Positions 1-46,670 of a stretch of 46,670 nt of DNA are shown piece by piece. Source of the stretch: a virus. The translations under genes and the position numbers were made by a program. The stretch spans positions 1 to 46,670 of the IMG/VR virus record IMGVR_UViG_3300042509_000353. One strand, written 5' to 3'. How positions within the stretch are numbered: the first letter of the stretch is position 1; each line of letters opens with the position of its first letter. Under the pieces are notes generated by a model. It ran no database searches. It was not told the DNA's origin and worked only from the letters and a program-made list of their open reading frames with translations.

Positions 1-33
1 GGGTACTGTTGGTGTTTGAACTGTTTGTTCCAT
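1..33 (-). CDS. Start of a minus-strand gene cut by the window edge
   Basis: Only the first 11 codons are present, reading M-E-Q-T-V-Q-T-P-T-V-P, before the gene runs off the left edge. The ATG at 33-31 is preceded, eight bases upstream on the minus strand, by GGAG (41-44), which supports a true start. It is the next gene downstream in the leftward operon, separated from the 30-residue gene by an 80-base gap containing a palindrome at 71-88. Function cannot be judged. Confidence 0.6.
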   Translation of the reverse strand, partial: MEQTVQTPTVP

Positions 34-70
34 GATAAATCTCCAAAAATTAAATGAATGAAAGTAAAAG

Positions 71-88
71 TGTGGTCAATTGACCACA
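71..88. promoter_or_regulatory. 18-bp perfect palindrome, copy 1 of TGTGGTCAnnTGACCACA
   Basis: TGTGGTCAATTGACCACA is a perfect inverted repeat. Related copies lie at 1541-1558, 1974-1991 and 2491-2508. On the minus strand its right half supplies a TTGACC that could be a -35 box for the gene starting at 33, with the AT-rich TTTAAT stretch about 19 bases on. It could instead act as a hairpin, since CTTTTACTTT follows on the minus strand. An operator or terminator role is inferred. Confidence 0.55.
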
Positions 89-113
89 ATGACTGATGAG
101 TGTTCCTTGTGTA

Positions 114-206
114 TTAGCCTCCTCTCCAATAGAACAGATCGAGAATTAAAACAATGATGGCTAGTAAGACCACCGCCCTTTCAAATTTCTGCCACAGCGT
201 ATGCAT
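114..206 (-). CDS. 30-residue single-pass membrane peptide
   Basis: This short frame starts at ATG 206-204 and ends at TAA 116-114. GGAG sits at 217-214, seven bases before the ATG. The product begins MHTLWQKFERAVV, then an unbroken hydrophobic run (LLAIIVLILDLFYW), ending RGG: a charged amphipathic head and one transmembrane helix. It overlaps the last 26 bases of the 104-residue gene, which fits translational coupling in the same leftward operon. Such tiny phage membrane peptides can be lysis, superinfection or host-modifying factors, but nothing here identifies a role. The good ribosome site and composition argue against chance. Confidence 0.6.
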   Translation of the reverse strand: MHTLWQKFERAVVLLAIIVLILDLFYWRGG

Positions 207-495
207 TGCGTATCTCCGTTAAGTGGTATTTGTAGATGTTGTGTCCCATGAGCGTGAAGCTCTCGCCATAGGTGCGTAGTAGGTAGCTGAGACTACCCGC
301 CGTGAACTCGGAGGATGTGAACCCTTTCAAGTCGTATGCCGCAAAGCACATCAGGAAGTCGAGCAGTTGATAGTCGTCCTCTTTGATAGGCTTGATGCGT
401 GGTGGCCTGAACTTGATGTACTTGGGTTTGAATATGAACGGGTTGTCCATACCATACTCAACCCAACTCTTTTTAGTTGGCTTAGTTATCACCAT
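181..495 (-). CDS. Hypothetical 104-residue protein of the leftward operon
   Basis: The start is ATG 495-493, with AAGGAG about eight bases upstream. It overlaps the end of the preceding 220-residue gene by 14 bases. The N-terminal half is basic and proline-rich (KPKYIKFRPPRIKPIKEDDY) and the C-terminal half is a mixed helical segment with aromatics. No catalytic motif, zinc site or membrane segment is visible and I do not recognise a family. Its place among small non-structural genes divergent from the late genes suggests an early or regulatory role. Confidence 0.75.
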   Translation of the reverse strand: MVITKPTKKSWVEYGMDNPFIFKPKYIKFRPPRIKPIKEDDYQLLDFLMCFAAYDLKGFTSSEFTAGSLSYLLRTYGESFTLMGHNIYKYHLTEIRNAYAVAEI

Positions 496-1144
496 TTCTT
501 TCTCCTTCAGTTATGCCCATCTCTGGGCGGTACGTTATCAGCAAGGGTATCTTGCTGTGTTTATATACAGGCGGTAGCACCGCCCACATATCTCTGACCC
601 GAGTGAATACTGCGGGGCTTATGTAGTCCGCCCACCTTGCGCTAGCAGGTCGGCGTGGTCGTAGTGTGTATTCCATATCAGCGTGGGTTTTCTCGTGTTT
701 TAGTAGTCCCATGTACTCGTGATAGAACGTGGCCTTGTCTACGTAACCATTGCGCCTTGCATACATCCATGCGTTACGGGCGCTGACGATCTCCCACTTG
801 ATGGGCGCAAGCACATCGGCTAACTCTGCCTTCCACACTTTGAGCCATCGCCTGCGTGATGCGATAGCTTGCTTGTTGTGCTCATCTTGAGCTTGCTTTT
901 CTCTGAGGTGCTTGGCCATGAGTGCGTTCATGTCGCCTGTTTGAACCCTGTTGTGTATCTCCTTGGCGCTGAGCTTTGCTACTGGTTTGCGCTTGGGTCG
1001 GCAGTCTTTGCAGTTCTTGGAGGTTAACTCCATACGCACATTGCCTGCTCTGCCCCATGCTTTTGACTGTGCGTAGGTGGCAAGGTACGTGAAATCTTTG
1101 AGGGGGCGCGACTCCCCACATTTAGCGCACGTTTTGATTTGCAT
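482..1144 (-). CDS. Hypothetical protein with an N-terminal four-cysteine zinc-ribbon-like site
   Basis: The 220-residue product starts at ATG 1144-1142 with AAGGA seven bases upstream. Two CxxC pairs, C6/C9 and C45/C48, frame an aromatic and basic loop, as in small zinc ribbons attached to phage DNA-binding proteins. The remainder is Arg/Lys/Trp-rich and largely helical. HNH-family phage proteins often carry a similar N-terminal finger, but no D-H...N nuclease core is visible, so I do not call it a nuclease. It follows a 415-base non-coding stretch with phased repeats and a candidate promoter, so it probably heads its own transcript. A nucleic-acid-binding role is inferred from the cysteines and charge. 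Confidence 0.8.
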   Translation of the reverse strand: MQIKTCAKCGESRPLKDFTYLATYAQSKAWGRAGNVRMELTSKNCKDCRPKRKPVAKLSAKEIHNRVQTGDMNALMAKHLREKQAQDEHNKQAIASRRRWLKVWKAELADVLAPIKWEIVSARNAWMYARRNGYVDKATFYHEYMGLLKHEKTHADMEYTLRPRRPASARWADYISPAVFTRVRDMWAVLPPVYKHSKIPLLITYRPEMGITEGERNGDN

Positions 1145-1171
1145 ACTTTATCCTTACAGGTTGGGGCTAAC

Positions 1172-1221
1172 TGGCCCACTTGGTTTTGTAACTGGCCCAC
1201 CAGTCAACACAGGTGGCCCAC
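1172..1221. repeat. Three TGGCCCAC repeats at exact 21-bp spacing
   Basis: TGGCCCAC occurs at 1172-1179, 1193-1200 and 1214-1221. The start-to-start distance is 21 bp both times, which is two helical turns. Flanking bases are partly conserved (AACTGGCCCACttgg, AACTGGCCCACcagt, AGGTGGCCCACttgt). The array lies 28-77 bases upstream of the start codon of the 220-residue gene, between that gene and the candidate -10 at 1245-1250. Same-face phased repeats suggest cooperative binding by a repressor or replication initiator. Confidence 0.55.
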
Positions 1222-1244
1222 TTGTGGATGACGAGGTCAAACGT

Positions 1245-1250
1245 AGTATA
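1245..1250 (-). promoter_or_regulatory. Candidate -10 box for the 220-residue gene
   Basis: On the minus strand the sequence reads GTGTATACTACG, giving a TATACT hexamer and the same TATACTA string as the stronger promoter near 2457. No good -35 box lies 16-18 bases upstream. A half-site TGTGGTCA of the recurring palindrome occurs 21 bases upstream (1279-1272). Transcription from here would carry the TGGCCCAC repeats in its 5' leader. Confidence 0.3.
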
Positions 1251-1278
1251 CACGCGGGTTTGCAATCGATGTGACCAC

Positions 1279-1559
1279 AATACCCACCATTTTTCAAGAA
1301 CACTAAGACTAAGATAAAAACTTGAACAACAAGACACACCCAGCAACATACAGATATATATATCTAAATGAAAATTGTATTTATATATATAGGTATTGTG
1401 GACGTGTGTACGCTGAACGCTAGTATCCATGCGGGTTGCGGGACACCCTCGTGTGTGTCCAGTTGTGTCAAGTGGTGGGTATGTGCGAAAAAACAACACT
1501 TTTACCCTACTTCTCCACAACACGTTGTGGAGAGATTGATTGTGGTCATTTGACCACAC
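1279..1559. other. Non-coding AT-rich stretch with several palindromes
   Basis: I see no convincing gene here. Contents are AGATATATATATCT (1352-1365, perfect palindrome) inside a run of TATATA, a 9-bp inverted repeat CTCCACAAC-AC-GTTGTGGAG (1513-1532), and the palindrome at 1541-1558. The alternating AT tract followed by several palindromes could be a regulatory region or a replication origin. Neither is proven. Confidence 0.4.
1541..1558. promoter_or_regulatory. Palindrome copy 2, TGTGGTCATTTGACCACA
   Basis: Eight-base arms flank a TT centre. It begins one base after the stop codon (1562-1560) of the 68-residue minus-strand gene. Unlike the copy at 1974-1991, no T-run follows on the minus strand, so it is less likely to be a simple terminator. 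An operator or processing signal is possible. Confidence 0.5.
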
Positions 1560-1766
1560 TTAGAGGAGGCGCAGTTGCTTGGACTCACGCTTGATGGCTT
1601 CCCATTCGTCCATGCCTTCGATGATGCGTTGCTCACGTAGTTGCGCCTTGTGTTGCATGAGGGCTTTGTGGTTGCGCTTGCCTAGCTCGACCATCTCCAC
1701 GTATTGTTGGCGTAGCTCTTTCATTTGAGAGAGTGCGTAGTGTTTGTTCTTAGATGATTTGCTCAT
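1560..1766 (-). CDS. Hypothetical 68-residue charged helical protein
   Basis: The start is ATG 1766-1764, preceded by AAGGAATCATC, the AGGAATCA leader seen before several minus-strand genes here. The preceding gene's product is followed by only nine bases, so the two are co-transcribed. The product is highly charged and predicted almost wholly helical, with a coiled-coil-like QMKELRQQYVEMVELGKR segment. No family is recognised. It is probably a small early phage protein. Confidence 0.7.
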   Translation of the reverse strand: MSKSSKNKHYALSQMKELRQQYVEMVELGKRNHKALMQHKAQLREQRIIEGMDEWEAIKRESKQLRLL

Positions 1767-1775
1767 GATGATTCC

Positions 1776-1904
1776 TTAGAAGGGGACGACTTTGCCGAGG
1801 CTGTCGTATTCGTTGATGATGCGTTCGTAGAGAACGGCGGCTTTGTTGTGGTCAGGCTCGTTCATGTACTCGCGAACAAGCTGTTGTAGTTCTTTGGTTG
1901 TCAT
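1776..1904 (-). CDS. 42-residue hypothetical protein
   Basis: This short frame runs from ATG 1904-1902 to TAA 1778-1776. The leader AAGGAATCACTATG gives a good ribosome site and matches the other genes of the operon; its own TAA overlaps the AAGGA of the next gene. The product is acidic and helical, starting MTTKELQQLVREYMNEP and ending SLGKVVPF. No family is recognised. Operon position, ribosome site and protein-like composition make it credible. Confidence 0.65.
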   Translation of the reverse strand: MTTKELQQLVREYMNEPDHNKAAVLYERIINEYDSLGKVVPF

Positions 1905-1933
1905 AGTGATTCCTTAGATTGACAGTAAATGAA

Positions 1934-1958
1934 ACAACGGGCAGACCTCGCCCGTTGT
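1934..1958 (-). other. 9-bp stem-loop between two minus-strand genes
   Basis: ACAACGGGC (1934-1942) and GCCCGTTGT (1950-1958) are perfect inverted repeats around a seven-base loop. On the minus strand TTTCATTT follows, a weak U-tract, so it may be a second terminator or an RNA-stabilising hairpin between the genes ending at 1993 and starting at 1904. Confidence 0.45.
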
Positions 1959-1966
1959 GCTCTCCG

Positions 1967-1991
1967 AAAAAACTGTGGTCAACTGACCACA
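1967..1991 (-). terminator. Palindrome copy 3 followed by T6, terminator-like on the minus strand
   Basis: The palindrome at 1974-1991 reads, on the minus strand, TGTGGTCAGTTGACCACA followed by G and six Ts (complement of 1967-1972). It folds as a seven-bp stem with an AGTT tetraloop next to a U-run, the form of an intrinsic terminator. It lies two bases after the stop of the 127-residue gene. The same palindrome lacks a U-run at two other sites, so the DNA sequence may also be a protein site. Confidence 0.55.
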
Positions 1992-1992
1992 A

Positions 1993-2376
1993 TTAGATTG
2001 CCTTCAAGAAACGGCGTTTCTCACCTGCGCTCAGTGCGTTGAACTTCTTGAGCAAGTCAGCTACTGGGTCTGCCTTGTTGTTCGAACCACGTGAGTCAGA
2101 CTTCACAGGGAAGTAGTAGCGAAGCGCATTGCGTGCATCACTCTTGCGATCACCATCGAAGGCTATGGTCTTCTCGCCACGATACACACTCTCGCGAACC
2201 TCACACTCGAAGGCATCTGCGATCTCGCCTGCTACTTCCAAGCGCACCACGAACTGTGACTCTGGTGCTAACTTGTTGTAGATAGGCCGATACTCTGCAA
2301 GGGCCTCACCAGCCTTTCGGTTGGCTGTGAGTGCGGTGCGAAGTGATGCAAGGAACTTTGCGTATTGCTTGTTCAT
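1993..2376 (-). CDS. Hypothetical 127-residue protein, first gene of the leftward operon
   Basis: The start is ATG 2376-2374 with AGGAATCAAATC just upstream, directly after the T-run of the terminator hairpin at 2393-2418. The product is mixed alpha/beta, with a basic N-terminus and a helical lysine-rich C-terminus (ADLLKKFNALSAGEKRRFLKAI). No catalytic motif, zinc site or membrane helix is visible and no family is recognised. Being promoter-proximal behind an apparent attenuator suggests controlled, probably early, expression. Confidence 0.75.
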   Translation of the reverse strand: MNKQYAKFLASLRTALTANRKAGEALAEYRPIYNKLAPESQFVVRLEVAGEIADAFECEVRESVYRGEKTIAFDGDRKSDARNALRYYFPVKSDSRGSNNKADPVADLLKKFNALSAGEKRRFLKAI

Positions 2377-2392
2377 GATTTGATTCCTAAAT

Positions 2393-2418
2393 AAAAAAGC
2401 CTCGCAGACGGGCGAGGC
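2393..2418 (-). terminator. Intrinsic terminator in the leader of the leftward operon
   Basis: GCCTCG (2399-2404) pairs with CGAGGC (2413-2418) around an eight-base loop. On the minus strand the stem is followed by six Ts (2398-2393). It lies upstream of the first gene, between the candidate promoter at 2457 and the ATG at 2376, so it would stop transcripts before they reach the operon unless antitermination occurs. Confidence 0.65.
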
Positions 2419-2425
2419 AAACCGA

Positions 2426-2450
2426 ATCGGCTAGGCAATCCCCAACCGAT
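2426..2450 (-). promoter_or_regulatory. 5' leader hairpin directly at the predicted transcription start
   Basis: On the minus strand the RNA reads AUCGGUUGGG-GAUUG-CCUAGCCGAU: a ten-pair stem (two G-U pairs) with a five-base loop. The predicted +1 of the promoter at 2457-2465 falls at about 2450, so this hairpin would form the extreme 5' end of the mRNA, eight bases before the terminator hairpin. It could be the sensor of an attenuator, a 5'-stabilising hairpin, or part of a short leader RNA. Confidence 0.5.
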
Positions 2451-2456
2451 GCATCT

Positions 2457-2465
2457 AGTATACCA
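2457..2465 (-). promoter_or_regulatory. Extended -10 promoter for the leftward operon
   Basis: The minus strand reads TTGTGGTATACTAGATGC, containing TGG-TATACT, an extended -10 element. No good -35 is present at 17 bp. A palindrome (2491-2508) is centred about 50 bases upstream of the predicted start, where an activator could bind. TTGTGGTATAnT is also found at the endonuclease promoter (11345-11355). Confidence 0.5.
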
Positions 2466-2490
2466 CAAGTCGTTGCCGTATCCACTTGAC

Positions 2491-2508
2491 AGTGGTCACT
2501 TGACCACA
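2491..2508. promoter_or_regulatory. Palindrome copy 4 upstream of the leftward promoter
   Basis: AGTGGTCACTTGACCACA has a perfect 16-bp core and one mismatch at the outermost base. It is centred roughly 50 bp upstream of the predicted start of leftward transcription, suggesting an operator or activator site. Additional TTGAC strings flank it at 2486 and 2509. Confidence 0.5.
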
Positions 2509-2679
2509 CTTGACCCCCACCCTACCCCCACCAAGCCCTATTGAGCCGTGCCGTGGCGTCATGGTGTGAACACTGTTTCGTAACCACGATTCAATTTTTA
2601 AAAAATCCGGAATCACAATACTGTATAAAAACACAGCACCCCCGTAAAATTTTATAAAAATTTGGAAAAACCTCGAGGC
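2509..2679. other. Non-coding divergent control region
   Basis: No credible gene is seen. The segment moves from C-rich (2510-2540) to strongly AT-rich (2595-2670). CTGTATAAAA at 2621-2630 could be a rightward -10 box (TATAAA at 2624-2629) for the terminase operon, but no matching -35 box is visible. Both transcription arms must be started from this region or its edges. Confidence 0.35.
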
Positions 2680-2718
2680 AAAAAAAAACCCCCGGGCATC
2701 TGCAGACGTTCCGGGGGT
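2680..2718 (-). terminator. Strong minus-facing intrinsic terminator
   Basis: ACCCCCGG (2688-2695) pairs with CCGGGGGT (2711-2718). Nine As on the plus strand (2680-2688) give a U9 tract on the minus-strand RNA. No minus-strand gene lies upstream of it, so it would block antisense transcription leaving the late operon, or end a short unseen RNA. It does not terminate plus-strand transcription. Confidence 0.6.
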
Positions 2719-2722
2719 AAAG

Positions 2723-2830
2723 ATGGCAACTGAACCATCGAGGAGAAGCAAATGCTTGCGCACTCGCCGAAAAGAAGTGTACACTAGCGCCAACGAGGAA
2801 GCAACTGAAAAGGATTCCTACGCATGTTAG
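2723..2830 (+). CDS. Possible 35-residue leader peptide before the small terminase gene
   Basis: ATG 2723-2725 opens a 35-codon frame ending at TAG 2828-2830. The stop is interleaved with the next start (ATGTTAG), a coupling arrangement. GGGGG lies five bases before the ATG but belongs to the terminator stem. The product begins MATEPSRRSKCLRTRRKE and is basic, then acidic. No family is recognised and it may be chance. Confidence 0.3.
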   Translation: MATEPSRRSKCLRTRRKEVYTSANEEATEKDSYAC

Positions 2831-3435
2831 ATCACTTGGTGCATTTTGAACCTGAGGTCACCTCTCGGGAAGGCTTTGAAAAACTGGACGACGCGGAGCC
2901 AGAAGCTTTGCTGTCTGCGCAAGTGGCCACAGAGCAGTGGTTAGCCGAGTTAGGCGTAGAAGATGACGCCTCTGTTGCGGATCAGCAACAAACACAAGCG
3001 GCAAGAAAAGCGTTCAACACGCTCACCACCAACGCAGATACTGCGGAGCAAAAGGCTTCTCTTGCTGAACTTAAGACTCCCCCTGCTGTAAGACATCTGA
3101 CAGGTATGTTGGCTGCGTATGACTGGCAGTTTATTGATATGGCGCAGGAGATCCGGGGCTACACAGTGGCCAAGCTGGTTGAGGAGACTAAGTCCCCCAA
3201 CGCCAACATTCGGTTAAAAGCCTTGATCGCGCTAGGTAAAGTCACGGAAGTCGGGCTGTTTACTGAGCAAATTGAGGTCAAGAAGATTGAGATGAGTGAC
3301 GCTGAAGTTGAGCAGCGCATCAAAGATAAGTTGGCCAAGTTCATGGGGGTGATAGACGTGGTGGACGTTTCCGAGCGCCCAGAAGATATCCCACTTGTGC
3401 AGAATGATGGGTCAGAGAGCACAGATGAATCTTGA
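2824..3435 (+). CDS. terS: Probable terminase small subunit
   Basis: The 203-residue product starts at ATG 2824 with AAGGA nine bases upstream. Small terminase subunits recognise phage DNA and load the large subunit for packaging. The assignment rests on position directly before the large terminase, size, and composition: an acidic N-terminal half, then a helical segment (residues ~100-150) containing IRLKALIALGKVTEVGLFTE, a pattern I associate with TerS proteins of uncultured aquatic phages, and a coiled-coil-like EVEQRIKDKLAKFMGV. The end overlaps the terL start by 11 bases, suggesting coupled translation. No classical helix-turn-helix can be marked by eye. Confidence 0.7.
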   Translation: MLDHLVHFEPEVTSREGFEKLDDAEPEALLSAQVATEQWLAELGVEDDASVADQQQTQAARKAFNTLTTNADTAEQKASLAELKTPPAVRHLTGMLAAYDWQFIDMAQEIRGYTVAKLVEETKSPNANIRLKALIALGKVTEVGLFTEQIEVKKIEMSDAEVEQRIKDKLAKFMGVIDVVDVSERPEDIPLVQNDGSESTDES

Positions 3436-4966
3436 ACAGTTCACGTCAATAAGCAAAGTGGAGCTGGAGGCTATACAAAAAGCGCTTCCGTACATGAGCT
3501 TGAACGATAAGATTGAATTGCTCGATGATTTAGAGGTGCGCGAACGTCGCGCCAGTCTGCAAGCGGCTAAGACAAACATGTTGGGCTTTGCTACATCTGT
3601 GTATCCCGGCTTTAAGATTGGCCCGCACCACAGAAAGCTGGCAAAAATCTTCACGGACGTGGTCGAGGGGCAGAAAAAGCGGGTGATTATCAACATCGCG
3701 CCTCGTATGGGCAAGTCTGAGTTCTCCTCGTACCTGTTCCCTGCGTACTTTCTGGGCAAGTATCCCAACAAGAAGATCATCATGGGCACGCACACTGCGG
3801 GTCTGTCGGAGGACTTTGGTCGGCGGGTGCGAAATTTGATTGATTCGGAGGAGTACCGTGATGTTTTCCCTCAGACGTTGGTTGCAGATGACCAAAAGGC
3901 TGCCGGTAAGTGGTCTACAAGCGCTGGCGGTCAGTATTATGCTGCTGGTGTCGGGGGCGCTCTTGCTGGTCGTGGTGCTGATTTGTTCGTTATTGATGAT
4001 CCTCATTCCGAGCAGGACGTTAAAACAAATAGCAGACTGGCTTTTGACACCGCATGGTCGTGGTTCCAGACAGGCCCGCTCCAACGTTTGATGCCGGGCG
4101 GGGCGATCATAGTCATTATGACTAGATGGTCGCTCTTGGACTTGACTGGACGCTTAATTGACTACCAGTCTAAGAATCCTGAGGCGATTCCGTGGGATAT
4201 TGTGGAGCTGCCTGCGATACTGAACGAGGACACAGAGGACGAGAAGTCACTTTGGCCAGAGCAGTGGCCTCTGACATCACTTAAGTCTACGAAAGCGTCG
4301 CTTGACCCGCGTTATTGGAACGCGCAGTACATGCAGCAGCCCACATCTGAGAACAGTGCCGTCATTTCGCGCAGGATGTGGCGTAGCTGGGAGAAGGACG
4401 ACCCTCCAAAGTGTGAATACATCATTCAGTCGTGGGACACGGCGTTTGAGACCAAGAACAACTCTGACTATTCAGCATGCACCACATGGGGCGTGTTCTA
4501 CAACGAGGAAGAGAATGACTCGCCCCAACTTATCCTGCTCGACGCGTTTAAAGACCGGATGGCTTTTCCAGAACTTAAGGCCGTGGCGCTCAAACACTGG
4601 AAAGAGTGGGAACCAGACGCGTTCATTGTGGAGAAAAAGGCAGCTGGCGCACCACTGATACAAGAACTCAGAGCCACTGGCATACCGGTGCAGGAGTTCA
4701 GCCCATCAAGGGGCAACGACAAGATGGTGCGTGTGAACGCGGTTGCAGATTTATTCAGCAGTGGTAAAGTCTGGGCACCCGACACACGCTGGGCACGGGA
4801 AGTGATTGAAGAGATGGCGGCGTTTCCCGTTGGGGAGCACGACGACTACGTAGATACGACAACACAAGCGCTATTGCGGTACAGGCAAGGTGGGTTTATT
4901 GCTCTCGACTCTGACGAGAAAGAAGACCGGCTGTACAACTATGGGCGCAAAGCGGCATACTATTAA
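3425..4966 (+). CDS. terL: Terminase large subunit (packaging ATPase/nuclease)
   Basis: TerL cuts concatemeric DNA and pumps it into the prohead through the portal. The 513-residue product has a Walker A-like APRMGKS at residues 92-98, Walker B LFVIDD ending at D191-D192, and a TRWSLLDLTGRL segment near 233-244. The RNase H-like nuclease domain shows D338 (QSWDTAF), E403 (FIVEKK) and D473/D474 (EHDDYVD). I chose ATG 3425 over an upstream TTG at 3395 because it fits an 11-base overlap with terS and a normal terminase N-terminus; the ribosome site (AGAGAG) is weak, consistent with coupling. Length and motif order are normal. Confidence 0.95.
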   Translation: MNLEQFTSISKVELEAIQKALPYMSLNDKIELLDDLEVRERRASLQAAKTNMLGFATSVYPGFKIGPHHRKLAKIFTDVVEGQKKRVIINIAPRMGKSEFSSYLFPAYFLGKYPNKKIIMGTHTAGLSEDFGRRVRNLIDSEEYRDVFPQTLVADDQKAAGKWSTSAGGQYYAAGVGGALAGRGADLFVIDDPHSEQDVKTNSRLAFDTAWSWFQTGPLQRLMPGGAIIVIMTRWSLLDLTGRLIDYQSKNPEAIPWDIVELPAILNEDTEDEKSLWPEQWPLTSLKSTKASLDPRYWNAQYMQQPTSENSAVISRRMWRSWEKDDPPKCEYIIQSWDTAFETKNNSDYSACTTWGVFYNEEENDSPQLILLDAFKDRMAFPELKAVALKHWKEWEPDAFIVEKKAAGAPLIQELRATGIPVQEFSPSRGNDKMVRVNAVADLFSSGKVWAPDTRWAREVIEEMAAFPVGEHDDYVDTTTQALLRYRQGGFIALDSDEKEDRLYNYGRKAAYY

Positions 4967-4974
4967 GGAACAAC

Positions 4975-7473
4975 ATGGCAACGAATATCGACAAAGCGCT
5001 GTACCAACAACCCGTTGGCATCGACGCACTTGCAGAGCAAGAGTCCCCCATTGAAATCGAGATCGTTGATCCCGAAGAAGTCACCATTGGCATGGATGGT
5101 TTGGAGATCACAATGACTCCCGAGGATGACGATACGGAAGAAGGCTTTGCCGATAACTTGGCCGAGTACGTTTCTGCTAGCGTCTTGCAGTCACTTGCTG
5201 GAGACTTGGCAGGTGATATTGACAACGATAAAGCATCACGCAAAGAGTGGGAGAAGTCTTACGTTGAAGGTTTAAAACTTCTGGGCTTGCAGATGGAGGA
5301 GCGCACAGAACCTTGGAACGGTGCGTGCGGTGTGTTCCACCCCATGATTACAGAGGCGGTTGTTCGCTTCCAAGCCGAGACAATCACCGAGACGTTCCCT
5401 GCTCGTGGCCCTGTGCGTACAAAAATAGTTGGTAAAGATTCCCCAGAGACAAGGGAGAAAGCGGCCAACGTTGAAGAAGACATGAACTTTGAGTTGACAG
5501 AGAACATGGTGGAGTTCCGCGCTGAGCATGAGCGCATGCTGTGGTCACTTCCCGCTACCGGTTCCGCGTTTAAGAAGGTGTACTTTGATCCCAGCTTGGG
5601 ACGTCAAGTCTCGATGTTTATTCCTGCAGAAGACATCATCCTTCCATACGGCGCGACAGATTTAGATACATGCCACCGCGTCACGCATGTGATGCGCAAA
5701 ACAAAGAACGAGATTATCAAGCTTCAGCAGTCAGGGTTTTACCTTGACGACGTTGAGTTGTCTGACCCCACGCGTGAGCAGACAGAAATTCAGAAAGCCA
5801 AGGATAAAGAAACAGGCTTTAGCGACCTGAACGATGAGCGCTACATCTTGCTTGAGTGCCACGTTGACCTAGACCTTGAAGGCTACGAAGACGAGGACGA
5901 AGAGGGTGAGAAGACGGGCATCATGCTGCCCTATGTTGTAACCATCATCAAAGGCACGAACGATATCTTGTCTATTCGTAGAAATTGGAAAGAAGACGAT
6001 GACCTCAAACTTAAGCGCCAGCACTTCGTCCACTACCAATACATCCCCGGCTTCGGAGCCTACGGTTTTGGCTTGTTCCACCTCATCGGCGGCTTTGCCA
6101 AGTCTGCAACATCTCTCATGCGCCAACTGGTGGATGCGGGCACACTGTCAAACTTACCGGGTGGACTTAAGTCCCGTGGCCTTCGGATTAAAGGTGATGA
6201 CACACCGATTGCCCCCGGAGAGTGGCGAGATGTAGACATTGGTTCTGGCAACATTCGGGACAACATCCTGCCCCTGCCATACAAAGAGCCAAGCGCTACG
6301 CTATACAACTTGCTCAACAACATTGTTGAAGAAGGCCGCCGCTTCGCATCTACCTCAGACATGAAGGTCTCCGACATGAGCGCGAACGCGCCCGTGGGTA
6401 CAACGCTGGCGTTGCTAGAGAGACAGCTTAAGGTGATGTCCGCTGTGCAGGCTCGTGTGCACTTTGCATTGAAGCAAGAGTTAAAACTCTTGAAGAACCT
6501 GATCCGTGACTACACTGATCCAGACTACACGTACGATCCAGAGTACGGCAACCGCAAAGCTAAACAAGCGGACTATGACTTGGTGGACGTGATCCCTGTG
6601 TCTGACCCCAATGCGGCGACGATGAGCCAGCGTGTGGTGCAGTACCAAGCTGTGATCCAGATGGCGCAGATGGCTCCGGACATTTACAACTTGCCAGAGT
6701 TGCATCGCGGGATGCTGGACGTGTTGGGTATCAAGAATGCAGAAAAACTTGTACCGATTGAGGACGATCAGAAACCGATTGATCCAGTGCAAGAGAATCA
6801 GAACGCACTCAAGGGTACACCGCTCAAGGCGTTCCTGCACCAAGACCATCAGTCACATATCCAAGTGCACATGATGATGATGCAAGACCCAACGATTCAG
6901 CAGTTCATTGGCCAGAACCCACAGGCTCCCAAGATCATGGGAGCACTTACTGCGCACATTGCAGAACACGTTGGCTACAAAATGCGCCAGCAGATCGAGC
7001 AGCAGTTGGGTATGCCCCTGCCTCCCGAAGACGAGAAGTTGCCACCACAAGTGGAGATTGCGCTCTCGGCAATGATGGCTCAAGCGGCCAATCAGGTGTT
7101 GATGCAGAACCAAGCGCAAGCTGCCCAGCAGCAAGCACAGCAACAAGCACAAGACCCAGTCTTGCAGCTTCAGATGCAGGAGTTGCAGATCAAACAAGGC
7201 GAGCTGGAGTTGAAGAAACAAAAGATGATGATCGACGCCGCCATTGCTTCCGACAAGCAGTCGTTGGAAGAAGAAAAAGTCAAAGGCAACTTGGAGCTTG
7301 ACTCTCTCAAGGTTGGTGCGCAGATCAACGAGAGCAAAAGCAAACAACAGTTTGAGCAAGAGCGTGCTGGCGTGCAGCTGGGCACTGACATCGCAAAGAG
7401 TAAAGCCCAGATGGATTTACAAGCGCGAACTGCTGCGCTCTCAAACAGCAGGAACCAAGGTTCTAGAAAATGA
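4975..7473 (+). CDS. Portal protein
   Basis: The 832-residue product starts at ATG 4975 with AAGGA upstream, eight bases after terL. The dodecameric portal sits at one capsid vertex as the DNA channel and TerL docking site. Features are an acidic N-terminus, a central body with WNGACGVFHPMITEAVVRF and TGSAFKKVYFDP segments typical of podovirus-type portals, and a long Gln/Ala-rich helical C-terminal tail (residues ~640-830). The tail is compatible with a barrel-like coiled coil extending into the head, as in P22. Position after terL and size support the call. Confidence 0.88.
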   Translation: MATNIDKALYQQPVGIDALAEQESPIEIEIVDPEEVTIGMDGLEITMTPEDDDTEEGFADNLAEYVSASVLQSLAGDLAGDIDNDKASRKEWEKSYVEGLKLLGLQMEERTEPWNGACGVFHPMITEAVVRFQAETITETFPARGPVRTKIVGKDSPETREKAANVEEDMNFELTENMVEFRAEHERMLWSLPATGSAFKKVYFDPSLGRQVSMFIPAEDIILPYGATDLDTCHRVTHVMRKTKNEIIKLQQSGFYLDDVELSDPTREQTEIQKAKDKETGFSDLNDERYILLECHVDLDLEGYEDEDEEGEKTGIMLPYVVTIIKGTNDILSIRRNWKEDDDLKLKRQHFVHYQYIPGFGAYGFGLFHLIGGFAKSATSLMRQLVDAGTLSNLPGGLKSRGLRIKGDDTPIAPGEWRDVDIGSGNIRDNILPLPYKEPSATLYNLLNNIVEEGRRFASTSDMKVSDMSANAPVGTTLALLERQLKVMSAVQARVHFALKQELKLLKNLIRDYTDPDYTYDPEYGNRKAKQADYDLVDVIPVSDPNAATMSQRVVQYQAVIQMAQMAPDIYNLPELHRGMLDVLGIKNAEKLVPIEDDQKPIDPVQENQNALKGTPLKAFLHQDHQSHIQVHMMMMQDPTIQQFIGQNPQAPKIMGALTAHIAEHVGYKMRQQIEQQLGMPLPPEDEKLPPQVEIALSAMMAQAANQVLMQNQAQAAQQQAQQQAQDPVLQLQMQELQIKQGELELKKQKMMIDAAIASDKQSLEEEKVKGNLELDSLKVGAQINESKSKQQFEQERAGVQLGTDIAKSKAQMDLQARTAALSNSRNQGSRK

Positions 7474-7664
7474 TCCAAGAATTCGCACGCGTATTGCGCG
7501 AAAAATTACGCACTGACATGAACAACTACGCCGACGATCTCGCAGGCGGTTCGTGTCGATCATTTGAAGAATATCAAAAACTCTGTGGTGTTATTTCGGG
7601 TCTAGCACTCGCAGAGCGTTATCTAATCGACCTGCTGCAGAAAGTTGAAGAATCAGATGAGTAA
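7470..7664 (+). CDS. Small hypothetical protein after the portal
   Basis: The 64-residue product starts at ATG 7470, overlapping the portal stop by four bases (ATGA), so it is translationally coupled. It is helical with charged residues (MIQEFARVLREKLRTDMNNY) and a hydrophobic C-terminal helix (VISGLALAERYLIDLLQKV). No motif identifies a function. Genes of this size and place are common between portal and scaffold in related phages. Confidence 0.7.
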   Translation: MIQEFARVLREKLRTDMNNYADDLAGGSCRSFEEYQKLCGVISGLALAERYLIDLLQKVEESDE

Positions 7665-8088
7665 TCTTGATTTGTCTCCCGGTGCTTTTGCACTGCCTGA
7701 AACTATCGAGCCGATGGCGGCACCCGCCCCAGAAGCTACGGACGAAGAAAAAGCACGACAACTACCCGACCCCACAGGTTGGAAGATTTTGTGCGCTGTG
7801 CCAGACGTCTCTGAAAAGATTGAAGGCACTGATTTGTACAAACCAACAGCCACTATGCGTCAAGAAGAGCACTCAACAACCGTGCTGTTTGTGATGAAGG
7901 TTGGCCCAGATGCGTATAAAGACCCCGCCAAGTTCCCCGCAGGAGCATGGTGCAAAGAAGGTGATTTTGTGCTTGTACGTACGTATTCTGGTACGCGAGT
8001 CAAGATCTATGGCAAAGAGTTCCGTCTCATCAACGACGACCAAGTTGATGCTGTTGTGCAAGACCCTCGTGGAATAACCCACGCTTGA
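7657..8088 (+). CDS. GroES-like co-chaperonin
   Basis: The 143-residue product has a disordered proline-rich N-terminus of about 45 residues, then a Cpn10-like domain: PTGWKILCAVPDVSEKIEGT, a mobile-loop-like stretch (~residues 75-85), and the roof/barrel strand set GDFVLVRTYSGTRVKIYGKE followed by FRLINDDQVDAVVQDP. This matches the GroES order VGDxVLFxxYxGxEVKxxGxxYxxxxxxDIxAxx. Phage co-chaperonins such as T4 gp31 replace host GroES so that GroEL can fold the capsid protein. Position among head genes fits. ATG 7657 overlaps the previous gene by eight bases; an upstream TTG at 7645 is less likely. Function as a GroEL partner is inferred from homology seen by eye. Confidence 0.75.
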   Translation: MSNLDLSPGAFALPETIEPMAAPAPEATDEEKARQLPDPTGWKILCAVPDVSEKIEGTDLYKPTATMRQEEHSTTVLFVMKVGPDAYKDPAKFPAGAWCKEGDFVLVRTYSGTRVKIYGKEFRLINDDQVDAVVQDPRGITHA

Positions 8089-8098
8089 AGGAGTAAAA

Positions 8099-9049
8099 AT
8101 GGCTGAACCATATAAGTTCCCAGACGAAATTGAAGACAAGAACCCGCCCGAGATTGAAATTGAGGTGGAAGGCGAAGTTGACATAGAAATTGAAGACGAC
8201 ACGCCTGAACGTGACAGGGGCCGCAAGCCCTTGGACAAAGAAGTTCTTGATCCAACTGACGAAGAAATTGAGTCGTACTCCGACAAGGTGAAGAACCGAA
8301 TCAAAGAGCTGACGCACGCCCGTCATGACGAGCGCCGAGTCAAAGAAGCCACGATGCGGGAGAAACAAGAGCTTGAGCGTCTTGCACAACATCTTGTAGA
8401 AGAAAACAAAAGACTTAAACAAAACGTATATACTGGGCAGGAAGCAGTAATTGAGGGTGCTAAACAGCGTGCCGACTCCGAACTGGACATGGCGCGTCGC
8501 AAACTCAAAGCAGCACAGGAGTCTTTTGACACGGACGCCATCATTGAAGCTCAAGAAGCGGTGATGGATGCCAAAATAAAAGTTGAACAAACAAAAAATT
8601 ATCGTCCTGCCCCTTTACAGGAAGAAAATTTTGAGGTACAAACTCAACAAACCCAGCCTGCGAAGGCTGAACCGGACGAAAAAACGCTGCGCTGGCAGGC
8701 TAAAAACCAGTGGTTCGGGTCACAAGGGTTTGAAGAATACACCAGCTACGCACTAGGGCTGCATCAAAAACTAGTCACAAACGGGGTTGACCCCCGCTCT
8801 GAGGAATACTTCGAGCAGATTGATGCTCGCATGAGGTCGACGTTCCCTGATATTTTCAGTGGATCACGAGACAAAAGGTCTGGTGAGGCAGTCAAGAAGC
8901 CTTCCACGGTCGTTGCTTCTGCGTCTCGTTCTACGAGTGCAGGAAAGGTGAAGCTAACTACGACGCAAGTTGCGTTGGCTAAAAAGTATGGACTAACCCC
9001 GCAGCAGTATGCTGCTGAAGTGATGAAACTGGAGAGACAGAATGGCTGA
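8099..9049 (+). CDS. Probable scaffolding protein
   Basis: The 316-residue product follows GAAGGAG at a good distance. The N-terminus is extremely acidic and repetitive (EIEIEVEGEVDIEIEDD). The middle (residues ~65-170) is a long charged helix with heptad character, and the C-terminus is basic (TTQVALAKKYGLTPQQYAAE). An acidic, coiled-coil, low-complexity protein between portal and capsid genes is the usual profile of a scaffold, which organises coat subunits and leaves before maturation. No protease motif is seen, so it is not evidently a fused protease-scaffold. Confidence 0.75.
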   Translation: MAEPYKFPDEIEDKNPPEIEIEVEGEVDIEIEDDTPERDRGRKPLDKEVLDPTDEEIESYSDKVKNRIKELTHARHDERRVKEATMREKQELERLAQHLVEENKRLKQNVYTGQEAVIEGAKQRADSELDMARRKLKAAQESFDTDAIIEAQEAVMDAKIKVEQTKNYRPAPLQEENFEVQTQQTQPAKAEPDEKTLRWQAKNQWFGSQGFEEYTSYALGLHQKLVTNGVDPRSEEYFEQIDARMRSTFPDIFSGSRDKRSGEAVKKPSTVVASASRSTSAGKVKLTTTQVALAKKYGLTPQQYAAEVMKLERQNG

Positions 9050-9500
9050 AACACAAGACCGCACACAACGTGATTTAAAAACACGCGAAAAACAAACTCG
9101 ATACGTTTACAAACCGTCGAGTGCCCTGCCCGATCCGACACCTGATCCAGATTTTGAGTTCCGCTATATTGCGACTCATGTTCTGGGACAAGCTGATCCA
9201 ACCAACGTGTCTCGCAAGACTCGCGACGGCTGGGTACCGGTTAAGGCAGTAGACCATCCGGAATTGATGATTGAGGGACACCCCGTTACTGGCAACGTTG
9301 AGATTGGCGGACTTATGCTTTGCAAGATTCATAAGGGTCAGTTGGCTGCAATGGCGGAGTACTACAGCAATCAAGCTCAAAACCAGATGGACTCAGTGGA
9401 CAACCACTTCATGCGAAATAATGACCCAAGGATGCCGTTGTTTTCCGACCGCAAGTCGACTTCAACACGCGGAAATGGGTTTGGTTCTGGTTCTAAATAA
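9042..9500 (+). CDS. Hypothetical virion-region protein
   Basis: The 152-residue product begins inside the scaffold's last codons (eight-base overlap), implying coupled translation. It has a basic N-terminus, a compact middle (GWVPVKAVDHPELMIEGHPV, GGLMLCKIHKGQLAAMAEYY) and a low-complexity Ser/Gly tail. No catalytic signature is visible. Location between scaffold and decoration gene suggests a head or assembly protein, but the function is unknown. Confidence 0.75.
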   Translation: MAETQDRTQRDLKTREKQTRYVYKPSSALPDPTPDPDFEFRYIATHVLGQADPTNVSRKTRDGWVPVKAVDHPELMIEGHPVTGNVEIGGLMLCKIHKGQLAAMAEYYSNQAQNQMDSVDNHFMRNNDPRMPLFSDRKSTSTRGNGFGSGSK

Positions 9501-9515
9501 ACATAGGAGTCTTTT

Positions 9516-10346
9516 ATGGCTTATCCGGTTATCGACGCCCCTTACGGGCTAAAACCGATCAATTTGATCGGAGGTCAGGTATTTGCGGGTTCTACTCGTG
9601 AGTATCCGATTACAAACGGTTACTCTACAAACATTTTCTACGGCGATTACGTAGGTTTGTCTCGTGGTGAAATCGTGCGTCTGTCTGTGTCTACTGGCAC
9701 AGCAGGCAATCAAACAGGTATCTTCTTGGGATGCTCGTTTACTAACCCCGTTACAAAACAAAAGCAATTCCAGCAATACTGGCCTGCATCAACTGCAGCT
9801 GGTGACGCTGTTGCGATTGTTTGTGATGATCCTGACACGGTGTTTAAAGGTGTCGTTTGTTCTGCTACTACTGCTGTTGCTTCTGGCGCTCGCGCCATGA
9901 TTGGCCAAAACTTGGCCATGATTAACAACACAGGTAGCACTGCAACTGGCAACTCTAAAAATGCCATTCTTGCACCGAGCGACACTCCTGCAACCACCTC
10001 TTCCTTGCCCGTTCGCGTGCTTGGTTTGGTGACTGACACGGCTGTTACTTTAGGTACAGTAACTTATACCAGCATTTCTACCGCTACCGTAACTTGCTCG
10101 GCTTTGCCGTTCGCGTTGCCTGTTGGTACAGACGTTGGTTCGCTGGATTCAAATGGACAGTACATTTCTTCCGGTTCTTTTGTCGACACCGCCGCATCCG
10201 CCGGTGCTACATCGTTTATTTTGAATCAAGCTCCCGCTGTTGCGTTTGGTGCTAGCTCTACGCTTGTGCTCATGCAGTACCCAGAGATCTTGGTCAAAAT
10301 TAACTTTGGTCAGCATCAGTACTATGCTGGCACCAGCATTGCTTAA
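9516..10346 (+). CDS. Probable head decoration or accessory capsid protein
   Basis: The 276-residue product begins at ATG 9516 with AGGAG upstream. It is Thr/Ser/Ala/Gly-rich with alternating short hydrophobic stretches, a predicted beta-rich virion protein with no charged catalytic cluster. It lies directly before the major capsid gene, where many phages encode a cement protein that stabilises the expanded shell. The C-terminus (LVKINFGQHQYYAGTSIA) looks like an ordered end strand. The role is inferred from position and composition. Confidence 0.65.
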   Translation: MAYPVIDAPYGLKPINLIGGQVFAGSTREYPITNGYSTNIFYGDYVGLSRGEIVRLSVSTGTAGNQTGIFLGCSFTNPVTKQKQFQQYWPASTAAGDAVAIVCDDPDTVFKGVVCSATTAVASGARAMIGQNLAMINNTGSTATGNSKNAILAPSDTPATTSSLPVRVLGLVTDTAVTLGTVTYTSISTATVTCSALPFALPVGTDVGSLDSNGQYISSGSFVDTAASAGATSFILNQAPAVAFGASSTLVLMQYPEILVKINFGQHQYYAGTSIA

Positions 10347-10359
10347 GGAGTAATTTAAA

Positions 10360-11271
10360 ATGGCTATTTCACGCGCACAACTACTTAAAGAACTCCTCCC
10401 GGGCCTGAACGCTTTGTTTGGTTTGGAGTACGCTCGTTACGGCGAAGAGCACAAAGAACTCTACGAAACAGAGAAATCTGAGCGTTCTTTTGAAGAAGAG
10501 ACAAAACTGTCTGGTTTCTCTGCTGCACCTGTTAAGAGTGAGGGCTCTGCCATCGCTTATGACAATGCACAGGAAGCTTTCACAGCACGTTACAACCACG
10601 AGACTATTGCTCTGGGCTTCTCCATCACGGAAGAAGCTGTGGAAGATAACTTGTATGACAGCCTGTCTGCTCGTTACACCAAAGCCTTGGCTCGCGCTAT
10701 GTCTTACACCAAGCAGGTTAAAGCTGCAAACGTTATCAACAATGGTTTCTCTGCCGCTTATCCCGGTGGCGACGGCGTTGCTTTGTTTAGCACTGCACAC
10801 CCCTTGGTCAACGGCGCTACTAACAGCAACCGTCCATCAACAAACGCTGATTTGAACGAAACTTCTCTTGAGAATGCCGTTATTCAAATCGCCGCTTGGA
10901 CTGATGAGCGCGGTCTGTTGATCGCTGCCAAGCCACGTAAGTTGATTGTTCCACCTGCACTGATGTTCGTTGCAACTCGTTTGCTTGAGACTTCTTTGCG
11001 TGTTGGCACAACCGACAACGACATTAACGCGCTCAAGAACAACGGTTCTATCCCTGAAGGCTACACCGTTAACCACTTCTTGACCGACAATAATGCTTGG
11101 TTCTTGTGTACAGATGTACCTAACGGTTTGAAGCACTTCGAACGCACTCCATTGCAAAACTCAATGGATGGGGATTTTGATACCGGCAACGTCCGTTACA
11201 AGGCCCGTGAGCGTTACAGCTTTGGCTGGTCTGACCCTCTGGGTGTCTTCGGTTCACCCGGTACATCCTGA
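10360..11271 (+). CDS. Major capsid protein
   Basis: The 303-residue product follows AAGGAG. Its composition is that of an HK97-fold coat protein: an N-terminal helix (LLKELLPGLNALFGLEYARY), an E-loop-like segment, a spine-helix region around SARYTKALARAMSYTKQVKA, and a P-domain/A-domain half containing GDGVALFSTAHPLVNGATNS and LIAAKPRKLIVPPALMFVAT, strings characteristic of Mu-type/T4-unrelated coat proteins in aquatic phages. No N-terminal protease-cleaved delta domain is obvious. It is followed by an intrinsic terminator, as expected for a highly expressed gene. Confidence 0.88.
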   Translation: MAISRAQLLKELLPGLNALFGLEYARYGEEHKELYETEKSERSFEEETKLSGFSAAPVKSEGSAIAYDNAQEAFTARYNHETIALGFSITEEAVEDNLYDSLSARYTKALARAMSYTKQVKAANVINNGFSAAYPGGDGVALFSTAHPLVNGATNSNRPSTNADLNETSLENAVIQIAAWTDERGLLIAAKPRKLIVPPALMFVATRLLETSLRVGTTDNDINALKNNGSIPEGYTVNHFLTDNNAWFLCTDVPNGLKHFERTPLQNSMDGDFDTGNVRYKARERYSFGWSDPLGVFGSPGTS

Positions 11272-11293
11272 AATTAGTACCAAAAGTACTACT

Positions 11294-11318
11294 AAAAGGG
11301 CCCCGAAGGGCCCTTTTT
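11294..11318 (+). terminator. Intrinsic terminator after the major capsid gene
   Basis: AAAAGGGCCC (11294-11303) and GGGCCCTTTT flank a CGAA tetraloop (11304-11307), followed by TTTTTCTTT. This is a strong canonical terminator 22 bases after the capsid stop. It separates the head operon from the inserted endonuclease gene. Confidence 0.85.
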
Positions 11319-11327
11319 CTTTGGGTG

Positions 11328-11355
11328 TTGATTTTTGTTTTGGTTGTGGTATATT
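11328..11355 (+). promoter_or_regulatory. Promoter of the HNH endonuclease gene
   Basis: TTGATT (11328-11333), a 16-bp spacer and TATATT (11350-11355) form a sigma70-type promoter, with TGG before the -10 making it extended. The TTGTGGTATAnT string matches the leftward promoter near 2457. The predicted start, about 11361-11363, falls inside the hairpin at 11357-11374. Confidence 0.6.
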
Positions 11356-11356
11356 A

Positions 11357-11374
11357 CCTGTGTCGTAACACAGG
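11357..11374 (+). promoter_or_regulatory. Hairpin overlapping the endonuclease ribosome site
   Basis: CCTGTGT (11357-11363) pairs with ACACAGG (11368-11374) around CGTA. The 3' arm includes the first bases of the AGGAG ribosome site (11372-11376). Transcripts entering from upstream would hide this site, while transcripts starting near 11362 would lack the 5' arm and leave it free. Confidence 0.55.
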
Positions 11375-11381
11375 AGCTAAC

Positions 11382-11975
11382 GTGGACACTACCAACTTGC
11401 CCAAGACCCGCGCCGAAGCTAAAGCTACTGGTGCCAAGTATTATTTCACTGGACAGCCTTGCAAGCACGGGCACATAGTTGCACGCAAAACCAAAGGCGC
11501 GTGTGTAGAATGTTTAAAAGTTGAGTGGGAAAAAGGCAGTAGCAACCGCGCGGAGTACTTCAAGCAGTACAACAAGTCAGATGCAGGTGGAGAAGCTAAA
11601 CAGCGGTATTATGAGAAAAATAGGGCACAGGTTATTGCCCGCGCACAAGCACGTCCCACAACAGAAAAACAGGCGTACAAGAATAAGTACAAGCAAAGTA
11701 ACCCTGACTTGTACAAAACACTTACCAGTTTTCGCCGTCGTCGGTTTCGTGATGCCACCCCGCCGTGGCTGACGCACAAACAAAAATCTGAAATACGCCA
11801 GCTTTATCAGATAGCCATTACCATGTCCAAGACCACTGGCGAACAATACGTGGTCGACCACATCGTGCCATTGCAATCGCATGAAGTCTGTGGCTTGCAT
11901 GTCCCGTGGAACCTGCGCGTCATCACGCAAGAAGAAAATTTAAAGAAATCAAACAAACTTGTTGCGCCCAAGTAA
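11382..11975 (+). CDS. HNH (homing-type) endonuclease
   Basis: I take GTG 11382 as the start because AGGAG lies five bases upstream; an in-frame TTG at 11325 would place the promoter inside the gene. The 197-residue product has an N-terminal zinc-finger-like region (C27, H31, C41, C44), a long basic helical linker, and an HNH core: D159-H160 in VVDHIVPL, H173 in GLHVPWNL, N177, N186 and N191. Such free-standing nucleases cut phage genes lacking the insert and spread by repair. It sits between the capsid terminator and the next structural operon with its own promoter, which marks it as a mobile insertion. Confidence 0.88.
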   Translation: MDTTNLPKTRAEAKATGAKYYFTGQPCKHGHIVARKTKGACVECLKVEWEKGSSNRAEYFKQYNKSDAGGEAKQRYYEKNRAQVIARAQARPTTEKQAYKNKYKQSNPDLYKTLTSFRRRRFRDATPPWLTHKQKSEIRQLYQIAITMSKTTGEQYVVDHIVPLQSHEVCGLHVPWNLRVITQEENLKKSNKLVAPK

Positions 11976-11990
11976 GCGTAGTGGTATAAA
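11962..11990 (+). promoter_or_regulatory. Promoter of the second structural operon
   Basis: TTGCGC (11962-11967), a 17-bp spacer and TATAAA (11985-11990) preceded by TGG form an extended -10 promoter, partly within the last codons of the endonuclease. Transcription would begin near 11997, at the base of the leader hairpins, and would serve the genes from 12079 on. Confidence 0.55.
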
Positions 11991-11999
11991 CAAAGTAAT

Positions 12000-12067
12000 C
12001 CGGGATCACCGGTGCATCAAACAGTCCCGGCTGACGACATACAGATTGATGCACTTAACTTGTATGT
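12000..12067 (+). promoter_or_regulatory. Structured 5' leader: two hairpins with complementary loops
   Basis: Hairpin 1: CCGGGA (12000-12005) pairs with TCCCGG (12025-12030). Hairpin 2: ACATACA (12037-12043) pairs with TGTATGT (12061-12067). GTGCATCAA in loop 1 (12012-12020) is perfectly complementary to TTGATGCAC in loop 2 (12046-12054), allowing a nine-pair kissing interaction. The AAGGA ribosome site (12068-12072) follows hairpin 2 immediately, and the ATG is at 12079. Translation control or mRNA stabilisation is inferred. It does not match a riboswitch I know. Confidence 0.6.
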
Positions 12068-12078
12068 AAGGAAACATC

Positions 12079-12576
12079 ATGGGATTCGCATCACACCTTG
12101 GCCCTTGGCTGCTCGGCACTGTTAAAAACACTACTGGCACAACTGCTGGCTCTATTCGCAACATGGGCGCAACTACTGTTGCCCAAACTTATACGGCTCC
12201 TGCTTCTGTTATTTTGGCAAGCCCCACAGCACAACAGATGTTTGTGCTTCCTGCTGGCGCTAAGATTCTTCGCTTTGGCCTTGAAGTAAATGTTGCCTTG
12301 ACTGGCGCTACTAACTGCGGCGTTACCATTGGCAGTTCTGGCACGGCTAACCTGTACATGACAACAGTCAACACGGGCACTTCAGCGGTTCAGACTTCTC
12401 CAGCTACCATCGCAGCGGCAACTTCAGGTGTTTATGACAGCATCGGCACAACAGACGCAATCATCTTTGGTACGTTTACCGCAGCCACTGCTGACGCTAC
12501 TGCTGGTACGATTACTGTTACTGTTGAGTACATCGTGCGCGATTCTGATGGTGCTGCTAACCCTAGCCAAGTCTGA
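12079..12576 (+). CDS. Hypothetical beta-rich virion protein
   Basis: The 165-residue product follows AAGGAAACATC and is the first gene behind the structured leader. It is Thr/Ala/Gly-rich with few charges, predicted beta-sandwich-like (VILASPTAQQMFVLPAGAKI, AGTITVTVEYIVRDSDGA). That profile suits a decoration or fibre-associated protein. A nearby gene of similar style follows. No family is recognised, and a virion location is inferred from composition and operon. Confidence 0.7.
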   Translation: MGFASHLGPWLLGTVKNTTGTTAGSIRNMGATTVAQTYTAPASVILASPTAQQMFVLPAGAKILRFGLEVNVALTGATNCGVTIGSSGTANLYMTTVNTGTSAVQTSPATIAAATSGVYDSIGTTDAIIFGTFTAATADATAGTITVTVEYIVRDSDGAANPSQV

Positions 12577-12588
12577 TAGGAGCGTAAA

Positions 12589-12930
12589 ATGCGCCCAGTC
12601 AGACTAACCGTTAGGGGAGTCGGTAACTCCAACGTCTATCCAGTAGATACCTATGTATCCCCTGCAAATTGGGGGCTTGCGTTGGTAATTACTGGAACGG
12701 TGAATGCCTATGTCCAATACACGTTTGACGATGTATTTGCTGCGGGATTTACTCCCTCTTCAGCAACATGGTTCTATCACCCGTCCACACCTTCTGGAAC
12801 ACCAGCAACAGCGAACTTTAACGGAAACATTGCGTATCCTTGCACAGGTGTTCGTTTAGTTTTAGACACTGGCACTACAGGTTCTGCAACATTGACCATT
12901 ATCCAAGCCGGTGGCGGAGGATTATCATGA
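12589..12930 (+). CDS. Hypothetical small beta-rich virion protein
   Basis: The 113-residue product starts at ATG 12589 after AGGAG. It is beta-rich with aromatic residues and ends in a glycine run (IIQAGGGGLS). No enzymatic motif is visible. Its stop overlaps the next start by four bases (ATGA). It is probably a virion structural or assembly protein of the same operon. Confidence 0.7.
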   Translation: MRPVRLTVRGVGNSNVYPVDTYVSPANWGLALVITGTVNAYVQYTFDDVFAAGFTPSSATWFYHPSTPSGTPATANFNGNIAYPCTGVRLVLDTGTTGSATLTIIQAGGGGLS

Positions 12931-13490
12931 CCACGTATAACCAAGACGGAACTCCAATGGGGGGTGGTGGTTCAAGCCAGCTTATGGATCTGCTCACGGT
13001 TGTTGCCAACCCCGCTGCTTATAAAGCAAAAGTAGACGCATTAGAAGCGGCGACGGCTGAGAACAAAAAGTATATTGAGTTGGTGGCTCCTGCGGATGAG
13101 ATTCTAAAGTTGCGTGATACGGTTGCTCAAAATGCGGCTGATTCACAAGCAGCGTTAGAAAAAGCATCAGCAGAGGCAGCAAGCACAATAGCGGATGCTA
13201 AAGCACAGGCTACAGAACTCGTTAAGACTGCACAAGCTAAAGCGGATGCGCTGACAGCCAAAGCACAAGCCGCTGATACTGAAGCACAAGCAAAACTTGC
13301 AGATGCCCAAAAAGCAATGGCTGGTGCAGCCGCACTCCAAAAAAGTGCAAACGATCAGATGACTGAGTATGCGTCTAAACTGCAAGCACTTGAAAAAGCG
13401 AAGGCAGAACTAGATACGGCTAATGCAGACATTGCAGTAATCAAAGCAGATTTATTGGCTAAACACCAAGCATTTATAGCGAGTTTGTAA
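12927..13490 (+). CDS. Alanine-rich coiled-coil protein
   Basis: The start is ATG 12927, because GGAGG lies just upstream and the start overlaps the preceding stop. The 187-residue product has a short Gly-rich N-terminus, then from about residue 60 a continuous Ala/Lys/Glu/Gln helix with repeated KAQAxADTEAQAKLADAQKA-like units. It would form a long coiled coil. Between small virion proteins and fibre genes, it could be a fibre shaft, connector or assembly factor. No specific family is recognised. Confidence 0.75.
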   Translation: MTTYNQDGTPMGGGGSSQLMDLLTVVANPAAYKAKVDALEAATAENKKYIELVAPADEILKLRDTVAQNAADSQAALEKASAEAASTIADAKAQATELVKTAQAKADALTAKAQAADTEAQAKLADAQKAMAGAAALQKSANDQMTEYASKLQALEKAKAELDTANADIAVIKADLLAKHQAFIASL

Positions 13491-16325
13491 ATGTCTATTG
13501 CCCCACACACGGGTATAGTAGATTTTGGAACCTTTACCGCTCCCACAGCGTCAACTGACGGGATACAAGGTGAGGTTCCACAGCCTTTAGCTGGGCAAGA
13601 GGGCTATGTTCTGACTGGAACCGGTTGGGCATCGGCTGGCTCTGTCGGCCTTGTTGGATACCAAGGGACTTGGAACGCATCTACAAATACGCCTACATTA
13701 ACTAGCAGTGTAGGTGTGCAGGGGTATTACTACGTCGTCGACGTAGCAGGCACAACCAATCTGAACGGCATTACCGACTGGCAGGTTGGTGACTGGGCTA
13801 TCTTTAATGGCTCTATCTGGCAGAAGGTAGACAACACCGATTCATACGATCCAGCCAATGTAGCCATCACAGGCGGCACAATCAACGGCACAACAGTTGG
13901 AGCAACAACCCCTGCGGCTGGTACGTTTACTACGCTTACTGCTACTGGACAGACGCGCCTAAGCACAACTTCTGGGTCGACTTCTGTTGGAGATACATCC
14001 ACAGCAGGAAAATTTGGTGTCAAACTTGATACTGGATATACTCTTGGCAGTGGTTGGGATTCCAAAACAGCAATTTTCGGAAACATCAACACTGCTTCTG
14101 GTGCCGGTTCTGGCGCACTTGGTTTCGCTTTTGATACATCAAGTGGGGCAACAATTACAGCAATTTCACCTGGAGTTAGTTGGTATCCAATTAGGTACGC
14201 AGCAAGCGTACATCAGTTCAGTAATCAAGGCGTTGAACAAGCCCGTGTTTCCCACACCGCATCAGCAGTCAATTACCATCAACTAACAGGTTCTGCTACA
14301 GGCTCTGGCCCTATTCATTCTGTTGCTGGCTCAGACACCAACATTGACATAAACCTGACTACCAAGGGTACTGGTAATGTCAATTTAAACTCTGGCAATG
14401 GTACGCAATTTAGGGTTGGCGACACTTTTGCGGGCGGTACTGCAACAAACTTTTATAAAGCGCAAGGTACTGCTGGTGGTGGCGTTGTTCTTGTTGCAGA
14501 TGGTGCTTCAACAAACATCCCATCATATTTAGCCTCAAAAGGCATAAGCCCTGTAATTTTTACAACAGGAGGTGTTGGTGTTGAACAACTCCGAGTAGCC
14601 CACACAGCCTCTGCTGTTAACTATGTACAAGTAACGGGGGCGGCTACTGGTGCAAGACCTACGCTTTCTGCTCAAGGTAGTGATAGTTCTATTGGATTAA
14701 CTTATGTCGCAAAAGGTACTGGTTCAACCAGTCGCCATGCTTTTCAAACAGGTTCTGGAACACAATTTCTTGTTGTAGATAGTGGTGTTGGCACAGTCAA
14801 TACATTACAAGTTTATGGCTCTGCTTCTGGTTCTGCCCCTGTTCTATCATCTCAAGGCTCAGACACAAACATCCCATTAGTCCTACAACCCAAAGGTACT
14901 GGTGCGCTACAGGCTCAACAAACAGATTCCACAGCAACAGGTGGTAATGCTAGGGGTGCTAATGCTGTTGATTGGCAGACCAAAAGAAGTGCGGCAACAC
15001 AAGTAGCCAGTGGCTTAGGTTCAGTTATTTGTGGCGGTGAAGAAAGAAATACGGCAAGTGGACAACAATCATTTGTTGGTACAGGTTACAACAACAATTC
15101 TTCGACTTATGGCGCAACCATTGTTTCTGGCGTTAACAATTCAAACGCAGGTCTTGCGGCTTTTATTGGTGCAGGTAGTTCACACACCATTGGCTCTAAT
15201 GGCGCATACAGCGTATTAGTAGGCGGAAACACAAACACTTCAAGCGGTAGATACAATTTTATTGGTGGCGGTACGCTAAATTCTGGAACAAGTGGTTCTG
15301 CGGTGACTTCTCAAGCAACTACAGCCGTAACCAGTGGAAGTACCGCAGTAACACTATCAGCATCTAATGGTTCTATCAAAGTTGGTCAGTTGATAAACGG
15401 CACAGGCATGAGCGAAAATACTTATGTAGCCGCAATATCAGGAACATCTTTAACCTTATCTCAAAACGCAACAGCAACTGGAACTCCAACTCTTACTTTT
15501 CTCACACCACACGGAGTAGTTGTAGGCGGTGGCAACAATCAGGCAACTGGAAGTTACAGTTTCATCGGGGGCGGTGGCGATGCTGGTACTGCGGCTAATC
15601 GTAATGTGGCTAGTGGGGATTGGTCGTTTGTTGGTGGTGGCAGACAAAATACTGCTAGTGGTGTTGCGTCTTTTATAGGTGGTGGTGGAACTGTTGCTGC
15701 CGGTGCTGCTGGAAGCACTGCATCAGGCGATTTAAGTTTTATTGGTGGTGGAAGGCAAAATAATGCGACAGGAACAGAATCGTGCATTATTGCTGGCGTT
15801 GCCAATATAGCTAGTGGCAATGTTTCAACTGTATTGGGTGGTCGTTTAGCAACAACAAGAGGAATTATTGGCAATGTTGTTGGCTCTGCTTCGGAATCTC
15901 CTATAGGTGGAAGCGCAGGTAATTCACAATTTGGCATTTTAGTTTTAGGAAAAGAAACAACTAACGCAACCGCCACAGTCCTAACATCTAATGGCGGTTC
16001 TGGTAGTACAAACAACCAAGTAATCCTACCCAACAACTCTGCTTACTATTTCAAAGGCTCTGTCATTGCTAACGTAACAGGTGCGGCTAATGGTGCTTCT
16101 TGGTCTTTTGAAGGTGCAATCATGCGAGGTGCTAATGCGGCATCGACTGTGCTGATTGGAACACCCGCAATTAACCGAGTGGCGGCAACAGCAGGGGCAA
16201 CGGCGTGGGTTATCGCTTTAACTGCTGACACTACGAATGGTGGCTTGGCGGTGACTGTGACTGGTGCGGCATCTACAACAATACGTTGGGTCTGCAAGGC
16301 GGAAACAACAGAAGTGACGTTCTAA
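13491..16325 (+). CDS. Tail fibre/adhesin-like protein 1
   Basis: The 944-residue product has an N-terminal module (residues ~1-120) with YQGTWNAST and WQVGDWAIFNGSIWQKVD, a motif set common at the virion-proximal end of phage fibres. About 300 residues of TASAVNYxQxTGxATG / GSDTNIxLxxxxKGTG repeats follow, then YadA-head-like repeats (ATGSYSFIGGG, SGDWSFVGGGRQNTASG) and a conserved C-terminal domain (VIALTADTTNGGLAVTVTG). This suggests a trimeric beta-solenoid fibre binding host surface. The ribosome site is weak. A paralogue follows immediately with long stretches of near-identical DNA. No S74 chaperone is present. Confidence 0.8.
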   Translation: MSIAPHTGIVDFGTFTAPTASTDGIQGEVPQPLAGQEGYVLTGTGWASAGSVGLVGYQGTWNASTNTPTLTSSVGVQGYYYVVDVAGTTNLNGITDWQVGDWAIFNGSIWQKVDNTDSYDPANVAITGGTINGTTVGATTPAAGTFTTLTATGQTRLSTTSGSTSVGDTSTAGKFGVKLDTGYTLGSGWDSKTAIFGNINTASGAGSGALGFAFDTSSGATITAISPGVSWYPIRYAASVHQFSNQGVEQARVSHTASAVNYHQLTGSATGSGPIHSVAGSDTNIDINLTTKGTGNVNLNSGNGTQFRVGDTFAGGTATNFYKAQGTAGGGVVLVADGASTNIPSYLASKGISPVIFTTGGVGVEQLRVAHTASAVNYVQVTGAATGARPTLSAQGSDSSIGLTYVAKGTGSTSRHAFQTGSGTQFLVVDSGVGTVNTLQVYGSASGSAPVLSSQGSDTNIPLVLQPKGTGALQAQQTDSTATGGNARGANAVDWQTKRSAATQVASGLGSVICGGEERNTASGQQSFVGTGYNNNSSTYGATIVSGVNNSNAGLAAFIGAGSSHTIGSNGAYSVLVGGNTNTSSGRYNFIGGGTLNSGTSGSAVTSQATTAVTSGSTAVTLSASNGSIKVGQLINGTGMSENTYVAAISGTSLTLSQNATATGTPTLTFLTPHGVVVGGGNNQATGSYSFIGGGGDAGTAANRNVASGDWSFVGGGRQNTASGVASFIGGGGTVAAGAAGSTASGDLSFIGGGRQNNATGTESCIIAGVANIASGNVSTVLGGRLATTRGIIGNVVGSASESPIGGSAGNSQFGILVLGKETTNATATVLTSNGGSGSTNNQVILPNNSAYYFKGSVIANVTGAANGASWSFEGAIMRGANAASTVLIGTPAINRVAATAGATAWVIALTADTTNGGLAVTVTGAASTTIRWVCKAETTEVTF
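14610..14640 (+). repeat. 31-bp exact repeat, copy 1 of 3
   Basis: The string beginning TCTGCTGTTAACTATGTACA and ending in GGGGG is identical at 14610-14640, 16648-16678 and 17155-17185, encoding SAVNYVQVTG. Copies 2 and 3 are in the second fibre gene. Exact DNA identity at three sites favours recombination. Confidence 0.75.
14856..14975 (+). repeat. 120-bp direct repeat shared by the two fibre genes, copy 1
   Basis: Bases 14856-14975 match 17701-17820 with about five mismatches, most at silent third positions, starting at GGCTCAGACACAAACATCCC. The identity is higher than in the surrounding paralogous protein, suggesting recent duplication or gene conversion. Confidence 0.75.
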
Positions 16326-16326
16326 T

Positions 16327-19200
16327 ATGACAATCAATCTTGACCAATATACAAACACGCTGAATGTTACAGATACAGCAACTAATGCTGACTTAAATGT
16401 CACTACCAAGGGTACTGGTAACCACGTTTTTAATTCAGGTAATGGTACGCAATTCCGCATTGTTAACGCAAACAGTTCTGTAAATTATTTTCAAACAAAT
16501 GGTGCGGCAACTGGAGGTCAGCCCGGCTTTAGGGTGGATGGTTCAGATACAAACATCTCAACTGCGTTTACTACTAAAGGAACTGGAAGTCATTTTTTCC
16601 TTACTAATGGTTTTTCTCAAACACAATTTGTTGTAACCCACACAGCCTCTGCTGTTAACTATGTACAAGTAACGGGGGCATCTACAGGCAACTCACCTGC
16701 TATTTCTGCTCAAGGCTCAGACACAAACATCCAAATTCAGTTACAAGCAAAAGGAACTGGTCTTGTGCGGTTTACAACAGGAGGAGGTCTTCAAGCATAT
16801 GTCTCTGACACTGTCAGCGCTGTTAATTACGTGCAATTATCAGGTGCGGCTACGGGCGGCGGTGTTGTAGTAGGCTCACAAGGTAGCGATGCAACTGTAA
16901 ATATTAACTATTGGGCTAAAGGTTCTGGCGCACATATCTTTGCCACGGGTTCTTACTTGCCGCAATTTATTGTAACCCACACAGCCTCTGCTGTTAATTA
17001 TGTTCAGGTATCTGGTGCGGCTACAGGAAATAGAGTGTCTATTGCTGGTGCAGGCAGTGATGCAAACGTAGGTATTGACTATATTGCAAGAGGAACAAGC
17101 CCTCATGTTTTTTTGACAAATGGTGTAGCGCAGTTTCTTATTTCAAACACAACTTCTGCTGTTAACTATGTACAAGTAACGGGGGCGGCTACTGGTGGAA
17201 ATCCTACCATTTCAAGCCAAGGTAGTGATACCAATATAAATCTTGTGTTAAGCCCCAAAGCTTCGGCAGTTGTTGCGGTAAGTTCGGAACTGCGTGTTGC
17301 TACTGCGGCAGTAAACTTTTTTCAAATGTATGGGTCTGGCTCAGGTTCTGGCCCAGTATTTGCATCTATTGGCTCAGACACCAACATAGACCTAAACCTG
17401 ACTACTAAGGGTACTGGTTTTATTAAGTTTCAAAATGCTTATGGAACTCAAGCGCAAATTGGTACAACTTACACTATCAACTCTACTGCTTTTCCTAGCA
17501 TTACAGGTACTCCTTTTGGTCAAGCCATTTATGGTTCAACAGGAAGCACGGTTATTACCGCCGCTGGCACAAACAGTATTGCCATTCAGACAACTTCAAC
17601 AGCGTTTACACAAGTTCTTGTTACAAATACAACATCTGCTGTTAACTACCATTCTTTTACAGGTGCAGTAACAGGCTTTGGCCCCGTTCACACAGTTGCT
17701 GGCTCAGACACAAACATCCCATTAGTCCTACAACCAAAAGGTACTGGTGCGCTACAGGCTCAACAAACAGATTCCACAGCCACAGGCGGTAATGCTAGGG
17801 GTGCTAATGCGGTGGATTGGAGTACTGCTAGGGCTACAGCGGCTCAAGTTGCATCTGGTCAATGGTCTACAATTTCAGGCGGTGTTTCTAATACTGTATC
17901 TGCCACGGCTTCTAATATTGGTGGTGGTGCTACTAACGCTGTTTCAAATACTTATTCTGGTATTTTTGGCGGTCAAAATAATACAAATACTGCAACGTAT
18001 AGTTTCATTGGCGGGGGTTCTTCAAATACCACAGGAACAAATGCTTATCAAAATATCGTAGGTGGAAAGAGTAACACCGCGTCAGGAGTTTTTAATTTTA
18101 TTGGTGGTGGTTTTACAAATAGTGGAACTTCGTCTTCTGCTGTAACAACCCAATCTGGCACAATGAACGCTACAACAGCGGTTACATTGTCAGGCTCAAA
18201 TGCCAACATTAAAGTTGGTCAGTACATTAGCGGAACATCTATTGGTGACGACACCTATGTAGCCGCTATTTCTGGTACATCACTTACCCTTTCCAAAGTA
18301 GCATCAGGCTCATCAACTAGCACACTCAGTTTCTTTACCCCCCACGGAGTAGTAGTAGGTGGTGGAAACAACACCGCTACTGGTTCATATTCCTTTATTG
18401 GCGGTGGTGGTGATGCGGGAACGGCTGGTAACAGAAATGTTGCTTCTGGTGATTGGAGTTTCGTTGGCGGTGGACGCAAGAATGTAGCGTCGGGTATTGG
18501 CTCTACTGTTGCGGGTGGGGGTACTGATGGAGGAAGCATATTTAGCAATATTGCAAGTGGCACTTTATCTACTGTTTCTGGTGGTTGGAATAATGTAGCA
18601 GGCGGAACGATAGCAACAGTATCTGGTGGTCAAACCAATAATGCTAATGGAACTGCCGCAACTATTACAGGTGGTTCTGATAATGTTGCGACTGGTTCTT
18701 ATGCAACAGTTGTTGGTGGGCAATTAGGATGGACAAGAAGTATTAACGGAAATGTTGTTTTTTCACCTTGCGCTCAACCTATTGCATTTGGTTCTGGATT
18801 AAGTCAAACCGCATTACTTGTTCTTGCTCGGCAAACAACAGATGCAACTCCAACTGTATTGCGTTCAGATACAGGTGCGGCATCCACAACCAACCAAGTA
18901 ATTTTGCCCAACAACTCAGCCTATTTTTTTACAGGAGAAGTAGTAGCAGGTGTAACAGGCGGTGGCAACACAAAAGGATGGACTATTGAGGGTGTGATTA
19001 AGCGTGGTGCTAATGCCGCCGCTACAACCCTTGTTGGAAGCACGGTTACCTCTACTTACGGCGACGTAGGCGCATCGACTTGGGCAATCGCAGTTACAGC
19101 AGATACCACAAACGGCGGTTTAGCAGTAACATTCACAGGGCAAGCGAGTACTACAATACGAACCGTGTGTCAGGTACGCACAACCGAAATGACTTTCTAA
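16327..19200 (+). CDS. Tail fibre/adhesin-like protein 2, paralogue of the preceding gene
   Basis: The 957-residue product starts one base after the previous stop (TAATATG) and lacks a Shine-Dalgarno sequence, so it probably relies on termination-reinitiation. It repeats the architecture of fibre 1: TASAVNYVQVTGAxTG / GSDTNI repeats, the QPKGTGALQAQQTDSTATGG segment, YadA-like FIGGG repeats, and the same C-terminal domain (WAIAVTADTTNGGLAVTFTG). It lacks the N-terminal YQGTWNAS/WQKVD anchor module. It may co-assemble with fibre 1 or be displayed through it. High Thr/Ser/Gly content and low charge are typical of fibre shafts. Confidence 0.78.
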   Translation: MTINLDQYTNTLNVTDTATNADLNVTTKGTGNHVFNSGNGTQFRIVNANSSVNYFQTNGAATGGQPGFRVDGSDTNISTAFTTKGTGSHFFLTNGFSQTQFVVTHTASAVNYVQVTGASTGNSPAISAQGSDTNIQIQLQAKGTGLVRFTTGGGLQAYVSDTVSAVNYVQLSGAATGGGVVVGSQGSDATVNINYWAKGSGAHIFATGSYLPQFIVTHTASAVNYVQVSGAATGNRVSIAGAGSDANVGIDYIARGTSPHVFLTNGVAQFLISNTTSAVNYVQVTGAATGGNPTISSQGSDTNINLVLSPKASAVVAVSSELRVATAAVNFFQMYGSGSGSGPVFASIGSDTNIDLNLTTKGTGFIKFQNAYGTQAQIGTTYTINSTAFPSITGTPFGQAIYGSTGSTVITAAGTNSIAIQTTSTAFTQVLVTNTTSAVNYHSFTGAVTGFGPVHTVAGSDTNIPLVLQPKGTGALQAQQTDSTATGGNARGANAVDWSTARATAAQVASGQWSTISGGVSNTVSATASNIGGGATNAVSNTYSGIFGGQNNTNTATYSFIGGGSSNTTGTNAYQNIVGGKSNTASGVFNFIGGGFTNSGTSSSAVTTQSGTMNATTAVTLSGSNANIKVGQYISGTSIGDDTYVAAISGTSLTLSKVASGSSTSTLSFFTPHGVVVGGGNNTATGSYSFIGGGGDAGTAGNRNVASGDWSFVGGGRKNVASGIGSTVAGGGTDGGSIFSNIASGTLSTVSGGWNNVAGGTIATVSGGQTNNANGTAATITGGSDNVATGSYATVVGGQLGWTRSINGNVVFSPCAQPIAFGSGLSQTALLVLARQTTDATPTVLRSDTGAASTTNQVILPNNSAYFFTGEVVAGVTGGGNTKGWTIEGVIKRGANAAATTLVGSTVTSTYGDVGASTWAIAVTADTTNGGLAVTFTGQASTTIRTVCQVRTTEMTF
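16648..16678 (+). repeat. 31-bp exact repeat, copy 2 of 3
   Basis: Identical to 14610-14640 and 17155-17185, within the HTASAVNYVQVTG coding repeat. The identity extends leftward to CCCACACAGCC relative to copy 1. Confidence 0.75.
17155..17185 (+). repeat. 31-bp exact repeat, copy 3 of 3
   Basis: Identical to 14610-14640 and 16648-16678. The identity extends rightward into CGGCTACTGGTG relative to copy 1. Confidence 0.75.
17701..17820 (+). repeat. 120-bp direct repeat, copy 2
   Basis: Partner of 14856-14975, offset by 2845 bp, with about five mismatches. It encodes GSDTNIPLVLQPKGTG and the following ALQAQQTDSTATGG in both fibres, immediately before the YadA-like part. Confidence 0.75.
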
Positions 19201-19211
19201 CAGGAGAACAT

Positions 19212-19376
19212 ATGAAACTTGAATTATCAGACGACGAAGTAAAATTCATCATGGACGTTTTGGGCGAAATGCCGTCTAAGACAGGTGCTTTTCTGGTGAT
19301 GAACAACATTGCCAAACAGCAACAAGAAGCCGCTCAATTTGAGCAAGTCAAGGCGCAAGCCATCACTCAGGAGTAA
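19212..19376 (+). CDS. Small hypothetical protein after the fibres
   Basis: The 54-residue product starts at ATG 19212 with GGAG upstream. It is acidic and helical (MKLELSDDEVKFIMDVLGEM ... KQQQEAAQFEQVKAQ). The N-terminal pattern resembles short proteins found after phage fibres, but no function is known. An in-frame upstream start within the fibre gene is unlikely, given the ribosome site. Confidence 0.7.
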   Translation: MKLELSDDEVKFIMDVLGEMPSKTGAFLVMNNIAKQQQEAAQFEQVKAQAITQE

Positions 19377-19378
19377 TC

Positions 19379-19681
19379 ATGGCATTTGTATGGACAATCA
19401 ATTCACTTCAGGTCATGAACACGCCTGAACCGCAAACCGTTGTGATGAGCAATTTCACCATTGCCAAAGACGGACAACAGGTCAACTACTCGGTCAACTT
19501 GCTACCTGCAAACCCCGATGACTTCACGCCGTTTGACCAAATCACACAGGAACAAGCTTTGGCGTGGACACAAGCCGCCCTTGGCCCAGAGCGTGTAACG
19601 AACATGGAAACCGAAGTTGATTTCCTAATTGCTCAAGCCGCTATTCCTACACCCCAACCTGCTCCTTTACCTTGGAACTAA
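19379..19681 (+). CDS. Hypothetical protein following the fibre genes
   Basis: The 100-residue product has AGGAG before ATG 19379 and begins two bases after the previous stop. It starts MAFVWTINSLQVMNTPEPQT with beta-strand-like segments, then an acidic helical C-terminal half and a proline-rich tail (PTPQPAPLPWN). Small proteins with this opening occur near phage fibre genes and may assist fibre assembly, but that is inference. Confidence 0.7.
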   Translation: MAFVWTINSLQVMNTPEPQTVVMSNFTIAKDGQQVNYSVNLLPANPDDFTPFDQITQEQALAWTQAALGPERVTNMETEVDFLIAQAAIPTPQPAPLPWN

Positions 19682-19685
19682 CATC

Positions 19686-19955
19686 ATGGCACTTAAAATT
19701 ACAGCAGTAAATAACACCAACGGTCAGTCTGAAACTCAGGCTTACGCTAGGATCACGAACTTTTTTGGCACAAAAGACCAGCTTCAGGTGCAGGTCGAGA
19801 TTCACGCCACGGAAGAAGCTCGCCGAGCAGGTTGGCCCAGCATCCAACAACAGGCCCATTACATCAACATGGAAGACCTGTCAGGCGATCTGATCCCTGC
19901 GATTTACGACGTGCTCAAGACTTTCACTCAGTACGCTGGCGCACAAGATTGCTAA
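19686..19955 (+). CDS. Hypothetical 89-residue protein
   Basis: The start is ATG 19686, four bases after the previous stop; only GGAA precedes it. The product begins MALKITAVNNTNGQSETQAY, continues with alternating hydrophobic strands (QLQVQVEIHATEEARRAG), and ends in a helical tail. An in-frame upstream TTG would overlap the preceding gene widely and is less likely. Function is unknown. It lies in the small-protein cluster after the fibres. Confidence 0.7.
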   Translation: MALKITAVNNTNGQSETQAYARITNFFGTKDQLQVQVEIHATEEARRAGWPSIQQQAHYINMEDLSGDLIPAIYDVLKTFTQYAGAQDC

Positions 19956-19986
19956 TCTTTAAAAAACATAATACATTACATATATT

Positions 19987-20301
19987 ATGGCAAAATCACC
20001 AGCATGGACGCGCAAGGAAGGCAAGAACCCCAAAGGCGGCTTGAACGCCAAGGGGCGAGCCTCCGCCAAAGCGCAAGGTATGAATTTGAAACCGCCCCAG
20101 CCAGAAGGAGGCTCCCGGCGCGACTCTTTCTGTGCGAGGATGGAAGGGATGAAAAAGAAGCTGACCAGCGCAAAGACGGCCAACGACCCAGACTCACGCA
20201 TAAACAAATCACTTAGGGCGTGGAACTGTAAGGATGGGGGCTATGTAACTGCGGCTGATGGCTGCGCCACCAAGGGCAAGACAAAAGGGCGGATGGTATG
20301 A
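19987..20301 (+). CDS. Small basic protein with a KSPAWTRKEGKNPKGGLNAKGR motif class, DUF6321-like
   Basis: The 104-residue product is strongly basic. The N-terminal KEGKNPKGGLNAKGRASAKA and the SRRDSFCARMEGMKKKL...SLRAWNC pattern resemble a phage-associated domain I recall as DUF6321. It ends ADGCATKGKTKGRMV, a motif also in the proteins at 20546 and 22542. No Shine-Dalgarno precedes ATG 19987; the 31-base gap is AT-rich and contains TTGCTA-N17-TACATT, a possible promoter. A nucleic-acid or virion-interior role would fit its charge, but the function is unknown. Confidence 0.7.
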   Translation: MAKSPAWTRKEGKNPKGGLNAKGRASAKAQGMNLKPPQPEGGSRRDSFCARMEGMKKKLTSAKTANDPDSRINKSLRAWNCKDGGYVTAADGCATKGKTKGRMV

Positions 20302-20546
20302 CTGACGACGCTATTCAGACAGCCAGAGAGTTAGCCACGCATGCGTCTGACATCAAGCATTTGCAAGATGATATGGACAGGATGTTGGAGAACATGAAGG
20401 CTATGCAGGTAACGCTGACGGCCATTGACAAAACTTTGTCTGAGGCTAAAGGTGGCTGGAAAGTTTTGATGCTTGTTGGTGGGGCCAGTAGCGTTGTAGG
20501 CGCAAGCTTAGTTCAGCTTGTTAACTGGTACGTAGGGGGTAAGTAA
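20298..20546 (+). CDS. Small membrane protein, XhlA-like lysis factor candidate
   Basis: The 82-residue product overlaps the previous stop (ATGA). Residues 1-50 form a charged coiled-coil-like helix (ASDIKHLQDDMDRMLENMKA). Residues ~54-78 form one transmembrane helix (WKVLMLVGGASSVVGASLVQ), ending in WYVGGK. This coiled coil plus C-terminal helix layout is that of XhlA-type haemolysin/holin-partner proteins. It lies about 7 kb before the endolysin, so a lysis role is tentative; it could also be a membrane-bound assembly factor. Confidence 0.6.
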   Translation: MTDDAIQTARELATHASDIKHLQDDMDRMLENMKAMQVTLTAIDKTLSEAKGGWKVLMLVGGASSVVGASLVQLVNWYVGGK

Positions 20547-20935
20547 TGCCTTCGACGAGTAAAAAACAACACAATTTCATGGCGGCAGTGGCTAACAACC
20601 CATCGTTTGCTAAGAAAGTAGGAGTCCCACAGTCCGTGGGTAAAGAATTTTCTAACGCGGATAAAAACCGCAAATTTTCAAAAGGTGGTGATACTATGGC
20701 TTCCAAAATGAATGCTGGCTTCATGGCAATGATGGCTAAGAAAAAAGGCGCAACTAAAATGGCTGGTGGCGGTATGCCCGCAGCACTGGCAAAGCATGCT
20801 GGTAAACCCGCTTCCAAAGCGCACGCAGGTTTAAAGAGTGGCGGCTCTGCTTCTAGTCGTGCTGACGGCGTTGCTTCCAAAGGCAAGACCAAAGGTACTA
20901 TGGTTGGCATGAAGTCCGGCGGCAAAGCCTGCTAA
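20546..20935 (+). CDS. Small basic phage protein with recurring Gly motifs
   Basis: The 129-residue product starts at ATG 20546, overlapping the previous stop by one base (TAATG), with GGGGG upstream. Its N-terminus (STSKKQHNFMAAVANNPSFA ... GVPQSVGKEFSNADK) is a conserved opening in many phage small proteins. The middle is Met/Lys/Gly-rich and contains MAGGGMPAA (residues 72-80); the end has RADGVASKGKTKGTMVG. Both short motifs recur elsewhere in the window. It is probably a virion component, but no biochemical role can be given. Confidence 0.7.
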   Translation: MPSTSKKQHNFMAAVANNPSFAKKVGVPQSVGKEFSNADKNRKFSKGGDTMASKMNAGFMAMMAKKKGATKMAGGGMPAALAKHAGKPASKAHAGLKSGGSASSRADGVASKGKTKGTMVGMKSGGKAC

Positions 20936-20939
20936 TATC

Positions 20940-21215
20940 ATGATGGCCAGCCGTGGTATGGGGGACATCTCCCCCTCTAAAATGCCCAAGGGCGTCAAGA
21001 AAGCCCGGCGGGACGATACTGACTTTACCCAGTATAAAGAGGGTGGGAAAGTTAATGCTGCGGGCAATTACACAAAGCCCAGTCTTCGCAAGAAGATTGT
21101 GTCCCAAGTAAAAGCCGCAGCAACTCACGGCACTGGCGCAGGTCAGTGGTCGGCGCGTAAAGCGCAACTTGTTGCCAAGAAGTACAAGGCGGCAGGCGGG
21201 GGTTACCGAGATTGA
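20940..21215 (+). CDS. Small basic protein with a WSARKAQ domain
   Basis: The 91-residue product starts at ATG 20940 (a second ATG follows at once). A conserved-looking domain spans residues ~44-91: TKPSLRKKIVSQVKAAA, then GAGQWSARKAQLVAKKYKAA and GGGY. This domain appears in small proteins of many bacteriophages and giant viruses and is of unknown function. The basic charge fits DNA association. The ribosome site is weak, and the gene follows the preceding one by four bases. Confidence 0.7.
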   Translation: MMASRGMGDISPSKMPKGVKKARRDDTDFTQYKEGGKVNAAGNYTKPSLRKKIVSQVKAAATHGTGAGQWSARKAQLVAKKYKAAGGGYRD

Positions 21216-21445
21216 AAGCGCCTCAGAAATCATTGAAAGACTGGGGCGACCAAAAGTGGGGAACCAAAAGTGGAAAACCGTCTAGTAAAACAGGTGAGCG
21301 ATACCTTCCAGAAGCTGCGATCAAAAGTCTCAGCCCTAGTGAGTACGCTGCGACAACGCGTGCGAAACGTGCTGGCAAAAAAGCCGGAAAACAATTCGTA
21401 GCGCAACCAAAAACGATTGCAAAGAAAACAGCAGGATTTAGATAA
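21212..21445 (+). CDS. Small basic hypothetical protein, TTG start
   Basis: The 77-residue product appears to start at TTG 21212, overlapping the previous stop (TTGA), with GGGGG about ten bases upstream; no better in-frame start exists near. The sequence SLKDWGDQKWGTKSGKPSSK, then GERYLPEAAIKSLSPSEYAA, and a basic tail form a compact small domain also known from other phages and viruses. It ends overlapping the next ATG (TAATG). Function is unknown; the cluster suggests a virion or DNA-binding role. Confidence 0.65.
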   Translation: MKAPQKSLKDWGDQKWGTKSGKPSSKTGERYLPEAAIKSLSPSEYAATTRAKRAGKKAGKQFVAQPKTIAKKTAGFR

Positions 21446-22146
21446 TGGCTACCTCTGGAACCACTGCATTTAATCTTGACCTCACGGAGATCGTCGAGGA
21501 AGCGTTTGAGCGTGCTGGTTCCGAGATGCGCACGGGCTATGATTTGCGTACTGCAAGACGAAGTTTGAATCTTCTATTTGCTGATTGGGCTAATCGGGGC
21601 CTGAACATGTGGACGTTTGAACAGGGGACTATTGCTCTGGTTCCCGGTACAGCCACGTACAACCTTCCGGCGGACACTGTGGATTTGATGGAGCACGTCA
21701 TCCGTACAGGCGCAGGGAGTGCATCGACACAGGCGGACTTGACCATTACGCGTATAAGTGTTTCTACTTACGCCACTATCCCAAACAAGTTGCAGCAAGC
21801 CCGTCCTATTCAAGTGTGGATTGAGCGCCGTCAGGAAATCCCCACGATTACCGTCTGGCCTGTTCCAGACAACTCGCAAGTTTACACGTTTGTGTACTGG
21901 CGGTTAAAGCGTATTGATGACGCTGGTACTGGCATAAATACGATGGATGTGCCGTTCCGGTTTTTACCGTGCATGGTGGCAGGTTTGGCGTACTACTTGG
22001 CTTTGAAGGTTCCCAATGGGGCCGAGCGCCTACCAGTTCTTAAACAGCAGTATGACGAGGCGTGGGACTTGGCCTCTACGGAAGATCGTGAGAAGGCTTC
22101 AGTGCGCTTTGTACCGCGCCAGATGTACATAGGAAGCGGTACTTGA
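21445..22146 (+). CDS. Head-tail adaptor (P22 gp4-like) candidate
   Basis: The 233-residue product has an N-terminal helical domain (FNLDLTEIVEEAFERAGSEM and RTARRSLNLLFADWANRGLN) and a beta-containing middle (TATYNLPADTVDLMEHVIRT, PTITVWPVPDNSQVYTFVYW). A C-terminal helical pair follows (KQQYDEAWDLASTEDREKAS). This is the pattern of short-tail adaptors that bind under the portal. It is one of two connector-type genes in this cluster, the other at 22989. Assignment is by pattern and context. Confidence 0.7.
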   Translation: MATSGTTAFNLDLTEIVEEAFERAGSEMRTGYDLRTARRSLNLLFADWANRGLNMWTFEQGTIALVPGTATYNLPADTVDLMEHVIRTGAGSASTQADLTITRISVSTYATIPNKLQQARPIQVWIERRQEIPTITVWPVPDNSQVYTFVYWRLKRIDDAGTGINTMDVPFRFLPCMVAGLAYYLALKVPNGAERLPVLKQQYDEAWDLASTEDREKASVRFVPRQMYIGSGT

Positions 22147-22147
22147 A

Positions 22148-22531
22148 ATGGGCAATAGGTTTGCTTCTGGCAAGAACAGTATCGCCATGTGCGACCGCTG
22201 TGGCTTCCGATTCAAATTAACAGCTCTACGCAAAGAGGTCATTAAGACCAAGACGTACAACTTGTTGGTATGCGATAGTTGCTGGGATCCCGATCAGCCT
22301 CAGTTGCAGTTGGGTATGTACCCGGTGGATGACCCACAAGCTGTACGCAACCCGCGTAGGGACACAACGTATGTGACTGCAGGGCCAAATGCAACGGGCC
22401 TCCCTACAGGCGGCAGTCGAGACATTCAATGGGGCTGGAATCCAGTTGGGGGTGCCAGCAGTTTTGATACAGCTTTAACACCAAACTACTTGGTTTCTAG
22501 AGCAATTGTTGGTACAGTAACGATATCTTAA
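22148..22531 (+). CDS. Zinc-ribbon virion-region protein
   Basis: The 127-residue product starts two bases after the adaptor gene. MCDRCGFRFKLTALRKEVIK followed by LLVCDSCWDPDQPQLQ gives two CxxC pairs about 28 residues apart (C15/C18 and C42/C45), a zinc ribbon. LGMYPVDDPQAVRNPRRDTT, the next segment, is common to this phage protein type. The C-terminal part is Gly/Thr-rich. A small structural or assembly protein in the connector operon is likely, but its precise role is unknown. Confidence 0.72.
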   Translation: MGNRFASGKNSIAMCDRCGFRFKLTALRKEVIKTKTYNLLVCDSCWDPDQPQLQLGMYPVDDPQAVRNPRRDTTYVTAGPNATGLPTGGSRDIQWGWNPVGGASSFDTALTPNYLVSRAIVGTVTIS

Positions 22532-22541
22532 GGAGCTAATT

Positions 22542-22727
22542 ATGGCGTACGTAAAATCAGCTGACGGCGTTGCCTCAAAAGGCAAAACAAACGTCAAAGT
22601 CTTCCCCAATAGCGGCCCCACAAAAGGCACTGACAAGGGCGGCAAAAAATCTTCTGGTGTGACCGGCGAAGCGATGATGAAAGTTGGTCGCAACATGGCA
22701 CGCGTAAACAATCAACGTGGAGGCTAA
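22542..22727 (+). CDS. Small basic hypothetical protein with the ADGVASKGKT motif
   Basis: The 61-residue product has AAGGAG before ATG 22542. Its N-terminus MAYVKSADGVASKGKTNVKV carries near its start the motif that ends the proteins at 19987 and 20546. The rest is Gly/Lys/Ser-rich with a short helix (GEAMMKVGRNMARVNNQ). It is likely disordered. Function is unknown. Confidence 0.65.
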   Translation: MAYVKSADGVASKGKTNVKVFPNSGPTKGTDKGGKKSSGVTGEAMMKVGRNMARVNNQRGG

Positions 22728-22729
22728 TC

Positions 22730-22981
22730 ATGCCCAAAGTTAACAATCTCCCCGCTTCTGCCTACGCAAAGCCCCATACTATGAGTGGCAAGACCGTAAA
22801 AGCAACCACGATGCCCGGAAAAGATTCTGGCCTTGAAAGTTTGGCAGCTATGCAGCCGCGCATGAGTGTTGGCATGTACAACAACTCACAAGGCAGAGAG
22901 TCTGTGAAAGAGACAGGCATCGTTACCCGGGGTAATGGTGCGGCTACCAAAGGTATAACGGCTCGCGGCCCAATGGCTTGA
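22730..22981 (+). CDS. Small basic hypothetical protein
   Basis: The 83-residue product has GGAGG before ATG 22730. It is low-complexity and basic (NLPASAYAKPHTMSGKTVKA), with a C-terminus TRGNGAATKGITARGPMA that resembles the ADGVASKGKT motif of its neighbours. No domain or membrane segment is visible. It is co-transcribed with the connector genes. Confidence 0.65.
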   Translation: MPKVNNLPASAYAKPHTMSGKTVKATTMPGKDSGLESLAAMQPRMSVGMYNNSQGRESVKETGIVTRGNGAATKGITARGPMA

Positions 22982-22988
22982 GGTTTAT

Positions 22989-23651
22989 ATGGCAACACTA
23001 GGTGCGCTGACTTACTCCCAATTGGTGACTGCGGTATCTGATTACACGCAGAACACCTTCGACACTACTGACATGAACACCATGATTCAGCAGGCGGAGC
23101 AGCGCATCTATAACTCAGTGTCGCTACCCAATTTACGTAAGACATCGACCACAGCTTTAACGGCAAGCGTTAATACGTTTAATGCGCCCACAGACTTTCT
23201 GGCTGTGTATTCGTTTGCTGTGGTTGACGCCAGTGGGAATTTTATCTACTTGCTTAACAAAGACCCTGCGTTCATGCAAGAGGCATACCCTAATCCAGCC
23301 ACAACAGGGGTTCCAAAGTATTACGCAATCAACGGCCCGTCATCACCTGTAACTACGTTGCAGTTTATTCTTGGGCCTACACCCAGCGCTGCATTTGTAA
23401 CAGACCTTAGTTATTTCATCATGCCTGAGTCAATTGTTACTGCGACTACTACATGGCTTGGTACTAACTTTAGCTCTGTGCTGTTGTATGGGACACTGGT
23501 TGAAGCTAACACCTACATGAAGGGTGAAGCTGATATGACCGCGCTGTACAATCAAAAGTACATGGAAGCATTGGCACTCTTGAAGAACTTGGGCGATGGC
23601 AAACAGCAAACCGACACTTACCGCTTTGAATCAAGGGTCACACCGCAATGA
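22989..23651 (+). CDS. Connector/tail-joining protein candidate
   Basis: The 220-residue product starts at ATG 22989 after GAGG. It has N-terminal helices (LGALTYSQLVTAVSDYTQNT and MIQQAEQRIYNSVSLPNLRK), a beta-rich middle with NTFNAPTDFLAVYSFAVVDA, and C-terminal helices (VEANTYMKGEADMTALYNQK). This architecture is that of head-completion/adaptor proteins that form rings between portal and tail. It is similar in style to the gene at 21445 but not obviously homologous. The end overlaps the next start by four bases. Confidence 0.68.
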   Translation: MATLGALTYSQLVTAVSDYTQNTFDTTDMNTMIQQAEQRIYNSVSLPNLRKTSTTALTASVNTFNAPTDFLAVYSFAVVDASGNFIYLLNKDPAFMQEAYPNPATTGVPKYYAINGPSSPVTTLQFILGPTPSAAFVTDLSYFIMPESIVTATTTWLGTNFSSVLLYGTLVEANTYMKGEADMTALYNQKYMEALALLKNLGDGKQQTDTYRFESRVTPQ

Positions 23652-24082
23652 GCATTGTCCAGACCCAAACCACAAGTTTCAAAGCGGAGTTGTACCAAGG
23701 TATACATGCGCTTACCACCGACGTTATCAAGATTGCCTTGTACACGGCGAACGCCGACCTGAATGCGGATACCACAGCGTATTCAAGTTCAAACGAAGTA
23801 TCAGCAACGTCGGGCGCAGCACCGTACTCACCGGGTGGAGCGATCCTAACGCCGGTGAGTGTTTCGTCATCTACATCTGATGCAACAGCGTATGTGGGCT
23901 TCCCAAACGTCGCGTGGACTGGCACAATAACGGCACGGTGCGCATTGATCTATAACGACTCAGTGGTAGGCAAGCCCTCTATTGCAGTGTTAGATTTTGG
24001 AAGCGACAAAACGTCATCCAACTTTACGATCACAATGCCTGCCAATACGTCAACAACAGCGCTGATCCGCAGTTCGTATTAA
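23648..24082 (+). CDS. Hypothetical beta-rich structural protein
   Basis: The 144-residue product begins in the previous stop (ATGA). It opens MSIVQTQTTSFKAELYQGIH and contains VIKIALYTANADL and VAWTGTITARCALIYNDSV, strings I associate with a widespread small phage virion protein. It is predicted beta-sandwich with no catalytic motif. A 68-base gap with a small inverted repeat (CCGTA-AA-TACGG) follows before the next fibre. Confidence 0.7.
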   Translation: MSIVQTQTTSFKAELYQGIHALTTDVIKIALYTANADLNADTTAYSSSNEVSATSGAAPYSPGGAILTPVSVSSSTSDATAYVGFPNVAWTGTITARCALIYNDSVVGKPSIAVLDFGSDKTSSNFTITMPANTSTTALIRSSY

Positions 24083-24150
24083 AGGGCTGGGCTAAAACCC
24101 GGTTATTCCGTAAATACGGCATAAGTGTTTAAACAAATTGGGAGTATAGA

Positions 24151-26532
24151 ATGGCATCACAATGGTCTGCGCTAAAAGTAGAATTGCTTGAAACTGGTGC
24201 AAATTCAGGCACTTGGGGATCGCTCACCAACACTAACTTAGGTGACGCGGTTCTGGGGGAGGCCATTACAGGCTCCGCCACGGTAGACTTTTCTACAGAT
24301 GCGGATGTCACAATCACACTTACTGACGTCATTACTACGCAAGCTGCTAGAAACTTGCGTTTAAATATTACTGAAAGCTCTACCGGAATTGGTTCTGTAC
24401 GCAGTTTAATCTTGGGTTCAGGTTGCCAGATTGAAAAGTTTTACCTGATTAACAACACGGGGACAGGCGCAAAAACCGTTAAGAATACGACCGGCACAGG
24501 CATCACTGTTCCAGCTGGTAAAGCTACGTTGGTTTTCAACAACGGCACAAACGTTGTCGATGCGGCCTCACATTTCAGTTCTTTAACGCTAGGCGCTGCT
24601 TTGCCAGTTACCAGCGGTGGCACGGGCACAACCACTTCCACAGGTAGTGGTAATCTGGTTCTTTCAGCCTCCCCCACTATCACGGGCACATTGGCTGGCG
24701 CAAGTGCTACGTTGTCCGGAACATTAGGTGTTACCGGTGTAGCTACGTTAGGTAATGGTGCGATCCTAAATACCCCAGCTTCAATGGTGGGAACAAACAT
24801 TACCGGAACTGCAGCCAGCTTTAATATCAATGGCACTGTGGGTGCAACCACTCCTACAACCGGAGCGTTTACAACCATAACAGCTTCCTCCACTCTTACA
24901 GTGACGGGTAGTTCTAGCTTGCAAGGTTTGACAGTCGGTAAAGGGGCGGGCAGTGGGTCTTTTCCCAACACAAGCACAGCAGTTGGCAATAGCGCTTTAG
25001 CGTCTAATACGACAGGTAGTAGTAATACAGCGGTTGGTTATATAGCACTCAATTCAAATACTATTGGAACTGCAAACGTGGCCGTTGGGTCTTCGGCATT
25101 AACTACCAACACACGCGGAGATAGCAATATTGCTGTGGGCTCTAGCGCACTACGTTTAAATACATCTGGCAACTACAATGTTGCTATAGGATCTGCTGCT
25201 TTAGATCGGAACACTACCGGCTCGTCAAACATAGCTATTGGAAATACTGCACTTTACTACAATACCGTGGGTGTCGATAATGTGGCTGTTGGTTATGCAG
25301 CGTTACTAAACAACACTACTGGTATAAACAATGTGGCCGTTGGGAGCAGCGCTCTTATTAGTAATGTAGATGGCACTAATAATGTTGGAATTGGTTATCT
25401 AGCACTTCGTTTTAACACGACTGGTGGACAAAATATTGCTATTGGATCTTTAGCTTTAACCACCAACACAACGGGCAATAACAACGTTGCAGTTGGCACG
25501 GCTGCTTTGTATTTAAACACTACAGGCAACGACAATACTGCTGTTGGATATAACTCACTAAACAAAAATACCACGGGCATTAGAAACAGCGCAGTTGGTT
25601 ATAACGCTTTGTACAACAACACAGTGGGCACTGGAAATACCGCAAGCGGTTGGCAAGCACTGTACACCAATACAACCGGTACAAATAATACTGCCGTTGG
25701 GCTTCAAGCATTAACTTCCAACTCAACAGGAGCTACCAATACTGCCGTTGGGTATGGTTCATTAGGCCAAAATACAGTTGGTACGGACAATGTTGGTATA
25801 GGCGCGGACGCTTTAGCGGTAAACACTACCGGTACACAAAACACGGCGGTGGGAGGAGGCGCGTTATACACAGCAAACGCTTCCCGAAATGCGGCATTGG
25901 GGTATAACGCATTGCGTACTACCACCACTGGTTCGTCAAACACAGCCGTTGGTTATCTCTCGCTTTATTTAAATACCATTGGAGCAGGCAACGCCGCAGT
26001 AGGCGATACCGCCCTGTATTCAAATACTACAGGCGTAAACAATACCGCTATTGGATATTTGGCAGGTTATGGCAACGGAACGCAAGCCAACACAACAGGC
26101 ACTGGCAATACATTTATTGGTTACAACGCCATGGGAGCATCTCCTACGGCCAACAATACAATTACCTTGGGCGATGGCTCAATCACTACATTGCGATGCC
26201 AAGTCACATCTATTACTGCGTTGTCCGATGCGCGTGATAAAACCAACATTGTGGACATTCCAGCGGGTTTAAACTTTGTGCAAGCACTTCGCCCTGTATC
26301 CTTTGATTGGAACATGCGCGACGGCCAAAAGGTTGGTATTACAGAATTTGGTTTTATTGCACAAGAGCTTCAACAAGCGCAGGCAACCACAGGAGTCTCT
26401 GTGCCACACTTGGTGTCTGATATTAACCCTGAAAAACTAGAAGCTTCTGCAGGCACGTTAATTCCAATTCTGGTCAAAGCCATCCAAGAGCTTAAATCAG
26501 AGTTTGATCTGTACAAAGCAACTCATCCATAG
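24151..26532 (+). CDS. Tail fibre with YadA-like repeats and S74 self-cleaving chaperone
   Basis: The 793-residue product has GGGAG upstream. Residues ~1-130 form an N-terminal domain (SALKVELLETGANSGTWGS) typical of fibre anchors. A TSGGTGTTTSTGSGNLVLS linker and strand repeats follow, then 22 near-perfect 17-residue repeats (residues 286-662) of the form NTTGxxNTAVGYxALxx. The C-terminus is a Peptidase_S74 intramolecular chaperone: LSDARDKTNI (S692-D693), GFIAQELQQ, LIPILVKAIQELKSEFDLYK. Such domains guide trimerisation and then cut themselves off, by analogy between S692 and D693. The fibre probably binds host surface polysaccharide or protein. Confidence 0.88.
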   Translation: MASQWSALKVELLETGANSGTWGSLTNTNLGDAVLGEAITGSATVDFSTDADVTITLTDVITTQAARNLRLNITESSTGIGSVRSLILGSGCQIEKFYLINNTGTGAKTVKNTTGTGITVPAGKATLVFNNGTNVVDAASHFSSLTLGAALPVTSGGTGTTTSTGSGNLVLSASPTITGTLAGASATLSGTLGVTGVATLGNGAILNTPASMVGTNITGTAASFNINGTVGATTPTTGAFTTITASSTLTVTGSSSLQGLTVGKGAGSGSFPNTSTAVGNSALASNTTGSSNTAVGYIALNSNTIGTANVAVGSSALTTNTRGDSNIAVGSSALRLNTSGNYNVAIGSAALDRNTTGSSNIAIGNTALYYNTVGVDNVAVGYAALLNNTTGINNVAVGSSALISNVDGTNNVGIGYLALRFNTTGGQNIAIGSLALTTNTTGNNNVAVGTAALYLNTTGNDNTAVGYNSLNKNTTGIRNSAVGYNALYNNTVGTGNTASGWQALYTNTTGTNNTAVGLQALTSNSTGATNTAVGYGSLGQNTVGTDNVGIGADALAVNTTGTQNTAVGGGALYTANASRNAALGYNALRTTTTGSSNTAVGYLSLYLNTIGAGNAAVGDTALYSNTTGVNNTAIGYLAGYGNGTQANTTGTGNTFIGYNAMGASPTANNTITLGDGSITTLRCQVTSITALSDARDKTNIVDIPAGLNFVQALRPVSFDWNMRDGQKVGITEFGFIAQELQQAQATTGVSVPHLVSDINPEKLEASAGTLIPILVKAIQELKSEFDLYKATHP
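25006..26136 (+). repeat. 22 tandem 51-bp coding repeats (17-residue YadA-like units)
   Basis: Unit N-T-T-G-x-x-N-T-A-V-G-Y-x-A-L-x-x repeats every 51 bp, with one 16-residue unit (ANASRNAALGYNALRT) and a longer final turn around 26040-26090. The array can vary in length by slippage and would encode a left-handed beta-roll. Confidence 0.85.
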
Positions 26533-26533
26533 C

Positions 26534-27208
26534 ATGAGAAAAGTCTTAATTGGAACGCCGTGCTATGACGGCAAAGTACATGTGGAGTTCCTGCATTCTT
26601 TGCTGGGAACCATGAGTCTTGCTGCTCAGAATCAGGTGGCGCTGTATCCGGTGCAGATTGCCCATGATGCCCTTATCCAAAGAGCAAGGAATGATTTGGT
26701 TCGCATGGCTTTGGAAACAAACTGTGATGATTTAATATTTATTGACTCCGATCAGGCATGGGAGCCGGAGTGGGTCTTTCGTTTGCTCAATCATCCGGTA
26801 GATGTAGTGGCAGGGACTGTACCAAAGAAGTCCGATGTCAACATTGACTTTAACGTCAAGATGCTGCCTCAAGGTTTGTTAGCTCCTGAAAATGATTTGT
26901 TGGAAGTTGAGTGCGTTGGCACCGGGTTTATGCGAATTTCTAAGAAGGCTTTGCAACAGGTCTGGGAAGTTAGTGAGCCATACACAAACCACGGCGTAGC
27001 AAATAGGCTTGTGTTTAACGTTAAGCTGTCTTTTGATGGTGAATTGGTTAGTGAAGACAATGCGTTTTGCCAAGCGTGGCGGGCATGTGGCGGGAAGGTT
27101 TGGATTGACCCTTCAATGACTTGCGCTCACATTGGTCAAAAAACGTATGTAAACAATTTTGCTGAATTTATTAAACCAATTAAGGTTAATGATGTGGGAC
27201 TGGTTTGA
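26534..27208 (+). CDS. GT-A-type glycosyltransferase
   Basis: The start is ATG 26534, one base after the fibre stop; there is no clear Shine-Dalgarno, so coupling is likely. The 224-residue product opens VLIGTPCYDGKVHVEFLHSL, has HDALIQRARNDLVRMALETN, then the metal-binding DxD motif D71-S72-D73 in LIFIDSDQAWEPEWVFRLL. VECVGTGFMRISKKAL and WIDPSMTCAHIGQ complete a GT2/GT-A fold. It transfers a sugar from a nucleotide-sugar donor, perhaps to a fibre, virion protein or host glycan. Neighbouring fibre and lysis genes suggest late expression. Confidence 0.8.
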   Translation: MRKVLIGTPCYDGKVHVEFLHSLLGTMSLAAQNQVALYPVQIAHDALIQRARNDLVRMALETNCDDLIFIDSDQAWEPEWVFRLLNHPVDVVAGTVPKKSDVNIDFNVKMLPQGLLAPENDLLEVECVGTGFMRISKKALQQVWEVSEPYTNHGVANRLVFNVKLSFDGELVSEDNAFCQAWRACGGKVWIDPSMTCAHIGQKTYVNNFAEFIKPIKVNDVGLV

Positions 27209-27284
27209 AGCAATCATTGCCGCAGCCTGTGTAGCCTGCTTTGTCGTAGCGGGCAGTTATATTGTTCTTTGGGCATTCCCGTGA
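27192..27284 (+). CDS. 30-residue membrane peptide
   Basis: ATG 27192 opens a 30-codon frame that overlaps the end of the glycosyltransferase by 17 bases and ends at TGA 27282-27284, itself overlapping the next GTG start. AAGG lies six to nine bases upstream. The product, starting MWDWFEAIIAAACVACFVV and ending LWAFP, is nearly all hydrophobic: one transmembrane helix. It is the first of several overlapping membrane-protein genes before the endolysin, so a lysis role is plausible. Confidence 0.55.
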   Translation: MWDWFEAIIAAACVACFVVAGSYIVLWAFP

Positions 27285-27772
27285 TTGATCCCATAACCGC
27301 ACTGGCGGGAATCCAGAGTGCTGTTAAGTTAATTAAGCAAGCATCTAAGACTGTGGATGACGTCGCCTCGCTCGGCCCACTGCTCGGCAAGTACTTTAAC
27401 GCCAAGTCAGATGCTAACAAAGCGGTTGCAGAGTCAAAGAAAAAGGGCGGCTCTTCTATGGGCACGGCTTTGCAGATTGAGTTGGCTTTGGAGCAAGCCC
27501 GTGAGTTTGAGAAAAGTGTGGAGTTACTGTTTTTCCAAGCAAACAAAATGGACGTGTGGGCGAGGATTAAAGCTAGAGCCGCCGCAAGTGACATAGAAGA
27601 CGCACACAACGCTAGGCGTGAAAAGGAAACGGCTGAACGTAAAAAGAAAGCAGACCAAGAAGACCTAGAATTGGGGTTGCTGATTGGAGGGCTAGTTTTA
27701 GCCCTTTTGCTTTCTGCCTATGGTATTTTTGAAGTGCTAGACCATTGCGCTAATAACAGGTGTGGGCGGTGA
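27281..27772 (+). CDS. Membrane-anchored helical protein in the lysis cassette
   Basis: I prefer GTG 27281, overlapping the preceding stop (GTGA), over TTG 27269. The 163-residue product begins VIDPITALAGIQSAVKLIKQ, then DDVASLGPLLGKYFNAKSDA, a long charged coiled coil, and a C-terminal transmembrane helix (LLIGGLVLALLLSAYGIFEV) with a short Cys-containing tail. Phage proteins with this opening occur beside lysis genes in aquatic phages. Its role (holin partner, spanin-like or virion-associated) is unknown. Its stop overlaps the next GTG. Confidence 0.68.
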   Translation: MIDPITALAGIQSAVKLIKQASKTVDDVASLGPLLGKYFNAKSDANKAVAESKKKGGSSMGTALQIELALEQAREFEKSVELLFFQANKMDVWARIKARAAASDIEDAHNARREKETAERKKKADQEDLELGLLIGGLVLALLLSAYGIFEVLDHCANNRCGR

Positions 27773-27918
27773 ATGAGTACCAGAAGCAAGCAGACATGGC
27801 GTTCAAGATTGTCGGTGCGTGGTGGGCGGCTAACTTGTTCCTTGACTTTATCAAGATACTGCCAAACTTTATTTCAGACCGCATTGTGAATGCGCTACTT
27901 GGAAGGATTGGATTGTGA
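27769..27918 (+). CDS. 49-residue amphipathic membrane-type protein
   Basis: GTG 27769 overlaps the previous stop (GTGA) and the frame ends at TGA 27916-27918, which overlaps the next start. The product begins with GTG-N-E-Y-Q-K and then has FKIVGAWWAANLFLDFIKIL followed by an amphipathic end. Continuous start/stop overlap with both neighbours and a hydrophobic Trp-rich composition support a real gene. It could be a small holin or regulator; the function is unproven. Confidence 0.55.
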   Translation: MNEYQKQADMAFKIVGAWWAANLFLDFIKILPNFISDRIVNALLGRIGL

Positions 27919-28526
27919 GTGAAGAAAAGCCAGCCGATGTTCTTAGCAAGGTGTTGTCCTATGTGGATAGCCCGTTTAAACTATTTGCCTTGGTGCTCAT
28001 GGCGGTGTTTGCTTTCTCTGGGTATTTCATTTGGCAGAACCAAGCGTTCCTATTTGAAGCGTATAAAGAAAACAAGAAGCTACCCGCTATTGCAGAAGAC
28101 AGGGCAGAAGATGTTGCGGCGCACCTTTTTAAAAACACCAATGCTACGGTGGTCGCTATCTTTAAAGTTAACCCGCTGTTTGGGACAAGGATTTTGTACC
28201 GTGCATACACCCGCGAAGGCAGGGAAAGAACGCACGAAGGTTTGGATGTAGGGCTGTTTACACAGAGTTCAGCAAACAACCGCGATGTTGTAGCGTTGAT
28301 GGCCAATGAGATTCCTTGCAGTGAATACAACGTACCTCAGAGTGAGATTGGGCTTTGGTACATCGACAAAGGTGTGAAGTTTGGATGCCGTGTCAGTGTG
28401 CCCCCAGAGCAGGGCAGGTTTGTTGGACAGATTACGGTGGGTTGGGATAAAGAACCCAAGGACTTAACCAAGGCGATGGGAATGCTACAGATTGCCAGTA
28501 ACATGCTTAGTAAAAGCAAGCAATAA
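27915..28526 (+). CDS. Single-pass membrane protein with a soluble C-terminal domain
   Basis: GTG 27915 overlaps the previous gene by four bases. The 203-residue product has one N-terminal transmembrane helix (residues ~22-42, FKLFALVLMAVFAFSGYFIW) and then a soluble alpha/beta domain with conserved-looking segments (NATVVAIFKVNPLFGTRILY, GLWYIDKGVKFGCRVSVPPE). The N-in topology would place the domain in the periplasm. It is directly upstream of the endolysin. Inner-membrane spanin or lysis-regulator functions are possible, but no signature confirms one. Confidence 0.7.
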   Translation: MSEEKPADVLSKVLSYVDSPFKLFALVLMAVFAFSGYFIWQNQAFLFEAYKENKKLPAIAEDRAEDVAAHLFKNTNATVVAIFKVNPLFGTRILYRAYTREGRERTHEGLDVGLFTQSSANNRDVVALMANEIPCSEYNVPQSEIGLWYIDKGVKFGCRVSVPPEQGRFVGQITVGWDKEPKDLTKAMGMLQIASNMLSKSKQ

Positions 28527-28536
28527 AGGAGAAGTA

Positions 28537-29052
28537 ATGGCCCAGTTTGAACCTGCTTTTGAGTTGATGATGCAAGACGAGGGTGGCTACGTCCTCCATG
28601 AAGTCCCCGGCGACACGGGCGGCATGACCTACGCTGGCATTGCCCGTAACAAGAACCCGCAGTGGCCCGGTTGGGCGCTGGTAGATAAGAAAGAAATGGG
28701 CGGCTCTTTGACACCTATGGTGCGTGAGTTCTACCGCATTGAATTCTGGGACAAGATGCGCGGTAACGAGATTAGCAACCAAGACGTAGCCAACACCATC
28801 TTTAACTTTGGTGTAAACGCAGGCATGGGCATGGCGGTCAAGCTGGCTCAGTTGGTTGTTGGTGCTACGCCAGACGGCGGTATTGGGGCTAAGACTGTTG
28901 AGAAACTTAACCAGATACCTGACGGCCAAAGGTTTAAAGAGCAGTACGCTTTAGCCAAGATTGCGCGGTACGTAGAGATCTGCAACAAGAACCCCGTGCA
29001 GGTTAAATTCCTGAAGGGTTGGCTGAACCGTACATTGAAAGGTTTGAAATGA
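28537..29052 (+). CDS. Endolysin (GH108-type muramidase)
   Basis: I use ATG 28537 because GGAG lies just upstream; an upstream in-frame start overlaps the preceding gene. The 171-residue product opens MAQFEPAFELMMQDEGGYVL, with E15 in EGGY, the catalytic acid of GH108 lysozymes. PGDTGGMTYAGIARNKNPQW follows, then VANTIFNFGVNAGMGMAVKL and DGGIGAKTVEKLNQI, the peptidoglycan-binding half. It cleaves the glycan backbone of host peptidoglycan to release progeny. No signal peptide is visible, so it needs the holin encoded next. Confidence 0.88.
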   Translation: MAQFEPAFELMMQDEGGYVLHEVPGDTGGMTYAGIARNKNPQWPGWALVDKKEMGGSLTPMVREFYRIEFWDKMRGNEISNQDVANTIFNFGVNAGMGMAVKLAQLVVGATPDGGIGAKTVEKLNQIPDGQRFKEQYALAKIARYVEICNKNPVQVKFLKGWLNRTLKGLK

Positions 29053-29486
29053 GCTTGCTTGCCGTTGGATCAATTATTGAAGCTGTTGGTAAGGTTGCAG
29101 GCGACCTGATTACCACCGACAAAGAAAAAATGGAAATGGAGATTGAGCAACGTAAGCTTGATCTTGAAGAAAAGCGCATTGACCAAGCTACAGATTTAGC
29201 GCAGATTGAAGTCAATAAGATTGAAGCTGCGTCATCTAATGTGTTTGTTTCAGGCTGGAGGCCAGCCATTGGTTGGATCGGTGTAGCGGCTATGGGCTAT
29301 CAGTTTTTGCTCTACCCGCTGTTCCAGTGGGCATGGAAATACTTGCAAGCTATGGGCTGGGTTCCTGTTGGCATGGATCCCCCTCCGGTACTAGACGCAG
29401 ACCAGCTTTGGGTGATATTATCAGGCATCTTGGGCATTGCCGGTATGCGTTCTTTTGAGAAGACCAAAGGCGTTGCCAGTAAATAA
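29049..29486 (+). CDS. Holin, three-transmembrane (GTA holin-like)
   Basis: ATG 29049 overlaps the endolysin stop (ATGA). The 145-residue product has an N-terminal amphipathic segment, a charged helix (KEKMEMEIEQRKLDLEEKRI), then GWRPAIGWIGVAAMGYQFLL, a second hydrophobic stretch and LWVILSGILGIAGMRSFEK. The GWRPxxGW and GxxGMRSFEK signatures match the 3-TM holin family also used by gene transfer agents. It would form pores in the inner membrane to let the endolysin reach the wall. Confidence 0.82.
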   Translation: MSLLAVGSIIEAVGKVAGDLITTDKEKMEMEIEQRKLDLEEKRIDQATDLAQIEVNKIEAASSNVFVSGWRPAIGWIGVAAMGYQFLLYPLFQWAWKYLQAMGWVPVGMDPPPVLDADQLWVILSGILGIAGMRSFEKTKGVASK

Positions 29487-29495
29487 AGGTTGCCA

Positions 29496-31898
29496 ATGCC
29501 GTTACAAAAAGTACTGTTTAAGCCGGGCGTCAACCGGGAGAATACTCGATACACCACTGAGGGTGGATGGTATGAGTGCGACAAAGTACGCTTTCGTCAA
29601 GGTACGCCAGAGAAGATTGGCGGCTGGGTACAAATTTCCACAAATTATTTTCTAGGGGTATGTCGTTCTTTGTGGAATTGGGTCACACTTTCTTTTTTAA
29701 ATTTAATTGGCGTTGGCACTAATTTAAAATTTTACATTGAAAATGGCGGAGCTTATTACGACATTACACCCATACGCGCTTCTTCTGTCATTGGTAACAA
29801 TCCGTTTGTAGCCACTACAAGCTCACAAACTATTACAGTCACTGATGCAGATCATGGAGCCGCCACGGGCGATTTTGTAACGTTTTATGGGGCAGTTGGC
29901 TTGGGAGGTAATATTACGGCGGCAGTATTAAACGCTGAATACCAAGTAACAGTTATTAATACCAGCTCTTACACAATTAATGTTGCAGTAGCAGCTAACG
30001 CAACTGATACGGCGGGTTCCCCCGGCGGAGGCGCGTCTGTCATAGCTTCTTATCAAATCCCAATTGGGCCTTCATTTGAAGTGCCGTTGGTTGGTTGGGG
30101 CGCTGGCGGGTGGGGGCTAGGACTTTGGGGGACGGGTTTGCCTGACGCTTCTAGCTTGCGTTTATGGACGCAAAGCAATTTTGGTGAAGATTTAATTTTT
30201 GCACCTTTGGCTGGCGGTATTTATTATTGGCGGGCTAGCCCCCAGTTAACAGGACAAATTTTTACTATCACTATTGCGGCACCTGCGGTGTTAACGTTTC
30301 AAACCCCGCACGGGTTGTCAATTAGCGATGCAATCCAGCTGGATACTACGGGTGCTTTACCAACGCCTTTATACCCCAACATCACATATTACGTAGCATC
30401 AGTACCGACTACGACTACAATTACTTTGCGCACATCTGCGGTGGCGTCCAGCGCTACCACTACTCTTAGTGGTGTAGCAATTACGGGTATTGCTGGGCAG
30501 TTCTCTTGCACAGCTATGTCCCCTGCCCTGTCTATTGGGCAGTCAATTACAATTAGCGGCACGCTTGGCGGTACGGGCACAATCACAGGTTACGTCAACC
30601 CCACAACGTACTACATCATTGCAACCAATAGCTCTACAACATTTACGTTGTCCACTACATCGGGCGGCTCTGGTGTCGTAACAACTGCTGGTACACCGAC
30701 AGGCTTAACTTACACTCTTTCTACCGTCATTAACACATCAGGCACACAGTCTGGTGTTCAAACGCTATCACTGCGCGGGATACCTTTAACGGCATTAGCT
30801 GGCGCATCTGATGTTCCAACTATACAAAACGGAATTCTTGTTTCGGATGCAAGCCGTTTTGTGTTTGCGTTTGGCAGTAACGATTATGGTAGTACGGTAC
30901 AAGACCCCATGCTGATTCGCTGGTCGGATCAGGAAAACCCCACCATGTGGACACCGGCAATCACAAATCAAGCAGGCAGTATTCGCCTGTCACACGGCTC
31001 AAAGATAGTTTCATTTATTCAAACTCGTCAAGAGATCGTGGTGTTTACAGACGCTTCTGTGTATTCGCTTCAGTTCTTGGGCGCTCCGTTTGTGTGGAGT
31101 TCACAGCTCTTGGGTGACAATATTTCTATTCTTGGCCCTAATGCAGCAATCGTAGCTTCAGGCATTGTGTACTGGATGGGGGTTGATAAATTCTACGTAT
31201 ATGACGGTCGTATACAAACATTGAATTGCGATTTGCGTAAATACGTTTATCAAGATATAAATTTAAATCAAAGTTATCAGGTGTTTGCGGGAACCAACGA
31301 AGGCTTTAACGAAGTGTGGTGGTTCTACTGTTCTGCCGACAGCACTACGATTGACAAGTACGTGGTGTACAACTACATTGAAAACGTTTGGTATTACGGC
31401 ACTATGGTGCGAACAGCTTGGCTTGACTCTGGCTTGCGTAATTATCCAATTGGGGCTACATATACAATTGCAACTACTTCAGGCAATCTTGTTGACCATG
31501 AGAGTGGTGTAGACGATAACGCTACGGGCACGCCCACTGCAATTGACGCATACATTTCATCGTCTGAGTTTGACATTGGAGACGGCCACAACTTTGGCTT
31601 TGTGTGGCGCATGCTTCCCGACTTGAGTTTCTCTGGCTCAGACCCTGATGTAACGGCGCAGCTAACGCTAACTGTCTATCCGATGCAGAACTCGGGTTCT
31701 GGGACAAGCACGCCTGTGGCGGCTAACGTAGATCAACTTACGGGTGTTCAGTATACAATCACTGAAGGCTTTACAGGACAAGTCAATACACGCCTACGTG
31801 GTCGCCAGTTAATTCTTAAAGCGGCATCCAACACCCTCGGCACGCAGTGGCAGCTTGGCGCAACGCGTATTGATATTAGACCGGATGGCAGACGATGA
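29496..31898 (+). CDS. Large tail nozzle/hub-like protein
   Basis: The start is ATG 29496, with AAGG upstream. The 800-residue product opens PLQKVLFKPGVNRENTRYTT and WYECDKVRFRQGTPEKIGGW, a conserved opening in aquatic short-tailed phages. Later segments (NGILVSDASRFVFAFGSND, WTPAITNQAGSIRLSHGSKI, VVFTDASVYSLQFLGAPFVW) resemble the beta-propeller of P22 gp10-type nozzle proteins. A Thr/Ala-rich insert lies between residues ~250 and ~420. It probably forms the tail tip and seals DNA in the head. Function rests on pattern and context. Confidence 0.65.
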   Translation: MPLQKVLFKPGVNRENTRYTTEGGWYECDKVRFRQGTPEKIGGWVQISTNYFLGVCRSLWNWVTLSFLNLIGVGTNLKFYIENGGAYYDITPIRASSVIGNNPFVATTSSQTITVTDADHGAATGDFVTFYGAVGLGGNITAAVLNAEYQVTVINTSSYTINVAVAANATDTAGSPGGGASVIASYQIPIGPSFEVPLVGWGAGGWGLGLWGTGLPDASSLRLWTQSNFGEDLIFAPLAGGIYYWRASPQLTGQIFTITIAAPAVLTFQTPHGLSISDAIQLDTTGALPTPLYPNITYYVASVPTTTTITLRTSAVASSATTTLSGVAITGIAGQFSCTAMSPALSIGQSITISGTLGGTGTITGYVNPTTYYIIATNSSTTFTLSTTSGGSGVVTTAGTPTGLTYTLSTVINTSGTQSGVQTLSLRGIPLTALAGASDVPTIQNGILVSDASRFVFAFGSNDYGSTVQDPMLIRWSDQENPTMWTPAITNQAGSIRLSHGSKIVSFIQTRQEIVVFTDASVYSLQFLGAPFVWSSQLLGDNISILGPNAAIVASGIVYWMGVDKFYVYDGRIQTLNCDLRKYVYQDINLNQSYQVFAGTNEGFNEVWWFYCSADSTTIDKYVVYNYIENVWYYGTMVRTAWLDSGLRNYPIGATYTIATTSGNLVDHESGVDDNATGTPTAIDAYISSSEFDIGDGHNFGFVWRMLPDLSFSGSDPDVTAQLTLTVYPMQNSGSGTSTPVAANVDQLTGVQYTITEGFTGQVNTRLRGRQLILKAASNTLGTQWQLGATRIDIRPDGRR

Positions 31899-32548
31899 CT
31901 CTTGTTGTTACTACAGAGTACGATCTTAATCGGGTACCTGCGCCTAACTTGCCGTTAGCGCCTAAAGAGTACAGCTCACGCTACATTGAACAGCTTAACA
32001 ACGTCCTACGTTTGTATTTTAACCAGCTTGATAATTTTACAAGAGAGCTAAACACCGCTACAACTACAGCGGGGTTGCGCGTGCCTTACGGCGCATTTTC
32101 AAGCGATCAGGATCAAACAACAACGGCTAATACAGCTACGTTGATGACGCTGAACACCACTGACTTTACCAACGGTGTCACCATTGCAAGCTCTAAGATT
32201 ATTGTAGCGGCAGCTGGCATATACAACCTACAGTTCAGTGCGCAGTTCCAAAACACAGACACTGCTTTTAAAGATGTTTACATTTGGTTGAAACAAACCG
32301 GGGTAGATATACCGGGGTCAACTGGCTTTGTATCTATTCCAAATAGGCACGCAGGTACAGATGGACACACAATTGTTGGCTGGAACTATTTTTTAAGTAT
32401 GGCGGCAAATGACTACATTGAGATTTACTGGTCTGTGCCTGATACTGCTGTAAGTATTCAACACCTTGCCGCTTCGGGCACACCCACCAAACCGTCCACA
32501 CAGTCTGTCGTGGCCACAATGTCATTTGTGTCTGCGCTCCCAACATGA
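31895..32548 (+). CDS. Virion protein with a C1q-like C-terminal domain
   Basis: ATG 31895 overlaps the previous stop. The 217-residue product has an N-terminal helical segment (RYIEQLNNVLRLYFNQLDNF) that could trimerise. The C-terminal domain (residues ~66-217) runs LRVPYGAFSSDQDQTTTANT, GIYNLQFSAQFQNTDTAFKD, IVGWNYFLSMAANDYIEIYW. Those are the strand features of C1q/TNF-like jelly rolls, used by phages for surface binding. It likely sits on the tail as a receptor-binding or stabilising trimer. Confidence 0.72.
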   Translation: MTLVVTTEYDLNRVPAPNLPLAPKEYSSRYIEQLNNVLRLYFNQLDNFTRELNTATTTAGLRVPYGAFSSDQDQTTTANTATLMTLNTTDFTNGVTIASSKIIVAAAGIYNLQFSAQFQNTDTAFKDVYIWLKQTGVDIPGSTGFVSIPNRHAGTDGHTIVGWNYFLSMAANDYIEIYWSVPDTAVSIQHLAASGTPTKPSTQSVVATMSFVSALPT

Positions 32549-32582
32549 TAAACTCAATCAACCCCCATACCGAGAGGCAACT

Positions 32583-35093
32583 ATGAGCCTGCACGTACTA
32601 GCCAACCACATGTCTACCAAGGGTCGCAACGGCGACTCTATGCTTGTTCACATGACCCCCAACGAAGTGCAGGGTCTACAGGCTTTGGCCATGAAACACG
32701 GCGGCTCATTGACAATCAACCCAGATACGGGTTTACCCGAAGCTAACTTCCTGAAAAAGTTATTGCCAATGATTGCTGGTTTTGCGCTTGGCCCTGCCGG
32801 TATGGGTATTGCTTTTGGCGGTTTGTCTAGTGCGGCTTCTGCAGGTTTGCTGGTTGGCGGGGTTACAGGCTTAGCTACCGGCAGTTTGTCTAAGGGCCTC
32901 ATGGCCGGATTGGGTGCGTATGGTGGCGCGGGTCTGGGTGCTGGGTTAGAGTCAGCAGGTTCAGCATCTATTGGTTCAGCCGCAGAAGGTATTCAAGGGC
33001 CTATAGGTTCCCCTGAAAGCGGCTTTGGTGCTACGCAAGCAATTGCCGCCGCCCCTAAAGCCGATGTGTTGTCTGCTGGATTTAATGCTGCAACGGCAAG
33101 CCCGACAGCGGCAATGAACTTTGCCAAACAGAACATGATGCCCCTAGCCGCAGCAGCTTCGCCAATCATGGCAGACATGATGGTGCCGACGACAACTAAA
33201 GCGCCCACAAATACAAACCCCGCGTACATTCGCCAGTATGTGGCAGGTGATCGCCCACAAGCCCCCCGCGCTTTAGCTCCGGTGTTGGCTAGCGAATGGG
33301 GCGCACGTAACTTCTCTGACGCATACGCCACGCCTATGGCTGGCGGCGGTATTGTGGCTTTGGCTGATGGTGGGGACGTTCAGCATTTTGCTATCGGTGA
33401 TTTAGTTAAAGCAGACATTGATAAAGCTTATGCCGCAGGTGATTACGCCCGAGTGAATGAACTTGCGCAAGCAAACAAAATTACCGCCGCAGATGTGGCT
33501 GACACATACAAAGGGTTTGACACTTCTGGTTTGGCTGGCCTAGGAATCAATTTATTTACACCCCCTGCTGCACCTACATATAACCAATACACCAACGAGC
33601 AGATTGGTAAGTACCTGACAGATAACCCCACTGCGGACATTGCTGCGGCAACTAAAACTACTAACGCTGACCCCGTTGCAGTCAATCGCTATATTGCTAG
33701 TCTGACTTCTGGGTACACCGATCCAACAGCAACAAAAGGCGGTTCGGGTACAGCAGGTTTTTATAACCAATTGACAGCACAAGGCATTGACCCTAATGAG
33801 TACTATGCAGCAATGACTGCAGTTGACCCTAACTACGCAACGCAAGGGTTTTCAAAAGCAGATATTGCAGAGCAATACGGCATACACAAAGGCGCTTACG
33901 CTTTGTCTGACCAACTCAAAGGCAACGTTTCTGACGCAAATTGGGCCAACTTTATGGACACCAATAACTATTCTGTTTTGGATGCCGCTAGAGCTTTTGG
34001 CTTGTCCACAGACGAAGTGCAGCGCCGTTACGATGCCGCCAATGCGCAAAGACAGAGTGTTGTCCCCGGCGCAGTACAACTTCCCGGTGCTACTGTTTAT
34101 GACAACGGTGCGTTTGGCAACTATGGTTCCGGTAACAAAACGGGTGTGGATTACCAAGGCAACACGGTGTCTATTGCCACCCCCGGCGATATCCTTACAA
34201 ACCCAGACAACTCCCGTACAGTAACACCCAATGCTCCCGGTCGTCCATACGGCGGGTTTACTGGCATAGAAAATCTCAAGAGCGCTTACACCGCTGGCGG
34301 TGGCAGCTTGGGCTACACCCCCTACATTCCTACAACTCCTGAAGAGCATGACAAGCTATATAACACACAGGGTAGCGACTCGTTGGCGGCCTACAACTAC
34401 CTAATCGGCAAAGGTGCAGGAACTCCCGGCGCAGCTAGATACCCAACTAGATCTGTAGCCACAGAAATTGCCAAGCCTTACGAAGAAGCCGTTCTTGGCT
34501 ATCCCACCGATCTGACCAAGAAAAAGTATATCAATGTTGACGGCAAGATGGTGAAAAACCCAGTGTACGTGGAGCCAAAAACACAGTCCGAGAAGACTGC
34601 ATCTGCAGCTACAGCCGCTAAAGCAGGCAAAGCTCCTAGTATTACAATAACTGATTCGTCAGGCTATAACACTGAAACCATCACTGCAGTGTTACAAGAC
34701 AACGGCACTTACTTGGGCAACAATAACAAACGCTACGACGCTTCAGGAAAAGAACTTGCTGCTATGGGCGGCATGATGGGCTACGCAGTTGGTGGCGGTC
34801 TTGGCTCTTTGGGCTCATATTCTGACGGTGGTCGTTTGCTCAAAGGCCCCGGTGATGGCGTGTCTGACAGCATTCCTGCAACCATTGGACAGAAACAGCA
34901 ACCCGCACGCCTTGCCGATGGTGAGTTTGTAGTGCCTGCACGCATTGTGTCTGAGCTGGGTAATGGCTCCACAGAAGCTGGCGCACGTAAACTGTATGCC
35001 ATGATGGATCGTGTTCAAAAAGCACGGGGTAAGACCACAGGCAAGAACAAAGTAGCGGCCAACAGCCGTGCTGACAAATATCTTCCAGCGTAA
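32583..35093 (+). CDS. Internal (ejection) virion protein 1
   Basis: ATG 32583 is preceded by AGAGG. The 836-residue product has a short N-terminal domain, then a long Ala/Gly-rich hydrophobic region (residues ~60-130, GFALGPAGMGIAFGGLSSAA), a likely membrane-active part. Low-complexity repeats follow, then MAGGGIVALADGG (from residue 252) and several helical modules with ITAADVADTYKGF and SKADIAEQYGIHKG. The C-terminus has DGVSDSIPATIG and ARLADGEFVVPARIVSELGN, a motif common to phage internal proteins. It probably enters the host envelope with the DNA. Confidence 0.7.
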   Translation: MSLHVLANHMSTKGRNGDSMLVHMTPNEVQGLQALAMKHGGSLTINPDTGLPEANFLKKLLPMIAGFALGPAGMGIAFGGLSSAASAGLLVGGVTGLATGSLSKGLMAGLGAYGGAGLGAGLESAGSASIGSAAEGIQGPIGSPESGFGATQAIAAAPKADVLSAGFNAATASPTAAMNFAKQNMMPLAAAASPIMADMMVPTTTKAPTNTNPAYIRQYVAGDRPQAPRALAPVLASEWGARNFSDAYATPMAGGGIVALADGGDVQHFAIGDLVKADIDKAYAAGDYARVNELAQANKITAADVADTYKGFDTSGLAGLGINLFTPPAAPTYNQYTNEQIGKYLTDNPTADIAAATKTTNADPVAVNRYIASLTSGYTDPTATKGGSGTAGFYNQLTAQGIDPNEYYAAMTAVDPNYATQGFSKADIAEQYGIHKGAYALSDQLKGNVSDANWANFMDTNNYSVLDAARAFGLSTDEVQRRYDAANAQRQSVVPGAVQLPGATVYDNGAFGNYGSGNKTGVDYQGNTVSIATPGDILTNPDNSRTVTPNAPGRPYGGFTGIENLKSAYTAGGGSLGYTPYIPTTPEEHDKLYNTQGSDSLAAYNYLIGKGAGTPGAARYPTRSVATEIAKPYEEAVLGYPTDLTKKKYINVDGKMVKNPVYVEPKTQSEKTASAATAAKAGKAPSITITDSSGYNTETITAVLQDNGTYLGNNNKRYDASGKELAAMGGMMGYAVGGGLGSLGSYSDGGRLLKGPGDGVSDSIPATIGQKQQPARLADGEFVVPARIVSELGNGSTEAGARKLYAMMDRVQKARGKTTGKNKVAANSRADKYLPA

Positions 35094-35103
35094 GGAATAG
35101 ATC

Positions 35104-36111
35104 ATGGCTTTACAAGAATCCCAACAGACGATATCGCAAACCTCAATCCCCGACTACGCTAAGCCGTTTGTAGAGGAGATGCTGGGTAAAGCGCAGTACT
35201 TTACTGACACTGAGCAAAACCCCTACATGCAGTATCAGGGGGATCGCGTTGCGCAGTTCACTCCTTTGCAGCAACAGGCATATCAAAACGCAGGGACGAT
35301 GCAGGCAGCTCCTCAGTTAGGCGACGCTACAGCGCTGGCGGGTATGTCCGGTTTGGGTGCGCTGAATACACAGTACACATTTAACCCAGCTAACTTCACT
35401 TCTGCTAATGCCCAAGGGTTAATGAACCCCTACATGCAGAACGTGGTGGACATCCAGAAGCGTGAAGCTCAGCGCCAGTCAGATATTGCGGGCACTCAAC
35501 AACAAGCTCAAGCTACTAAAGCCGGTGCTTTTGGTGGCGGTAGAGACGCAATCATGCGAGCTGAGCGCGAACGCAATCTTGGCATGCAAATGGGTGACAT
35601 CCAGTCCAAAGGTTTGCAAGATGCGTACAACCAAGCTATGCAGCAGTTCAATACCCAGAACCAACTAAACGCACAGCAGCAACAGTTTGGCGCAGGCTTG
35701 GGACTTCAAGGTCTGCAGACAGCCAACACTGCCGCAGGCAACCTAGCGAACATTGGCAACACGCAGTACGGCCAAAACATGGGTATATTGAATTTGCAGA
35801 ACCAGTTTGGTGGTCAGCAGCAACAGCAAGTACAGAACGTATTAAACAACCAATACCAAGACTTCTTAAACTATCAGAACTACCCATACAAGCAGATGGG
35901 CTTCATGTCCGACATCTTGCGCGGCTTGCCATTGACTCAGCAGTCAAGCTCTGTGTATCAGACGCCCCCATCTGCCGTATCTCAAGTTGCAGGTCTAGGC
36001 GGCGCGGCACTGACTGGCGCTAAGTTGTTTGGTGCTGCTGGTGGAGCTACCGGCGACTTGGAACGCCGCCCAGCAGGTTTGGCTGAATTAGCAATCTATA
36101 ACATGGGTTGA
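35104..36111 (+). CDS. Internal virion protein 2, Gln-rich
   Basis: The 335-residue product follows AAGGAATAGATC. It begins QESQQTISQTSIPDYAKPFV and EEMLGKAQYFTDTEQNPYMQ, a conserved opening of phage internal proteins, followed by a helical Gln/Asn-rich body with AFGGGRDAIMRAERERNLGM. The C-terminus has GAALTGAKLFGAAGGATGDL, hydrophobic and Gly-rich. Its place between two other internal-protein genes suggests a DNA-ejection complex component. The length is modest for such proteins. Confidence 0.7.
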   Translation: MALQESQQTISQTSIPDYAKPFVEEMLGKAQYFTDTEQNPYMQYQGDRVAQFTPLQQQAYQNAGTMQAAPQLGDATALAGMSGLGALNTQYTFNPANFTSANAQGLMNPYMQNVVDIQKREAQRQSDIAGTQQQAQATKAGAFGGGRDAIMRAERERNLGMQMGDIQSKGLQDAYNQAMQQFNTQNQLNAQQQQFGAGLGLQGLQTANTAAGNLANIGNTQYGQNMGILNLQNQFGGQQQQQVQNVLNNQYQDFLNYQNYPYKQMGFMSDILRGLPLTQQSSSVYQTPPSAVSQVAGLGGAALTGAKLFGAAGGATGDLERRPAGLAELAIYNMG

Positions 36112-36116
36112 AGAAT

Positions 36117-37880
36117 ATGATTGATGTAAACCAAATCACGACAACTCTGCGGGGTTTACCAGATCAGGCGTTGCAAAAATACGCCATGATGCACAAGGGC
36201 GACCCGTACATTTTGTCTTTAGCAGTGTCCGAGAGCAACCAACGCAAACAACTTCGTGCGGCAGGCCAAGGTCAAGCGGGCGCAATGCCTCAACCCAAAG
36301 TAGCCGATGCCGCTATTGCAGGCATGGCCCAGCAACAGCTTCCAGAGAACCAAGGCATAGCGCAAATCCCCACGCCCAATATGCAGAACATGGCGGATGG
36401 CGGTATTGCGGGCTACGACGAAGACGTTGGTATGGCCGATGGCGGGATGTTTAACTTTGCCCAAGCTGGTGGCCCCGTCATGAGTATGGCAGGTGGCGGT
36501 CACATCCCTCGTTATCAAGGCGTGCCAAAGGCTATGGGCGGGGATGGCAGTTTGGTTAGTAGTAACCCTATGTTTAATATTCCCGGTATGACAGCGGTTC
36601 AACCGCGTGCCGAGTTTACCCAAGCAGGTTCTCCAGAGAATCAAACAATGTTTGAGCGGTTTTCAGGCTACATGGGGGAAAAGAAAAAGCAAGCCACGTT
36701 AAGTGAGATTGCTTATCGCATCCACTCAGGCATTGCTACGGAAGACGAAAAAGCGTTCTATCAAGCTGAGATGACTAAGAAGCCCGGTCAGAAACAAATG
36801 GGCGCTCCCAAAGACGTTGTCAACCCCGACGATGTTTTGATAGCTAACGAAAAAGCCGGTAGGTTTAAGCAAACTGCGGACAAGGCCCCTGCCGATAAGC
36901 CTCCCGTACCCCCCACTGTTAACTTGCCTACAAGCTACAAGACATCAAAAGCGCCAACTATTGACGACGCTACGGCTCTAGGTGAAAAGTTCTCCAACAC
37001 AAAAGAACGTACGCTTGACATCAAGCGCCAAGTCCTGCAAGAACAAGTAGACGCCGACAGAGCCAAAGAAAACAGCATCGAGGCTTTAAAAGCCTTTAAC
37101 GAAAAACAAGGCCCTGCTTTTGCTGGGTACGAGAAGCTGTTGAAAAAAGAAGAACTGCAAGACGCAACCGACAAAGAGAAAGCTGGTTTAACAGCACTCT
37201 TTAAAGGTTTCTTGGCTATAGCCGCTGGCGAATCTCCGAACGCGGCTACAAACATTGCCAAAGGTTCAATGGCAGGTTTAGAAGAATACTCTGGTGCTAT
37301 GAAAGAGTTTAAGAAGTCTGCCAAAGAGCGCAACAAAGAAATGCAGAACATTGAGAATGCTCGTCGTGCCGAAGAGCGCGGTGACTTTAAAGAAGTGCGG
37401 ATGTACGAAGACAAGGCGGAAACGGCTAGACAAGCCTCCGCTCGTTTTGGTATTGCAGCTATTAGCGACATAACAAACACGGGCGCTAAAATTTCAGCCG
37501 ACTTGTACAACAACATAGCGTCAAATACTTCGCGAGAAAACATTGCTAGGATGCAAGAAGCTGCACAAAACGCTCGTTTAACTGCCCAGCTTGCCGCGCC
37601 TGACGCACAGTCTAAATTCTACGGCAACCTTGGCGGCGGAGACGTCAAAAAAGGTCTTGGTTTCTACGCTGAAACAATGGGCCCCGACGCTAAAGGCTTG
37701 CAAGCAATTTTGAAAGATTACTCAGGGATGGTTGGCGAAGCAAGACTCAAGTCAATGGAAACTTCCCAAGATCCTGCAGAAAGAGCTAGAGCCGCCACTA
37801 TTCGACAGTTGCAGAAAGAACAGGCGGCAAGCGGGCTCAAGCCTGTGAGCATTGCTCAAGGTAGCAATTTACTGCCATAA
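36117..37880 (+). CDS. Internal virion protein 3
   Basis: I use ATG 36117; a TTG at 36108 overlaps the previous stop. The 587-residue product opens MIDVNQITTTLRGLPDQALQ and contains three glycine motifs: MADGGIAGY (residue 92), MADGGMFNF (106) and MAGGGHIPR (124). From residue ~290 it is a long charged helical body (KQVLQEQVDADRAKENSIEA, LFKGFLAIAAGESPNAATN) typical of ejection proteins. The end is helical and Gln-rich. It likely works with the neighbouring internal proteins during DNA delivery. Confidence 0.68.
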   Translation: MIDVNQITTTLRGLPDQALQKYAMMHKGDPYILSLAVSESNQRKQLRAAGQGQAGAMPQPKVADAAIAGMAQQQLPENQGIAQIPTPNMQNMADGGIAGYDEDVGMADGGMFNFAQAGGPVMSMAGGGHIPRYQGVPKAMGGDGSLVSSNPMFNIPGMTAVQPRAEFTQAGSPENQTMFERFSGYMGEKKKQATLSEIAYRIHSGIATEDEKAFYQAEMTKKPGQKQMGAPKDVVNPDDVLIANEKAGRFKQTADKAPADKPPVPPTVNLPTSYKTSKAPTIDDATALGEKFSNTKERTLDIKRQVLQEQVDADRAKENSIEALKAFNEKQGPAFAGYEKLLKKEELQDATDKEKAGLTALFKGFLAIAAGESPNAATNIAKGSMAGLEEYSGAMKEFKKSAKERNKEMQNIENARRAEERGDFKEVRMYEDKAETARQASARFGIAAISDITNTGAKISADLYNNIASNTSRENIARMQEAAQNARLTAQLAAPDAQSKFYGNLGGGDVKKGLGFYAETMGPDAKGLQAILKDYSGMVGEARLKSMETSQDPAERARAATIRQLQKEQAASGLKPVSIAQGSNLLP

Positions 37881-37887
37881 TACATAC

Positions 37888-37916
37888 ACCCCAGTAGGTT
37901 CGGCCTTATCGGGGGT
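37888..37916 (+). other. Possible hairpin before the giant gene
   Basis: ACCCC (37888-37892) can pair with GGGGT (37912-37916), with partial pairing inside (TAGG with CCTTA). No U-run follows, so it is not a convincing terminator. It lies in the 66-base gap before the 2827-residue gene and may only be a leader structure. Confidence 0.25.
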
Positions 37917-37946
37917 TAATCTCAAGCCGCACAATTAGGACATAAC

Positions 37947-40900
37947 ATGCCACAAGCACTCCCTTTACCAGACGGTAGATTTGTAACCATTAGGGAGGGC
38001 GAAACTCCTGCACAAACGTGGGAGCGGGCACAGCGCATGTATCCGGAAGCCTTTGCTTCCAAAGCTCCTGAGAAAAAAGAAACCACTGTTGGCGGTCAAG
38101 CCAAAGAGTTCTTCAAAGGTCTAGCCCCCGGCGCTATTGGGTTGGTAGAACAAGCCGGTGTTGGTATCTCGGCTTTGTTGCCAGACGAACAAGAAAAAGC
38201 TGCGCAGCGATCAATCAAAGAAACCGCCGCGTCCCTTAAAAAACCGTTTGAAGCAGCGCCGGGTTACGAAGACACGGTGGCGCGGAAGTTTGGTGAAGCT
38301 ACAGGCTCTATTGCTCCTTTCTTGGCCGCAGGGCCGTTTGGTTTAGCAGGGCGCGGGATCATGGCTGCGTTAGGTTCTGGAGCAGGAGCCGGTTATCAAG
38401 TAGAGAAGTCAGCCGCAGAGGGCGCAACTGAAGGACAGCAGACGGCTTCAACCGCTCTTGGTGCCGCTGTTGGTATTAGCGAGATGTTTGCGCCTGCTCG
38501 TATTTTGAGTCGCCTTGGCCAACCTGTAGCTCAAGGCGTTGTTTCTTACATTAAACGTGCATTGATGGCCGGTGGTGAAGAAGCCGCGCAGGAAGCTGCG
38601 TCTCAAGCTGCGCAAAACCTGATCTCAAAAGGTATATACAAAGCAGAACAAGAAATTATTGAAGGCGTTGGTGAGTCCGCTGCTTATGGCGGCGGAGTTG
38701 GCGCGTTAGCTCAGGGCTTGCTTGACTTAGCGCTCGGTCGTCGTGCCAAGGGTGGGCCTAAACCCCAAGACGAATATGCCACGCTTCGTGCCGAGGAAGA
38801 GCAACGCCTTGAAGAAGAGCGTCAGCGTAAGACAAAGCCTGAGTACGCACAAGAAGTTGTGCAGAAGTACGACGCGCTGGCTAAACAAAAGCAAGACTTG
38901 ATTGCGCAGTTTAAGAAAGTAGCAAAAGACTCTCCCACATACGATGCGGACAAAGCGTTTAACACGCAGATCAATGCACAGCTTCGTGAGTTGACAAAAG
39001 AAATTACGCCGCTTTCTGACGACTACTACAAAGCCAAAGGCATGCTTGGCCAGATGGCAGAGCAAGAGCGTGTTGCCAAGCTCACGCCTCAGGAGTATGC
39101 GTTTGGCCTGCCGCCTGAGACAGAAGAACAGAAGAAAGAGCTGGAGCCTGAGTTGTATGAGCAACAGATTGCTACACCTCCCAAGCCACCGGCTGAACTA
39201 ACCCCTCGTCAACAAGTTGCTGAGTACGCTGACCAACGCATTGCGTTGGCTAACGACCAGATGAATACGGCGGCTAGTTACACCCCCAAGTACAAGTCTG
39301 AAGCTAAGAAAGACTACGTGGACTATTTGATGCAGGACTTTACCAAAGCCCAGCAGCTTGTACAAACACGCCCAACATTGACAGGTTTGCCTGAAGGTCT
39401 GCGTAGCGAAGAAATATACGACGTACTTAAAACACGCGTAGCCGCTGAAGCCAAGACCGCTATTAAACAACGCGAGCAAGAGCAGGCGTTTGACCAACAG
39501 AAACTTACACAGCCTAAAGACCAGATGGCTATGTTCAAGGAGTCTGAAGCGCAGGTGGAAGAGCAAAAGAAAAACGTTGAGCCTAACTTTGATTACCTTG
39601 ACCCAATGTTTGAGAAGGCGCTTGATCGAGAGCCCGTCATCAAGGTCAGCGATAAGGTCAAGCCCATACCTCGCGGCGAACAGATCCGAGAGAAGCTGGA
39701 TTCATTGATTGCAGAAGTAGACAAGGCTGACCAAGACTACCGCACAGCCCGCTACGCGATGCCATCCCAAGGTAAGCGCGGTGCGCCAGAGCGTGCCGCA
39801 GCAATGGAAGCTTTGACCAAAGGCAAGACAGCCCTTGCCAAGATCGACCAGCTTAGTAAAGAAGGTGGTGACTACGCTCGTGAAGTTGTTGCCGCACGCC
39901 GTCAACAGCAAGAGGCCATGGCCAAGCTGAGCGACATCACCGAGCAACTGCGCACCGAACAAACACTTGGTAAAGAAACTGAACGAGTACGTAATCCAGA
40001 TACCGGAGAAATGGAAACGCAACTTGTTGGTTTTGGCAAAGGGGTATCTGCCTCCACAGAACAGTCGTTGACCAACCAAGCTGAACAAGTACGCGGTCAG
40101 ATTATTTCTTCAGCACTACAAGAAGCCGCGTTGAACCGCCGTGCCGCAGGCCAACCTGCCATCACTCAAGACGAAGCAATCAAAGCTGCATCTAATATAT
40201 ACGACTCGATTAACGAGTGGCTTGCCCGTGCAAAACAAAAACCTGTACGCGCTGAGTACGAAGAAGTTATTGTTGAGCCTGCACAGATGCGGGCAAACAA
40301 AGTTGTGCGTGCCGCAAAAACAGAACGCCGCGTAGTTAAAGAAGGTGTATCAAGCATGCAGCCACAAGAAGTGGCGCAGTTTCAAGAACGCATTAAAGAA
40401 GCAATGCGGGTGCTTTACGAGAAGCCTGACGTCAAACCCACTCGTGTAGAAACTGGTGTACTTAAACGCCAGTTTAAAGAAACGGAAGCTAAGAAGACTG
40501 CCGAAGCTCGCGGTGAAACAGCGACCACTCTTCGCGGTGAACTGCGCCGCCGTACAGAATTTGTACGCAACAAGATGTCTAAGATGGGTGCAATGCGTCC
40601 GGGTGCCCGTGATGCCCTCAATGCTGCCGCTGACTTGATGGATAAGAACCAAGCTACGCGTGAGATTCTGGACAAGGTCGAGCCCGTAGTAGACGCCATC
40701 GTTGCAGGGCGCGACGTCAAGCAGGTGGACATTCAAGCTATCAAGGATGCTATCCGCGCTACTGAGACTGTGCCGCAAGGACAGAAGGCGTTGTTCCCGG
40801 AGGCGCAAGAAGAGTTAGGCTACATCCGCGCAACACCAAAGAACTTTGCCAACTCTCCACGCATGCGCCCTGTGTGGGAAGCGCTGGATAAAGCGCGGGC

Positions 40901-43900
40901 GCTGTTCAAGAAGTCTGAACAAGAACGTTTAGTGAGAAAAGCAACTGTAGCCAAACGCATGCAGTTCCTTGAAAGGGTTAAAGAACGTGGCGACAGCATC
41001 ATTGCAGACACGCAATACTTTTGGAAAGACACGAGCCGCTATTCTGACGAAGCGTTAGCAAAAGTGTTTGTGGGTATGCCAGAGGCAGGCACAACTCCAG
41101 AAGAAAAAGTTATTCTGGAAAAGTACCGCACGCTTCAGCCCATGTCTATGCAGGAACAACAGATTGCCGAACGCTTGGTAAGAGAATTTAAGACAGAACA
41201 CCTGCCCAAGTACAGAAAGCAAATTGATGAAGCCATGAGGTTGTTGGCGGACGGACGCCGTCTTGACGACACAGACAATCAGTTGTTGGCGTTTATGCAA
41301 GACACCAATACAAATGTTCGCGCAGCAGCAAAAGCTTTGAACGATAGATTGCAACCGCTTCGTACGGCTATTAAACAAGTTAAGAAAGCTATGCAAGGTT
41401 CAGTGGTCATATCTGCTGAACAGAAAGCAATGCTTGATTCCGAAAAAGGAATTAAACAACAACGAGATAAATATCAGCAAGCGGTTGAAAAAGCAGTTAC
41501 CAATGCTCGCCGGGAGATGGACGACGCAATGGCGTTCCTGCTTGACCCCGTAGTTAGTAAAGCCAGTGCCGATCTTGAAAAAGCTAAGACAACGCTTGAT
41601 AAAGAACAAGCAGAACTAGACAAAATTAAGAAACGCTTTGATAGCGTGTTGGCACAAGAAGGAGGTGCTAACCGCACCGAGCTTGCCACGTACGAGTTGT
41701 TCCGTTACGCAGAAAAGAAGGGCGTCATTGACGACCTCAAGAAACAAGTTGAAGCACAGGAAACAGAACTAGGCGATTTAGTTAACGAGCGTTCAACTGA
41801 ACACGACGGCGGTTACGCCGTAGCACAAGCCATGCTTGATGGCAACGTCAAGATGGAACGTCAGTATCTAGAAATGCTGGAAGCCAACCTCGCCACTATG
41901 CGCGGGGAGAGCGTCCTTGATAAAGCCAGCTCCTATCCGTTTGCCTACCAGCAAGCCAAGAAGAACGCTGACGCGCAAAGAGCAACGCTTAAAGCTGCTG
42001 AGAAACGTGCCACGGAATTTAAAGAAGTCGCTAAAACAGAAACACAGAAGCTAGAAGACTTCTGGAAAGATAAGCTTGGCGGCGAAGGCATCAAGCGCGA
42101 AGAAGGCAAGGTCGAGCGCATTCAGACTACTGCTGAAAAAGAAGCAGAAGTGTTGCGTAACAAAGCAATGGAAGCGCTGGATAAAGAAGAAGACGCGTTT
42201 ATTCGCACTGCACGCAAAGAAGCCGCTTTTAATACGTACGTTGATGAAGTAACTGGCTTGATGCTAGAAGCTGAAAGCATCCCCGGCCCTGATGACCTCA
42301 GTGAGTTAAAGAAAATTATCAACGACGAAACGCAGTCAGACAACACGCGCATTATGGCTATGGCTAAAGTTGGCGTGTTGCAGTCTATGGAATCTGTGGA
42401 AGCGCAATACGAAGTAGACCAAGAAGGCAAGCCTCGCAGAAAACAGAAAGCCGCAACAACACTAAGCTCTGTTGGTCAAGCCAAAGGCAAACCTTTGCGC
42501 ACGGGCAATGTGCCTGCTTCTCAAAGTATTAAGACATTGTTGTCGCCTGAGAAAAAGCGTGAGCGTGTGAAAGACACGTTGGACTTAGGCGCGTTTGTTT
42601 CTTCTGACGACGTGCGCGGCATCTTTGGCGGTGGTCGTACATCTGTTGACTTTAGCGAAGCTCGTACACAGTTTGACCTTGACTTTGATGCTATGTCTTT
42701 GGGCCCCACGTTTACATACAAGGGCACACCTGTAGCAGAGTTGACAGACGCAACTGAGCGCAGTTTGCTTAGCGATGTGCATGGCATGTATATGCGTGTG
42801 GCTGGTGTTAATCAAACGCATGCTAGTAAGTTTCAAGCCGCAAAGAGCCGTATCTTGGTAGGCTTGAAGTCAGACGCAGGTTTGTACAAGAACAGCAACC
42901 CAACGCTTGCTAGCCGCATTCAGAAACGAATTGACTTCTTAGAAGGAATAACTGCGGATGACGTTGTCATCACTGTTCCCGGCGGTGGTTTCCGTGGCGA
43001 AAAGACACCGCCTACTTTGGCTCCGGCCAAACTAAAAGCAGAAAAACCGTTAACAGTTTCTGACTCTCAGGCAAACAGTAAGTTTAATCAACTTGGCGTT
43101 AAACTGGCCACAGACATTGGGTACAACGGATTAAGCTTTGCCCAAGCCGCTGAGTATGGCGCGAAGCGTGCAAAGAATGCAAACCAAAAAGCGCTGTTTG
43201 AGCGCATGCAAGAAGTGTTTGCGGATGCAAAGCCAGACAAGTACAGCGGTCGAGTGTTTGCATCTGAGACGGCTATGCACAGCTATATGGGAAGCGCGGC
43301 AGGCTACTACGTCCCTAGCCTAGACATGGTGATTGTTAGCGAGGCCAAGCTTGACCCAATGCAAACGCTTTTGCACGAACTTGTTCATGCCGCATCTGTA
43401 AAGATGTTGACCCAAGACAAGGCATTAGACAATCGCGTTACTGTGCTACGCGAGCGTGTTGAGCAGTGGTCTTTCACGCCAGAAGGCGAAGCTTGGTTAG
43501 AAAAGAATTTTCGTCAGAAAACCTTTGACGGTATGCCCTACTTCCCAGACTTGTACGGCCTGACAAACAACAAAGAGTTCCTTGCAGAGACTTTTGCAAA
43601 CCCTGAGTTCCAAAAGATGCTGGCTGAGATTCCGTCGGACATGCCGCGCAAGAGTTTGCTGACACGTTTGGTAGAGTTCTTGAGCCGCTCATTTAGCATG
43701 CCTGCTAAGGCAATGCAGTCTTTGTTTGCCGAGAGCATGGTGCTGACAGAAGAAATCATGCAGCGCACAAAGACGGAAATCTACGAAGCGGGTGTTGACC
43801 CACGTTCAGACTCTCTTCCAGCGCCTTTGATTGCATACGACAATCCTGAGTTCAATAACGTACGCGCAACCATGAAAAAAGTTGTGGCGCAGGACAAGAC

Positions 43901-46430
43901 TTGGTGGGACTCCATCAAAGCCAACACATCCGGCCTTGCGTTTGAGACACAGCTTGTTGATCGTTTTGCAGGCTTTGAGCGTTTGGCCAAGTACATGGAG
44001 CCACTCAAAGGCACCCAGATGTTGTACTACCTCCGTTCGTACGACCAGCGCATGAACATTGTGTCTAAGGCTGTGTCTGATGGAGCGCCCTCAATTCGCG
44101 AGATAAAGCGTGATGATGGCCGTGTTGAGCGACTTGTTGAGACAACAGGCGGTGCCAGTATTGCCAGTGTTGTGAACAAGTTGAAAGAGGCTAATCAGTA
44201 CATTGGTAACGGCGAAGCTGTCAATCAAGTGTTTACAACTTACATGGCGGCTATCCGTGCCAAGAACAAAGGTATTGATACGCTCAACTTTGGCACCGAC
44301 AAGGACGGCAAACCTGTGCTGACGCAGGCTATGCTTGATGAAGTTACTGCTTTGGTTAACAAGAACGCACCGCTGAAGAAGGTGTTTGAGGAAGCCCGCA
44401 CAGAGTACAACAAGTACAATCGCGACCTTTTGGACTTTGTAGCCAGCACTGGCGCTTTGTCTAAAGCGCTTGTCAAGAAGCTTGTGGCAGAGGACGACTA
44501 CATCCCGTTCTATCGTGAGCGCAAAGGTGTCGTCGAGTTGGTGATCGGCAACGAGAACCCCATCCGCATTGGAAGTATTGCGGAGCAACCTTACCTAGAC
44601 AAGTTAGTGGGAGGCGACACAGCCATCATCGACTTCATGACCAGCTCAGTGCAGAATACCAACATGTTGGTGGACATGGGTATGCGCAACCTTGCAACCA
44701 AGAACGCAGTCATGGAACTGGTCGACCTGAAGGCCGCTACGCTTGTAAAGAAAGCTGACGGCTCAGACGTTGTTAAGTTTAAAGTAGACGGGGATGACCG
44801 TTACGCAATCGTTGCTACTGAGAAGGTGATGATTGGCAACAAGGAGTTTGAGACGGGCGTGCCTGCCGACTTGCTGGTTAAGGGCATGGAGGGTATCCCC
44901 ACGCAGATGCCGTTCCTGTTCCGTGTCATGGCTATGCCTGCGCAAGTCTTACGTAAAGCTATTACGCTGAGTCCCTTGTACATGGCCAAGCAGTTGTTCC
45001 GTGACTCATTAGCGGCTCCTATCCTGTCTGGCGCTGACTTCACCCCTATTGTTGGTGCACTACGCGAGCTCAACGGCACGGCTAAAGAGAAGCTAGAGAA
45101 GCGCGGTATTGTGGGCGGGCAGTACTTCCGTGGCACAAGCGAAGACTTGTCCATGATCTTGCGCGAGATTTCGGACGGTCAGCCCGGTTGGATGAAAGCT
45201 TTGGGGAGGTTTGAAGCAATGGGTATGGAGGCTGACGCGCTTACACGTCGTGCCCAGTACAACAGCTACATTGAGCAAGGCTTGTCTGAAATGGAAGCAA
45301 CACTCATGGCTCTTGAGTCCATGAACTTTAACAAGCGCGGAGCTTCTCCAAGCGTGCATGTACTCAACTCGTTGATTCCTTTCTTCAACGCACAGATTCA
45401 AGGTCTGAACGTGATGTACAAGGCGATGTCTGGCAAGATGCCTTTCAACGACCAACTGCGCATCCGTGAAAAGATGTTGCAGCGAGGCGGCATGATGGCG
45501 GCGGCTACGTTTGCCTACGCCGTGATGATGGAGGACGACGAAGCCTACAAGAACGCTACACCAGACCAGAAGTACGGCAACTGGTTTATACGTCTGCCCG
45601 GTTTGGACGAGCCCGTCAAAGTGCCTGTGCCGTTTGAGATAGGCTACATCTTCAAGGCTATCCCTGAGGCGCTGTACAACACCATGACCACTGAGCATGG
45701 CGGAGAAGAAGCAGTCAAGGCGTTCAAGCAGATCTTGTTGCAGACAGTCCCCGGCGGTTCGTCGTATGGTATACCGCAAGCGGCCAAGCCTTTGATCGAG
45801 GTAGGTCTTGGTAAGTCGTTCTACACAGGCCGCGACATTCTGTCAGCACGCGAGAAACAGTTGTTGCCTGAAGAACAGTACCGCGTCAACACAACCGACG
45901 CCGCCAAGCTGGTTGGTAGTACCTTGGGTATATCTCCAATTAAGATTGAGGCGCTTGTCAGTGGCTATACAGGAACGATGGGTCTGGCTTTCTTGCAGGC
46001 TATCAGCCTTGGCGTACCGGCTAAAGAAACCCCAGAGCGTGCGGTCAGACGCCTGTCTGAGTACCCAATCTTAGGCGGTGCGTTTCAGCCCAATGACGCA
46101 GGCGGCATCATCAACTCTGTGTACGAACGCATGAACGAGTATGTTCAAGTCAAGTCTACTGTCGACAGCTTGTTGAAAGACGGCAAAGTGCAAGAAGCTC
46201 AAGCCTTGATGACCAAGCGCGGCACGGACTACATGCAGGCAGAGCTTGCCAACACGTTCAAAGCAAACATGAATATGTTGACTCAAGCAGAGCGTGCGGT
46301 TGCTTCCTCTACTATGACGCCTGCAGAAAAGCGTAAACAGCTTGACGAGATCAGGAAGATGAAGATTGGGCTTGCAAATACGACGCGGGAAATTTCCGAT
46401 AAAACCATACGCCTAGTTGGTGGTTCTTAA
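37947..46430 (+). CDS. Giant 2827-residue internal/polyvalent protein with a zinc metalloprotease motif
   Basis: The product opens LPLPDGRFVTIREGETPAQT, followed by an Ala/Gly-rich membrane-active segment (residues ~90-260), then over 1200 residues of charged coiled coil. At residues 1810-1814 is H-E-L-V-H (LLHELVHAAS); 63 residues on, NKEFLAETFANPEFQ provides E1877/E1881 as candidate third ligands. This is a zincin layout. The C-terminus (residues ~2320-2650, LIPFFNAQIQGLNVMYKAM, FIRLPGLDEPVKVPVPFEIG) resembles the LPD38 domain of phage polyvalent proteins. It is likely packaged and injected with the DNA to cross the envelope and perhaps cut a host or virion protein. Confidence 0.8.
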   Translation: MPQALPLPDGRFVTIREGETPAQTWERAQRMYPEAFASKAPEKKETTVGGQAKEFFKGLAPGAIGLVEQAGVGISALLPDEQEKAAQRSIKETAASLKKPFEAAPGYEDTVARKFGEATGSIAPFLAAGPFGLAGRGIMAALGSGAGAGYQVEKSAAEGATEGQQTASTALGAAVGISEMFAPARILSRLGQPVAQGVVSYIKRALMAGGEEAAQEAASQAAQNLISKGIYKAEQEIIEGVGESAAYGGGVGALAQGLLDLALGRRAKGGPKPQDEYATLRAEEEQRLEEERQRKTKPEYAQEVVQKYDALAKQKQDLIAQFKKVAKDSPTYDADKAFNTQINAQLRELTKEITPLSDDYYKAKGMLGQMAEQERVAKLTPQEYAFGLPPETEEQKKELEPELYEQQIATPPKPPAELTPRQQVAEYADQRIALANDQMNTAASYTPKYKSEAKKDYVDYLMQDFTKAQQLVQTRPTLTGLPEGLRSEEIYDVLKTRVAAEAKTAIKQREQEQAFDQQKLTQPKDQMAMFKESEAQVEEQKKNVEPNFDYLDPMFEKALDREPVIKVSDKVKPIPRGEQIREKLDSLIAEVDKADQDYRTARYAMPSQGKRGAPERAAAMEALTKGKTALAKIDQLSKEGGDYAREVVAARRQQQEAMAKLSDITEQLRTEQTLGKETERVRNPDTGEMETQLVGFGKGVSASTEQSLTNQAEQVRGQIISSALQEAALNRRAAGQPAITQDEAIKAASNIYDSINEWLARAKQKPVRAEYEEVIVEPAQMRANKVVRAAKTERRVVKEGVSSMQPQEVAQFQERIKEAMRVLYEKPDVKPTRVETGVLKRQFKETEAKKTAEARGETATTLRGELRRRTEFVRNKMSKMGAMRPGARDALNAAADLMDKNQATREILDKVEPVVDAIVAGRDVKQVDIQAIKDAIRATETVPQGQKALFPEAQEELGYIRATPKNFANSPRMRPVWEALDKARALFKKSEQERLVRKATVAKRMQFLERVKERGDSIIADTQYFWKDTSRYSDEALAKVFVGMPEAGTTPEEKVILEKYRTLQPMSMQEQQIAERLVREFKTEHLPKYRKQIDEAMRLLADGRRLDDTDNQLLAFMQDTNTNVRAAAKALNDRLQPLRTAIKQVKKAMQGSVVISAEQKAMLDSEKGIKQQRDKYQQAVEKAVTNARREMDDAMAFLLDPVVSKASADLEKAKTTLDKEQAELDKIKKRFDSVLAQEGGANRTELATYELFRYAEKKGVIDDLKKQVEAQETELGDLVNERSTEHDGGYAVAQAMLDGNVKMERQYLEMLEANLATMRGESVLDKASSYPFAYQQAKKNADAQRATLKAAEKRATEFKEVAKTETQKLEDFWKDKLGGEGIKREEGKVERIQTTAEKEAEVLRNKAMEALDKEEDAFIRTARKEAAFNTYVDEVTGLMLEAESIPGPDDLSELKKIINDETQSDNTRIMAMAKVGVLQSMESVEAQYEVDQEGKPRRKQKAATTLSSVGQAKGKPLRTGNVPASQSIKTLLSPEKKRERVKDTLDLGAFVSSDDVRGIFGGGRTSVDFSEARTQFDLDFDAMSLGPTFTYKGTPVAELTDATERSLLSDVHGMYMRVAGVNQTHASKFQAAKSRILVGLKSDAGLYKNSNPTLASRIQKRIDFLEGITADDVVITVPGGGFRGEKTPPTLAPAKLKAEKPLTVSDSQANSKFNQLGVKLATDIGYNGLSFAQAAEYGAKRAKNANQKALFERMQEVFADAKPDKYSGRVFASETAMHSYMGSAAGYYVPSLDMVIVSEAKLDPMQTLLHELVHAASVKMLTQDKALDNRVTVLRERVEQWSFTPEGEAWLEKNFRQKTFDGMPYFPDLYGLTNNKEFLAETFANPEFQKMLAEIPSDMPRKSLLTRLVEFLSRSFSMPAKAMQSLFAESMVLTEEIMQRTKTEIYEAGVDPRSDSLPAPLIAYDNPEFNNVRATMKKVVAQDKTWWDSIKANTSGLAFETQLVDRFAGFERLAKYMEPLKGTQMLYYLRSYDQRMNIVSKAVSDGAPSIREIKRDDGRVERLVETTGGASIASVVNKLKEANQYIGNGEAVNQVFTTYMAAIRAKNKGIDTLNFGTDKDGKPVLTQAMLDEVTALVNKNAPLKKVFEEARTEYNKYNRDLLDFVASTGALSKALVKKLVAEDDYIPFYRERKGVVELVIGNENPIRIGSIAEQPYLDKLVGGDTAIIDFMTSSVQNTNMLVDMGMRNLATKNAVMELVDLKAATLVKKADGSDVVKFKVDGDDRYAIVATEKVMIGNKEFETGVPADLLVKGMEGIPTQMPFLFRVMAMPAQVLRKAITLSPLYMAKQLFRDSLAAPILSGADFTPIVGALRELNGTAKEKLEKRGIVGGQYFRGTSEDLSMILREISDGQPGWMKALGRFEAMGMEADALTRRAQYNSYIEQGLSEMEATLMALESMNFNKRGASPSVHVLNSLIPFFNAQIQGLNVMYKAMSGKMPFNDQLRIREKMLQRGGMMAAATFAYAVMMEDDEAYKNATPDQKYGNWFIRLPGLDEPVKVPVPFEIGYIFKAIPEALYNTMTTEHGGEEAVKAFKQILLQTVPGGSSYGIPQAAKPLIEVGLGKSFYTGRDILSAREKQLLPEEQYRVNTTDAAKLVGSTLGISPIKIEALVSGYTGTMGLAFLQAISLGVPAKETPERAVRRLSEYPILGGAFQPNDAGGIINSVYERMNEYVQVKSTVDSLLKDGKVQEAQALMTKRGTDYMQAELANTFKANMNMLTQAERAVASSTMTPAEKRKQLDEIRKMKIGLANTTREISDKTIRLVGGS

Positions 46431-46569
46431 TACCCACGACAGCACGCGCTTGGATGCGGTGAGGGAGAGCGGCACGTAAGCCTAACTCCCTCACCTTTTC
46501 CACATCTAGCCCCGGTACGAAGAAGCCCTCACCCGGCTTTAGCTTCGCCCACGGATATATTATTTCCAT
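46351..46569 (-). CDS. Hypothetical 72-residue protein, convergent with the late operon
   Basis: The start is ATG 46569-46567; a TTG one codon earlier is possible. The product begins MEIIYPWAKLKPGEGFFVPG, continues VEKVRELGLRAALPHRIQ and AVVGIKNHQLGVWFYRKFP, and ends in a Ser-rich tail. The ordered aromatic/Gly pattern looks like a small folded domain of unknown family. Its last 80 bases overlap the end of the giant gene on the other strand, and the late terminator lies inside it. It overlaps the preceding minus gene by 41 bases. Confidence 0.65.
   Translation of the reverse strand: MEIIYPWAKLKPGEGFFVPGLDVEKVRELGLRAALPHRIQARAVVGIKNHQLGVWFYRKFPASYLQAQSSSS
46458..46499 (+). terminator. Terminator of the rightward late operon
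   Basis: GGTGAGGGAG (46458-46467) and CTCCCTCACC (46486-46495) form a perfect ten-bp stem around an 18-base loop, followed by TTTT (46496-46499). It lies 28 bases after the stop of the giant gene, and wholly inside the convergent 72-residue gene on the other strand. Confidence 0.75.
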
Positions 46570-46670
46570 CAAAGACTTCGTCCCTAAAAGTTATGTGCAT
46601 GGTGTTCACACGCATGGCAGGGCCGTTGGTACGGGACAGCATATCTTTCTTGACGTACTTGCAAGTAAAC
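46529..46670 (-). CDS. C-terminal end of a minus-strand gene entering from the right
   Basis: A frame open to the window edge ends at TGA 46531-46529 and gives 46 residues: FTCKYVKKDMLSRTNGPAMR, then VNTMHITFRDEVFDGNNISV and GEAKAG. The mixed composition is protein-like. The next minus gene starts within it (41-base overlap), which fits a compact leftward operon. It is too short to identify. Confidence 0.55.
   Translation of the reverse strand, partial: FTCKYVKKDMLSRTNGPAMRVNTMHITFRDEVFDGNNISVGEAKAG

Follow-up and report, generated by a model that had tools for sequence, protein, structure and literature searches.

A codon-patterned promoter element of a phage HNH endonuclease gene resembles a segment of the neighbouring capsid gene and is a candidate homing-site-like operator

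The DNA analysed here is the virus record IMGVR_UViG_3300042509_000353, positions 1 to 46,670, and this whole 46,670-nt stretch is referred to as the window. An HNH-type endonuclease gene lies downstream of the major capsid protein gene, separated from it by an intrinsic terminator and a promoter (Table 1). The product of the endonuclease gene matches PHROG 1035 endonuclease VII at 1e-17, along with PHROG HNH endonucleases, and it has a DH...N...N catalytic motif, with D159, H160, N177, N186 and N191 invariant. The model of the protein has a pTM of 0.40, and a Foldseek search with it returned no matches with E <0.001. When named phages were compared at the DNA level, none matched the window. 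In the isolated phages Planktothrix phage Pag-Yong1, Phage DSL-LC04 and Pelagibacter phage HTVC023P, which have related capsid genes, no endonuclease gene separates the capsid gene from the one that follows. Elsewhere in the window, positions 37947-46430 form a single 2827-aa open reading frame, very long for a 46.7-kb record.

Endonuclease genes cluster near essential phage genes, capsid genes among them (PMC10448857). Among loci related to the window, the slot that separates the capsid gene from its downstream neighbour is filled sporadically: it holds an HNH gene, a GIY-YIG gene or other genes, or it is empty. In some relatives a GIY-YIG gene sits there in place of the HNH gene; the two endonucleases are unrelated, and the slot of the window is without a GIY-YIG gene. 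Further GIY-YIG types also occur there (loci L298 and L308), as does a small acidic protein gene with its own leader (L240, L241, L243 and L247). The post-capsid position looks like a general cargo slot.

Past the HNH gene, at 12000-12067 and before the gene at 12079, lies a conserved, apparently pseudoknotted RNA leader with three interleaved stems. It is present in most relatives, between a promoter and the post-capsid gene, and the proteins encoded downstream of it are several and dissimilar. Stems B and C carry many two-sided compensatory changes, with paired cells of 0.80-1.00 (mostly at least 0.9) against 0.53-0.83 in shuffles; stem A is nearly invariant. This leader has no match in Rfam.

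Table 1. Coordinates of the features described for the capsid-HNH junction and the adjoining capsid gene
Feature	Position	Strand	Basis or remark
Major capsid protein gene, presumed homing target gene	10360..11271	+	Pfam Phage_capsid_4 2e-13; PHROG 371 major head protein 4e-23
Predicted GIY-YIG recognition site, codons S-M-D-G-D-F	11161..11178	-	GIY profile 24.2, next best in window 10.5
Predicted HNH recognition site, capsid codons D-F-D-T-G-N (GTTGCCGGTATCAAAATC)	11173..11190	-	16/16 specified positions; best of 1770 windows
Intrinsic terminator 3' of capsid gene	11294..11322	+	10-bp perfect stem, then T run
-35-like TTGATT	11328..11333	+	4/6 to consensus
Extended -10, TGG TATATT	11347..11355	+	TGG 11347-11349, TATATT 11350-11355
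Homing-site mimic / putative operator ATTACCTGTGTCGTAACA	11353..11370	+	Overlaps -10 and predicted start; conserved in 89 leaders
Hairpin CCTGTGT-CGTA-ACACAGG	11357..11374	+	5' arm within mimic, 3' arm overlaps Shine-Dalgarno sequence
Predicted transcription start	11362	+	Placed from the -10, 7 nt downstream
Shine-Dalgarno AGGAG	11372..11376	+	Sequence
HNH-type endonuclease gene	11382..11975	+	GTG start, 197 aa

The basic parts of the junction had been named in an earlier, sequence-only reading of this DNA, and all are present where that reading had placed them: the promoter TTGATT-16-TATATT, the GTG-start HNH gene with its AGGAG, and the terminator, given there as 11294-11318. The arms of the latter (11294-11303 and 11308-11317) pair perfectly and are followed by TTTTT. 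The promoter hexamers alone are within chance, as 5 kb contains 6 promoter-like sites against 4.6 expected. Across homologues the last two T of the -10 are kept in 96-100% of leaders, and the sequence that follows is nearly invariant.

Two protein scans returned 80 loci each; with duplicates removed, they left 90 distinct leaders, of which 89 carry the core. Conserved across these 89 orthologue leaders is an element of 16-18 nt, ATTACCNGTRTCGTAA, which contains the 5' arm of the hairpin and sits directly after or across the -10 in all core-bearing leaders. Along the element, information content follows a three-base period. The bases at -4, -1, 2, 5 and 8 are variable (R, N, N, R and R, in that order), and those in between are almost invariant. 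Overlapping coding sequence was considered as the source of this period and rejected, as the bases that vary do not fall on the third positions of the HNH frame and the leaders differ in length. The plus-strand pattern is RTT NCC NGT RTC RWA, and its reverse complement, TTY GAY ACN GGN AAY, spells the codons F-D-T-G-N. The match holds position by position, codon degeneracy included, save for a single change tolerated in the first codon.

The HNH element was scored along the aligned codons of 321 distinct capsid genes. It reaches 19.8 at D-F-D-T-G-N, with a runner-up of 7.1 (1770 windows), and 0 of 2000 column-shuffled HNH profiles match the capsid gene as well. The site lies about 190 bp upstream of the promoter element. 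Three groups of leaders taken separately all pick D-F-D-T-G-N, namely the clade of the window itself, a distant clade and a divergent form (CCTGTAACTAAGTC). Over the whole window, the best non-self match of the HNH profile is 11175-11190 on the minus strand. From the phenylalanine codon onwards, the mimic usually departs from its target. When single sequences are compared, matches as good as this one (13/16) are not rare in one genome, and the case for the mimic rests on the alignment. Within genomes, the wobble positions of the operator and the capsid site do not covary (1.53 vs 1.60 expected by permutation). This is expected in the present reading, because the enzyme would ignore third bases.

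A second conserved element is found in the GIY-YIG promoters that occupy the slot in relatives. This element, TCNCCRTCCATTG, lies between the -35 and the -10, and is the reverse complement of capsid codons N-S-M-D-G-D-F, which overlap the HNH site on the same strand. Against the capsid alignment it scores 21.8 at N-S-M-D-G-D-F, with a runner-up of 7.9; the shuffled-profile test again gives 0 of 2000. The HNH mimic, its wobble pattern, its conservation and the parallel mimic of the GIY-YIG family are established by computation.

The capsid genes themselves were compared between HNH-bearing, GIY-YIG-bearing and endonuclease-free loci by ranking 210 synonymous third positions for association with endonuclease status. 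For the HNH gene, the first-ranked third position belongs to the Gly at -1, just before D-F-D-T-G-N, and the third-ranked to the Gly at +14, inside it. For the GIY-YIG gene, ranks 2, 3, 4, 5 and 8 fall in the site window. Taken as a whole, the HNH site window shows no significant excess of status-associated columns (p 0.19). This signature fits a resistance polymorphism or co-conversion at the target site; relatedness or co-conversion can yield such third-position associations. Since kinship was uncontrolled and the HNH window falls short of significance, the capsid signature is taken as supporting evidence only.

The element also contributes to an RNA structure. Its 5' arm CCTGTGT (11357-11363) and the sequence ACACAGG (11368-11374) form a perfect 7-bp stem across the loop CGTA, and the 18-nt hairpin has a folding energy of -8.6 kcal/mol (z -4.45). 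The sequence-only reading had described this stem with a 3' arm that contains the first bases of AGGAG, as is the case. A perfect stem of at least 7 bp covering the Shine-Dalgarno sequence is found in 7/90 HNH leaders as compared to 0.1% of controls (1458 other Shine-Dalgarno-bearing genes of these phages). The accompanying proposal, that read-through RNA masks the ribosome site and internally started RNA leaves it free, holds in silico. The predicted mean unpaired probability of the Shine-Dalgarno sequence is 0.11 on read-through RNA vs 0.84 on RNA starting at 11362, the start being itself a prediction. Given that start, the stem that includes the Shine-Dalgarno sequence could form in the window fold only on longer transcripts. 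No further copy of the hairpin or of the core was found in the window, where both are single-copy. Rfam gave no family at gathering score, and nothing convincing at E up to 5.

Pairing across orthologues depends on the 5' arm. Leaders with the arm CCTGT keep five pairs in 27/47 cases vs 8.7% of control genes, and their stems span loops of different length. Leaders with the arm CCCGT, CTCGT, CCGGT or CCAGT retain a 5-pair stem in only 2/42 cases. Many orthologues thus show what the sequence-only reading had named as counting against it, a loss of pairing where the gene is kept. No sign of compensatory change was found in the non-CCTGT leaders: pairing of their 3' halves is no stronger with the native arm (-4.09 kcal/mol) than with CCTGT (-4.45 kcal/mol). 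Because pairing comes and goes with no sign of compensation, the stem is read as a feature of a lineage and not of the family. Its enrichment in CCTGT leaders means that the hairpin may nevertheless work in the lineage of the window. The GIY-YIG genes also have hairpins over their Shine-Dalgarno sequence: its unpaired probability is below 0.3 in 95% of their leaders vs 27% of control genes, and native halves pair more strongly than swapped ones (z -5). RNAalifold found no consensus fold among the GIY-YIG leaders because the stems sit in different registers, so support for these hairpins comes from the own-versus-swapped test and from accessibility. Taken together, the hairpin of the window is real but secondary and lineage-specific. 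A role as a second, translational brake on read-through RNA in the HNH lineage of the window is plausible, and we propose that such a brake is clearer in the GIY-YIG family.

These data bear on what the element is for. If its main function were to hide the ribosome site on read-through RNA, with an internal start as the bypass, the predicted accessibilities, the rarity of such stems among controls, their frequency in CCTGT leaders and the masking seen in GIY-YIG leaders would all be accounted for. The leaders with altered arms, however, lose pairing without compensation, and conservation of the 5' arm has a different cause, its match to capsid codons; this function is unlikely to be the main one. 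The I-TevI-like logic put forward in the sequence-only reading thus stands in part. The comparison is apt and the in silico behaviour fits, but pairing is lost in many orthologues, and the 5' arm, which does form the hairpin, belongs to the homing-site mimic, the main point that was missed. Conversely, the mimic may be functional and the hairpin a mere by-product, with CCTGT chancing to complement the ACAGG before the Shine-Dalgarno sequence and with no translational role. Consistent with this, ACAGGAG is present also in leaders whose 5' arm cannot fully pair (e.g. L527, L530 and L533), and the slightly better pairing of non-CCTGT 3' halves with CCTGT than with their own arm points the same way. 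Against it stand the strong excess of the stem among CCTGT leaders, the enrichment of 7-bp stems, and the precedent of such hairpins, which are known from phage homing endonuclease genes. We regard a by-product as a serious possibility, though one we lean against.

Two further explanations concern the mimic itself. The element could be a relic rather than an operator, a trace of the capsid target that insertion or co-conversion left behind, and many loci without the HNH gene do retain it. At L169, L245 and similar loci, the promoter element is kept, the HNH gene is gone and remnants of the last HNH codons remain. Core-bearing loci without the HNH gene were also considered as pristine target sites; this was rejected because at least two carry HNH remnants, and such loci are therefore better read as deletion scars. 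A relic would drift everywhere, yet the non-wobble positions are near-invariant among leaders whose proteins are only ~50-85% identical. Moreover, both elements sit in promoters, that of the GIY-YIG family between the -35 and -10 and that of the HNH family across the -10 and start. A relic is accordingly doubtful, slightly more so than a primary hairpin function. The overlap with the -10 and the start point would also suit a promoter or operator site for some other phage or host regulator, its likeness to capsid codons being coincidental. The shuffled profiles argue against coincidence in either family, as do the overlap and shared strand of the two best sites, and the element is found only once in the genome of the window. 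Such a regulator is very improbable.

The reading we favour is that of a self-repressing homing endonuclease. Judged from sequence, the HNH protein is probably a free-standing homing endonuclease that targets the capsid gene and represses itself through a homing-site-like operator, as I-TevI does. Its gene would be parked directly behind the capsid gene, with the cement-type gene following, and the protein would recognise the capsid codons D-F-D-T-G-N, tolerating synonymous third bases. Since the degenerate copy of this site spans the -10 and the start, the protein could bind this copy and so stop transcription of its own gene; binding, repression and cutting, like the start point, are what we infer. 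In the lineage of the window, the hairpin, whose 5' arm is drawn from the mimic and whose 3' arm is drawn from the Shine-Dalgarno sequence, may add a translational brake on read-through RNA. The GIY-YIG enzyme would likewise target the capsid gene and repress itself via a promoter copy. More broadly, it is likely that HNH and GIY-YIG endonucleases, as unrelated free-standing families, compete for one capsid-side slot in a large environmental phage group, each with a degenerate promoter copy of an overlapping conserved capsid segment. These copies would keep the wobble, record the recognition tolerance of the enzymes and predict their homing sites.

So far, one intron-encoded enzyme has been shown to repress itself through a homing-site-like operator, and the same has been proposed for two others. 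If the present reading is true, they are joined by two free-standing families, unrelated to each other and represented by hundreds of natural variants, which would suggest a general mode of self-limitation among selfish nucleases. A homing site could then be predicted from a codon-like conserved pattern in a non-coding promoter, with no need for biochemistry.

The closest known system is I-TevI, the intron-encoded GIY-YIG enzyme of phage T4. Its operator is identical to its own homing site at 15/20 positions and overlaps its own late promoter, leading to autorepression (PMC2988022), and a Shine-Dalgarno hairpin blocks translation of its long transcripts (PMC2988022, PMC3014915). The window gene shares with it a promoter whose predicted start lies inside a hairpin that can mask the Shine-Dalgarno sequence, and a sequence over the promoter that resembles the predicted homing site. 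In contrast to I-TevI, the window gene is free-standing, HNH/endonuclease VII-like and adjacent to a capsid gene, its hairpin is not family-wide, and it is known from sequence alone. The logic of a hairpin with an internal promoter has been published for I-TevI/II/III, segB and mobE, and RNA structures that mask the Shine-Dalgarno sequence for genes e, soc and 49 (PMC2988022, PMC3014915). The free-standing HNH gene mobE of Aeromonas phage Aeh1 and segB of T4 resemble the window gene in adjoining their presumed target gene and in having a masking hairpin; homing-site-like operators, however, are reported in the review consulted only for the three intron-encoded T4 enzymes. The wobble pattern has its counterpart in I-AniI, which tolerates substitutions at codon wobble positions of its target (PMC3943268). 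In both cases the promiscuous positions are third codon positions of the target gene; for I-AniI substituted targets were tested, whereas here the tolerance is seen in the way a non-coding promoter copy has varied during evolution.
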